Both the position numbers and the translations under genes were made by a program. Shown here one piece after another: positions 1 through 45,219 of a stretch of DNA of 45,219 bases; the stretch's first letter is position 1; every line of letters begins with the position of its first letter. The notes beneath the pieces were generated by a model that did not search any database, was not told where the DNA came from, and saw nothing but the letters and a program-made list of their open reading frames with translations. This DNA comes from Armatimonadota bacterium (GTDB taxonomy: Bacteria; Armatimonadota; UBA5829; JAUSEB01): NCBI GenBank assembly GCA_030649165.1, contig JAUSGG010000240.1, positions 1 to 45,219 of the forward strand, read 5' to 3'.

Positions 1-192
1 TAGCCCGATTTATTCACGGAACGCTTGTTTTGCGGACGCCCCGCGGATGTCATCCTGAGCTTGCGAAGGATCTTCTCCCGGATAGCTGCAACGTCCAACT
101 GCGAAGCCGAACCTGGCGCTTGTGCGATAGAAGATTCTTCACTGCGTTCAGAATGACGACCCCCAAGCGTTGTTCGTGAATAATGCGGGCTA
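1..192. repeat. Long imperfect inverted repeat at window start
   Basis: Bases 1-27 pair with 164-192 read in reverse (both outer ends carry TAGCCCG and CAAGCG). Inside, 49-75 (GTCATCCTGAGC then GAAGGATCTTC) pairs with 128-155 read in reverse. The whole block can fold into one imperfect hairpin. It resembles the dispersed GTCAT-CCTGAGC/GAAGAATCTTC elements seen in many bacterial genomes. No gene is visible in 1-319; 193-319 holds only the sequence after the GH38 stop. Confidence 0.7.
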
Positions 193-319
193 GGAAGAAG
201 CGCTGCCTGACTGCACTTCCTGGGAATAGGGCACGCGCAAGTGACTCATAGTTCTCATGGTCGGGCCGAACTCCAAAGAGTCCGGCCCGAAACGTATTTC
301 ACATCCGCCAGGAGCCAAC

Positions 320-2872
320 TTACCGTTCCAGCTTCACCGTAACGATCTTGAACGGGGCGAGCGCAATCTTCCCCTCGACAGGCTCCGGATTACGTTCCAG
401 CAATTCTACGACCGATGCTCTTCCGTCTGCTCCGTCGATCGATACCAACGCCTCACCCGGTTCGCCTCCCGTCTCCGCCAGTCGAACGACGACTGAATCG
501 TCGCGGTCGGCCTTTTTGAGCGCCGTAATAATGACGTTGTCCGTTGCTTCCACTCTTACAAAACTATGCGACAACGCTGCCTTCCCGTCTCCCTGTCCGG
601 CTAGACCACGACAGATCAGTGGGTTGTTGACCTCACGGCCTCGCTTCTCGATATTCGCTCTGCGATAATCACCTGCGTGGGGGATGAGGCTGTAGAGAAA
701 CTCGTGATGACCTGCGTCACGCGCCCCGTCGAAATCGGGACACGAGTAGTAATGCGGTTCATCCAGCGCCCAGGCATCCGTAGGACTGCGCAAGACGGAC
801 ATATAGATGACCCCGTCCTCGATCTTATGAGACGGAGTTCCTGTGTTGATAAGCGCGACCCCGCGGTCCTCGCTCTCGCTGTAGACGTCTACCCAGTTGA
901 GCGCCGGCCAATCGCCGTTGATCGCCCTGTCGTACCTGATGTCGGGTTCGTACGCCGAACGCTTTACCGCTCCATAGGGAATGGAGTACATGCCTTCGCC
1001 GGTCTTGATGTTCGTCGGGAACACCACGCGAACTCGCCTCTGCTCGGTGTCCCAATCGATCTCGGTCTTGAAGTCTATCCTGTCGAAGCCCTTGTAGATC
1101 ATCACCGACTGCCGCCAGGAAAGAATTTTCGTGTTCCCGTCGGCGCCCTTGTACTGGCCTGTCAGCATAATCTCGCTCGCGTTCCCGGCGCGCCGTATCC
1201 TGACGCCGGTCGTGTAACGGCTCAGCCGCTCTTCAAATCCCGGCGCTTTCGTCGTTCCCCAGGGATCGCCCACGTCTTCCTCAAGGACCAGTTCGTTCGC
1301 AAGATATGCGGACGTGTCCAGAATCTCTTTACCGCCGCGCTTGTCGAAGATCGAGTCAATGCCACGGTCGGAGACCCGGATACGGAGGAACTCGTTCTCG
1401 ACGCTGCCCGATCCGCTCGTGACAAGGCCGGAATCCAACGGTTCAGCATCGGGGATAGCCTCGATCACGGTATAGCCCAGGGGCGGTACTGATACTCTGA
1501 ACGTCACGTCCACGTCGGCGCCTGTCGCCGACACGTCCAGTATTCCGACTTCACTCTCCGATGCTTTGAGCATCGGCGCGCCGCGAGTGTTGCATACAGA
1601 TACGGTGACCGGGTCATTGCGCTCCCAACTCTCCGAGTTGTAGAGGATCAGATATTGCCTTTCCGGGTCGAGGGCGATTTCGCTTTCCACCCGCTCGAAA
1701 GAGCTTTCCAGAACAGAATCCGCCTCGCACTCGGCCTCCGCCAGCATATCCAGCAGTTCGTAGTAGGGCTGGTCCATGTGGGAACTCGTGATCGCGTCGT
1801 GGAATCCGACGAACACCGTGTTTCGCCACGCTTCAAGCAGTTCTTCCGCCGGATAATCCTGTCCTAGCAAATGCGCGATTGTCGCCCACCGCTCAGCCGC
1901 GTTAACGAGATTCTCCACCCGCCGGAGCTCCTGCTTCACTCGTATGCGCGTGACGTAGCAGCCGGCGAAGACCGGGTTCGACTCCACCTGTTCGGACACA
2001 TCGAGGTCCGCGTCGTCCACTTTGGCCAAGGCGTCCGCGAAATACTTTTCTATAATCGCCAAATCGCCGGGCCGAACATCGACGCCAAGCTCGTCCTTTG
2101 CTCGCGCTATCAGATCGGGCAATCTCGGGTTAGGCACGGCCTCTTCGCCGCCTATGTCCACAATGCCGAACGGCCCGGAGTACTCCCCCTGCAGCGCCTC
2201 CCATACGCTCTCGTCCGTGATCCCGCACGTGTCCGCGAGTCCGCGGTTGCCGCATTGGTCGCAGCCAAATCCCGCGCATTCAGGGCACGGCAGAATCTTC
2301 GCGCAGTGTCCTACGTGGCGGCCCGACGGATAATCGCCGGTGAAGATGACGCTGCCGTCAAGTCCTTTCCAGTGGTTTCCAGGCACGCGGATTCGGGATA
2401 TACCGGTCAGCATGCGGCAGCCGATCCCCCTGAAAAGCTGCGGGATTTGCGCGCTATGCCCGAATGCGTCTTCCAGCGTTCCCACAGTGGGGAGTATCCC
2501 GAAGGTATCTTCAAAGTACCTCTGGCCGAGCGTGAGATTGCGAAGCAGCGTCTCGCCGGACGGCATGTTTGTGTCGGAGACAACCTCACCGCCCGCAAGC
2601 AATTGGATAAGCCCGCTTTTCACGTGGTCGCGTATCTCATCGAGTCGGTGCGGATTCCGCTCGATGTACTTCCTGAAAACCGCCGACTGTCCCTCAACGA
2701 AGCCGACCCCGCGCTTTGCGCTTTCGAGCCAGATGTCGATAATATGCTCCTCGACCTCGGCGTACGAGCGGAACCGCTCCCCTCTGAAATCGAATGTCCG
2801 GTCCCAGCATCTGTGCCACAGCGGGTCAAAGTGGTTGTGCTGGCTGACGTAGATTGGGAATCTGTCTGACAC
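320..2872 (-). CDS. GH38 family alpha-mannosidase-like glycoside hydrolase
   Basis: This is an 850-residue protein, probably a zinc-dependent retaining alpha-mannosidase of family GH38. The N-terminal HNHFDPLW motif (H12, H14, D16) gives the usual zinc ligands. LEDAFGHS places the nucleophile at D125, and a GFHDAITSSH motif lies further on in the helical region. The C-terminal half is beta-rich, as in the family. The start is GTG at 2872 with an AGGA site 7 bases upstream. There is no signal peptide, so it is probably cytoplasmic. An odd feature is a cysteine cluster within the catalytic domain at about residues 180-206 (C180, C186, C189, C194, C197, C206, with a CPECAGFGCDQC pattern like a DnaJ zinc ribbon). 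Family assignment is firm; the exact substrate linkage is not known. Confidence 0.9.
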   Translation of the reverse strand: MSDRFPIYVSQHNHFDPLWHRCWDRTFDFRGERFRSYAEVEEHIIDIWLESAKRGVGFVEGQSAVFRKYIERNPHRLDEIRDHVKSGLIQLLAGGEVVSDTNMPSGETLLRNLTLGQRYFEDTFGILPTVGTLEDAFGHSAQIPQLFRGIGCRMLTGISRIRVPGNHWKGLDGSVIFTGDYPSGRHVGHCAKILPCPECAGFGCDQCGNRGLADTCGITDESVWEALQGEYSGPFGIVDIGGEEAVPNPRLPDLIARAKDELGVDVRPGDLAIIEKYFADALAKVDDADLDVSEQVESNPVFAGCYVTRIRVKQELRRVENLVNAAERWATIAHLLGQDYPAEELLEAWRNTVFVGFHDAITSSHMDQPYYELLDMLAEAECEADSVLESSFERVESEIALDPERQYLILYNSESWERNDPVTVSVCNTRGAPMLKASESEVGILDVSATGADVDVTFRVSVPPLGYTVIEAIPDAEPLDSGLVTSGSGSVENEFLRIRVSDRGIDSIFDKRGGKEILDTSAYLANELVLEEDVGDPWGTTKAPGFEERLSRYTTGVRIRRAGNASEIMLTGQYKGADGNTKILSWRQSVMIYKGFDRIDFKTEIDWDTEQRRVRVVFPTNIKTGEGMYSIPYGAVKRSAYEPDIRYDRAINGDWPALNWVDVYSESEDRGVALINTGTPSHKIEDGVIYMSVLRSPTDAWALDEPHYYSCPDFDGARDAGHHEFLYSLIPHAGDYRRANIEKRGREVNNPLICRGLAGQGDGKAALSHSFVRVEATDNVIITALKKADRDDSVVVRLAETGGEPGEALVSIDGADGRASVVELLERNPEPVEGKIALAPFKIVTVKLER

Positions 2873-3134
2873 TGTAGGTCCTTTCTATACACCCTGCAAT
2901 GGCGTAACGCTTCGGACTCTCGCCATAAATGACGAGCCTGCGCGACTTGAAGCACGCTGAAGCGAGTTGCCGAAAGCACGTTGCAGTTTGTGCAATGAAT
3001 ACACGTTTAGGCTTCTTGAACGCTCCAGTTTTCCGTCCCGAAGCGAGCTGATCCCTCCAGTCGGGAATATGCCAGCCCTTACTTAGACGCCATTGCTTGG
3101 TACACCTCCGGCAACAGCGCCCAGCGCCCAACGA
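2873..3134. other. Gene-free region with 10-bp inverted repeat
   Basis: No convincing gene is present. GCAATGGCGT at 2896-2905 recurs inverted at 3087-3096, enclosing about 180 bases that contain several short GC-rich hairpins. It lies directly upstream of the GH38 gene, so it may be a long leader RNA or the remnant of a small repeat element. I recognise no known riboswitch. Confidence 0.35.
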
Positions 3135-3442
3135 AACAGTTCAGAAGCACGGAGTACCTTCCGCAAACGTCATTTCGAGCAACCGACCCCGCAGGCGGGG
3201 TTATTTCGGAAAGAAACCACCCCGGTGTTTCGGGATTTGAGGGTTGGGCGCCATGCGCGGGCTATAGCGGACAGCTTCCGGTCCCAACCCGGAAATCCCG
3301 AAACGGGGCGCTTCATTAGGAGCGGAGCGCCAGCGGAGTCGAGAAATCTGTTTTTGGGCGTGACGCAACCGGAAAAGCAGATTCCTCGCCGCGCTTGGAA
3401 TGACGTTGCCCGGTAGGTACTCACTATTTGTGAACTCTTACC
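3135..3442. repeat. Structured dispersed repeat, copy 1 (with ~240-bp core)
   Basis: The element begins with AACAGTTCAG and ends with TGAACTCTTACC (3431-3442), which are related inverted termini. The core runs from about 3168 (CGTCATTTCGAGC) to 3403 (GGAATGACG). It carries an internal hairpin formed by TTTCGGGATTTGAGGGTTGGG and the reverse-matching CCCAACCCGGAAATCCCGAAA. Near-identical cores occur at 19147-19386 and 45093 to the window end. There is no open reading frame of its own and no transposase. Confidence 0.75.
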
Positions 3443-3471
3443 TGGCCCTGGCCCCGCGCGCCCAAAAATGG

Positions 3472-3477
3472 TATAGT
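3472..3477 (+). promoter_or_regulatory. -10-like TATAGT close to the Nudix start
   Basis: TATAGT lies 12 bases upstream of the ATG at 3490. No Shine-Dalgarno sequence is visible in between, so the transcript may be leaderless or nearly so. No good -35 box is seen. Confidence 0.35.
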
Positions 3478-3489
3478 TCCTTAGCTGCT

Positions 3490-3918
3490 ATGCACACCGA
3501 TTTACGATATCCTGTCCCCGCGGTCGCGGCGATAATAGTAAGAGACGGCGAAATCCTCCTCGTTAAGCGGGGCGCGGAGCCGGGCTTCGGCAAGTGGTCG
3601 ATCCCGGGCGGTTCCGTCGAGCTCGGCGAGACTCTCGAATACGCGCTCAAGCGGGAAATCCTGGAAGAGACCGGACTCGCGGTGGAAGTCGGCAAGCTGG
3701 CGGGCATCAGCGACCTGATCATCAGAGACGATGACGTCCTTAAGTGGCACTATGTACTGATCAACTTCTTCGCCGCGATTACCGGCGGCGAGCTTTGTCC
3801 GGCAACCGACGTGTCGGAGTGCCGGTGGGTGAGACTGTCCGAGATCAGGACCTACAACGTGACACAATCGGTCCTGAACCGGTTGGAGGAATTGGGGCTG
3901 ATAGCGGGGGAGTTCTGA
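3490..3918 (+). CDS. Nudix hydrolase
   Basis: This 142-residue protein has a complete Nudix box at residues 41-63 (G-x5-E-x7-REILEETGL), the Mg-binding catalytic helix of enzymes that hydrolyse nucleoside diphosphates linked to another group. The ADP-ribose/NTP type is plausible, but the substrate cannot be read from the sequence. The start is the ATG at 3490, because the homologous region begins with DLRYPVPAVAAI. The frame stays open upstream to 3400, but that stretch has no ribosome binding site and lies in the tail of a repeat. The gene stands alone between a repeat and a convergent gene. Confidence 0.9.
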   Translation: MHTDLRYPVPAVAAIIVRDGEILLVKRGAEPGFGKWSIPGGSVELGETLEYALKREILEETGLAVEVGKLAGISDLIIRDDDVLKWHYVLINFFAAITGGELCPATDVSECRWVRLSEIRTYNVTQSVLNRLEELGLIAGEF

Positions 3919-3996
3919 GCGCTGAGTAACGTCTGTCCGGAGCTTGCTTCAGCATGCTTGGAACGGCAGCGTGAGGTTTTAACCTCACGGCGAGCG

Positions 3997-4803
3997 CTAT
4001 TGCTCCGACGCTTCCACCGTAATCTTCCTCAGAAACGCGGCGTCCTTCCTCATTGCCTCGATCATTCCGTCTTTGTCGGGGTCGCCCTTCAGGAACTCGA
4101 CCTCCACGTAACCGTCGAATCCGTACGGTCTCAACAGCTTCAACAGGCGGGCATAATCCACGAGCCCGTCCTGGATGAGCGATCGCTCCCACGGATGCGG
4201 GTTTCCCTCCGGCGAACGAACACAATTCTGCGCGTGGACCATAACAACGTGCGGCCCGACGAGGCGCACCGATCTCTCCAGATCGGCGCTGCCGGGGTCG
4301 TTCACCTGGTAGTTGAGCTTGAGGTTACCGGCGCGCGCCAATTCGACGAGTCGCAGGGTTCCCTCGGGCGACAGGGCCAGTGTGCCGCCGTGCATCTCCA
4401 TAGCAAGCGTCACGCCTTTGTCAGCGGCGCGATCGGCCATCCATTTGAGGTTGGCCGCGCTCTTCGTCCAGTCTTCGTCGGTTGCCGCCGCCGGCTCCTT
4501 ATCGCCGGCCCAAACGCGTATAATGCCGCTGCCCAAGGTTCCCGCGACCCTGATGGCCGTAAGGGCTCGCTCCTGGAAATCGGCCGCGGCGGAGTTTACG
4601 TACGACCCGAGGATCGCCGCTTCCATTCCGTGACCCAGAACGCGCTCTCGAATGGCCAGGGTATGTTTCTCGTCGAAAACATCGGGAGTGTGAGGCGCGC
4701 GGCCCCATATCTCGACCCCATCAAATCCCGCTTCGGCAGCCAAATCTACCGCCTCGAATACGTCCAGTTGCCTCAGCGCTATCGTCGCCAGCCCTGCTTT
4801 CAT
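3997..4803 (-). CDS. Sugar phosphate isomerase/epimerase-like TIM barrel protein
   Basis: This 268-residue protein is of the xylose-isomerase-like TIM barrel/AP endonuclease 2 family (PF01261 type). Features typical of the fold are the AAEAGFDGVEIWG start of barrel strand 2, the metal-site-like EMHGG segment near the middle, and VMVHAQN and YVEVEFL near the end (conserved Asp/His/Glu positions). The ATG at 4803 has a GGAGG site 6 bases upstream, so the start is secure. Members act on sugars or inositol derivatives. No operon partner is visible, so the substrate is unknown. Confidence 0.85.
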   Translation of the reverse strand: MKAGLATIALRQLDVFEAVDLAAEAGFDGVEIWGRAPHTPDVFDEKHTLAIRERVLGHGMEAAILGSYVNSAAADFQERALTAIRVAGTLGSGIIRVWAGDKEPAAATDEDWTKSAANLKWMADRAADKGVTLAMEMHGGTLALSPEGTLRLVELARAGNLKLNYQVNDPGSADLERSVRLVGPHVVMVHAQNCVRSPEGNPHPWERSLIQDGLVDYARLLKLLRPYGFDGYVEVEFLKGDPDKDGMIEAMRKDAAFLRKITVEASEQ

Positions 4804-4913
4804 CGTGCGCCTCCACTGTTTTCTGTGACCATAATACCTTCGGACTTCCGAACGCGCAATAGTCCTGCTCAGGAATGGTCGGTACGACTCTCATCGCTGC
4901 TCACCCTTGGGAA

Positions 4914-5018
4914 AACACGAGCGTAATCCCCTCTCCCTTGAGGGAGAGGGTTAGAGCCTGCCCTGAGCGAAGCGAATGGGGTGAGGGTGAAAGCTCTCTC
5001 AATTTGTGAACCCTTACC
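4914..5018 (+). repeat. Dispersed palindromic repeat, long form (copy 1)
   Basis: CTCTCCCTTGAGGGAGAG forms a hairpin, followed by GGTTAG, a GGGGTGAGGGTGAAAG segment and the terminal TGAACCCTTACC (5007-5018). The same order of parts is found at 20611-20690 and 39607-39677. A 25-base insertion (TGCCCTGAGCGAAGC region) interrupts this copy. Confidence 0.65.
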
Positions 5019-5099
5019 CGTTGAGGTCGAAGCCGCATTATGGTATTATTAGCCGACGCCGCGGGCGATGCTCGCAAAAGTCCCTCGGGAGGAGACGAA

Positions 5100-5774
5100 A
5101 TGCCAAAGACAGCTCTACTTGCAGCCATTCTCATCGTGTTTTCCACTTGCGCAATTGCCGGTCCCGCCGGAGGTGAATCACCCTCGCGCGCCGTTCCGTA
5201 CGTGCCGATATATAAGGGAGCGGCCGTAATCGGCGAGATCAATATCTCGGATGATGACATCCTTGGGATCGTGAAACAGGCGATTGTGTCCTTTTCCTCC
5301 GCCGTCGGCGCCCCGGTCGGATCGAACGAACTGGAAGACCGGGTGGCGGCGCTCAATCTTCAAGAGCTGAGCGGGGCCATTGCCGCGATCAAGCACATCC
5401 GAATAGTACGGACCCGCCTCCCGCAGCCGCGGAAACAGAATCTCGGTTCCATCGTCTCTTTTTACGACAGCGCGCTGTCGAAGGGTCCCTGGACGAGGAT
5501 ACTCCTCAACCTCGACAAGCCGCGAGAGGCGCAGGCGGTGTACGCTTTGCCCAACAATGAGGGATTCTTCATTTTGTACGCAAATATGGCTGGAGTGAGC
5601 AACGAGCTTGCACTCGTTCGCACGGAAGGATTCCTCGACATCCCGAAAGCCGCCGCCTGGCTCAGAAAGACGCTGCCCGGTCTGTCCGAGCTTGCCAAGA
5701 GCAGATTCTCGATCCCGACTCCAGGCAAGCCCCAGGAAGCGGACAAAGATCAACCGGCTCCGGCGCCGCGGTAG
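5100..5774 (+). CDS. Secreted protein, possibly DUF4252-like
   Basis: This is a 224-residue protein. Its N-terminus MPKTALLAAILIVFSTCAIA is a typical signal peptide, so it should be exported to the periplasm or lie on the cell surface. The ATG at 5100 has GGGAGGAG 6 bases upstream and is preferred over an open upstream extension. The central part (SFYDSALSKGPWTRI, then VYALPNNEGFFILYANM, then VRTEGFLDI) resembles the small DUF4252 fold, but the match is by eye only. The C-terminus is rich in Pro, Lys and Glu. It ends 15 bases before glmS, so the two are probably co-transcribed. Function unknown. Confidence 0.75.
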   Translation: MPKTALLAAILIVFSTCAIAGPAGGESPSRAVPYVPIYKGAAVIGEINISDDDILGIVKQAIVSFSSAVGAPVGSNELEDRVAALNLQELSGAIAAIKHIRIVRTRLPQPRKQNLGSIVSFYDSALSKGPWTRILLNLDKPREAQAVYALPNNEGFFILYANMAGVSNELALVRTEGFLDIPKAAAWLRKTLPGLSELAKSRFSIPTPGKPQEADKDQPAPAPR

Positions 5775-5789
5775 GAGGTTCCCGATAAA

Positions 5790-7619
5790 ATGTGCGGAAT
5801 AGTCGGATACATCGGAACGAAAAGCGCGTGCCCGATACTGGTCGAAGGACTTAAGCGGCTGGAATATCGGGGATACGATTCCGCCGGCGTGGCCATTCTG
5901 AACGGTGGGCGCATAGAAATACATAAGGCCGCTGGAAAACTCAGAGCCCTGGAGGCCCTTCTGGAGTCCTGCGCGCCCGAGGGTCTGATAGGGCTGGGCC
6001 ATACCAGATGGGCCACCCACGGACGCCCCTCCGATGAAAACGCCCACCCGCATTCCGACTGTTCGGGTCGCATAACCGTCGTCCATAACGGCATTATTGA
6101 GAACTACCTCGCTCTGAAAGAGCAGTTGATCGCCGCGGGCCACGAGTTCAGTTCCGAGACCGACACCGAAGTCATCGCGCACCTGGTCGAACAGAGCTGC
6201 AACGGTGACCTTGTCTCCGCGGTGCGGCAGGCCGTTGCACAGTTGGAGGGGTCGTTCGCGATCGCCGTTATCGCGCAGGATGATCCGGCGCGGATAGTAG
6301 CGGCACGCCGGCATAGCCCATTGGTTGTCGGCGTGGGAGTGGGGGAGAACTTCCTGGCATCCGATGTCCCGGCCTTTCTGCCATACACGAAAAACGTATA
6401 CTTTGTAGATGACGATACTATTGCGGTGCTCGAAAGAGACCACGTCAGTTTCAGTTCTCTGGACGGGCAGCCGGTCGAGCGCGAGATATACGAAGTCACG
6501 TGGGACGCGGCGATGGCGGAACGCGGCGGCTACGAGCATTTCATGCTCAAAGAGATCAATGAGCAGCCGCAGGCCCTCAGGGAGACGATGCGCGAACGTC
6601 TTTCATCTTACAGCGCCGGCATAGAACTGCCCGGTTTGAACCTGAGTATCGAATATCTCCGGCGAATCGACAAGATCACTATGGTGGCCTGCGGGACCGC
6701 ATTCCACGCCGCCATGGTCGGCAAATACGCCATCGAAGCGCTGGTGCGGGTTCCCGTCGAGCTCGATGTCGCTTCAGAGCTTCGCTACCGGGACCCGATA
6801 ATCGACGATCGAACGCTGGCTATAGTCATAAGCCAGTCGGGTGAAACGGCGGACACACTGGCCGGTCTGCGCGAAGCCAGAGGCAAGGGAGCTTCCATTG
6901 TAGCTATTACCAACGTCGTTGGAAGCTCGGTCGCGCGCGAGAGCGAAAGCGTCCTCTACACGTTCGCCGGCCCTGAGATTGCTGTCGCGTCCACGAAAGC
7001 GTATACGACGCAGTTGATGGTGATCGAGTTGATGGCGCTCTATCTCGCCCAGGCGCGGGGCGCTCTCGATGAGACGCGGGCGCGCGAACTGCGCGAGCTG
7101 CTCTGGAACATCCCGCAGCAGGTTGAGGTGATACTTGGCGATCATCCCGAGGCGCTGCGCTGCGCCGAGAAGTACTGCAACCATAACGGCTTCCTGTACA
7201 TGGGCCGCGGGCCGAACCTGGCGTCAGCGCTGGAAGGCGCGCTGAAGATCAAGGAGATTGCCTACATACACGCCGAAGGCTACGCCGCGGGCGAGATGAA
7301 ACACGGTCCCATTGCGATGATAGACCCCGGTGTCGCTACCGTGGCAGTCGCGGTCGAGGGCAGGACGTACGACAAAGTCCTCAGCAATATCCTGGAGGTC
7401 AAAGCGCGGCAGGGAGACGTAATCGCCATCGCCTATGAGCACGACGACCAGATCGGCAAATATGCTGATCACGTCATCCGCGTCCCGCGCACTAATGAGC
7501 TGTTGTCGCCAATCCTGGCCGCGATTCCGCTGCAACTGTTGGCCTATCACGTGGCGAAAAACCGCGGGCACGAGATCGACCAGCCGAGAAACCTCGCCAA
7601 GAGCGTGACGGTGGAGTAG
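5790..7619 (+). CDS. glmS: Glutamine--fructose-6-phosphate aminotransferase (isomerizing)
   Basis: GlmS makes glucosamine-6-phosphate from fructose-6-phosphate and glutamine, the entry step to UDP-GlcNAc, peptidoglycan and LPS. The 609 residues match the family length. The N-terminal glutaminase domain begins MCGIVGYIG with the nucleophile Cys2. RWATHG and HNGIIENY motifs follow, then two SIS domains (SQSGETADT; GRGPNLASALEGALKIKEI) and the family C-terminus ending in LAKSVTVE. AGGAGG lies 11 bases before the ATG. The leader to the preceding gene is only 15 bases, so there is no room for a glmS ribozyme. Confidence 0.98.
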   Translation: MCGIVGYIGTKSACPILVEGLKRLEYRGYDSAGVAILNGGRIEIHKAAGKLRALEALLESCAPEGLIGLGHTRWATHGRPSDENAHPHSDCSGRITVVHNGIIENYLALKEQLIAAGHEFSSETDTEVIAHLVEQSCNGDLVSAVRQAVAQLEGSFAIAVIAQDDPARIVAARRHSPLVVGVGVGENFLASDVPAFLPYTKNVYFVDDDTIAVLERDHVSFSSLDGQPVEREIYEVTWDAAMAERGGYEHFMLKEINEQPQALRETMRERLSSYSAGIELPGLNLSIEYLRRIDKITMVACGTAFHAAMVGKYAIEALVRVPVELDVASELRYRDPIIDDRTLAIVISQSGETADTLAGLREARGKGASIVAITNVVGSSVARESESVLYTFAGPEIAVASTKAYTTQLMVIELMALYLAQARGALDETRARELRELLWNIPQQVEVILGDHPEALRCAEKYCNHNGFLYMGRGPNLASALEGALKIKEIAYIHAEGYAAGEMKHGPIAMIDPGVATVAVAVEGRTYDKVLSNILEVKARQGDVIAIAYEHDDQIGKYADHVIRVPRTNELLSPILAAIPLQLLAYHVAKNRGHEIDQPRNLAKSVTVE

Positions 7620-7626
7620 TGGCCCG

Positions 7627-7660
7627 CTCCCTCCCACTTCAGGGGAGGGCTGAGGTGGGG
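7627..7660 (+). repeat. Short GC-rich palindromic repeat
   Basis: CCCTCCCACTTCAGGGGAGGG followed by CTGAGGTGGGG, just after the glmS stop. It has the shape of the family (hairpin, then a G-rich tail) and might help end glmS transcription. Confidence 0.55.
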
Positions 7661-7701
7661 TTGCGCGCGCAGGTACGCCCGGCCGCCATTCTCCGGCCTT
7701 T

Positions 7702-7730
7702 TTGAAAACTGGAGAGCAGGGGTATATAAA
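7702..7730 (+). promoter_or_regulatory. Sigma-70-type promoter for the glutaredoxin-reductase pair
   Basis: TTGAAA (7702-7707) and TATAAA (7725-7730) are separated by 17 bases. A start near 7737 would give a leader of about 60 bases before the glutaredoxin ATG at 7800. No other promoter is apparent before the reductase gene. Confidence 0.65.
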
Positions 7731-7799
7731 GGCAAACCACTTATGGCAAGCTGACGCGGGGATGACGCCCCGCGGTCGCCCGAAGGAGGGAACACGCGC

Positions 7800-8048
7800 A
7801 TGGCCGAACAACAGACGGTCACCTTGTATTCGACGCCGACTTGACCCTACTGTCACCAGGCCAGGAGGTACCTGACCGAAAAAGGTGTGATTGTCAAGGA
7901 ATATGACGTGGCAACCGACCTGCAGGCCCGCGACGAGATGATCCGCAAATCGGGCCAACTGGGCGTTCCGGTCATAGACGTGAACGGCAGCATCATAGTC
8001 GGCTTCAACAGAGCCAGGCTCGACCAATTGCTGCCGGCGGCCGTGTGA
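7800..8048 (+). CDS. Selenocysteine-containing glutaredoxin (UPYC active site)
   Basis: This is an 82-residue glutaredoxin/NrdH-like protein with an in-frame UGA at 7842-7844 (codon 15) exactly where the first active-site cysteine belongs: STPT-U-PYC. Reading through the UGA gives a complete family protein, with the helix HQARRYLTEKGV, the cis-Pro segment GVPVI and the C-terminal VGFNRARLDQLL. The frame has no other stop until 8046. GAAGGAGGG precedes the ATG by about 9 bases, which proves the start lies upstream of the UGA. A SECIS-like hairpin follows at 7857-7874. Selenocysteine replacing the N-terminal Cys of a CxxC motif is a known type of bacterial selenoprotein and usually raises thiol-exchange rates. 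The next gene is a thioredoxin-reductase-like protein, a likely electron donor. Standard gene callers would miss or truncate this gene. The organism must have selA/selB/selC elsewhere; none are in this window. Confidence 0.88.
7857..7874 (+). promoter_or_regulatory. Putative bacterial SECIS hairpin
   Basis: CAGG (7857-7860) pairs with CCTG (7871-7874). Inside, CC/GG can pair around an AGGA apical loop, leaving an unpaired UA. The apical GG lies at positions 23-24 counted from the U of the UGA, the same place as the critical apical guanines in the E. coli fdhF SECIS element bound by SelB. This is a by-eye fold only. Confidence 0.6.
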
Positions 8049-8075
8049 TCTTCTCTTTCTTTTCGGAGGATGACC

Positions 8076-9023
8076 TTGCACGAGCTTATCATAATCGGCG
8101 CCGGCCCGGCCGGCCTGACCGCCGGGGTCTACGCGGCGCGCAAGCAGCTCGACACGCTGATCATCAGCGAAAACGTCGGCGGGCAGACCACCTGGAGTTC
8201 GGAGATCGAGAACTACCTCGGGTTTATGTACATCACCGGGGTCGAGCTCGTCGAGCGGTTCGAGGAGCACGTTCGCCATTTCAACCTGCGCCAGGAATTC
8301 GGGCGCGTCACCCGCCTGAGCCGCATAGAGCATGGTTTCCGGGTGGAGACAGAGGATTTGCGCGAGTTTGACGCCAGAGCGGTGATAGTGGCCAGCGGCA
8401 AATCGCCCAGGATGCTGAACGTTCCCGGCGAGCGCCAATTCCGCGGCAAAGGCGTCACCTACTGTTCGACTTGCGACGCGCCGCTCTACGCGGGCTCGGA
8501 GGTCGCCGTGATTGGCGGCGGGAATTCAGGGCTCGACGCCGCCGTTCAGCTCCTCAAGATCACTCCCAAGGTCTACATCATCGAGCGAACGGACTCTTTG
8601 CGCGCTGACGAGGTTCTTCAGACAAAGGCATGGGCGGCCCCAAATGTCGAAATCCTGCTGCAGACTCTGCCTATGGAGATCAGCGGCGATGTGACCGTCA
8701 GCTCGATTTCCGTCCAGCACAAGTCCACGGGGGAGCGGCGGGTGCTGCCGGTGAGGGGCGTATTTGTCGAAATCGGACTCGTTCCGAACACTGACTTCAT
8801 CGCCGATCTGGTGAAACTCAACAAACTGGGAGAGATTCCCGTTAACTGCGCCGCGGGGACCGAGATCCCCGGACTCTTCGCGGCCGGCGACGTTACCGAT
8901 GTGCCTGAGAAACAGATCATCATCGCCGCCGGAGAAGGCGCAAAAGCCGCGCTGCAGGCCTATTCCTATCTGGTCCGTCTTCCCGCAATGGCGGCCCCAC
9001 CAGTAATGCGACCAACGTCCTAG
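8076..9023 (+). CDS. Thioredoxin reductase-like FAD/NAD(P)H flavoprotein
   Basis: This is a 315-residue protein of the TrxB/AhpF-C-terminal family. It has an FAD-binding GAGPAG near the N-terminus, redox-active CSTC in TYCSTCDAPLY, a second dinucleotide site GGGNSG, and the terminal GLFAAGDVTD FAD motif. It probably passes electrons from NAD(P)H to a small thiol protein, and the glutaredoxin directly upstream is the obvious candidate. The start is uncertain. GGAGG at 8065-8069 touches the ATG at 8070, but sits 6 bases before the in-frame TTG at 8076, which is therefore preferred. The frame is also open without a stop back to the UGA that ends the glutaredoxin. It differs from canonical TrxB (CATC) in the CSTC residues. 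Confidence 0.93.
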   Translation: MHELIIIGAGPAGLTAGVYAARKQLDTLIISENVGGQTTWSSEIENYLGFMYITGVELVERFEEHVRHFNLRQEFGRVTRLSRIEHGFRVETEDLREFDARAVIVASGKSPRMLNVPGERQFRGKGVTYCSTCDAPLYAGSEVAVIGGGNSGLDAAVQLLKITPKVYIIERTDSLRADEVLQTKAWAAPNVEILLQTLPMEISGDVTVSSISVQHKSTGERRVLPVRGVFVEIGLVPNTDFIADLVKLNKLGEIPVNCAAGTEIPGLFAAGDVTDVPEKQIIIAAGEGAKAALQAYSYLVRLPAMAAPPVMRPTS

Positions 9024-9040
9024 GTGCGTGATCCGGCGGC

Positions 9041-9616
9041 TCAGAACCTTTGCTTCACCTTATCAGCCAGTTCCTTCGACTTGCGCTGCATCTCAGCCTC
9101 GCGCAAGCCATCGGCCACCTTGCGTTGTTCGGCGGTCAACAGCCTCAGCGCACGGGACCAGAACTCCCGCCGCGCCTTTGCGATCTCACCGGAGGCGGAA
9201 ACCAGCGGCGCGGACTCCCTCTGTATCTGTGCGACAGGTGTCCGCCGGTCGTTCTCCGCTTTGGACAGATAGCCGCCCAGCTTGCGCCCCGCCGCCACCG
9301 CTTCCTTCAGCTTCGGCCCGTAGACCTTCTCCCAATCCGCCTGCAGCCGAGCGAGTTTCCCAATCTGCTCGCCCGAAAGCTCCAGCCGCGCCCTGTGGTC
9401 AAGCAGAAACTCAACCTCCGGAATGGGACCAAGTCGGTCGTCCGCGGACGACACAGTACGTCTCTCGATTATTGGCGGCGCCGTCTGCCGGCCGTCACGC
9501 TCGCTCCTCATGGCGGTCTTACCGATGACAATGGCCGCCACCAACGCCAGAATCAAACCCGGCCCGACATAGAACAGCGGCCTCTTTCTTGTATTGTTGC
9601 TGTCACCGCGTCTCAT
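9041..9616 (-). CDS. Membrane-anchored periplasmic LTXXQ/heavy-metal sensor-like protein
   Basis: This 191-residue protein has a single N-terminal membrane anchor (about residues 14-32, GPGLILALVAAIVIGK) followed by a helical, charged periplasmic part. Two LTXXQ-like motifs are visible, LSGEQIGKLARL and LLTAEQRKVADGL, as in the Spy/CpxP/ZraP group of metal-stress chaperones. It is the last gene of the metal-efflux island, 139 bases after the triple-YHS gene. A role in sensing or buffering periplasmic metal is inferred from family and context. No clear ribosome binding site precedes the ATG. Confidence 0.65.
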   Translation of the reverse strand: MRRGDSNNTRKRPLFYVGPGLILALVAAIVIGKTAMRSERDGRQTAPPIIERRTVSSADDRLGPIPEVEFLLDHRARLELSGEQIGKLARLQADWEKVYGPKLKEAVAAGRKLGGYLSKAENDRRTPVAQIQRESAPLVSASGEIAKARREFWSRALRLLTAEQRKVADGLREAEMQRKSKELADKVKQRF

Positions 9617-9632
9617 ACGTAATCTAGAAACA

Positions 9633-9731
9633 CTGAAACCTTAAAACCTTGGAACCCTATAGACCTCTATCCTGCGGGAACGGCCTTGACCATCAAACCT
9701 TTCGTGCTCGATCGAAGTCAGTTCCCGCGGG
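9633..9731. repeat. 7-bp-period tract and hairpin repeat
   Basis: 9633-9665 is a degenerate tract with a 7-base period (CTGAAAC, CTTAAAA, CCTTGGA, ACCCTAT). 9671-9731 is a stem of CCTGCGGGAAC and GTTCCCGCGGG around a loop of about 40 bases. Similar hairpins with the CGGGAAYGGC left arm occur at 15331-15389 and 34408-34459. Confidence 0.55.
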
Positions 9732-9755
9732 ATGCGGACTTCGCAACCCAGAACG

Positions 9756-10361
9756 CTACCTGACGTACTTCTCCGGGTTCTTGTCGAACTGCGGCTTACA
9801 GCCGGGGCAGCAGAAGTAATACGTCTTCCCCTTGTACACGCTCTTCTCGGCGGTCTTCAAGCTCGTGACCTTTCCGCCCGATACAGGGCACTTTATTTCC
9901 GCGTTGGCGGCCGCGGGCTTTGCGTACGTGGCCGGACTCTTATCGAACTTTGGCTTGCACCCGGGGCAGCAAAAGTAATAAGTCTTGCCTTTGTACGTGC
10001 TTTTCGGCGCCGTCTTTGTGTTGGCAACCTTTCCGCCCATCACAGGGCACATTACCACGCCTTTAGCCGAAGCAGTCTTGATGAACTTGGCCGGGTCCTT
10101 ATCGAACTTCGGCTTGCAGTCCGGGCAGCAGAAATAGTAGGTCTTTCCCTTGTAAACGCTCTTGGGGGCGTTCTTCAGGTCCGCGACCTTCTTGCCCATC
10201 ACGGGACAGGTGACTTGGCCGGACGCCCCTTTCATCACGGGACACGCTGCTCCGGAGTGCACGCCGCACGTCTGTCCGTGTGTCCCTCCCGTAGCCGCCG
10301 GCGCATGAATCACCAACGCCAGCACGAACAGGACAACAATGATACCAACGATCTTCTTCAT
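9756..10361 (-). CDS. Exported protein with three tandem YHS metal-binding domains
   Basis: The 201 residues begin with an export signal or anchor (KKIVGIIVVLFVLALVIHAPA). They then carry three near-identical YHS/TRASH-like units, each with CPVMG (or CPVSG), a K-x-YKGKTYYFCCPxCK core and FDKxP-K/T-F/Y. Conserved cysteines per unit are CPV-C and FCC-x2-C. A further short CPVMKG motif precedes unit 1. YHS domains bind soft metals such as copper, so a periplasmic metal scavenger working with the neighbouring RND pump is likely. GAGGAG lies 8 bases before the ATG. The high similarity of the units suggests recent internal duplication. Confidence 0.9.
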   Translation of the reverse strand: MKKIVGIIVVLFVLALVIHAPAATGGTHGQTCGVHSGAACPVMKGASGQVTCPVMGKKVADLKNAPKSVYKGKTYYFCCPDCKPKFDKDPAKFIKTASAKGVVMCPVMGGKVANTKTAPKSTYKGKTYYFCCPGCKPKFDKSPATYAKPAAANAEIKCPVSGGKVTSLKTAEKSVYKGKTYYFCCPGCKPQFDKNPEKYVR

Positions 10362-10396
10362 TACGATAACTCCTCTCTTACGAATAGTAGTAAGTA

Positions 10397-10432
10397 TTCC
10401 CCCTCCTGAAAGGAGGGGGTCAGGGGGAGGTT
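10397..10432 (+). repeat. Short GC-rich palindromic repeat
   Basis: CCCCCTCCTGAAAGGAGGGGG hairpin followed by the family tail TCAGGGGGAGGTT. It lies between the TolC and YHS genes of the metal island; 10433-10483 shows nothing else. Confidence 0.7.
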
Positions 10433-10483
10433 CGGCCCGCAGCCTCGACTCCCGCAGTCTTCATCCGGGTTCTTCCCTGAACC

Positions 10484-11806
10484 CTACGTCCCAACCGCTC
10501 TCGCAAGCCGGTCCTGCGCGGCGTTCAACTCGTACAACGCCTGCGCGTAGTTCGTCTCGGCCCTCGTCAACGCCGCCAATGCGTCGAGGACCTCGACGTT
10601 GATGGCTTTCCCGGCCTCGTACCGCAACTTGATAACCCTGTAATCCTCTTCGGCCTGCTCGACCGCCGCCTTTGCGAGTTCAGTGTTTGTGGCGGCGGCG
10701 ACCGACTCCGCCCATGCTGTTCCGACTTCCCGGCTGACGGCAAGCTGCGCGCTTCTCAGGTCTGCCTCCGCCTGGTCGGCCATCGCGCGGGCTTCCTTAA
10801 CGGCCGATTTCCTCTGTCCCCCGTCAAAGATCGGAAACCCGGCCACAACACCGACCGTATACCCGCTGTCGAAGCTCGAACCCGAAGTCGACGCGAAGTC
10901 CTGCATGGCGATGGCGTACACCTGTGGTTTATACGCGCTTTTGGCCAGAATCGTCGTCGCTTGGACAGCTTGTATTCTTGCCCGGGCCGCCGATATCTCC
11001 GGCCGCTGCCTCAGCGCCAGCGCCTGAAGGTCGGCCAGTGGCAGCGCGCCCGGCTGGGCCGCCAGTTGGTCGGTCAGAGTTAGTTTCGACTCCAACGACA
11101 GGCCAAGCGCCGTCTTCAGATCGACCTGGGCGATCTCCACGTCCCGCTGGGCGTTGACAAGCGCCTGCTCCGACTCCGCAAGGTCCGTCTGATTCCGCAA
11201 CAGGTCATACTTCGCAATCTTGCCTTCGTCAAACGCAGCCTGGGCTATTCGGAGTCGCTCCCGGCCTTCGTCAACTCGTTTCTGATAGGCTTCCACAAAT
11301 CGCGACGCCAGCAGCGCGCGCCGATACGCCGTCTTCGCGTCCAGGGCCACGTCCAGTCTCGCCCCCGCGGCTTCAGCCTCGGCCCCTTTTGCCAGTCCTC
11401 GAGCGTTCCCGACCTGGCCCTTGAGCCTGCCGCCGGTGTAAAGCGGGTACATCGCCATCAGGTTCTGGTCCAACTGCCGCTCGTTGGGCGTGGACATTAT
11501 GGGCATGGGATCCACCGCGGGCGGCCCCGCGATGATGCTCGGAAACGTGCCCGTCGTGGCGAACGTCGTGGCGGACAGGCGGGGTCTGGTCATGGCCTTG
11601 GCCATTCCAACCCTCGCCTGAGCGGCCCGCGCCATTGCGGACTGCGACGAAATCCGCGGGTTGTTCTTGAGAGCGATCTCCACCGCTTCTGATATTGAGA
11701 CGGACTGCGTAATCGCAGGAAAGCTGGGTTCCGTCTTCTCAGGGGTTTGCGCAAGCGCCGGCGAGCAAACCATTATGGCGATAAACAACCACGTCGCAAA
11801 TCTCAT
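10484..11806 (-). CDS. TolC-family outer membrane efflux protein
   Basis: The 440 residues match the family length. A signal peptide (RFATWLFIAIMVCSPALAQ) is followed by two homologous OEP halves of long coiled helices rich in Ala, Glu and Gln, ending with NYAQALYELNAAQDRLARAVG. It should form the outer-membrane exit duct for the RND pump encoded just upstream. Its ATG overlaps the stop of the permease gene by 4 bases, so the two are translationally coupled. Together with the adaptor they make a full tripartite system. Confidence 0.93.
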   Translation of the reverse strand: MRFATWLFIAIMVCSPALAQTPEKTEPSFPAITQSVSISEAVEIALKNNPRISSQSAMARAAQARVGMAKAMTRPRLSATTFATTGTFPSIIAGPPAVDPMPIMSTPNERQLDQNLMAMYPLYTGGRLKGQVGNARGLAKGAEAEAAGARLDVALDAKTAYRRALLASRFVEAYQKRVDEGRERLRIAQAAFDEGKIAKYDLLRNQTDLAESEQALVNAQRDVEIAQVDLKTALGLSLESKLTLTDQLAAQPGALPLADLQALALRQRPEISAARARIQAVQATTILAKSAYKPQVYAIAMQDFASTSGSSFDSGYTVGVVAGFPIFDGGQRKSAVKEARAMADQAEADLRSAQLAVSREVGTAWAESVAAATNTELAKAAVEQAEEDYRVIKLRYEAGKAINVEVLDALAALTRAETNYAQALYELNAAQDRLARAVGT

Positions 11807-14800
11807 GCGTCGGTCCTTTCCGGGACGGCCGCGCTGGACTCATACTCCCCCTCGCCAAACTGGGCGATCACCGGCCAGGTCCATTCCCGCTTCAAGAATC
11901 GCCGGTTCACCCAGACGATGAAGTCGTCCACGTAAGTGTGCATTATCGGGATGTCGAACAGGCTCAGTATTGTACCTATCAGCAGTCCTCCGAGAATCAC
12001 CGTCCCCAGCGGCTGGTAGGCGTCCATGCCGGTCTTCGGGAAAAACGCCACCGGCGCCATAACGATCATGGTGATCATCGACGTCATCAGAATCGGTCGC
12101 AGCCTCTGCGGGCACGCCTCGACAACAGCCTGGTCCCTGGGCACGCCTCTGTCTCGGTATCGCGCGATCATATCGATCAGCAGTATGGCCGTGGTGATGT
12201 CCATTCCCGTGAGCACGATCACAGCCATGACGGACACGGTGGAGAATGCCTGATGGGCGAGGAACAACGCCACGAACACACCCGACAGCTCCAGCGGCAG
12301 CGAGAAGACCATTTGCAGAGGCTGCAGGAATCCCCTGAACTGCGCGACCAGCACCAGGAAGATGAATATCACCGCGATCTGAAGCCCGATCAGCAGTCTG
12401 CGGAAACTGTCCATCATCTGCGTCATATCGCCCCGCGCTTCGATGCCGTATCCCGGTGGGAAATTCACTTGGCTCATCGCGCGCATCATCAGGTCCATCG
12501 TCACGTCCATCGACGGAGGATTGTGCCGGCCAAGGTGTCCGTCTTTGCGATAAAATCCGTTTACGGACACGACCCGCCGCACGCCGTCGTGTTCTAGTAT
12601 TGTCGGGGCGACTTCCCGGCTGATGTTGGCCACGCTCTTCAGCGAGACCTGCCGCCCGTCCGGCGCCGTCACGTACATTCCGGCCAGGTCGGCTGCGTTA
12701 CGGCGGTCGTTCTGCTCGTATCTGATCAGGACGGTGTCCTGCCTGACGTTGGGAAGCCGGTACCACTCATTTGCGAGACCGCCGTTGAGAGCGTAGTACG
12801 CCTGCTGCGAAATGTCCTCCGGCGTCAGCCCCAGCGCCTGAGCCCGCTCCGGAATGACATCCACCTTATACGAAGGCTGCGCCATATCCCAACTGGACGA
12901 CGCCTGGTACATTCCCGGTGTCTGCTTTGCCACGTCCAGGACCTGCTGCCCAATCCGGCTCAGCACGTTCATATCTTTCCCGTACACAACCACCGACACC
13001 GGCGCGAGCGAGCTGGCCATCACGTCCGAACCCATCTCCTTGATCTGCAGGCGGCGTATGCCGGGGATCGTGGACGTGGCCTCGTCGTGAATAGCGTCCA
13101 CGATCTGCCAGATGTCGCGCCCGCGGTCGTCTTTATCGGAAAAGGTCATCATCATCGTGGCGGCGTTGGCCTGTGGCATTGCGTAACCCGTATAGAATGG
13201 ACTGAAGCTCTCGAACAGCGATTCGGCGCCGATCTCGGTGGAGACCTTCTCAATCTCGGGGTATTTCGCTATGATCTTTTCCAGTCCCTTGACGGCGCGC
13301 TCGGTTTCGACGAAGCTGGTTCCGGGGGCCATCTCCAGGACCCCATACGCCTGCCCCACGTCGGCGAGCGGCATCATCTCCGATCCGATGAAATGGTAGA
13401 AGGTGAACCCGATGATCACCGTTGCCAGGATTCGGGCCATGTTAGAGAATCTGTGCTGCAGCATCCAGCGAATGATATTCGCGTAGCCGCCTTCCATGCG
13501 GTCGAGCAGGCCCTGAATCGGACCGAGTATGCCGCGGTACAGCCAGCGCCTGCGTTCACCCTCAAGTTCTGCGTGCGGCCTCAGCAGGTTCGCGCACAAA
13601 AGCGCCGTGAGCGTGAACGACACCAGCATCGACGCGAGCAATCCCAGGATGATCGGCCACACAAGTTCCACAAACATGAACTGGACAATCCCACCGGCAA
13701 AGAGTAGGGGACTCAGCGCGAGAACGAGCACAACAGTGGAGGCGATGACAGCCAGCCTCACCTCCGCGATGCCGTCGATGGTGGCCCGTTTCGGGTCCTT
13801 TCCCATTCGCATGTGACGCTCGACGGCATGGATGTCGATTATCGAGTCGTCCACGAGTCTCCCGATGCAGAGCAGCAGTCCGATCAGCGTGCCCGAGTTC
13901 AGCGTCATCCCCATCGCGGTCAGCCCGAGTATCGCCATCGCCAGGGATATCGGAATCGTGATGAGCGATATCAGTGTTCCGCGCCACTCGCCCAAAAACA
14001 AGAGCACGGCGATTGCCGTCAGCAGTATCGCTATGCCCAATTCCTCGAACATGTTCTCAAAGAGTATGTTGACGAACTGGGCGTTGTCGTAGGCGACTTC
14101 GAACTTGACTCCCGGGTTCTCCGCCTCAAGCTGCTTAAGTATCTTCTGCACGGCGGGGACGACTCTTGCCGAACTCGCGCCGGGGTCTTGTATGATAGCC
14201 GCTTCGATCGCTTCCTTGCTCTTGCCGTTGTGCATGTACCGGTACGCGCTCCTGCGCTCCCAATACGTGTCCGCGACTTTCGCAACGTCTCGCACGTAGA
14301 CGATTCTTGGCTGGTCGAGCGTTCCAGCGCCGGCGGTGGACTGCTCCGTCTGCGCCGTCATGGCGCCAACCCGCGCGCCCATGCCTCCGGCCTGCCCGCC
14401 CATTCCACCGGAAGCGACCGGCCGCGGCCTGAGCGCTGATCCGTTTGCGCTCGCAAGCGGATAGTCCAGAACCGTGTTCGCGTCCACGGCCCGCGTGTCC
14501 ACGCGCACGATGCTCTCGTTTGCTCCGCTCGTGAGCCGCCCGCCGGACCGGCTCACGTTATATCGGTCGATGGCATTTCGCACGTCGAGGATGGACATCT
14601 TGTACGCCGCAAGTTTGTCCCTGTCCACAATTACCTGCAACTGCCGCTTATACCCGCCAAATGGTACGACCGAGTAGACGTTCGGTATCACCTTCACGCG
14701 GTTGATGACGTCGTTGTCCACCATCTCGCGAAGCCGCGGCTTGTCCCATCGCTCGTCCCCTGTAACGGCAATGGACAGGATTGGCAGGTTCAACGGGTCA

Positions 14801-15264
14801 ATTGCGAGGACCCAGCTCGGTTTCAGGTTCGCCCCCGTCGTGGGCAGGTTCGCCTGAACGACGTTCATCAGCGACTGCACGTCGAACAGGGCCTTTTTCA
14901 TGTCGGTCCCGTAGTTGAACTCCAGGGATACGATGGAGAACCCGTCCTGCGAGGTCGATCTAATGTAGTGCAGGTTCTTGACGTTCACCAGGCTCTCTTC
15001 GATCGGTTTGGAGATGTACATCTCCATTTCCTGAGAGGAGAGCCCCGGCATCATCGAAACCACGCCGATCATCGGACTTTCGACGTAGGGCATGAACCGC
15101 CTGGGCACGTATAACCGGATCGCGAGAACCGCCATTATGACCACGGCCAGGTAAAACGAGATGATCACGTAGGGGTGCTCGATCGACCATTTGTGGATCA
15201 TGTGCAGCGCGGTCGCCCCGCGTGTTTCCATCCTCGGCCTGGTTGTTGGGTTGTTATCTGACAT
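11803..15264 (-). CDS. RND-family efflux permease (inner-membrane pump)
   Basis: The 1153 residues include the usual RND elements: TM1 near residues 30-50, the large loop, FLGEWRGTLISLITIPISL, the TM4 segment with GRLVDDSIIDIHAVERH, the second-half loop and the closing TM bundle. The TM4 aspartate pair (VDD) matches the multidrug-type (HAE) pattern rather than the VDG of typical CzcA/CusA metal pumps. Its neighbours, however, all bind metals. It is about 100 residues longer than average, partly because of a Gly/Met-rich insert at about residues 280-320 (GGMGGQAGGMGARVGAM), which could be a flexible metal-binding loop. It is proton-driven by family analogy. Confidence 0.92.
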   Translation of the reverse strand: MSDNNPTTRPRMETRGATALHMIHKWSIEHPYVIISFYLAVVIMAVLAIRLYVPRRFMPYVESPMIGVVSMMPGLSSQEMEMYISKPIEESLVNVKNLHYIRSTSQDGFSIVSLEFNYGTDMKKALFDVQSLMNVVQANLPTTGANLKPSWVLAIDPLNLPILSIAVTGDERWDKPRLREMVDNDVINRVKVIPNVYSVVPFGGYKRQLQVIVDRDKLAAYKMSILDVRNAIDRYNVSRSGGRLTSGANESIVRVDTRAVDANTVLDYPLASANGSALRPRPVASGGMGGQAGGMGARVGAMTAQTEQSTAGAGTLDQPRIVYVRDVAKVADTYWERRSAYRYMHNGKSKEAIEAAIIQDPGASSARVVPAVQKILKQLEAENPGVKFEVAYDNAQFVNILFENMFEELGIAILLTAIAVLLFLGEWRGTLISLITIPISLAMAILGLTAMGMTLNSGTLIGLLLCIGRLVDDSIIDIHAVERHMRMGKDPKRATIDGIAEVRLAVIASTVVLVLALSPLLFAGGIVQFMFVELVWPIILGLLASMLVSFTLTALLCANLLRPHAELEGERRRWLYRGILGPIQGLLDRMEGGYANIIRWMLQHRFSNMARILATVIIGFTFYHFIGSEMMPLADVGQAYGVLEMAPGTSFVETERAVKGLEKIIAKYPEIEKVSTEIGAESLFESFSPFYTGYAMPQANAATMMMTFSDKDDRGRDIWQIVDAIHDEATSTIPGIRRLQIKEMGSDVMASSLAPVSVVVYGKDMNVLSRIGQQVLDVAKQTPGMYQASSSWDMAQPSYKVDVIPERAQALGLTPEDISQQAYYALNGGLANEWYRLPNVRQDTVLIRYEQNDRRNAADLAGMYVTAPDGRQVSLKSVANISREVAPTILEHDGVRRVVSVNGFYRKDGHLGRHNPPSMDVTMDLMMRAMSQVNFPPGYGIEARGDMTQMMDSFRRLLIGLQIAVIFIFLVLVAQFRGFLQPLQMVFSLPLELSGVFVALFLAHQAFSTVSVMAVIVLTGMDITTAILLIDMIARYRDRGVPRDQAVVEACPQRLRPILMTSMITMIVMAPVAFFPKTGMDAYQPLGTVILGGLLIGTILSLFDIPIMHTYVDDFIVWVNRRFLKREWTWPVIAQFGEGEYESSAAVPERTDA

Positions 15265-15274
15265 AAGCTACCGT

Positions 15275-15389
15275 AATCCCCCCTCCTCTTGGGACGGGGT
15301 TAGGGGGAGGTTACTTTCAACTTCGCTATGCTGCGGGAATGGCCTAATCAAACTAACGCTGAAAAGACAATCCGTGTCAATTCCCGCAG
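15275..15389 (+). repeat. Palindromic repeat plus perfect-stem hairpin
   Basis: 15275-15313 is the CCCCCTCC hairpin with the TTAGGGGGAGGTTA tail. 15331-15340 (CTGCGGGAAT) pairs perfectly with 15380-15389 (ATTCCCGCAG) around about 40 bases. Both lie between the adaptor and permease genes. No gene is present in 15265-15404. Confidence 0.65.
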
Positions 15390-15404
15390 TAAACCACACC
15401 GCCC

Positions 15405-17342
15405 TCACTTCTTCTCCTCGAGCTTCATCCCGCACTTCGGGCAGTCTTCACCAGCCTTGTGGCTCATAACCTCCGGGTGCATCGGGCACACGTAGGTCTT
15501 CTGCCCCTTCACCGCCGGCTTAGGCATCTGCATCTTGGAGTGATCCATGCCGGGAGCGCGTTTCCCCTCCTTGTGGGAGGGGGCTGGGGGGAGGTCAGAA
15601 CCTTGCGTGCCTGAATGGTCCATCCCGGGCATACTTCCCGCGCCGTGATCCATTCCCGGCATAGCGCCCATCCCCGGCGCCTTGGGCAATTCCTGAGGAC
15701 CATCCTTGCCCCAGTTGGTCGGGAAGACGATATTACCTTCCTTGAGATAAGTGTGTCCCTGATGGATAACCTCGTCCCCATCATTGAGCCCCGACACGAC
15801 CGCGGTTCGCGATCCGTCATCGGCCCCCAGGCTCACATAGACCAGACGCGCTTTCTTGTTGCCCCCGCTGGTCTTGGGCTCCAGTTTCATCTGGCACTTC
15901 CAGCATTTGCCGGGTTTGTCGCTCTTCACCTCCGGGTGCATTGTGCAGTAGTAGGTCATCTTGCCTTTGGGGGCTTCGGATCTGACGACCCAGACCGCGT
16001 TCCGCCCGTTCGTCTCCACGATCGCGCTGCTCGGAACGGTTATCTGGTCCGACTCGGCGGACGCGTCGATCTGCATGGTCACGTAATCCCCTGGAGCCAG
16101 CTTGTGCCCCGCATTATCGACTATGGCCTCTACCACGGACGTGCGGCTGTTCTGGTCCGACTGGGGGGATATCGAGGATACCCTGGTCCTGTACACCAGG
16201 CCGGGGTTCTTGTTGACTCTCGCTGTGACCGGCGCGCCGATCCGGATTCTGGCAATGTCCTGGTCGGCAACGTTCGCCTGCAGCCGCACCTTGTCCATTT
16301 GTACGATGGTCAATACCGCGGTTGAAGAGTTCACCAGTTGGCCGGGGCTGAGGTACCTTTTAGTGATGATTCCGGCGAACCGCGCGCGCAGATAACGATA
16401 GCTGTCTATTGTGGCCGCGGTGGAAACCATCGCCCCGGCCTGCCTTGCCGCCGCTGTCTTTTGGGCGATCTCACCGTACGACCCGCCGACCGCTGCCGCC
16501 GCGGCGCTCGCGCGTTGGCTAGCTACCCGAACCATCGACCGCTTGCTCGAAACCTCGGCTTCCGCCGCCCTTACGTTGGCGCGCGCTTCTTCGAGCATCG
16601 CCTCTTTGTTGTCCGCGTCGGCGTCCGCCGACGCGGCCTGCGCCTTTTCGGACTGATACTCCTGTTTGGACACCGCGCCCACCTTCAGCAGGTTCTCCTC
16701 GCGCCTGATCTCAGCCTGCCAATATTCCTGATTGGCTCTTGCCGCCTTGACTTCGCTCTGGGCTTGGATGACTCCCTTTCGCGTAGCCGCCAAGCGGGCT
16801 TGCGCGGCGACGACCTCGCTTCTGGCCGTCTGAACTTCGCTGACCGCGGCTTCCCGCTCAGAGCTCATTCTGACACTGGCGGACTTGGCGACTGCTATTT
16901 CGGACCCCGCGGCCGCGCGCGCCGCGGTGGCTTCAGCGACCTTTGTCTGCAAATCGGGCGAATCCACTACAGCCAGCAATTTGCCCGCGGGCACACGGTC
17001 GCCGTTATAAACGGTCAGATCCCTCAGCCATCCTTCGACCCTGGGATATATGTTTTGCTCCGTATACGGGGCCACGGACCCGGTATAGGTGACCTTGGCG
17101 CTGAAACTGGAGCGACCAACTACTTCCGTAGCCACCGGTATCGCGCCGACAGGCGGCTTCATTGCGGTCATGTCCATCGCCTGCGCCTCTATGATCGACA
17201 TAGCTCCGGGGTGCTTCACTTTCCAAAGCCTGACGCCGACGTTGGAGACGATCAGTAGAACGATCAGGAGCAAGATACTCCAAACATGCTGTCTCATCCA
17301 TCGTAATGTTGCTGCAAAGCGACTCTGCACCTTATCAACCAC
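15405..17342 (-). CDS. RND efflux periplasmic adaptor with two heavy-metal-binding domains (CusB-like)
   Basis: This is a 645-residue membrane-fusion protein. An N-terminal anchor (about residues 18-35, WSILLLIVLLIVSNVG) is followed by barrel-sandwich and long Ala/Glu-rich hairpin coiled-coil parts and a beta-barrel. It carries two heavy-metal-binding domains with YxCxMHPEV...KCxMKL motifs, one at about residues 460-486 and one at the C-terminus (CPMHPEV...CPKCGMKL). Between them is a Met/His/Gly-rich linker (PGMGAMPGMDHGAGSMPGMD). This suits copper or silver capture in the periplasm and delivery to the pump. GTG at 17342 or GTG at 17330 may start it; GGAGG at 17344-17348 is better spaced for 17330. 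A GC-rich palindromic repeat is embedded in frame at about residues 582-594. Confidence 0.92.
   Translation of the reverse strand: MVDKVQSRFAATLRWMRQHVWSILLLIVLLIVSNVGVRLWKVKHPGAMSIIEAQAMDMTAMKPPVGAIPVATEVVGRSSFSAKVTYTGSVAPYTEQNIYPRVEGWLRDLTVYNGDRVPAGKLLAVVDSPDLQTKVAEATAARAAAGSEIAVAKSASVRMSSEREAAVSEVQTARSEVVAAQARLAATRKGVIQAQSEVKAARANQEYWQAEIRREENLLKVGAVSKQEYQSEKAQAASADADADNKEAMLEEARANVRAAEAEVSSKRSMVRVASQRASAAAAAVGGSYGEIAQKTAAARQAGAMVSTAATIDSYRYLRARFAGIITKRYLSPGQLVNSSTAVLTIVQMDKVRLQANVADQDIARIRIGAPVTARVNKNPGLVYRTRVSSISPQSDQNSRTSVVEAIVDNAGHKLAPGDYVTMQIDASAESDQITVPSSAIVETNGRNAVWVVRSEAPKGKMTYYCTMHPEVKSDKPGKCWKCQMKLEPKTSGGNKKARLVYVSLGADDGSRTAVVSGLNDGDEVIHQGHTYLKEGNIVFPTNWGKDGPQELPKAPGMGAMPGMDHGAGSMPGMDHSGTQGSDLPPAPSHKEGKRAPGMDHSKMQMPKPAVKGQKTYVCPMHPEVMSHKAGEDCPKCGMKLEEKK
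15561..15598 (+). repeat. Palindromic repeat inside the adaptor gene
   Basis: CCCCTCCTTGTGGGAGGGGG then CTGGGGGGAGGTCAG matches the intergenic palindromes of this window. Here it lies within coding sequence and is translated as roughly DLPPAPSHKEGK, between two metal-binding segments. It keeps the reading frame. Confidence 0.7.
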
Positions 17343-17509
17343 CTCCAGCAGGTAGCCTGCTCGGGAATCTCAATGCTTATTATCGGCGCTTCGCCGAGGA
17401 TTTCAACCACCGCCTTTACCAAAGACGGAAGAAGCTCCGAGAGGTTCCAGGTTTTACTTGAGCCAAACAGCGTTTCGCAACGCACGAACACACTCGACCG
17501 TGCCACCAC
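17294..17509 (-). CDS. Possible small open reading frame between DUF2231 and adaptor genes
   Basis: An open frame with protein-like composition (WNLSELLPSLVKAVVEILGE, then PIISIEIPEQATCWRW) fills the gap between the two genes and overlaps the adaptor start by about 50 bases. A GTG at 17509 could start it, but there is no good ribosome binding site. A CCACTA/TAGTGG hairpin lies just upstream. I do not recognise a family. It may be only a chance open frame. Confidence 0.25.
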   Translation of the reverse strand: MVARSSVFVRCETLFGSSKTWNLSELLPSLVKAVVEILGEAPIISIEIPEQATCWRWLIRCRVALQQHYDG

Positions 17510-17528
17510 AATACTAGCGCCACTAAGT

Positions 17529-18032
17529 CTAGTGGTGAGTTTCCCGGTGTACGTCGGGCGCGGTCCCGCCGGTGTGCGGGTCATCGTGGGAACAAGCCCC
17601 GTCATCGTGAACGGCGCTGTGCCCCATCTCTCCTCCGTAGTATCCAGTTGCCACGGTCATCGCCGCGCCTGCGAGAAGAGCTGCCACGTAGACTGAACCG
17701 CGGAAACTCGAACGGTTTCTTTCGGTAACGAACTTCCAGATTATGGCGAACGCAAACAACAATATGGTGGCAATCCCCAGCGCGCGATGCCGCGCCAAGG
17801 CCTCCGCGTGACGAGCCATGTCGGGATCGGTCGCAGCCGCGAGGCCCGCAACGGCTGCGGCAACAGCCGACGCAAGACCTGTAAGCAGCACGTAGGAGGC
17901 CGCGGTCCGCAAGCGGGAATTCCCGAGTGCGCGGCCGGCCACCTCGAATACGGAGCCGGCCGCGAGCAGCGCTATCGGATAGTGAACCAATGCCCTATGT
18001 ACGCCCAGAGCGGTGAACATCCACTGGTCCAT
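17529..18032 (-). CDS. DUF2231-type membrane protein with His-rich tail
   Basis: The 167 residues contain the DUF2231 signature HRALVHYPIALLAAG at the first helix and four predicted membrane helices in all (the last is VYVAALLAGAAMTVATGYYGG). It ends in a His/Asp-rich tail (MGHSAVHDDG, SHDDPHTGG, HRETHH) that could bind metal ions. The start is the ATG at 18032, where GGAGGG lies 4 bases upstream; the frame is open further upstream but has no such site. It sits within the metal-efflux island, 111 bases after the HMA-domain gene. A role in membrane-level metal handling is inferred from the tail and context. Confidence 0.82.
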   Translation of the reverse strand: MDQWMFTALGVHRALVHYPIALLAAGSVFEVAGRALGNSRLRTAASYVLLTGLASAVAAAVAGLAAATDPDMARHAEALARHRALGIATILLFAFAIIWKFVTERNRSSFRGSVYVAALLAGAAMTVATGYYGGEMGHSAVHDDGACSHDDPHTGGTAPDVHRETHH

Positions 18033-18143
18033 GTTGCCCTCCGTGATCAACTGTCTGATAGTCGTAGGTCGCCGCCATGTCGGGATCGGCAGCGCGGTAC
18101 GGCGGCGTTGCCGCAACTTCGACTGCAGCAGGTTCGTACACAT

Positions 18144-18779
18144 TCATTCCCTGACGCCGAAAGGATGTCCTTCGTGAATAGGCTCCGTCTCCGCAACTGC
18201 TTTCTTGAGCGTCGAAGCATCGGTTTTCGCCGGATCAAAGGTGATCTTCGCCTCCGCGGGGTTGACGCTTACCGATGCCGTAGCCACTCCAGGAGCCGAC
18301 TTGAGGCTCTCCTGCAGCTTGTCGGCGCACGCGCCGCACATTAATCCCGTGATCTTGAACTTGACGGTCTGCAAGTTGCCGGCGGGGGAGGCGTCCGCTG
18401 CGCCCGCGACGAGCTTTTGCAGGATTATCCGTCCCTTGGCTCCGGCTGTCATTATGGCCGTAACTGTGTCACCGACTTTGGTCTTCCTTATCTGATCGGC
18501 TCCAACTTCGACTCCAAGTGGAACGTCGAGGCGCAGAGACACGGTGCGGGTCTTAGCGTTGATTGCCAGCACGGTCCCAGTCACCTTCAACTCTCGCTTC
18601 TCTCCTCCGGCTGTGCCCACGTGCGATCCTTGGTCGCCGTCACCGCCGTGGGACATACCGGGCATACTGCACTGTGCGTAGGCGCGGCCTATAGACGGTG
18701 AAAACCACACGACCACCGCAAGGATCAGCACGGCCATTGCCACTGCAAGCGATAGAGACAGTCGATTTCGCAAAAACAT
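18144..18779 (-). CDS. Exported metal-binding protein with CusF-like and HMA domains
   Basis: This 211-residue protein has an N-terminal anchor or signal (SLSLAVAMAVLILAVVVWF) and a Met/His-rich segment (CSMPGMSHGGDGD). A beta-rich CusF-like part follows (KVTGTVLAINAKTRTVSLRL). A C-terminal heavy-metal-associated domain carries the metal-binding MCGAC motif and the usual VNPAEAKITFDPAKT strand. The start is the ATG at 18779 with AGGAG 9 bases upstream. It is the first gene of the minus-strand metal island, and its copper-chaperone-like make-up is the best clue that the island handles Cu(I)/Ag(I). Confidence 0.87.
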   Translation of the reverse strand: MFLRNRLSLSLAVAMAVLILAVVVWFSPSIGRAYAQCSMPGMSHGGDGDQGSHVGTAGGEKRELKVTGTVLAINAKTRTVSLRLDVPLGVEVGADQIRKTKVGDTVTAIMTAGAKGRIILQKLVAGAADASPAGNLQTVKFKITGLMCGACADKLQESLKSAPGVATASVSVNPAEAKITFDPAKTDASTLKKAVAETEPIHEGHPFGVRE

Positions 18780-18812
18780 GTTGTCAGACTCCTTTCGGTC
18801 CGGAAATGTGTT

Positions 18813-18867
18813 ATGGAGCGGTGGCTGACTTGCCTGTACTGCGCGCGTCGCTGGGCCGCCGCTCCAT
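18813..18867. promoter_or_regulatory. Inverted repeat upstream of the metal island
   Basis: ATGGAGCGG (18813-18821) recurs inverted as CCGCTCCAT (18859-18867), a perfect 9-base repeat spaced by 37 bases, 34 bases upstream of the first gene. It could be an operator or a leader hairpin for the efflux operon. No CsoR- or CueR-like motif is recognised. Confidence 0.35.
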
Positions 18868-19124
18868 GTTTGGACGGGGAGGAGATCGCGCGTGGGTAAC
18901 TTGCGCAAGCCTCCCTACGCTTTCAAAGACGCGCGGAATTCAGACTGGTTCCAGGATTTTTCGAGGTTCCGTCCAGCTCAGTCGTGCGCCACGTGGCGAC
19001 TGCTTCGCCGTAGTGCGACGCAGCGACCAACGCAAGAATTCATTGGTAGCGCTACATATATAACCCGCAACCAGAGGCTGCGCCTTCACGTCTTCTCAAG
19101 CGAGGGACAATGCGCACAGACAGG
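18868..19124. other. Gene-free region upstream of the metal island
   Basis: I see no gene here. On the minus strand, TATATA near 19060 is a possible -10 element, but no -35 partner at the right distance is convincing. The region separates the divergent metal island and the regulator at 19524. Confidence 0.3.
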
Positions 19125-19412
19125 GTGACAGTTCAGTCTTCCGGGAATCGTCATTTCGAGCAGCCGACCCCGCAGGCGGGGATATTTCGGAAAGGAACCA
19201 CCCCGGTGTTTCGGGATTTGAGGGTTGGGCGTCATACGGAGGCTATAGCAGACAACTTCGGGTCCCAACCCGGAAATCCCGAAACTGGGCGCTTTCTTAG
19301 GAGCGGAGCGCCGGCGGAGTCGAGAAATCTGCTTTTTAGCGTGACGCAACCGGAAAAAGCGGATTCCTCCACTTCGGTCGGAATGACATTCCCGCGGAAC
19401 CGAACTCACTCC
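19125..19412. repeat. Structured dispersed repeat, copy 2 (with ~240-bp core)
   Basis: It starts with GTGACAGTTCAG and ends near CCGAACTCACTCC, degenerate forms of the termini of copy 1. The core (19147-19386) matches copy 1 closely along its length, including the GGTTGGG / CCCAACC internal hairpin and the CTTCGGTCGGAATGACA end. It lies between divergent genes. 19413-19523 shows no gene. Confidence 0.75.
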
Positions 19413-19523
19413 AGACAGGCTCTACCCGTGCGCCAATCATCGTAGTTCCTTGAGGTGGGTATCCTTTACATCAGGGTGCGCTCCGCGCAGCCGTCGAGGC
19501 GCGGGCCGTGAGGAGACGATTTC

Positions 19524-20477
19524 ATGAGACTCATTCTGAATCTGACAGTCATCGTTGCGGTAGTTGTTGGGCTCGTGTATGCCACAGTGGCATGGGCTTG
19601 CCTCACGAAGTTCTCTGAGGTTATGACGTCGGTCGACGGCGGAGCCGGTAGAGCGTCCGGCCTGCGTCGCAGTGCGCCGATGACTGAAGTGCACAGGTAC
19701 TTCATGGGCGGCGCGGCTCTGGTAATAGTAATCCCCGGCTTGGCGCTGGCCCTCTTGCTCAAGCGCCGGGTGGTGAACCCGATCGATCGTTTGTCGAGAA
19801 CAGCCGCCGAAATAGGCTCCGGCCGGTTGGACCAGTCGCCGACGCACTGGCCAAAGGATGAGATTGGAGATCTCGGACGTTCGATCGAGCAGATGAGATC
19901 AGCTTTGTCCAGTGACAAACAAATGCTCATGGAATCGGAACGCGAGAAACGACAGTTCTACCGGAACACGATTTTCGCCGTGACCGGGGGCAGATTGGTC
20001 CTTTGCGAACGAGAGGAGATCATCGCTTTACTCGGGGAACCTCGCGCGTCGGTGTTTCTTGGCGCGCCCGAAGACCTCGAAGCGGTAAGACGGATGGCCC
20101 GGCTGGCTGTCCATGAAATCGGGATGAATGAGGAGAGGACCGATTCCTTGGTACTCAGTGTGGGCGAGGCGGCGGAGAACGCACTGAAACACGCGCACGG
20201 CGCGAACGTGAGCGCCTATATTGACGGAAGAGTGGTCCGACTCTCAATAGCCGACGAGGGTAGCGGAATCGATACACTGATAATACCAAAGGCCACTCTT
20301 GAGCGAGGGTTCTCCACGAAGGTTTCTCTGGGCATGGGCTACTCTCTGATGCTGGAACTGGCAGACAAGGTCTACCTTGCTACGGGGAAGGCCGGCACGA
20401 TGGTGGTAATAGAAATGGCGGCCGAGCCACCCTCAGAAGGTCCCGGGTCCCTGATATCTGCCTGGGAGGCAATCTAG
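19524..20477 (+). CDS. Membrane HAMP protein with RsbW-like ATPase/anti-sigma kinase domain
   Basis: The 317 residues have two membrane segments (about 4-26 and 60-79) flanking a short exported loop. A HAMP linker follows (NPIDRLSRTAAEIGSGRL to DEIGDLGRSIEQM). The C-terminal HATPase_c_2 domain of the RsbW/SpoIIAB type has an N-box (GEAAENALKHAHG), a G1 box (IADEGSGID) and a closing GMGYSLMLELADKV segment. There is no histidine phosphoacceptor domain, so a serine kinase/anti-sigma role is more likely than a classical sensor kinase. Possible partners are STAS proteins such as the one at 39991. GGAG lies 9 bases before the ATG. Confidence 0.85.
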   Translation: MRLILNLTVIVAVVVGLVYATVAWACLTKFSEVMTSVDGGAGRASGLRRSAPMTEVHRYFMGGAALVIVIPGLALALLLKRRVVNPIDRLSRTAAEIGSGRLDQSPTHWPKDEIGDLGRSIEQMRSALSSDKQMLMESEREKRQFYRNTIFAVTGGRLVLCEREEIIALLGEPRASVFLGAPEDLEAVRRMARLAVHEIGMNEERTDSLVLSVGEAAENALKHAHGANVSAYIDGRVVRLSIADEGSGIDTLIIPKATLERGFSTKVSLGMGYSLMLELADKVYLATGKAGTMVVIEMAAEPPSEGPGSLISAWEAI

Positions 20478-20545
20478 CGCTTAGTTGCGTGAACTATGGT
20501 CGGAAGCGGGATACGTTCCCGCAATGCCGAACCCACACCTGCGCG

Positions 20546-20696
20546 CCTTGACTGGTAACAGTTCAGGATTATGGAGTACGTTCGTCGTCCTCTCACCGCC
20601 CTCGGCGGAACACGAGCGTAATCCCCTCTCCCTTGACGAGAGAGGGTTAGGGTGAGGGTGAAATCCGCTCCCCACTCCTGAACTCTTACCTTGACT
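20546..20696. repeat. Mobile-like element with terminal inverted repeats and 8-bp target duplication
   Basis: The left end GGTAACAGTTCAGGA (20554-20568) and right end TCCTGAACTCTTACC (20676-20690) match 14 of 15 when one is reversed. Both sides are bordered by CCTTGACT (20546-20553 and 20689-20696), with the right copy sharing two bases with the terminus. The ~135-bp interior holds the CTCTCCCTTG palindrome family and no gene. This is the clearest MITE-like copy in the window. The rest of 20478-20545 is featureless apart from GCGGGATACGTTCCCGC (20507-20523). Confidence 0.75.
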
Positions 20697-20720
20697 GCCG
20701 GGGACATGGCGGCCCATAAT
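20691..20720 (+). promoter_or_regulatory. Possible promoter of the LUD fusion gene
   Basis: TTGACT (20691-20696), 18 bases, then CATAAT (20715-20720). A second -10-like TATAGA is at 20724-20729, only 8 bases from the ATG, which lacks a Shine-Dalgarno sequence. The TTGACT is part of the duplication that flanks the adjacent repeat element. Confidence 0.4.
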
Positions 20721-20737
20721 AAATATAGAGAACCCTC

Positions 20738-22894
20738 ATGACTAACCAACGCAAGAGAATCAGGCAAGCGATACAGGACCCTTATCTTCAACTCGCGCTC
20801 GAAAGGTCCGCGAATGCCTATTCCGCCGCCCGCGCCGCGGGCATGCAAAGCGTCGATTTCGAGAAGCAGCGAGATGAAGTGCGCGGAATCAAAGAGCGGT
20901 GCATTTCCCGCCTGCCCGAGCTTTTCGACAGGTTCAAGCTCGAAGCCGAACAGGTAAACGCGGTTGTCTACGAGGCAAACACCCCGGAAGACGCCAACCG
21001 CTACATCGCCGAGTTGGCCAAGAACCGCGGCGTTGAGCTAATAGTAAAGTCGAAGTCGATGCTCACCGAGGAGATCGGGCTAAATGCCCATCTCGAGTCC
21101 GCCGGGATGAAGGTCATCGAGACAGACCTCGGCGAGTGGATCATCCAGTTGGCGCACGAAAAGCCCTCCCATTTCACCCAACCCGCCGCGCACAAGACTC
21201 GCGAGGAGATCGCAGAGCTATTCTCGAAAGTGGTTGGCCGGAAGCTGGAACCTAACATCCCCGACCTCGTTGAAGTGGCAAGAACCGAGCTCCGCCGCGC
21301 GTTTGTGGAAGCGCAGATGGGCATCTCCGGCGCGAACATCGCAATCGCCGAAACCGGCTCGCTAGTGATAGTTACAAACGAGGGAAACAGCCGGCTCGTC
21401 ACCACGCTTCCTCCTATTCACGTCGCGGTTGTGGGCCGTGAGAAACTGGTCGAGAGCCTCGACGACGCCAATGCCATCATCAAGCTCCTTGCCCGCAGCG
21501 GCACCGGCCAGAAGATGACGGCCTATGTCTCGTACATAACCGGCCCCAGCAGGACCACCGATATCGAGAAAACCCTCGCCCTGGGCGTGCACGGCCCCAA
21601 GGAGCTTCACATCGTCTTTGTGGACAACGGGCGGTCCGAGATGCGCGAGGACGAGGACTGCGCCGAAGCCCTCTATTGCCTCAAGTGTGGGGCCTGCCTG
21701 AACGTCTGTCCTCCCTACCGCGCGGTCGGAGGCCACGTTTACGGCAATTCCTACATCGGTGGAATAGGGGCGGTTGTGACGAGCTTCCATCGCAACATTG
21801 ACGAAGCGGAGGAAACCCTTGGCCTCTGCAACGGCTGCCGAATGTGCGTCTCAGTGTGCCCGGCGGAGATCGACACGCCCGGTATGACCATAGCGCTCAG
21901 GGAACGAATTGTCGACAAACGGGGACTCGGGGCCGCTGATAGACTCAAGTTCCGCATGTTCGGCGACCTCGCGACTCTGGAAACTGCCGCCCGAATGGCC
22001 CGCGCCGCCCGAATTCCGATGCTGCTCGCCAAACCGTTCGTAAACCAGACCTCCGTTGCGCCCAACTATTTGCGAATGGGCCTGGCGTTCTCAGGCTCGC
22101 CGCTTCGGAAACGGATTCCGAATCTGATAAAACCCGCCGGCAAGAGCGTCGCGCGCGCTGCGTTCTTCGCCGGCTGTCTGATAGACGCCATGTACCCGGA
22201 GATAGGGGAGGCCGTCTGCGATGTGCTTGTGCGGATGGGCGTCGAAGTGGCGTTTCCCGCCGAACAAACCTGCTGCGGGGCGCCGATGATCTACGCCGGG
22301 GATCGCGAAACCGCCAAGGGCCTGGCCATAAAGAATGTTGCGGCCCTGGCCGACGCCGACTATGTCATCACCGCCTGCCCGACCTGCGCCGTAGCCCTGA
22401 GAGAAGATATGACCCGTCTTGTCAAAGGCACGGAGTTCGAGGAACAATCGCGCGCAATAGCCGCGAAAGTAAAGGATTTCAACGAATTCCTGCTCAACGT
22501 TCTACAGGCAGGGGAGGGGATTTCCGCCCTGATCGCATCCGAGGAGAAAGCGCGCGTCACGTACCATGACCCGTGTCATCTGAAACGCGGACTGGGTATA
22601 AGCGCGGAGCCAAGGTCGATGCTGCAACTGGCAGGGCTCGACCTTGTCGAGATGCCCGAATCCGACGTCTGCTGCGGTTTCGCCGGAAGCTACTCCTTCA
22701 AATACCCGGACATCTCCGAGTCGATCCTCCGCCGCAAGATCGAAAACGTCCGGTCCGTCGAGCCGCAAATCGTCGCCACCGACTGCCCCGGCTGCGTCTT
22801 CCACCTCCGCGGCGGCATGGCAACCTACTCCTGCCCGGCGCAGGTGAAGCACACGGCGGAGATCATCGCCGAGCGACTGAAGAGCGAACCCTGA
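20738..22894 (+). CDS. LUD-domain / 4Fe-4S / cysteine-rich (CCG) fusion oxidoreductase, LutB+LutA-like
   Basis: The 718 residues join parts that are separate proteins in lactate-utilisation systems. Residues ~60-290 are a LUD domain (NIAIAETGSLVIVTNEGNSRL). Two 4Fe-4S clusters follow, CLKCGACLNVCPPYR near 314 and CNGCRMCVSVCPAEI near 362. Two CCG domains come last (CCGAPM near 511 and DVCCGFAG near 644, with HDPCHL before the second), like LutA or the GlcF subunit. It probably oxidises L-lactate or another 2-hydroxyacid at the membrane and feeds the quinone pool or another carrier. No LutC or FAD subunit gene is adjacent. The ATG at 20738 lacks a clear ribosome binding site. Confidence 0.9.
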   Translation: MTNQRKRIRQAIQDPYLQLALERSANAYSAARAAGMQSVDFEKQRDEVRGIKERCISRLPELFDRFKLEAEQVNAVVYEANTPEDANRYIAELAKNRGVELIVKSKSMLTEEIGLNAHLESAGMKVIETDLGEWIIQLAHEKPSHFTQPAAHKTREEIAELFSKVVGRKLEPNIPDLVEVARTELRRAFVEAQMGISGANIAIAETGSLVIVTNEGNSRLVTTLPPIHVAVVGREKLVESLDDANAIIKLLARSGTGQKMTAYVSYITGPSRTTDIEKTLALGVHGPKELHIVFVDNGRSEMREDEDCAEALYCLKCGACLNVCPPYRAVGGHVYGNSYIGGIGAVVTSFHRNIDEAEETLGLCNGCRMCVSVCPAEIDTPGMTIALRERIVDKRGLGAADRLKFRMFGDLATLETAARMARAARIPMLLAKPFVNQTSVAPNYLRMGLAFSGSPLRKRIPNLIKPAGKSVARAAFFAGCLIDAMYPEIGEAVCDVLVRMGVEVAFPAEQTCCGAPMIYAGDRETAKGLAIKNVAALADADYVITACPTCAVALREDMTRLVKGTEFEEQSRAIAAKVKDFNEFLLNVLQAGEGISALIASEEKARVTYHDPCHLKRGLGISAEPRSMLQLAGLDLVEMPESDVCCGFAGSYSFKYPDISESILRRKIENVRSVEPQIVATDCPGCVFHLRGGMATYSCPAQVKHTAEIIAERLKSEP

Positions 22895-22912
22895 AACCCT
22901 AAGACCCTACAA

Positions 22913-22939
22913 TCCCTCCAGGTATGATACCTGGAGGGA
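22913..22939. terminator. Hairpin terminator-like palindrome between convergent genes
   Basis: TCCCTCCAGGTAT and ATACCTGGAGGGA form a perfect 13-base palindrome around one G, followed by CAGAAGCTTTTAT. It lies between the convergent LUD-fusion and lon genes and could end transcription from both sides. Confidence 0.6.
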
Positions 22940-22947
22940 CAGAAGCT

Positions 22948-23009
22948 TTTATCCGCGTTCATCGGTGTTTATCTGTGTTCATCTGCGTTTATCTGTGTTC
23001 ATCTGCGTT
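22948..23009. repeat. 20-bp tandem repeat, three units
   Basis: TTTATCTGTGTTCATCTGCG occurs twice exactly (22968-22987, 22988-23007), preceded by a variant unit TTTATCCGCGTTCATCGGTG (22948-22967). It sits between the terminator-like palindrome and the end of lon. Confidence 0.85.
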
Positions 23010-23025
23010 CTTCCCTGAACCGAGG

Positions 23026-25449
23026 CTAGGTCAAGGACTCCAACGCCGCTTCCAAAACCTGCCCAACCTCCCTCACATACACGAAGCTCATCTCGTCCTG
23101 TACGTCTTTGGGCAAATCCTCCAGCACGTCTTTGCGGCTCTCCTCCGGAAGGATAATAGTTGTCAGGCCCGCGCGCCGGGCCGCCAGGACCTTCTCCTTG
23201 ATTCCGCCGATCGGCAGCACCTTACCTCTCAGCGTCACTTCGCCCGTCATGGCTACGTCGTTCTTCACGCGGCGACCGGTGAGCAGTGACACCAGCGCTG
23301 TTGTCATCGTAACCCCCGCCGAGGGACCGTCCTTGGGAATCGCTCCCGCGGGAACGTGCAGGTGAATATCCGACTTCTTGAAGAAGCTCGGATCGATGTC
23401 CAACTCTTGAGCGTGCGAGCGCACGTAGCTCAGCGCGGCTTGCGCCGACTCCTTCATAACGTCGCCAAGCTGTCCGGTCAGAGTCAGCGTCTTGCCGCCG
23501 GTCATCTTCGTCGCCTCGATGAACAGCACTTCGCCTCCCGTCGGCGTCCAGGCCAATCCGACAGCGACCCCAGGCTCCGATGTCCTGTCCTTTATCTCCT
23601 CGTGCAGAAACCTCGGCGCTCCCAGATACTGGCTTACGCGCTCCGCGTCGACCTTGACCGCTTCAGTTCTGCCTTCGGCGAACTCTCTGGTCACTTTGCG
23701 GCAGACCGAGGCGATCTCGCGCTCCAGATTCCTCACTCCGGCCTCTCTGGTATACCCCCGGGTGATCGCGGTAATGGCGTCGTCCAGGAACGATATGTGC
23801 TCGTCCGCTTTCAGCCCATGCTCGGCGAGCTGCTTGGGGAGCAGATGTCGCTTCGCGATCTCCAGCTTCTCTTCTTCCGTATATCCGCCGAGTTCCAAGA
23901 CCTCCATCCGGTCACGCAGCGGCGGGAGTATGGTGTCCAGTATGTTCGCCGTCGTTATGAACATCGTCTTTGATAGGTCGAACGGCGACTCCACGTAGTG
24001 GTCGCGGAACGACGAGTTCTGCTCGGGGTCCAGGACCTCCAGCAGCGCGGACGAAGGGTCGCCGCGGAAGTCCGCGCCGACCTTGTCGATCTCATCCAGC
24101 ATGAACACGGGATTGTTCGACTCCGCCCTTCGGATCGCCTGAATGATCTGCCCCGGCAGCGCGCCTATGTATGTTCGCCGGTGACCGCGGATTTCCGCCT
24201 CATCTCGAATACCTCCAAGCGATATCCGCACGAACTTGCGGCCCATTGCCCGCGCTATCGATTTGCCCAGCGAAGTCTTCCCAACTCCCGGAGGCCCCAC
24301 AAAGCACAGTATAGGATGCCGTATCTCCCCCTGCTCTTTGAACCTGCGCACGGAAAGATATTCCAATATCCGGTCCTTCACCTTTTCCAGGCCGTAATGG
24401 TCCTCGTCCAGGATTTGCCGCACTCGCGGAATATCCAGGTTGTCCTCAGTGTTCACGCTCCAGGGCAGCGACACAAGCCAGTCTATGTAGGTTCTCGATA
24501 CCGTGTATTCAGGCGCCTGGGAGGGCATCCGGCTGAGACGCTCAAGCTCGCGGTTCGCCTGCTTCTCCGCCTCCGGCGCCATCTTGGCCTCGGCTATCTT
24601 GAGCCGAAGCTCGTCGAGTTCCACTGTCCGCTCGTCAGTCTCACCAAGCTCCCTGTGAATCGCCTTGAGCTGCTCTCGCAGATAGTACTCTCGCTGCGTC
24701 TTCTCCAACTCCGAGCGCACTTCCGACTGAATCTTGCTCCCGAGCTGCAGCAGTTCCACCTCTCTTGTAAGAAGGTTCAGGAGCTTGGCCATCCGCTCGC
24801 GCACTCCCACTGTTTCCAGGAGGTCCTGCTTCTCCTCCAGAGCCAGGGGCAGGTGTGCCGCGATGGTGTCCACAAGGATGTTCGGCCTGTTGACCGTAGT
24901 TATGACCGATTGCAGCTCATCGGGCATATTTGGCGAAAGCGACACCGCCTTCTGGAACATACTCGATATGTTCCGTTTCAGGGCCTCGATCTCCAACTCT
25001 TGTTCCGAGGTCCAGTCAGTAACGTCCGGCAGCGGCGCGATGCGCACCCTGAGATACGGCTCCGTCTGCACCGCTTCGAGAATACGAATTCGCCGCAGAC
25101 CCTGCACGATCATGCGCTGGCCGTCGGGAAGCCTCAGCATTGTGTGTATCGCGGCCGCGACACCGACCGAATAGATGTCCGAAAGCGTTGGCTCTTCGAC
25201 CGTCGGGTCTTTCAGCGCCGAAACGGCGATCACCCGCGGCTCGCTGACCACCGCGTCGTCTATCAGCTTGACGGAGCTTTCCCTTGCGGTCTGCAGGGGC
25301 TGCACCACGAGCGGAAACAGCACCGTTCCGCGCAGAGGCAGCAGGCTCAGTTCGTCGGGTATTACGATCCTGCGCTCCTCTACATCGCCCGGACCGTGTA
25401 CGGTTGTATCTATGATCTCTTCTTCAGATGAGTTAACCACTGGATCCAT
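23026..25449 (-). CDS. lon: ATP-dependent Lon protease
   Basis: The 807 residues have the full Lon order: an N-terminal LON substrate domain ([20 protein letters not shown]), a coiled-coil linker ([16 protein letters not shown]), an AAA+ module with Walker [14 protein letters not shown] near residue 385, and a Ser-Lys protease domain with [10 protein letters not shown] near 708. It degrades misfolded and regulatory proteins in the cytoplasm. The start is the ATG at 25449, with GAGGA 8 bases upstream; a TTG 15 bases earlier is open but worse placed. It follows the Hsp20 gene on the same strand and probably shares its heat-shock promoter. Confidence 0.97.
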
Positions 25450-25537
25450 TCTCTCAATCCTCAACTCTCAGCCAAATCCCCCCTCCTCTCAGGAGGGGGT
25501 TAGGGGGAGGTCGAACTCGTTCAACATTCAACCGATC
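25450..25537 (+). repeat. Palindromic repeat flanked by 7-bp-period tracts
   Basis: 25474-25513 is the CCCCCCTCCTCTCAGGAGGGGG hairpin with the TTAGGGGGAGGTCG tail. On each side lies a heptamer-type tract (CTCAATC CTCAACT CTCAGCC; GTTCAAC ATTCAAC). It separates hsp20 and lon. Confidence 0.7.
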
Positions 25538-25996
25538 TCATTCCGAAATCTCAATCGTTCGCGCGCTCGGTATCTCGTCCTTGAGCTTTGGCAATATGAT
25601 TCGCAGAAAGCCGTCCTTGTACGTGGCGCGCAGCCGTTCCCTGTCTATGGGAACATCGGCGGGGAGGTGGACGACCCTCTCGAACGGCCCATAGTAGACC
25701 TCCAACTGGTAGTAGCGCCGCCGTATGGTCTTTTCGGCGTAATCTTCGGTCCTTGCTCCACGGATGGTCAAATGTTTCCCGTCGCCCGACAAAGAGATAT
25801 CGATCTCCTTCGGCTTTACCCCGGCCGCGCAGACTTTTATGACCACGTCGTCGTCCGTCTCATAGACGTCCACGCGCGGGGCCCACACTTCCTGAGTAAC
25901 GCCGGGGAGACGAAACATCTGGAGCAGCGCCTCATCGGACAGCCTACGCATCTCCCGTTCCAGCTCGTCAAACACGTCATCCTGAGATCGACTCAT
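25538..25996 (-). CDS. Hsp20/alpha-crystallin family small heat-shock protein
   Basis: This is a 152-residue protein. The alpha-crystallin domain runs from about residue 40 (WAPRVDVYETDDDVVIKVCAAG) through LTIRGAR and YGPFERVVHLPADV to KDGFLRIILPKL, and an IEIS tail is close to the usual I-x-I motif. It is an ATP-independent holdase. The ATG at 25996 follows GGGAG at 6 bases. It heads an hsp20-lon unit with a consensus promoter and HAIR-like operator at 26042-26071, so heat induction by loss of an HspR-type repressor is likely. Confidence 0.95.
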   Translation of the reverse strand: MSRSQDDVFDELEREMRRLSDEALLQMFRLPGVTQEVWAPRVDVYETDDDVVIKVCAAGVKPKEIDISLSGDGKHLTIRGARTEDYAEKTIRRRYYQLEVYYGPFERVVHLPADVPIDRERLRATYKDGFLRIILPKLKDEIPSARTIEISE

Positions 25997-26041
25997 TGTG
26001 CGCTCCCACCTTGCCCAACCCCGGCCACTTTAACTAGGTGT

Positions 26042-26071
26042 ATCTTATCACTTGAGTGGCGTACTGTCAAG
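26042..26071 (-). promoter_or_regulatory. hsp20-lon promoter with overlapping HAIR-like (HspR) operator
   Basis: On the minus strand, TTGACA (26065-26070), 17 bases and TAAGAT (26042-26047) form a strong sigma-70 promoter, giving a leader of about 40 bases. On the plus strand, CTTGAGT-N7-TGTCAAG (26051-26071) matches the HAIR element CTTGAGT-N7-ACTCAAG in 12 of 14 fixed positions and overlaps the -35 box and spacer. That is the arrangement expected for repression by HspR. No hspR gene is in the window. Confidence 0.7.
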
Positions 26072-26079
26072 TCCATCTT

Positions 26080-26180
26080 GAGTGAGTTCAGTTTCGCGGA
26101 AATGTCATTCCGACCGAAGTGGAGGAATCTGCTTTTTCCGATCCTTCGGTAGCAGAGCGCAGCGACGCTGCCGAAGGATG
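26080..26180 (-). repeat. Inverted remnant of the structured repeat plus hairpin
   Basis: 26080-26134 (GAGTGAGTTCAG then GTCATTCCGACCGAAGTGG) matches the right end of the copy at 19125-19412 in reverse orientation. It is followed by a stem of CCTTCGG and CCGAAGG (about 26139-26178) not found in the full copies. It is probably a decayed or hybrid element. Confidence 0.55.
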
Positions 26181-26204
26181 CGCAAGTGTTTCCCACCATC
26201 GATA

Positions 26205-26232
26205 AGGCCGGCGAGCATACGCCCGCCGGCCT
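26205..26232 (-). terminator. Strong hairpin downstream of the GH94 gene
   Basis: AGGCCGGCG (26205-26213) pairs with CGCCGGCCT (26224-26232) around a 10-base loop, about 70 bases after the GH94 stop on the minus strand. The T-run is weak, so Rho-independent ending is likely but not certain. Confidence 0.5.
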
Positions 26233-26300
26233 CACTATTCGGCAACAGATGCCGCTTTGCTCTTTGTTACTAATACCCTTGCCCAGAGTTTGCAAACCTG

Positions 26301-28730
26301 CTACTCAGCAATTCTCTGAGCGACCAGTTCCGTGGGCGCTTCCACGCCGTCAACCGCCGCGCCCATCCTCACCTCGATACTGTGCGACTTGCCATCGGAG
26401 AAAACCGGCAGAAGATGGGATTCCCATTTCTCGCCGTCCACGGTTATCTCCGCTATACCCTGGCTGACGTGCTCAGGGTTCGTGACGTGAATCTCGTAAA
26501 TCGCTTTGCGGAATCGTCTCGTGACCCTGTACTCATCCCAGGAAGACGGGATGCAGGGGTCTACCAGCAAGCCGCGAAGCTCCGCCCTGACACCCAATAT
26601 CCAGTCCAGGCAGACCTTCCACATCCACGTGGCGGTTCCGGTCGTCCACGTAAACTCTCCCTGGCCGAAACTGGGGGAGTCCGGCCCGTGAACGTATTCG
26701 GCGTAGACGTACGGCTCCACTTTGTACACGTCCGGCTCCTTGCCGCGTCTTACGAAGGATGACCGCTGCCATACGTCGTAAGCGCGGTCGCCGCGTCCGA
26801 GAATGCATTCCGCCATAACCACCCAACACACCGTATGGCAGAAGATAGTCCCGTTCTCCTTGGTACCCGGCGCAAATCGCGTGATGATTCCGATCTTCGG
26901 GTCCGGCTCCCGATACGCAGGCAGGAACAAAGCAGGACCGTACTCCGTGTCGAGATGCTTCTTGATGGCGTCCATACACCGGATGGCGCGATCTCGCGGC
27001 GCCGCCCCGCCCAGGACGGCCCAACTCTGAGCGTTCACGTAAATCTTCCCGGCGATATTACGAGAACTGCCGAATGCCTCTCCGTCGTCTCTGGTTCCCC
27101 GCACATACCATCCGCCGTCCCAGAGATGCTGGTTTATGTTCCGAATCAGCTCGTCGCGCTCTTCGATGTACCGCTGCGCCAGGGAGTCGCTCCCCACAAA
27201 CCACAACAGTGTCGCCACTTCGCGGAGCATCCATGCCAGGTGCTCGGCGACCATTGTCGATTCGCCTCTACCCTGGCGGCCTATATAATCCAATCCGTCG
27301 TTCCAGTCGGCCGCCATGATTAGCGGTATGCCGCGATCGCTCATGTGATCGAGAACGTAGTCGATTGCGCGCAGCACGTGTTGTCGCACGGTCTCGCTGC
27401 CGCCGTCATAATAGCGCACGGCCTCATCGAGGAAAACGAGCTCCCCGGACTCTTTGAGGTACTCCATCACGCCCAGCACAAGCCACAGCGGATCGTCGCT
27501 GTGTCCCGTCTTGGTCCCGATATTGGTCAGCGGGTCCCAGTTATGGAGCGTGCTGCCGTCCGGGAACTGGTGTTCCAAAAGGTAAATTACCCGTTGGCGC
27601 ACCCATTCCAGATCGTTTGGAAGTATCGCCAGGATGTCCTGCCAACTGTCACGGAAACCGATGATCGATCCACCGCCGATATAGTACGAATCCATCCGGC
27701 TCCACCTGGAGGTTATCCACGCCTGGTACTTGTTCCACACGTTAACCTGCAGGTCGAAATCACGGTCCGGAGTATGGCATGTGGTCCGGCTGAGGTAGTT
27801 GTCCCAGTACATGGATACTTCGTTCAGAGCTCTCTCCGCTTCTTCCCAGGTGTCGTACCGCCGCGCGAGATTCCTGGCGTCTTCCTTGCGGTAGGCGACG
27901 CCCAACAGCACAATGAACTTTTTCTCCTCCCCTGGAGCAAGCTCGAAATCGTGTTGCAGGACCCCGGCGATATCCTGCCCATCCCCCTGGGTGTCGGAAC
28001 ATGATCCCCGTTCTACCGCAAGCGGATTGCCCCAGGACCGATACGGACCGATAAACGCGTCGTCGAAACAGTCGAACCCGTGAACGTCGAAACTCGCAGT
28101 GAGGAATGCGTACTTGTCCCACCGAGCATTCGGGTTTCCGGCGCCCGGCGACGTGATGTTCCAGAACCTGGTGCTGACGAAAATAATCCCATCCTCCACC
28201 GATGCCTCGTTGAACAGGTTGGAGAACGACGCTTCGACCAGGTTGTAGGCGTAATTGGCGAGGTCCCACTTCACGTACGCGAATGCCTGGAGCTTCCGCG
28301 GCTTGTCGCTGCTGTTCTTGATGCCTACCATCCACACTTCGAGATCGTCGCGTGGGGGCACGAAGTACGTAATACTCGTGTCAATGCCGTTGTATCCCGA
28401 CTCGACAACGGTATAGCCCATGCCATGTCGCGATTCAAAGTGCGTTGGTTCTTTGCACACGGGCTGCCAGTTTGCGCCCCAGTACTCGCCCGTTTCCTGG
28501 TCGCGCAGGTAAATATACCGCCCGGGCCGGTCCGAGTTGACGACCAGTGGCGGGTACTCCTTTGTTATCCTATTGTAGCCGGAGGTTTCGAAGAAAGAGT
28601 AACCACCGCCTGTCTGCGAGCAAAGGGCGCAGTACCTGTCGTTCGACAAATAGTTTATCCACGGCTTCGGTGTGTCCGGCCGCGTGATTATATACTCCCG
28701 ACCATCGTCAGAGAAATGACCGTAACTCAT
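26301..28730 (-). CDS. GH94 family glycoside phosphorylase (cellobiose/chitobiose phosphorylase-like)
   Basis: The 809-residue length and order fit GH94: an N-terminal beta-sandwich with the conserved YRFSN-like start replaced by INYLSNDRYCALCSQTGGGYSFF, then a linker and an (alpha/alpha)6 barrel. The ADWNDG motif (about residues 474-479) holds the family's general-acid aspartate. Phosphate-site-like GGGSIIGFRDSWQD near 352 and GTKTGHSDDPLW near 405 are also present. Such enzymes split a beta-linked disaccharide with phosphate to give a sugar 1-phosphate in the cytoplasm. The specific disaccharide cannot be told. The ATG overlaps the end of the BON-domain gene by 4 bases and has GGAGGGTGGGG just before it. 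Confidence 0.92.
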   Translation of the reverse strand: MSYGHFSDDGREYIITRPDTPKPWINYLSNDRYCALCSQTGGGYSFFETSGYNRITKEYPPLVVNSDRPGRYIYLRDQETGEYWGANWQPVCKEPTHFESRHGMGYTVVESGYNGIDTSITYFVPPRDDLEVWMVGIKNSSDKPRKLQAFAYVKWDLANYAYNLVEASFSNLFNEASVEDGIIFVSTRFWNITSPGAGNPNARWDKYAFLTASFDVHGFDCFDDAFIGPYRSWGNPLAVERGSCSDTQGDGQDIAGVLQHDFELAPGEEKKFIVLLGVAYRKEDARNLARRYDTWEEAERALNEVSMYWDNYLSRTTCHTPDRDFDLQVNVWNKYQAWITSRWSRMDSYYIGGGSIIGFRDSWQDILAILPNDLEWVRQRVIYLLEHQFPDGSTLHNWDPLTNIGTKTGHSDDPLWLVLGVMEYLKESGELVFLDEAVRYYDGGSETVRQHVLRAIDYVLDHMSDRGIPLIMAADWNDGLDYIGRQGRGESTMVAEHLAWMLREVATLLWFVGSDSLAQRYIEERDELIRNINQHLWDGGWYVRGTRDDGEAFGSSRNIAGKIYVNAQSWAVLGGAAPRDRAIRCMDAIKKHLDTEYGPALFLPAYREPDPKIGIITRFAPGTKENGTIFCHTVCWVVMAECILGRGDRAYDVWQRSSFVRRGKEPDVYKVEPYVYAEYVHGPDSPSFGQGEFTWTTGTATWMWKVCLDWILGVRAELRGLLVDPCIPSSWDEYRVTRRFRKAIYEIHVTNPEHVSQGIAEITVDGEKWESHLLPVFSDGKSHSIEVRMGAAVDGVEAPTELVAQRIAE

Positions 28731-28957
28731 TCCCCACCCTCCCTGACCACCAGCTCGTCGCTCACAACCCCCCTTATGCCGGGCACGCCGTGAACGATCG
28801 TCGCTGCGAGTTCCTTCTGTTCTTCAGTATCTACTCTGCCCTTTAGATGTATCTCGCCGTTGGCCGCTCTGACCATTATGGGCAGCCCGCTCAGACGCTT
28901 GTCTTGAGCCAAGACACCCCTTACCCTTCCAGCCAATGCCTCGTCTTGGATGGACAC
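28727..28957 (-). CDS. Small BON-domain protein
   Basis: A 76-residue single BON domain: DEALAGRVRGVLAQDKRLSG, then VRAANGEIHLKGRVDTEEQKELAATIVHGVPGIRGVVSDELVV. BON domains bind phospholipid or other ligands. There is no signal peptide with this start. GTG at 28957 is chosen because GGAGG (28965-28969) lies 7 bases upstream, while the longer open frame has no such site. It overlaps the GH94 gene by 4 bases, so the two form an operon; the reason for this pairing is not clear. Confidence 0.8.
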   Translation of the reverse strand: MSIQDEALAGRVRGVLAQDKRLSGLPIMVRAANGEIHLKGRVDTEEQKELAATIVHGVPGIRGVVSDELVVREGGE

Positions 28958-29138
28958 CCGGCTACCTCCGTTTCGTTCTGTCGCGTCTCCTTGCGCATAT
29001 TCCGCGGTCACAGCGTCTTCGGGCGCGCCGACAACAAAAAAACGGCGCGATATGGAAACCTGCTCAAACACGACTGTTCCCCACGGCCCGGCTTCCGAAA
29101 CAATGCCCGACCAACGTCCTCACGGGCGCAAAGTAAGA

Positions 29139-29231
29139 CCTCACCCCAGCCCTCTCCTAGAAGGAGAGGGAGTCCCCCCTCCTCCCAGGAGGGGGTTAGG
29201 GGAGGTCACTCCTAACTTCTAACTCCTAACA
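29139..29231. repeat. Head-to-head palindromic repeats and 7-bp-period tract
   Basis: 29139-29170 (CCCCAGCCCTCTCCTAGAAGG) is a palindrome in the less common orientation. 29172-29209 is the common orientation (CCCCCCTCCTCCCAGGAGGGGG plus TTAGGGGAGGTC). 29207-29231 is a CTAACTT/CTAACTC heptamer tract. No gene lies in 28958-29232. Confidence 0.7.
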
Positions 29232-29232
29232 A

Positions 29233-29781
29233 TCACGGCTTCCTATGCTTCTTCTCGATAATATCGAGATGGGCCTTCGCCACTTTCGCGCGATCGTCGT
29301 TTGGAGAAATCCTCAGATACTCCCGGAACGCCATGGCCGCCTCCCCATACCTTTTGGCAGACATAAATGCAATGGCGAGGTTATAACGGCTGTTCGCATG
29401 CTCAGGACTTTCGTTGGCGGCGCGCTGGAAGTATTCTATCGCTTTCTGGGTATTCCCCAACTCCAGGTACATCGTGCCTGTATCAGTCAATACATCGGGA
29501 TTGTGAGGGTCCATCTCCAGGGCTTTTTCATAGGCCTCGATTGCTGCCTGACGATTGTGCGCGTCGAAAGCAGCGTTGCCTTCGGCTATCAGTTCCTCGA
29601 CCGTGGCACGTGAGCCGGCGCGTCCACCGCCAAAATAAGTGCTGCCGATAATCAGTCCCAGCGCCAGACACGCCATGGCGATGACACCGACGTACTCGAT
29701 TCTGATGCTGAGGCTCGGCTCGCTTCTTTGCGGCGCGCCGCCGTATGATTCGGGTCTAGCCTCACCACGTCCCTTTGACAT
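29233..29781 (-). CDS. Membrane-anchored TPR protein
   Basis: This 182-residue protein has one membrane helix (about residues 32-50, YVGVIAMACLALGLIIGSTYF) followed by about three TPR units (AIEAYEKALEMDPHNPDVLTDTGTMYL; KAIEYFQRAANESPEHANS; EAAMAFREYLRISPND). TPRs act as protein-binding scaffolds and the helix puts them on one membrane face, most likely the periplasmic one. The start is the ATG at 29781 rather than the TTG 9 bases upstream. It stands just downstream of the RseB-like gene on the same strand. Function unknown. Confidence 0.82.
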   Translation of the reverse strand: MSKGRGEARPESYGGAPQRSEPSLSIRIEYVGVIAMACLALGLIIGSTYFGGGRAGSRATVEELIAEGNAAFDAHNRQAAIEAYEKALEMDPHNPDVLTDTGTMYLELGNTQKAIEYFQRAANESPEHANSRYNLAIAFMSAKRYGEAAMAFREYLRISPNDDRAKVAKAHLDIIEKKHRKP

Positions 29782-29852
29782 ATTATCCAATTCCGCCTCT
29801 CATCTCAAAGTATACTGCGCTTCTCCAAGTAGGGAGTTCATCGGGCTGGGGG

Positions 29853-29890
29853 ATTCTAACTCCTAACTTCTAACTCCTAACTCCTAATCC
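29853..29890 (+). repeat. 7-bp-period tract
   Basis: CTAACTC CTAACTT CTAACTC CTAACTC CTAATCC: five heptamers, running into the stop codon of the RseB-like gene. 29782-29852 holds nothing else recognisable. Confidence 0.75.
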
Positions 29891-30900
29891 GTCGATTCCG
29901 CAATCCTCATCAGCTCGGACGGGTCTACAGACCCAACCACCACAACCGTCTTTGCGCCCCGCTGCGCAACAGCCACGGCTCCTCGCTCGGTCTTGTTCAT
30001 CAGGCACTGCCCCGCGGCTCCCGGGTGCGGATCGCACGCCTTCGTGACACCGCAATGGTGCAGCTTCCTGGTCTCGAACACGGAAATCGTATCGACCCCG
30101 TTCGTATACACGATATGCGCGGATTCATGACCGCATCGGCACGGGCAAGCGTGAAGCCTGTATCCCTCCAGCGTATATCCCCTGGAGACGTACTTCGGGA
30201 GCGTAACTCGGAATCCGAGACGGCGAGACAGCGAAGCTGCATCCCGCCCCGCGGAAACCGACGCAGTTTCGATCTGCTTCCCGGACGGTATCCGCGGCAT
30301 GTCGGCGCTCATCGGGCTTCCGTACGTCACGCGGCGGAATTCGCTCGATGAGATGAGCCTGCCCTCCATATCTTTGTCATCGGTTCGCAGCGTGACGTAG
30401 GTTTGGGTGTCAATCCAGAGTCGCTTCGACGGCCCGGCGCACGTCCTCGGAGTCAGATCCACGATATTGACGTCCCTGCCGGCGACGCGAGCGCGACCGC
30501 CGGGAGTCGCCGAGTAGTTCTTCAGTAGAAGACCGATCCGGTCCGCGCTCGGCGCCGGCGTCGCGAGTTCGGTCACGGCTACAGAGCTGGAGCCGTGTCT
30601 GCGCGTATAACTCTTATTGCCCTGGTTCACAACGATGGCTCCGGCCAGATGACCGCCCGAATACTCGATCCGTTCAACTTTCGGCGAATGGTACACTTTG
30701 CTCTCAACCGTTACCCATTTGCCGCGGTACATGGTCTTTGTCCGAACATCCGCCGTGTAACTCTGCGTCCGGTCCGCGTTCGCGGCTGCCACTACCGTCC
30801 GCGTTGCGTCCGACAAGGTCGGTAACACCTGTGTCTGAATCCACACTACAAACAGCGCGGCAACAGCCAGCGCCGCAAGTATGTAACTGACGCGCCTCAA
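29884..30900 (-). CDS. RseB/MucB-like periplasmic regulatory protein
   Basis: The 338 residues begin with a membrane anchor (VSYILAALAVAALFVVWI). A MucB/RseB-type N-terminal beta domain follows (SYTADVRTKTMYRGKWVTV, to LWIDTQTYVTLRTDDKD). The C-terminal domain contains a Cys/His cluster (HACPCRCGHESAH) and a later HHCG...CDPH segment. The TTG start at 30900 has GGGAGG 7 bases upstream and lies one base after the anti-sigma gene. In known systems RseB binds the anti-sigma factor and signals envelope damage. The extra Cys/His residues might sense metal or redox state (inference). Confidence 0.75.
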   Translation of the reverse strand: MRRVSYILAALAVAALFVVWIQTQVLPTLSDATRTVVAAANADRTQSYTADVRTKTMYRGKWVTVESKVYHSPKVERIEYSGGHLAGAIVVNQGNKSYTRRHGSSSVAVTELATPAPSADRIGLLLKNYSATPGGRARVAGRDVNIVDLTPRTCAGPSKRLWIDTQTYVTLRTDDKDMEGRLISSSEFRRVTYGSPMSADMPRIPSGKQIETASVSAGRDAASLSRRLGFRVTLPKYVSRGYTLEGYRLHACPCRCGHESAHIVYTNGVDTISVFETRKLHHCGVTKACDPHPGAAGQCLMNKTERGAVAVAQRGAKTVVVVGSVDPSELMRIAESTD

Positions 30901-30901
30901 C

Positions 30902-31402
30902 CTAAAGCCTCCCGTTCTCGCGCTGCTCAGCTTCAGCAAGCGCGGCAACCGACGTGAGGCTGAACCTGTCGGCGAACAACCCGTCGCGCGAGCCCACGGC
31001 ATGGCCCTCCACATACTCCGCCGCGACCGCGTTAGCGACTGACGGCGGCTGCGGCCTTCTCACGTACGACAGGCCGAATAATATAACGAGCGACAGAGCG
31101 GCGATCGCCGCGCCGATCCTCAGGCGCAGGCGCAAACCTGCCGCGGGCCGTGCAACCGAAGGCGCGCGCGCCGGATCGGTTATCCTGTTGTAGACTGCAT
31201 TCCAAAGGCCGACCGGCGGTTCGCGCAGACCTTTCTCCCGAACGAGGTCGGCGGTTGCCTCAAACGTCTTCAGCTCGTCCGCGCACGCTTCGCACGCCGC
31301 AACGTGATCGCGCGCGCGTCTTGCCGCTCGCCCGAGCAAGTTGTCCTCGGAGAAATCCGCCAGCAATCCCCGGATATATTCGCAATCAACTCTAGTTTCC
31401 AT
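30902..31402 (-). CDS. Zinc-finger anti-sigma factor (ECF anti-sigma)
   Basis: This 166-residue protein has an N-terminal zinc anti-sigma motif H33-x3-C37-x2-C40 (DHVAACEACADEL) and one membrane helix at about 96-114 (GAAIAALSLVILFGLSYV). A periplasmic tail of about 50 residues follows. It should hold the ECF sigma factor encoded just upstream at the membrane until a signal releases it. The start is the ATG at 31402; its ribosome binding site is weak. The order sigma, anti-sigma, RseB-like is the classical envelope-stress arrangement. Confidence 0.92.
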   Translation of the reverse strand: METRVDCEYIRGLLADFSEDNLLGRAARRARDHVAACEACADELKTFEATADLVREKGLREPPVGLWNAVYNRITDPARAPSVARPAAGLRLRLRIGAAIAALSLVILFGLSYVRRPQPPSVANAVAAEYVEGHAVGSRDGLFADRFSLTSVAALAEAEQRENGRL

Positions 31403-31408
31403 CTTAAT

Positions 31409-31509
31409 TCCAATCCCCCTTCTCCAAGGAAGGGGTTAGGGGAGAGTCCACCAAATCCCCCCTCCTCTTAGGAGGGGGTTAGGGGGAGGTCTCTCTCAAC
31501 CCTCCACCC
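31409..31509 (+). repeat. Two tandem palindromic repeats and 7-bp-period tract
   Basis: 31411-31448 (CCCCCTTCTCCAAGGAAGGGG plus TTAGGGGAGAG) and 31453-31490 (CCCCCCTCCTCTTAGGAGGGGG plus TTAGGGGGAGG) are followed by CAACCCT CCACCCT CAACTCT, which runs into the sigma gene stop. The repeats fall inside the sigma/anti-sigma operon. Confidence 0.75.
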
Positions 31510-32103
31510 TCAACTCTCCACATACCCCGCCAGTTTCCGCCTGAGTTCTTCCCTCGCTCGCGCGAGTCGCGATTTGACCGTCCCTGTCGGACAGCCAAGC
31601 GCCTTTGCAATGTCCTGCACGTCCATACCTTCCAAATGGTGCAGAACCACCACCGTCCGATGCTCGCCGGAAAGGGAATCTATGGCCCTGTGGACCGCCC
31701 TTTCAGTCTCCTTCTGTTCGGAGAGCCTCTCCGGTCCAACCGCCGGGTCGGCGATCTCGCGGATGATGTCCTCACCATCGTACGACATCTTCTCATCGAG
31801 CGATTCGACCCGGAACGGGACACGTCTCCTCACGTGGTCTCTGCACACGTTGATCGCCACGGTGCGGACCCACGTGAAGAATGCTTCCTCCGCTCGCAGA
31901 GTTGCAATCGAATCGAAGACTCGCACAAAAACGTCCTGAGCCAGCTCGGCGGCGTCGTTCTCGTTACCAATCATACCGTATACGATGTTGTACACGCGCT
32001 TCTGGTAACGGTTGAAGAGTTGTTCGAACGCCTCGACGTCGCCTGTCTTCGTCCGGCGGACCAAGTCCACGTCAACATATTCCACGACTCGTCCGCCGCT
32101 CAC
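31510..32103 (-). CDS. ECF sigma factor (RNA polymerase sigma-70 family, SigE/SigW-like)
   Basis: The 197 residues hold region 2 (FEQLFNRYQKRVYNIVYGM; NDAAELAQDVFVRVF; FFTWVRTVAINVCRDH) and region 4 (EHRTVVVLHHLEGMDVQDIA, then LGCPTGTVKSRLARAREELR). Regions 1 and 3 are absent, as in ECF factors. The GTG start at 32103 has GGGAGA 6 bases upstream. It should direct a stress regulon and is probably held by the zinc anti-sigma factor next in the operon. An ECF-type promoter 24 bases upstream of the start suggests it drives its own expression. Confidence 0.94.
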   Translation of the reverse strand: MSGGRVVEYVDVDLVRRTKTGDVEAFEQLFNRYQKRVYNIVYGMIGNENDAAELAQDVFVRVFDSIATLRAEEAFFTWVRTVAINVCRDHVRRRVPFRVESLDEKMSYDGEDIIREIADPAVGPERLSEQKETERAVHRAIDSLSGEHRTVVVLHHLEGMDVQDIAKALGCPTGTVKSRLARAREELRRKLAGYVES

Positions 32104-32126
32104 AGGTTGTCTCCCTCAGTTCTAAA

Positions 32127-32151
32127 GACGGAGGCTCGCCAAACGCGTTCC
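32127..32151 (-). promoter_or_regulatory. ECF-type promoter of the sigma operon
   Basis: On the minus strand GGAAC (32147-32151), 16 bases, then CGTC (32127-32130) followed by TTTAG match the GGAAC-N16-CGTC pattern used by many ECF sigma factors. A start near 32120 leaves a 17-base leader containing GGGAGA. This suggests self-activation. Confidence 0.65.
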
Positions 32152-32217
32152 GCATTTATATCCGGTCTCCGCTCACGTGTAAAACCCCAAATACGCATTC
32201 CGCGGTTCCGAAATCCG

Positions 32218-32252
32218 TCAATCTGAAATCTGAAATCTGAAATCTGAAATCG
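32218..32252. repeat. Exact 7-bp tandem repeat
   Basis: AATCTGA-type heptamers (ATCTGAA) repeat four times and then decay to ATCGTAA. It lies just after the Crp/Fnr gene stop. 32152-32217 shows nothing else. Confidence 0.85.
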
Positions 32253-32262
32253 TAATATCCGC

Positions 32263-32976
32263 CTATGCCGCTCCAAAACGGGCAAGATCTTCCATCTCGC
32301 GCCTGTCCAATAGCGTTATCGTCCGGCCTTGCGAAACAATCAGCCGCTGCGCCTCAAACCGCGTCAAAAGTCTGGACAGAGTTTCATTGCTCATCCCCAA
32401 TTGCGCCGCGAGCACGTTCTTTGGGACGGCGAGCTGGACGTCGGCCTCGCCATCTCGACGACCCGCGAGCAAGGGGGCAAGGCCGAGCAGATATTCCGCC
32501 AGGCGCGCGCTTGCGTCTTTGAGTGTGAGGACCTCTACCTTTGCAACCAGCCGGTGCGCCCAAGTGGCCATCGCCGCCATCATCTGGAAACACAACTCCG
32601 GCTCTCGCGAAAGAAGACCGAGAAACTGCTCCTTCCGGACAAGAATGAGGATCGAGTCCTTAACCGCCTGCGCCTCCGCCGGATAGCCCGTCCCCAGGAA
32701 CATAGCCGCTTCGCCAAAGCAGTCTCCAGCCATTACGACGTGCAGCACGTGTTCGCGCCCGTCCATTCCCGTTTTCAATATCTTGACCGCCCCCGAATGC
32801 ACGATGAACATGCCCCGGCAGGCGTCGCCCTCGTTGAACACCGTTGTGCCGCGCGGTTGATGGATGACCTTTGATATGGCGGCAATGGGACGCACCAACG
32901 CGTCGCCGGCCCCGGTGAGGAACTGACATTCACTAACCGCTTTCACTATATCCACTGATTCGTGACTATCCGTCAT
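32263..32976 (-). CDS. Crp/Fnr family transcriptional regulator
   Basis: This 237-residue protein has a cyclic-nucleotide-binding fold (TTVFNEGDACRGMFIVHSGAVKI, then GDCFGEAAMFLG) and a C-terminal winged helix (VPKNVLAAQLGMSNETLSRLLTRF). The cysteines of true Fnr iron-sulfur proteins are absent at the N-terminus. The start is the ATG at 32976, with GGAGG (32985-32989) 8 bases upstream; the GTG 15 bases earlier lies inside that site. The ligand is unknown. No obvious Crp-type operator (TGTGA-N6-TCACA) is seen nearby. Confidence 0.92.
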   Translation of the reverse strand: MTDSHESVDIVKAVSECQFLTGAGDALVRPIAAISKVIHQPRGTTVFNEGDACRGMFIVHSGAVKILKTGMDGREHVLHVVMAGDCFGEAAMFLGTGYPAEAQAVKDSILILVRKEQFLGLLSREPELCFQMMAAMATWAHRLVAKVEVLTLKDASARLAEYLLGLAPLLAGRRDGEADVQLAVPKNVLAAQLGMSNETLSRLLTRFEAQRLIVSQGRTITLLDRREMEDLARFGAA

Positions 32977-33295
32977 CCGATCCGCCTCCACGCCAATTCG
33001 ATTCTATGGCAGCGTAGCTCTCGGGTCAAGCCGCCTGGCTCGTCAACTACCGCCACTGGATTAACACTATACTACAATAACCGCCTGCCCGCCAGCTTCC
33101 GCTGTCTGTTGACGGTCGATGGTTGTTGGTTGACGTCGAGGTAATCCCCTCCCCGTTCAGGGGAGGGTTAGGGAGGGGTCACGTCCGATCGGTCCTATCC
33201 GTCTTATCCGTCCTATTGGGTCCCATTCCCTTCCGCTCCCCTCGACCCTCTTGCCCCAAAGATGTATAATATACCATCCTTGAGGAGCAAAGCCC
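32977..33295. promoter_or_regulatory. Divergent intergenic region with -10 elements and a palindromic repeat
   Basis: On the minus strand TATAGT (33066-33071) could serve the Crp/Fnr gene. On the plus strand TATAAT (33265-33270) stands 25 bases before the small membrane protein gene. 33141-33180 is a CCCCTCCCCGTTCAGGGGAGGG palindrome with the TTAGGGAGGGGTC tail. 33188-33226 has a 9-base period (GTCCTATCC, GTCTTATCC, GTCCTATTG). Confidence 0.5.
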
Positions 33296-33640
33296 ATGCG
33301 TCGCAGAACTGTCAGGAACAAAAGAACACCCGGAGTCCTTCATAAGACGTACAAACGGTCGCGTGCCCGGACGACCGCTCGACGGTTCAACCCCATATCC
33401 GCGGGAGCCCAGGTCGGGGGCTTACTCGGACTCTGTCTTCTCATATACGGTCTGCTTGGCGAGAAACTTCCCGAGACGATGTCCGGATTCCTTTCGTCCG
33501 GCTTTGCCATCGCCGTAGGAATTGCCTTACTGGCCGTTGCCATATCGATATACTTTTCCCAAGAAGCCGGTTGGCTTAGTCGAGAACAGGGCAACGCCGG
33601 AAGACGCCGCGCGGCCGGTTATCGAAGACGGCGTTGGTAG
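33296..33640 (+). CDS. Small very basic membrane protein of unknown function
   Basis: The 114 residues begin with about 33 residues very rich in Arg and Lys (RRRTVRNKRT, KRSRARTTARR). Two membrane helices follow (GGLLGLCLLIYGLLG; SGFAIAVGIALLAVAISIYF), then an Arg-rich end (RRRAAGYRRRRW). Both ends should lie in the cytoplasm and could touch nucleic acid or phospholipid. GAGGAG lies 9 bases before the ATG and a TATAAT lies upstream, so it is likely expressed. No family is recognised. Confidence 0.7.
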   Translation: MRRRTVRNKRTPGVLHKTYKRSRARTTARRFNPISAGAQVGGLLGLCLLIYGLLGEKLPETMSGFLSSGFAIAVGIALLAVAISIYFSQEAGWLSREQGNAGRRRAAGYRRRRW

Positions 33641-33905
33641 ATCACCGCCCGGCAGTCACCTCTTGCGTACGCGAACAGCTCCCGCAATGTCGGCCCGCCT
33701 ACATCCTCGCCCTGGAAATAGGGCGGTCTGTTCCACCCGGTAAGCCAAGATCACACCTGCCCCACCAGGTTACTCAGAACTGAGCGCTCAGAACTCAGCT
33801 CCGACTCATAGGGTCGCAGCGTGAAGGTAACGGCACACAAAACGACCTCCGACAGTCAATCTGAGCGTGCGCGGTTAAAACCTGCAAAATCTTTTGTAAA
33901 ACCTG
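33641..33905. other. Gene-free region before the cold-shock gene
   Basis: No gene is supported. Two short direct repeats surround AGCGCT (TCAGAACTGAGCGCTCAGAACTCAG region, 33775-33799). A GGCCCGCC / GGGCGGTC partial stem lies near 33693-33730. Confidence 0.3.
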
Positions 33906-33934
33906 TTGACATTGCTGGACGAGTGCGTTATAAT
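33906..33934 (+). promoter_or_regulatory. Perfect sigma-70 promoter of the cold-shock gene
   Basis: TTGACA (33906-33911), 17 bases, TATAAT (33929-33934): both boxes match the consensus exactly. Transcription should start near 33941. Confidence 0.88.
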
Positions 33935-33941
33935 CCCAGTC

Positions 33942-33959
33942 GCAAGCTTGGCCGCTTGC
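33942..33959 (+). promoter_or_regulatory. Hairpin at the 5' end of the cold-shock mRNA
   Basis: GCAAGC, loop TTGGCC, GCTTGC. It begins at about the first transcribed base, so it would form a 5' stem in the 47-base leader and may stabilise the mRNA or react to temperature (inference). Confidence 0.5.
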
Positions 33960-33987
33960 TTGTACGTGAACTATGGAGGGTAGTGCA

Positions 33988-34188
33988 ATGCAAACCGGAA
34001 AGGTCAAGTGGTTCAGTGACGCCAAGGGATATGGCTTCATTGAGGTAGAGGGCAGCAGGGACGTTTTTGTCCACTACTCCGCAATCCAGAAAGAAGGGTA
34101 TAGAACGCTCACGGAAGGGCAGACTGTACAGTTCGATGTGGTAGATGGAGCAAAAGGTCCGCAAGCCACGAACGTAACCTTCTCATAA
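33988..34188 (+). CDS. Cold-shock domain protein (CspA family)
   Basis: This 66-residue single OB-fold protein has RNP1 KGYGFIEV and RNP2 VFVHYSAI motifs. It binds single-stranded RNA or DNA and melts mRNA structure in the cytoplasm. The start is the ATG at 33988 with GGAGGG 7 bases upstream; an ATG 15 bases earlier belongs to the same frame but overlaps this site. The gene is alone, behind a fully consensus promoter, so strong expression is expected. Confidence 0.97.
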
Positions 34189-34194
34189 AATCGC

Positions 34195-34459
34195 CCCGAT
34201 CGCAGATAATCGGGACATCAGCGGAGCACTCTGCACGAGTGGCAGCCGCGGCCTGGGTTACTGGGAAAACTGGTCCCGGCGGCTGCCTGCGCCCGATAAT
34301 TCTGTGCCTCCGAGCTGACAATTTTCGTCAGTAGCTACCCCGGCCCACCCGCAACACCCCACAGTAGGCGCGAGTCTCCGCGTTCGCGAAATGCCATATC
34401 TATCCTTCGGGAACGGCATAGCAGGACAAACTGCCGGATCTCGCCAAAGCCGGTTCCCG
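34195..34459. repeat. Hairpins between the convergent cold-shock and hflX genes
   Basis: Three stems are visible. CCCGAT/ATCGGG (34195-34214) lies right after the cold-shock stop and is a possible terminator without a T-run. GGCAGCCGC/GCGGCTGCC (34241-34287) is a perfect 9-base stem. CGGGAACGGC/GCCGGTTCCCG (34408-34459) is related to the hairpins at 9671 and 15331. No gene is seen in 34189-34472. Confidence 0.5.
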
Positions 34460-34472
34460 CAAAGCTCCGTAA

Positions 34473-35663
34473 TCAAACGCTGCCGGACTCGCCTGAACAA
34501 CCTGTGTCAACTCTGTACTTGTCCAACTTTGCCGCGACGTCTCCGGCCACATCGGCCACGACTATGATCCGATCGCTTCGATAGTCCGCGGAGATCACCC
34601 GGCCGCTTTCGTAACAGGCCGAGACTAGATCGCTGCGGTCGTACGGAATCTCCAGGATCACCCTGACCAACAGAGATTTGATGGTCGAGTTGAGCCTGTC
34701 CATCAGATGGAGAATACCCTCCCGGTTTTTGGCCGATATGTACGCGGAATTCGGCGTCTCCGCGACCAGTCTGCGCAGCTCATACTGATCGGAAAACAGG
34801 TCGCTCTTGTTGAAGACCGTCACCAGTGGTTTGTCGGCAGCCCCCAGTTCCGAAAGCACTTGAATCACTGCCTCCATTTGCCTGCGCATCTGAGAGTGGC
34901 CGGCATCAACCACGTGTACCAGGAAATCGGCCTCCGTCACCTCCTCCAGCGTCGCCCGGAAAGCCGCCACCAAATGATGCGGCAGGTCGCGGATGAACCC
35001 CACCGTGTCGGACATCAGAACCGCCCACCCATCCGGAAGGACCACCCGCCGCGTCGTGGGGTCCAGTGTAGCGAACAACCGCGTGTCTACCAGCACGTCC
35101 GATCCGGACAAGGTGTTCAACAGCGTCGATTTGCCCGCGCTGGTGTAGCCGACCAAAGCGGCGGAAGGGAAGGGGAGTTTCCTCCGAGCCTGCCGTTGCA
35201 CGCCCCGTCGCTGGACCACTTCCCGGAGTTCCTCTTCCAAATCGGTAATACGCGCGCGTATGCGCCGCCGGTCCACCTCCAGCTTCGTCTCTCCCGGTCC
35301 GCGCGTGCCGACGCCGCCGCCAAGGCGCGTCATTTCGACGCCGCGCCCGGTCAGTCTCGGAAGTAGGTAACTGAGCTGCGCCAGCTCGACCTGCAGCTTG
35401 CCTTCCTTGGTGTGCGCGCGCTGGGCGAAGATGTCCAGGATGAGCTGAGTGCGGTCAATGACACGGACAAGCACGGTGTCTTCGAGGTTCCGCTGCTGCG
35501 TCGGGGTCAGGTCTTGACCGGCAATGACGACGGTGGCCTTGCGGTCCTGGACCTCTTCGTACAGCGCCTCCGCTTTGCCGTGTCCTATCAGATATGAGGG
35601 GTCCGGTCTGCTTCGCCGCTGGTGGAACTCGCCCACAACGACAGTCCCCGCGCTTGCCGCCAA
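34473..35663 (-). CDS. hflX: GTPase HflX (ribosome-associated)
   Basis: HflX splits stalled or stressed ribosomes. Visible parts are the glycine-rich RLGGGVGTRGPGETKLE, a long coiled coil, and the GTPase motifs GYTSAGKSTLLNTL (G1), DTVGFIRDLP (G3) and NKSD (G4). From the TTG at 35663 it is 396 residues. The same frame continues upstream with a good HflX N-terminal sequence (DRAILALLDPPSAEEAEW, then LRELAAS) back to about 35783, where no ATG, GTG or TTG exists. A CTG at 35783 is the only start-like codon. The true protein is probably about 436 residues with an unusual start. It is last in the miaA-hfq-dapF-dapL-hflX cluster. Confidence 0.93.
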   Translation of the reverse strand: MAASAGTVVVGEFHQRRSRPDPSYLIGHGKAEALYEEVQDRKATVVIAGQDLTPTQQRNLEDTVLVRVIDRTQLILDIFAQRAHTKEGKLQVELAQLSYLLPRLTGRGVEMTRLGGGVGTRGPGETKLEVDRRRIRARITDLEEELREVVQRRGVQRQARRKLPFPSAALVGYTSAGKSTLLNTLSGSDVLVDTRLFATLDPTTRRVVLPDGWAVLMSDTVGFIRDLPHHLVAAFRATLEEVTEADFLVHVVDAGHSQMRRQMEAVIQVLSELGAADKPLVTVFNKSDLFSDQYELRRLVAETPNSAYISAKNREGILHLMDRLNSTIKSLLVRVILEIPYDRSDLVSACYESGRVISADYRSDRIIVVADVAGDVAAKLDKYRVDTGCSGESGSV

Positions 35664-35799
35664 TTCGCGAAGCTCGGCCGCCGCCCACTCCGCCTCCTCC
35701 GCGGAAGGCGGATCGAGCAGCGCCAGAATAGCGCGGTCCGCGGTGTCTACGTCGTAGAGAGCGCCTCTGTCGCGCTCTCTCAGATCATGGTCCGTCGTA

Positions 35800-36981
35800 T
35801 TACCCCCAACTGATATTCACGTTATCACGGATTCGCCGCACGGCCTCCGCGACGCGCTCGCCGTTCACATCCCCACTTACTGTCAACGACATGCGCACGT
35901 ACCCTTCCCCGTACGTTCCATACCCCGTCCCCGGAATCGCCAAAACGCCGGCGTCCTGCAAAAGGGCCTTCACAAACTCGACACTGCTGTAACCCGGCGG
36001 AACGGGGACCCACAGGTAAAAGGTTGCTTTGGGTTTCTCCAGTCGCCATCCAAGGCTGTTCAGGCCATCGACCAGAATGTTCCTCCTCCGCCGGATAAGT
36101 TCAAGAGCAGCGTCGTTGTTCAGATGATCGAGCGCGTAGGCGCCGGAAAGCGAGATTGCGGCAAATTGCTTGGAGTCGATGTATGACTTCAGGGAGCGAA
36201 GCGCGGCAATAATGTCGGGATTGCCCACCGCAAAGCCGATGCGCCAGCCGGTCATATTGAAGGTCTTGGAGAGCGAGTGTATCTCGACACCGACATCCTT
36301 CGCGCCCGGAGTTTGCATGAAACTCGGAGCGCGGTATCCATCGAAGGACACCTCCGAATACGCGCAGTCATGGCATACAGCTATGTCATAGTGTTTGGCA
36401 AAATCCACAACATTCGCGAAGAATTCCGGCGTCGCGACGGCCCCGGTCGGATTGTTGGGATAGTTGATGTACATCAGCTTCGCACGCAGCGCGGCGTCCG
36501 ACGGTATAGCGGTCAGATCGGGAAGAAACTTGTTCTCCGCAAGGAGCGGCATTATGGCAACCTCGCCCCCTGCCATCAGGGTGTTGACTTTGTACACCGT
36601 GTAGGCCGGATCGGGAATCAGAGATAAATCTCCCGGGTCGATCATCGCCCACGCCAGGTGGGCGAGCCCTTCCTTCGAGCCGATCAAGAGCAGAATCTCG
36701 GAGTCGGTGTCCAACTCTACCCCAAACCTGCGGCTGTACCAGCGTCCCACCGCATCGATGAACGCCGGCGCGCCCGCGTCCGACTCATCGTAGCGATGCG
36801 TCTCCGGCTTTGCGGCGTACTCGCGGAGCTTGTCGATTATCGGCTGAGGTGTAGGCTGGTCCGGGTCACCGATACCCAGGTCTACAATATCTCTTCCTTC
36901 CGCTATGACCTTCGCCTTCATCCTCGCGACTTCGCCAAAAAGATAAGGCGGAATACTGTTCAACCGTCTTGCTCGCTGCAA
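35800..36981 (-). CDS. dapL: LL-diaminopimelate aminotransferase-like class I aminotransferase
   Basis: This is a 393-residue PLP enzyme with the pattern of fold-type I DapL/DapC aminotransferases: RLNSIPPYLFGEVARMKAK, DLGIGDPDQPTP, NYPNNPTGA, and the PLP lysine in SLSKTFNMTGWRIGF. It would make LL-diaminopimelate directly from tetrahydrodipicolinate, the step before DapF, whose gene lies immediately upstream. That neighbour strongly supports the role over a general aspartate aminotransferase. The TTG at 36981 is chosen because GGAG lies 9 bases upstream. Its stop is close to the hflX coding region, so the two are co-transcribed. Confidence 0.88.
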   Translation of the reverse strand: MQRARRLNSIPPYLFGEVARMKAKVIAEGRDIVDLGIGDPDQPTPQPIIDKLREYAAKPETHRYDESDAGAPAFIDAVGRWYSRRFGVELDTDSEILLLIGSKEGLAHLAWAMIDPGDLSLIPDPAYTVYKVNTLMAGGEVAIMPLLAENKFLPDLTAIPSDAALRAKLMYINYPNNPTGAVATPEFFANVVDFAKHYDIAVCHDCAYSEVSFDGYRAPSFMQTPGAKDVGVEIHSLSKTFNMTGWRIGFAVGNPDIIAALRSLKSYIDSKQFAAISLSGAYALDHLNNDAALELIRRRRNILVDGLNSLGWRLEKPKATFYLWVPVPPGYSSVEFVKALLQDAGVLAIPGTGYGTYGEGYVRMSLTVSGDVNGERVAEAVRRIRDNVNISWG

Positions 36982-37069
36982 AGACTCACTCTCCAATATA
37001 ACATTCTGCCGCGGAAGGCTCGCCTCCGCAGCAGTTATTGGCTCTATATTCTTCGAACCTCAACCCACC

Positions 37070-37200
37070 AAATCCCCCCTCCTCCTAGGAGGGGGTTAGG
37101 GGGAGGTCAAACTCATTCAACCTTCAACTCTCAACCCACCAAATCCCCCCTCCTTTTAGGAGGGGGTTAGGGGGAGGTCTCTCTCAACCCTCAACCTGAC
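37070..37200 (+). repeat. Two palindromic repeats alternating with 7-bp-period tracts
   Basis: 37070-37108 and 37141-37179 are near-identical copies (AATCCCCCCTCC, AGGAGGGGGTTAGGGGGAGGT). Between and after them lie ATTCAAC CTTCAAC TCTCAAC and CTCAACC CTCAACC. The repeated unit of palindrome plus heptamers looks like a small tandem duplication, within the dapF-dapL gap. Confidence 0.8.
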
Positions 37201-38052
37201 TCACACAAACCTACCCGGCTCGAACTCTCCCTCGAACACCGTCGTCGCCGGACCGGTCATCCAAACGCGGTTATCGTCCGCCCACTGTATGTCCAGGTCT
37301 CCGCCGCTGAGGTGGACCAGGACCTTTCTGGAAGTTCTTCCGTTCAAGGCTGAGGCCACCGCCGTAGCGCACGCGCCGGTCCCGCAAGCAAGAGTTTCTC
37401 CGACGCCACGCTCCCACACGCGCATTCTTATCTCGGCCGGACCCAGCGTCTGAGCGAATTCCACATTAGTTCGCCTTGGGAAGACCTCGTGTCTTTCGAT
37501 CTTCGGCCCCACTTCCGCAACGGGATATGACGCGACGTCGTCAACAAACGTCACGCAGTGGGGGTTTCCCATCGAGAGGCACGTGACTGCCAGATCGCGT
37601 TCGCCCGCGCGCAGGACCTGATCCTTCACCACCGGCGAATCAGCTCCCGTCATAGGGATAGCGTTTCGCCGCAGTTCCGGCGCGCCCATGTCGACGCGCA
37701 CGCGATCGACTTTGCCGTTGCGCGCTTCAAGTTGGAGTACCTTCGTCCCCGCGAGCGTCTCGACGGTCATCTCCGGCATGTTGCCGAGTCCGCGGTCATA
37801 AATGTACTTGGCCACGCACCTGATCCCGTTGCCGCACATCTCGGCTTCGGATCCATCTGAGTTGATGACGCGCATTCGGAAATCAGCCGCGCGCGACGGC
37901 ATCACGAAGATGATCCCATCCGCGCCGATCCCGAATCTGCGATCGCAAATGGCCGGCGCCCCGCGCTCGATCTCCGTCAAGTCCGGGTTTTCGGTCAGGC
38001 AATCGATCATGATGAAATCGTTGCCCAGACCGTGCATCTTGGTGAAGCGCAT
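37201..38052 (-). CDS. dapF: Diaminopimelate epimerase
   Basis: The 283 residues match the family. FTKMHGLGNDFIMID opens the protein. The two catalytic cysteines are in GNGIRCVAKY and ACGTGACA, each at the usual place in the two mirror-like halves. DapF turns LL- into meso-diaminopimelate for lysine and peptidoglycan. The ATG at 38052 lies 9 bases after hfq, so the genes are co-transcribed. Confidence 0.97.
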   Translation of the reverse strand: MRFTKMHGLGNDFIMIDCLTENPDLTEIERGAPAICDRRFGIGADGIIFVMPSRAADFRMRVINSDGSEAEMCGNGIRCVAKYIYDRGLGNMPEMTVETLAGTKVLQLEARNGKVDRVRVDMGAPELRRNAIPMTGADSPVVKDQVLRAGERDLAVTCLSMGNPHCVTFVDDVASYPVAEVGPKIERHEVFPRRTNVEFAQTLGPAEIRMRVWERGVGETLACGTGACATAVASALNGRTSRKVLVHLSGGDLDIQWADDNRVWMTGPATTVFEGEFEPGRFV

Positions 38053-38061
38053 TGCCTCTGC

Positions 38062-38346
38062 CTATTCCTCGGGCGCAGGCGCCTTCTCCGCGGGTTCGGC
38101 TGCGGCCTCAGGCGCCTCCCTGTAAAGCGTGCCGACCGAACGAGACGGCACCACTGAAGCGATTGCGTGCTTGTAAACGAGCTGAGGCGGCTTGCCCATG
38201 CTCTCCAGTATCACCGTAAAAGCGTCGAACCCTCTGACCATTCCCTTGAGTTGAACACCGCCGACCAGATAGATCGTTACTCCTATGTTGTCCTTCCGCA
38301 CCTGGTTCAGGAACAAGTCCTGAAGGTTCATCTGTCCTTTGTTCAT
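38062..38346 (-). CDS. hfq: RNA chaperone Hfq
   Basis: This 94-residue protein has the Sm1 and Sm2 motifs: [39 protein letters not shown], then [12 protein letters not shown] (Sm2, with the usual YKHA). A C-terminal Ala/Pro/Glu-rich tail extends beyond the core. Hfq pairs small RNAs with mRNAs as a hexamer. AGGAG lies 7 bases before the ATG. It follows miaA by 16 bases, the conserved bacterial order. Confidence 0.97.
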
Positions 38347-38362
38347 TCATGGTCTCCTTACG

Positions 38363-39337
38363 TTAATTGTGCCGCGGAGTATCGAGACCCCACAGGCCCT
38401 CAAGCATACGGTCCGCCACTTCGGCTGGTGTTAGGCGCGAGGCGTCTATCCACTGAACCCTCTCGTCAGCCCGGAACCACGTTAACTGTCGCTTAGCGAA
38501 CCGCCGCGTGCTTTGCTTCAATAAACTTACCGCATCCTCCAGCGAACACTCGCCTTTGATGTATGCGGCGATTTCCTTATACCCCAGCCCTTGCGTCGCT
38601 GAAAGGTCTGGGCCGTATCCCCGATCGAGGAGATCGGCAACCTCCTGAACGAGTCCCTGCCTCATCTGATCATCGACGCGCTGCTCTATACGCCTATAGA
38701 GATCTTTCCGCTCGATGGTTATGCCAAACTGAACCGCGTCCGGATATCGCGCCATACCGGCTTCGCGCGGGGCCGACATCGGCTTTCCCGTCTGCTCGTA
38801 AACCTCCAGAGCGCGGACCACGCGCTTCAAATCGTTCGGATGAAGCCGCGCCGCGCTTACCGGATCGACTTCGGCCAGCATTTCGTGAACGCGCGCTTTC
38901 CCTTCCACGGCCGCCAGTTTGCCCATTCGCTCCCTGAACTCAGGGTCGGGCCGCGCCGGCGGAATGTCCAGCCCATCGATGACCGCTCTAATGTACAACC
39001 CGGTCCCGCCGACCAGGAGCGGCTGTCGTCCCGCGCCGAGCAGACCATCGATCGTTCGGACCGCGTCCTTCTGAAAATCCGCAACGGTGTAAAACCGGTC
39101 CGGATCTGCGATGTCTATCAAGTGGAACCGAGTCGTCCGCTGCTCTTCCTGAGTGGGCTTGGCTGTCCCTATGTTCATTCCACGATATATCGCCATGGAA
39201 TCCGCGGATATTATCTCCGCGTCGATATGCCGGGCCAACTCTATGGCAGCGGCGGTCTTACCGGCGGCTGTGGGTCCAACGATCGCAACCAGCCTGATCT
39301 TTCCCCGACCGGCCGTAACATTATCCACTCTTGGCAT
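38363..39337 (-). CDS. miaA: tRNA dimethylallyltransferase
   Basis: The 324 residues begin with a P-loop GPTAAGKT at about 21-28, followed by DSMAIYRGMNIGTAKP and HLIDIADPDRFYTVADF, all MiaA marks. VGGTGLYIRAVIDGL follows, and the C-terminal part ends RRFAKRQLTWFRAD. It puts a dimethylallyl group on A37 of tRNAs that read U-starting codons. The start is the ATG at 39337; the longer open frame upstream runs through repeats. AGGA lies 4 bases before the ATG. It is first in the miaA-hfq-dapF-dapL-hflX cluster. Confidence 0.95.
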   Translation of the reverse strand: MPRVDNVTAGRGKIRLVAIVGPTAAGKTAAAIELARHIDAEIISADSMAIYRGMNIGTAKPTQEEQRTTRFHLIDIADPDRFYTVADFQKDAVRTIDGLLGAGRQPLLVGGTGLYIRAVIDGLDIPPARPDPEFRERMGKLAAVEGKARVHEMLAEVDPVSAARLHPNDLKRVVRALEVYEQTGKPMSAPREAGMARYPDAVQFGITIERKDLYRRIEQRVDDQMRQGLVQEVADLLDRGYGPDLSATQGLGYKEIAAYIKGECSLEDAVSLLKQSTRRFAKRQLTWFRADERVQWIDASRLTPAEVADRMLEGLWGLDTPRHN

Positions 39338-39346
39338 GGATTCCTG

Positions 39347-39375
39347 AGTATAACATAAGCCTCCCCAAACGGCAA
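39347..39375 (-). promoter_or_regulatory. Promoter of the miaA cluster
   Basis: On the minus strand TTGCCG (39370-39375), 17 bases, TATACT (39347-39352). The expected start near 39340 leaves only about 3 bases of leader. Confidence 0.5.
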
Positions 39376-39380
39376 GAAAA

Positions 39381-39552
39381 CCGTTCGGAGTGTCAGGAGC
39401 ATCGTTTGTGGAAGGCTCACCCTGTTTGAACCCCACCCCAACCCTCCCCTGAAAGGAGAGGGAGCAAATCCCCCCTTCCCCGTGGAAGGGGTTGGTTAGG
39501 GGGAGGTCCATCTGTGGCTAATGACTACAAACGATGCTCCCGTTCGGAGTGT
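39381..39552. repeat. Inserted repeat element with 14-bp inverted ends and 13-bp flanking direct repeat
   Basis: GGAGCATCGTTTGT (39396-39409) recurs inverted as ACAAACGATGCTCC (39527-39540), perfect over 14 bases. Both sides carry the same CCGTTCGGAGTGT (39381-39393 and 39540-39552), which looks like a target duplication. The ~130-base interior holds two palindromes of opposite orientation. The right copy of the duplication touches the next element at 39551. Confidence 0.75.
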
Positions 39553-39677
39553 AACAGTTCAGCGTCCAGGAGTACGCCCATCCTTGCATCCCAGCCGGCG
39601 AGAAAAGACGAGCCTAGTCCCCTCTCCATTGAGGGAGAGGGTGAGGGTGAAAGCTCTCTCCATTTCTGAACTCTTAC
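39551..39677. repeat. Mobile-like element with GTAACAGTTCAG/CTGAACTCTTAC ends
   Basis: GTAACAGTTCAG (39551-39562) and CTGAACTCTTAC (39666-39677) are inverted ends with one mismatch. The interior carries CCCTCTCCATTGAGGGAGAGGG and GTGAGGGTGAAAG as in the element at 20546. No clear target duplication is seen for this copy. No gene lies inside. Confidence 0.7.
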
Positions 39678-39990
39678 AGAAAACCCACAGACTCGAAGAA
39701 GTCGAAGGAGTCGAACTGAACCACCAAACAAAGTTTGGCGCGCCGGTTCTGAAGGAATAGTAACTTGTGGTAATATAGATCAGGGAATTGCCGACGCCTG
39801 CACGATTCCTTCAGGCAGGTCCCGTGTTCGGCTTCCTCACTCGGAAGACCATCGCTCTGAGATGCTTCTGCTCGGGAGGCGCGCTAACGCGGTGAGAGTT
39901 CCGCCACTCGAACTTTCTCGGAGGATTGCGCGCCGCGAATGCCGAACAAGAGTAGAAGTGTTCCACAGGTGCACTGGAGGCAACATCATC
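39678..39990 (+). other. Long leader region upstream of the STAS gene
   Basis: No gene is supported. TAATAT/TATAGA (about 39771-39779) may be a -10 box. From there about 200 bases run to the ATG, with a hairpin GCCTG/CAGGC (about 39796-39815). It may be a structured 5' leader. Confidence 0.35.
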
Positions 39991-40350
39991 ATGGAAATGG
40001 ATTTGCGGATATTGGTTAAAGAAAACGGCGGCGTCCCCGTCATCGAACTGGGAGGCGAACTTGACGCATACACCTGCTCGCGTCTGCGCGATACGATGAT
40101 CGAAGTCATCGAAAACGGCAACCCGACCGTCATCGTCAGCATGCTCAAGGTGGAGTACATAGACAGCTCCGGCCTGGGCACGCTGGTGGGCGGGCTGAAA
40201 CGCGCCAGCGAGAGCAACGGCAGAATTGCGGTTGTATGCACGAGCCCGCAGATACGAAAGGTCTTCGAGATCACGGGCCTGGTGCGGGTCTTCCCGCTCT
40301 ACGAAAGCGAACAGGAAGCGACGAACGATCTGAAGACCAAAGTCGCGTAG
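39991..40350 (+). CDS. STAS-domain anti-anti-sigma factor (SpoIIAA/RsbV-like)
   Basis: The 119 residues are a single STAS domain: PVIELGGELDAYTCSRLRD, then the phosphorylation motif DSSGLG at residues 58-63, then LVGGLKRA and a helix ending in VFPLYESEQEA. Such proteins bind anti-sigma kinases and release sigma factors; the kinase inactivates them by phosphorylating the serine. A suitable kinase type is encoded at 19524. The start is the ATG at 39991 with GGAGG 10 bases upstream; a second ATG follows two codons later. A glycosyltransferase gene follows after 27 bases. Confidence 0.92.
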   Translation: MEMDLRILVKENGGVPVIELGGELDAYTCSRLRDTMIEVIENGNPTVIVSMLKVEYIDSSGLGTLVGGLKRASESNGRIAVVCTSPQIRKVFEITGLVRVFPLYESEQEATNDLKTKVA

Positions 40351-40377
40351 ACCGAATATCATCCTGTATTGCGCCTT

Positions 40378-41712
40378 ATGCTGAGAAAAAACGAACAGAA
40401 CAAAACAACTAAAGGCCAGGTGGAAGTTCCCGAAGAGTACGTTCTCAGGGACGAGCTTACGTGGTTGCCGGGCGAAGACAACGTGCTCATTCGCCTGTTG
40501 AAAGAGTCCATGAACAAAGTGGAGGTCGCATATATCGCGACCTATCCGCCAACGGAGTGCGGCATAGCAACCTTCACAAGAGACGTGGTAACCTCCGTCG
40601 CCAAGTACACTCCGTTCTCCAGCCACATGGTCGTCGCCGTGAAGCGGGAACAGGAGATCGAGCCCTACGAGCGGATCGTTCACTATCAGATTCCCAGAGA
40701 TGACCTGCCCAGCTACGCGGCCGCCGCCAAATTCCTGAACCAAAGTAGCGTGGATGTCGTCAGTCTGCAGCACGAATTTGGGATCTTCGGCGGGCCAGAC
40801 GGCGCGTACGTGCTGGACTTGGTCGAAAAGCTGGAGAAGCCCGTGGCGGTAACGCTTCACACTGTGCTCCACGATCCCAGTCCCGGCCAGCGCGACGTCA
40901 TGATGAAACTTGCCGAGCTTGTGGATATGTTCGTCGTGATGGTCAGAACAGGTCGCCGGATTCTCATGGACAACTATGGAATAGATCCGCGCAAGATTAC
41001 CATAATCCAGCATGGCGTGCCGAACGTCCACCGCGTCTCATCGATGTCCGTCAAACGCGCTCTCGGTATGGCTGACCGTCAGATACTATCAACGTTCGGA
41101 CTGATAAACCGCGGAAAAGGCATCGAGTTCGCCATAGAGGCGCTGCCCGGCATCATCGAGAAGCACCCGAACGTAGTATACCTCGTGCTTGGCGAAACGC
41201 ATCCCGGCGTCCGGTCTTTCGAAGGGGAGACATACAGGAACAGCCTCCTCGAAACCATCGACAGACTGAACCTGCACGACTACGTTCGTTTCAACAACAG
41301 GTTCCTGTCCATTGACGAGCTGGTCAGATATTTGTGCGCGACCGACGTCTATATCACGCCTTATCTTAATCGCGATCAGATCGTCAGCGGAACGCTCGCC
41401 TATGCGCTGGGGTGCGGCAAAGCCATAGTCTCTACGCCCTATCTTTACGCGGAGGAGGTTCTCTCGGACGGGCGCGGCGCTCTTGTAGACTTCCGATCGC
41501 CGGACGCCATCGCGAACGCCGTCAACGCCCTGCTGGGAAATCCAGCCGAGAAAGAAGCTATGGAATCCCTCGCGTATAAATACGGCAGGCGCACAGCCTG
41601 GTTCAACATCGGCGTAGACTATCTGGACCTGTTCCACCGCCTCCTTATGCGCCGCAAGAGGCGGGCGCAGGTCGAGGCGGCGCCGACCGAGCAGGTGGGG
41701 ACCAGTTCGTGA
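40378..41712 (+). CDS. GT4-family glycosyltransferase
   Basis: This is a 444-residue GT-B fold protein. The N-terminal domain has TYPPTECGIATFTRDVV, and the acceptor side has SLQHEFGIFGG. The C-terminal domain contains FGLINRGKGIEFAIEALP and the donor-site region (VSGTLAYALGCGKAIVSTPY, then EEVLSDGRGALVDF). It would move a sugar from a nucleotide donor to an acceptor in the cytoplasm, perhaps mannose. The ATG at 40378 lacks a good ribosome binding site; a TTG at 40369 is also in frame. It overlaps the next gene by 4 bases (GTGA), so the two are coupled. Confidence 0.9.
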   Translation: MLRKNEQNKTTKGQVEVPEEYVLRDELTWLPGEDNVLIRLLKESMNKVEVAYIATYPPTECGIATFTRDVVTSVAKYTPFSSHMVVAVKREQEIEPYERIVHYQIPRDDLPSYAAAAKFLNQSSVDVVSLQHEFGIFGGPDGAYVLDLVEKLEKPVAVTLHTVLHDPSPGQRDVMMKLAELVDMFVVMVRTGRRILMDNYGIDPRKITIIQHGVPNVHRVSSMSVKRALGMADRQILSTFGLINRGKGIEFAIEALPGIIEKHPNVVYLVLGETHPGVRSFEGETYRNSLLETIDRLNLHDYVRFNNRFLSIDELVRYLCATDVYITPYLNRDQIVSGTLAYALGCGKAIVSTPYLYAEEVLSDGRGALVDFRSPDAIANAVNALLGNPAEKEAMESLAYKYGRRTAWFNIGVDYLDLFHRLLMRRKRRAQVEAAPTEQVGTSS

Positions 41713-42752
41713 AGGAATATCCTCCCATCGTGATGGAGCATCTTCGGACGCTCACCGATCACACTGGCGTAATACAGCACGCCATATATTCCATACCGAA
41801 CAGGCATACGGGCTATTGCACGGACGACAACGCTCGCGCTCTCATCGTCGCGGTGAAGGAATACGAGCGCACAGCGGACCGTTCCCTGCTGCAGCTTGTC
41901 AGCACGTACATCAGCTTTCTCCACTATGCGCAGACGCCCTCCAAGCGGTTCCACAACTTCATGTCGTTCGATCAGATTTTCCTCGACGACGTAGGCTCGG
42001 AGGACGCATTCGGCCGTACGCTGTTGGCCTGCGGGACCGTGCTCGAAGCCGATGTGCACGAGAACCTCAAGAAAGTCGCCCGCCAATTGTTCAACGACTC
42101 GCTCAGGTGGCTTCCTACGATGTCCAGCCTCCGCGGGCGCGCCTTCGTTCTCCTTGGATGCCGTGGGTATCTGCAAGGAGAGCCCGACGCCGATCACATC
42201 CGGCAGCACGTGGACTCGCTGGCGCGGGGAATCGTAGATGAGTTCTGTGATGAGAAGGACTGGCGCTGGTTCGAGAAGTGTTTGACTTACTCCAATGGCG
42301 CGCTGCCGTCGGCCCTGATAGCCGCATATCAGATCATCGACCGGCGGGAATACCTCGATACGGCCCTCAAAGCGCTTGATTTCCTGAGGGAAACAACGAT
42401 CATCGACGGCATACTCCAGCTTGTCGGCTGCAACGGGTGGTATATCAGAGGCAACGACCGCGCGTTGTGGGATCAGCAGCCGTTGGACGCGAACAGCATG
42501 GTCAACGCCTGTCTTGCGGCGTACCAAGTGACTCAGGACAAGAGTTGGTTGGAGTGCGCGAAGACGTCCTTCGACTGGTTCTTCGGAGCGAACATTCTGA
42601 AGGAGCCGATGTACGACCCCGTTACCGGTGGATGCTACGATGGATTGACACCCGAGGGCCCAAATCTAAATCAGGGCGCCGAATCCACCATTAGCTGCCT
42701 CATCGCGCAGCTCGCCGTCTATCCGTACATCGACCAGTTCCAGCAGATGTAA
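41709..42752 (+). CDS. Six-hairpin (alpha/alpha) barrel protein linked to the GT4 enzyme
   Basis: The 347 residues show the repeated helical hairpins of (alpha/alpha)6 barrels. Conserved-looking acidic and aromatic segments are GYCTDDNARALI, MSFDQIFLDDVGSEDAFGR, WRWFEKCLTYSNGALPSAL, WDQQPLDANSMV and YDGLTPEGPNLNQGAESTIS. This protein type is often found next to or fused with GT4 enzymes, which supports work on the same glycan. The GTG start at 41709 overlaps the GT4 stop. Catalytic activity is not proven; it could be a glycosidase or a helper. Confidence 0.7.
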   Translation: MKEYPPIVMEHLRTLTDHTGVIQHAIYSIPNRHTGYCTDDNARALIVAVKEYERTADRSLLQLVSTYISFLHYAQTPSKRFHNFMSFDQIFLDDVGSEDAFGRTLLACGTVLEADVHENLKKVARQLFNDSLRWLPTMSSLRGRAFVLLGCRGYLQGEPDADHIRQHVDSLARGIVDEFCDEKDWRWFEKCLTYSNGALPSALIAAYQIIDRREYLDTALKALDFLRETTIIDGILQLVGCNGWYIRGNDRALWDQQPLDANSMVNACLAAYQVTQDKSWLECAKTSFDWFFGANILKEPMYDPVTGGCYDGLTPEGPNLNQGAESTISCLIAQLAVYPYIDQFQQM

Positions 42753-42949
42753 TCAACTCCCTCTCCTTCCAGGGGAGGGTTGGGGTGGGGTCGGTTCCGG
42801 TATCCAACTTCCAACCTCTAGCTTCTAAATCGGGAGAGCGCCAGGGTGAGGGTGGAAGTCTCGGACCGATGGCCACGAACACAGGGAACCGGCTCATTCA
42901 ACCTTCAGCTTTCAACATTCAACTCTGAACTGAAACGGAGGCAATAACA
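42753..42949 (+). repeat. Palindromic repeat and two 7-bp-period tracts
   Basis: 42758-42792 is a CTCCCTCTCCTTCCAGGGGAGGG palindrome with the TTGGGGTGGGGTC tail. 42801-42830 (CCAACTT CCAACCT CTAGCTT CTAAATC) and 42893-42932 (ATTCAAC CTTCAGC TTTCAAC ATTCAAC TCTGAAC) have the 7-base period. The spacer up to the next ATG is otherwise empty. I see no SAM-type riboswitch. Confidence 0.7.
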
Positions 42950-43816
42950 ATGCCAGGCCTTATCGACAGACTCAAATCCGGCGAAATCCTCATATCCGAC
43001 GGAGCCATGAGCACGCTTCTTCAGGGAATGGGGCTGCATTCGGGAGCGTATCCCGAAGAATGGAACGTCACAAATCCGGAAGCGGTCGCCTCCGTGTACC
43101 GTGCGTATATCGACGCCGGCTCCGACCTGATATGCACCAACACCTGCGGCGGCAACCCCATCAAACTCGACCGGTACGGCGTCGCCTCTCGTGCAGAGGA
43201 GTTCAACGCCGCCAGCGTGCGATTGGCAAAACAGGAGGCGGGTGAACGCGTCCTCGTCGCCGCGTCCATTGGGCCGACCGGCCATCTGCTTGAGCCTCTC
43301 GGGGAACTCCCGCCTGAGGCCGCCGAGGCCGCGTTCAAAATCCAGGCGGACGCTGTCGCGGCGGCAGGCGCCGACGCGATCCTCTTCGAGACCTTCTTCG
43401 ACCTTACTGAGATCGAAGCGGGCATAAAGGCGGCCCTGCCGACGGGCGTGCCGATCATCTGCACCATGACCTTCGACGCCAACGGGCGAACGGTTATGGG
43501 CGTGGACGCAGCCACGGCGGCGCGCGCGCTGATCGATTTGGGCGCAAATGTCATCGGCTCCAACTGCGGCATCGGCCCCGACGCGATGCTGCCGGTTGTC
43601 GAAGCGATGGCGACCACGGGCGCGTACATCATGGTCCAGCCGAACGCCGGCCTGCCCAAAGTCGTCGGTGGCCAGACCACTTACGACGTCACCCCCGAAC
43701 AGATGGCGGAGTACGCCAAACAATTCGTCGACGCCGGCGCCCGAATCGTCGGCGGCTGCTGCGGCAGCACGCCCGAACACATAGCCGCGATTGCGAAAGC
43801 GGTCAGGTCGGCGTAG
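42950..43816 (+). CDS. Homocysteine S-methyltransferase-like (betaine/MetH N-domain type) protein
   Basis: This 288-residue TIM barrel is like the homocysteine-binding domain of MetH and betaine--homocysteine methyltransferase. Zinc cysteines are in GSNCGIGP (C206) and VGGCCGSTPEH (C270, C271). ISDGAMSTLL opens the barrel and ICTNTCGGNPIKL follows. It should activate homocysteine thiolate to accept a methyl group. No corrinoid or folate domain is present, so the methyl donor is unknown; it may act with a separate corrinoid protein. GGAGG lies 9 bases before the ATG. Confidence 0.9.
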   Translation: MPGLIDRLKSGEILISDGAMSTLLQGMGLHSGAYPEEWNVTNPEAVASVYRAYIDAGSDLICTNTCGGNPIKLDRYGVASRAEEFNAASVRLAKQEAGERVLVAASIGPTGHLLEPLGELPPEAAEAAFKIQADAVAAAGADAILFETFFDLTEIEAGIKAALPTGVPIICTMTFDANGRTVMGVDAATAARALIDLGANVIGSNCGIGPDAMLPVVEAMATTGAYIMVQPNAGLPKVVGGQTTYDVTPEQMAEYAKQFVDAGARIVGGCCGSTPEHIAAIAKAVRSA

Positions 43817-43838
43817 GGGCGAATCTCGTATTCGCCCC
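43816..43838. terminator. Hairpin between convergent genes
   Basis: GGGGCGAAT, loop CTCGT, ATTCGCCCC. The outer GGTCAG/CTGACC can extend the stem. It begins at the stop codon of the methyltransferase-like gene and lies 15 bases from the end of the convergent HAF-repeat gene, so it may serve both. No T-run. Confidence 0.6.
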
Positions 43839-43853
43839 ACACTGACCGCCCTA

Positions 43854-44948
43854 TTACCTGCTGCACGGAATCCACACACACGGCTGCCACCCGCCGTGAT
43901 TGCTCCCGCCAATCAAGCCGAAATCGTTTATCGTGTACGCCGTACCTGGGGCGCCGTCGGGAAGAAGCAGCGTTGTGGCGCCTCTTCTCCGATCCCACAG
44001 GAAGCTGTACTCACTCTCAGTGTTCTCCCAACTTCCGATGACCTCGCCCTTGTCGTTCATATCGCATGGTCTGGCCGCGGTTCCCGGGAACGGACCGATC
44101 TGAAGAGGAACCCCATCCCTGTCCCAGAAAACCGCTCCGGCGTGACCTCGATCGTCATAGCAAGCTCCTGCAACCTGGCCCAGCTTGCCGATGGAGTAAG
44201 CCATCGCCCTGGGCAGTACACCTGGAGGTGTGGACAAGACTGTCAATTCTCCATCGAAAGTCCATGTGGCCGCATGACGCACCGTCGGGGACTCATTCGG
44301 AGTAAAAAACCCGGCGATTTCCCCCCGATCGTTGATGTCCATCGCCCACCCCTCAAGCATGTCCTGAGGGCCTAGGACGCTCATTCCGGCCTCGGCGGAC
44401 CACCGCCACGGTCTGATGATGGAGGGCCTGATAGGAATAGGGAAGGCGCCTGTCCCATAGTCCGTAGCTTGGCTGACTTGTTCCGGCCAAATCCCCGGGT
44501 CCCACCACGTGGCCATGCCCACCACTTGTCCCGAATCATTGATGCCGTGGGCAAAGCTCGAATCCGCTCCTTCCGGTAGGCCAAGCTCCATGTACCCTGA
44601 CTCACGGCTCCACATAAACGCGCGGGTCGTGCCGCCCCCGATGAATGTTGCGCCCACAACCTGGCCCCGGTTATTCATATGCCTGATCCTGATCGAGTCT
44701 ATAGCAGGAAGGGGGACCACCTCGGCAGTGGCATCGACCGATTCCCAGAACAACAGGCATGCGTCCCTATTACGCCAGCCTTCGCCTACCATCTGGCCCC
44801 TGTCATTGGCAGCCGTCACTGCGAATCCCTCAATTCCCGGAGGCATTCTCAAATAGCGGAACCGATACACCGCTTCGGCCGAGACCTCTGAAGCAACACA
44901 CAGCGCTACGCTAAACGCGCACAACCAGGCCCAACGCAACTGTCTCAC
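43854..44948 (-). CDS. Secreted HAF-repeat protein
   Basis: The 364 residues begin with a signal peptide (RQLRWAWLCAFSVALCVASEVSA). About seven HAF-family repeats follow, each with an I/M-N-D/N-x-G-Q/E-V/I-V/I-G centre: ANDRGQMVG, MNNRGQVVG, INDSGQVVG, INDRGEIAG, IGKLGQVAG, MNDKGEVIG, INDFGLIGG, with W-x-W or LWD strands between. It probably forms a beta-propeller-like exported protein. The GTG start at 44948 has AGGAGG 6 bases upstream. Function unknown. Confidence 0.88.
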   Translation of the reverse strand: MRQLRWAWLCAFSVALCVASEVSAEAVYRFRYLRMPPGIEGFAVTAANDRGQMVGEGWRNRDACLLFWESVDATAEVVPLPAIDSIRIRHMNNRGQVVGATFIGGGTTRAFMWSRESGYMELGLPEGADSSFAHGINDSGQVVGMATWWDPGIWPEQVSQATDYGTGAFPIPIRPSIIRPWRWSAEAGMSVLGPQDMLEGWAMDINDRGEIAGFFTPNESPTVRHAATWTFDGELTVLSTPPGVLPRAMAYSIGKLGQVAGACYDDRGHAGAVFWDRDGVPLQIGPFPGTAARPCDMNDKGEVIGSWENTESEYSFLWDRRRGATTLLLPDGAPGTAYTINDFGLIGGSNHGGWQPCVWIPCSR

Positions 44949-45022
44949 TGTGACCCTCCTAACATACGCATAACGCCGGCGGCGGGCTGATCAACCTCGC
45001 TAAGCAAGCAACCTCATGCCGG

Positions 45023-45028
45023 ATTATA
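45023..45028 (-). promoter_or_regulatory. -10 box of the HAF-repeat gene
   Basis: Consensus TATAAT on the minus strand about 75 bases upstream of the GTG; the -35 region is weak (TTTCAG at 16 bases). Confidence 0.5.
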
Positions 45029-45070
45029 GCATACTTCCCGTCCTCTGAAACCCTCTTCCGGGGGAGGGGA

Positions 45071-45219
45071 AACAGTTCAGAGTGGGGGAGAACATCATTT
45101 CGAGCAACCGACCCCGCAGGCGGGATTATTTCGGAAAGGAACCACCCCGCTGTTTCGGGATTTGAGGGTTGGGAGGCATACGCATGCTATAGCGGACAAC
45201 TTCCGGTCCCAACCCGGAA
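45071..45219. repeat. Structured dispersed repeat, copy 3 (cut by window end)
   Basis: AACAGTTCAG, then from 45093 the core CATTTCGAGCAACCGACCCC onward, closely matching copies 1 and 2 up to CCCAACCCGGAA at the window edge. Confidence 0.75.

Follow-up and report, generated by a model that had tools for sequence, protein, structure and literature searches.

A predicted selenocysteine-containing glutaredoxin encoded across an in-frame UGA in an Armatimonadota bacterium

A short glutaredoxin gene from an Armatimonadota bacterium carries an in-frame TGA at its catalytic cysteine position, and this codon is very probably decoded as selenocysteine (Sec) in a working glutaredoxin. The gene lies in a window of 45,219 nucleotides (the whole stretch of DNA that was analysed), which forms contig C97 of a MAG of 5.48 Mb, estimated to be 99.27% complete and 2.46% contaminated. 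It runs from an ATG at 7800 to a TGA stop at 8046-8048 and codes for 82 residues; the internal TGA corresponds to residue 15, within the active site STPT-(TGA)-PYC, that is, UPYC with Sec15. The features of the locus are as follows:

7784-7789, forward strand: ribosome binding site AGGAGG, read directly from the sequence, 10 nt 5' of the ATG and hence also 5' of the TGA
7800-8048, forward strand: predicted selenoglutaredoxin gene, 82 aa, Sec15 in UPYC, assigned from PF00462, TIGR02196 and the translation
7842-7844, forward strand: in-frame UGA, predicted to encode Sec in place of the catalytic Cys, with Cys in same-class orthologues and TGA in some wider homologues and in another glutaredoxin gene of this genome
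7859-7877, forward strand: putative bacterial SECIS hairpin GGCCAGGAGGUACCUGACC, found by folding, with the loop AGGUA at 7866-7870 and GGU at 7867-7869
8070-9023, forward strand: thioredoxin-reductase-like / AhpF C-terminal-like FAD oxidoreductase with a CSTC motif (Pfam Pyr_redox_2, 146.5 bits)

When scored with Cys substituted at the TGA, the product matched Pfam Glutaredoxin PF00462 at 70.9 bits (cut-off 22.9), covering positions 1-60 of the 60-position profile, and NCBIfam TIGR02196 (YruB-type glutaredoxin) at 93.5 bits, above the curated cut-off of 88.55. The YruB type, and not Grx3, is its best family match, and the glutaredoxin fold is clear from sequence. Scores against the UXX-star models were all below their curated cut-offs, with 58.6 bits for NF041212 (cut-off 66), 41.8 for NF041114 (72) and 31.3 for NF041211 (100). 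A preliminary description of this DNA had proposed a complete glutaredoxin frame reading STPT-UGA-PYC, with a ribosome binding site 5' of the UGA; the coordinates of the frame proved exact, both glutaredoxin family cut-offs were passed, and the site is the AGGAGG listed above. The product would be a cytoplasmic dithiol-type glutaredoxin in which the nucleophile is selenocysteine. As suggested by the anatomy of the gene and by a complete set of sel genes, SelB with Sec-tRNA-Sec would bind the GGU apical loop of the hairpin just 3' of the UGA, allowing this codon to be read as Sec. Judging from what is known of the family, Sec15 would then attack the oxidised substrate and Cys18 would resolve the intermediate, a UPYC selenenyl-sulfide cycle that could act on disulfides or other substrates.

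The electron donor for this cycle is probably the adjoining flavoprotein encoded at 8070-9023. This protein scored 317.9 bits against TIGR01292 (thioredoxin reductase), under the equivalog cut-off of 343.45, and 336.1 bits against TIGR03140, again under the equivalog cut-off, and by these scores it is a relative of thioredoxin reductase (TrxR-like), not an equivalog. It adjoins the glutaredoxin in 11 of 11 full-length relatives from the same order, which show identities of 52-68% for the glutaredoxin and 59-71% for the reductase. In the 99%-complete genome, no match was obtained to TIGR01380, the one glutathione synthase family searched. Because the adjacency is conserved and glutathione synthase was not found, re-reduction by the flavoprotein rather than by glutathione is favoured and held to be probable. 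The alternative that survives best accepts a genuine selenoglutaredoxin and has it reduced by glutathione (GSH) or another low-molecular-weight thiol. Glutaredoxins are classically GSH-dependent, the Grx1 of Clostridium oremlandii has been described as GSH-reduced (PMC7642778), and the search covered one glutathione synthase family; nonetheless, the missing match, the conserved neighbour and a best family of the YruB type instead of Grx3 make this route unlikely. Near these redox genes, the protein encoded at 9756-10361 on the reverse strand has three YHS domains, which are probably metal binding.

Reduction of the glutaredoxin aside, the reading of UGA as Sec requires a decoding apparatus, and the genome possesses one. 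The preliminary description had held that this lineage makes selenocysteine, a claim borne out by a search in which selA, selB, selC and selD were each detected in the MAG. SelA scored 579.9 bits; SelB scored 382.6 bits and has a GTPase domain together with the winged-helix domains SelB-wing_2 and wing_3 (SECIS-binding); selC was found as a tRNA-Sec at 73 bits, called by ARAGORN as tRNA-SeC with anticodon tca (UCA). SelD, at 395 bits, has an in-frame TGA of its own in GAG-U-ACK, at the catalytic Cys position, so that the selenophosphate synthetase is here itself a predicted selenoprotein. An origin of the sel genes in contamination of the MAG was considered and found unlikely because SelA shares 73% identity with its counterpart in G012, the only genome of the same family searched (48-56% to three other members of the class); selA is also common in the order. 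Besides the gene in the window, three further genes of the genome have a TGA at a known Sec position:

L017:1531-1533: in-frame TGA of selD, GAG-U-ACK, with a strong hairpin with a GGU apex downstream
L162:1885-1887: in-frame TGA of the formate dehydrogenase alpha gene, ART-U-HAP, with the hairpin loop GGUCU downstream
L160:2060-2836, reverse strand, contig C5: second TGA glutaredoxin, a 258-residue predicted lipoprotein with the lipobox LMAGC and a C-terminal STPT-U-PYC glutaredoxin domain

The predicted lipoprotein nature of the second glutaredoxin points outside the cytoplasm, implying an extracytoplasmic selenoprotein. It is conceivable, and put forward only tentatively, that Armatimonadota combine a GSH-free relay from NAD(P)H through the flavoprotein to the selenoglutaredoxin with a second, membrane-anchored extracytoplasmic selenoglutaredoxin lipoprotein; if true, Sec-based disulfide reduction would take place on both sides of the membrane.

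Comparison with homologues has shown how the Sec codon varies. The codon specifies Cys (TGC or TGT) in 13 full-length orthologues of the same class and in a partial one from G012. A scan of 80 homologues from public genomes displays the expected U/C exchange, with a Cys codon in 69 (51 TGC and 18 TGT) and TGA in 11, the TGA forms coming mainly from Sulfobacillus-like Bacillota. The placement of the TGA is beyond chance on this comparison, because it falls on the catalytic Cys of the orthologues and because the same residue is TGA in the second glutaredoxin and in 11 of the 80 homologues. Above-cut-off selA was found in 10 of the 11 genomes of the TGA-form homologues; selA permits the U form and does not predict it, because it is likewise present in six of eight genomes that contributed Cys forms to that scan. 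Two Armatimonadota TGA-form glutaredoxins, L140 (genome G226) and L158 (G237), come from genomes that are 74% and 88% complete and have no selA above the cut-off, owing to missing contigs or to something else.

On a tree of 104 rows built from 78 columns, in which many forks were left open, the window glutaredoxin groups with Cys-containing members of its own order. Eight changes of the U label are required, at least five of them forced by well-supported branches, and several independent Cys/Sec exchanges are therefore likely. The window gene itself probably represents an independent exchange, as its nearest sequences are the Cys forms of its own order. In rare UxxC families, the exchange has been described as commonly running from Cys to Sec (PMC1794560).

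The same comparisons bear on the possibility that the gene is a pseudogene, in which a TGC to TGA nonsense mutation ends translation after 14 residues. A single substitution separates TGC or TGT from TGA, and the close orthologues all have Cys. Against this, the remainder of the gene is intact, and in the 64 codons 3' of the TGA the differences from the Cys orthologue L023 of the same order fall at codon positions 1, 2 and 3 in 13, 6 and 45 cases, 32 codons being synonymous and 18 nonsynonymous. Judged from this pattern, constraint at the protein level has acted on the region 3' of the UGA, although old constraint would linger after a recent mutation. Taking into account also the second glutaredoxin with TGA at the same residue, the recurrence of the TGA form among the homologues and the complete Sec machinery, a pseudogene is very improbable. 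Equally improbable is a reassignment or suppression of UGA, with Trp, Gly or near-cognate Cys inserted instead of Sec. Readthrough of a UGA is on its own no proof of Sec; on the other hand, the glutaredoxin gene itself ends with TGA, long neighbouring frames (e.g. 5790-7619, 8070-9023 and 11803-15264) are open with no internal TGA, the UGA stands at a catalytic Cys site in a genome with tRNA-Sec and SelB, and the SelB pathway is established for UGA in bacterial selenoproteins (PMC1794560). An error of sequencing or assembly at one base, conceivable for a contig from a single MAG assembly, is hardly credible, as it would have to strike the exact expected Sec codon, and again in the second gene and in separately assembled genomes of other phyla, most of them selA-positive.

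Decoding of the UGA as Sec would further call for a SECIS element, and a candidate is present immediately downstream. In the hairpin at 7859-7877 the GGU occupies positions +26 to +28 (the U of UGA being +1), with a folding energy of -5.7 kcal/mol. The preliminary description had placed an apical GG at +23/+24; a hairpin is upheld, if weakly, while the position is not, since GG is apical there only in a weaker alternative fold of -3.9 kcal/mol. The published bSECIS model asks for G in the first two loop positions, a spacing of 16-37 nt and an MFE of -7.5 or lower (PMC13188914). Applied to the window hairpin, it gives a mixed result: the AGGUA loop and the spacing of 21 nt fit, whereas the energy of -5.7 misses the cut-off of -7.5, and the region did not rise above dinucleotide shuffles (z near 0). 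As evidence this generic model was set aside, for it discriminates little: when 298 random TGAs of the window were examined with the MFE limit of -7.5, the model was passed by 132 (44%). Rfam at gathering scores returned no match in the window, a result that is little informative for short bacterial SECIS elements.

Each of the genome's four Sec genes has a hairpin with a GGU apical loop 3' of its TGA, compared with 25 among 298 random TGAs, and the synonymous-codon null for the window hairpin is 1.75%. G27-U28 lies in the loop of all four Armatimonadota TGA glutaredoxins (the window gene, L042, L140 and L158), with synonymous-codon null fractions of 0.0025-0.0375; the GU/GGU apical-loop criterion was picked after the folds had been seen, and the null fractions are exploratory. 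None of the Bacillota TGA forms showed a hairpin that places GU in the corresponding loop. Among the Cys forms of the class, only L036, from a genome of the same family, has a comparable hairpin, with a CGGUA loop near 1543-1592. By analogy with the remnant SECIS elements described elsewhere (PMC1794560), it may be a relic of a Sec-to-Cys exchange. The window hairpin is weak alone, and the two GGU/GU loop comparisons lend it weight.

These results document the use of Sec in Armatimonadota through four concordant Sec genes. A literature search found no report of a selenoprotein for this phylum, which is not proof of absence, and automatic annotation probably misses or truncates such genes. The repeated U/C exchange in YruB-type glutaredoxins also offers a clean series in which to study why Sec takes the place of Cys.

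The gene is a new example of a kind of selenoprotein already known from other bacteria, as the preliminary description had anticipated: the family is a listed one, and the Grx1 of Clostridium (Alkaliphilus) oremlandii, cGrx1, is a native selenoprotein glutaredoxin with UPXC (PDB 7C10/7C12/7C13; PMC7642778). Its structure 7C10 is the top PDB match of the window protein (54.4 bits, residues 6-78), and both are selenoglutaredoxins with a UPXC-type motif, predicted in the present case. The motif is UPHC in cGrx1 and UPYC here. In addition, cGrx1 has been described as GSH-reduced and proposed as the reductant of a Sec-containing MsrA (PMC7642778), whereas a search for such a partner here found an MsrA with no in-frame stop, and a TrxR-like flavoprotein is adjacent. 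Sec glutaredoxins of Geobacter, Alkaliphilus and Moorella are known from comparative genomics (PMC1794560, PMC13188914) and share PF00462 with UxxC, which counts among the listed selenoprotein families of prokaryotes; they belong to other phyla, while the window protein is nearest to Cys-containing sequences from its own order. The Cys forms of the YruB family (TIGR02196) resemble it in that it passes their cut-off and that same-order Cys orthologues have the same downstream reductase, and differ from its predicted Sec at the catalytic position. The UXX-star proteins (NF041212, NF041114 and NF041211) are distantly related glutaredoxin-like selenoproteins, from which the window protein is set apart by scores below every cut-off and by its resolving Cys, retained in UPYC.
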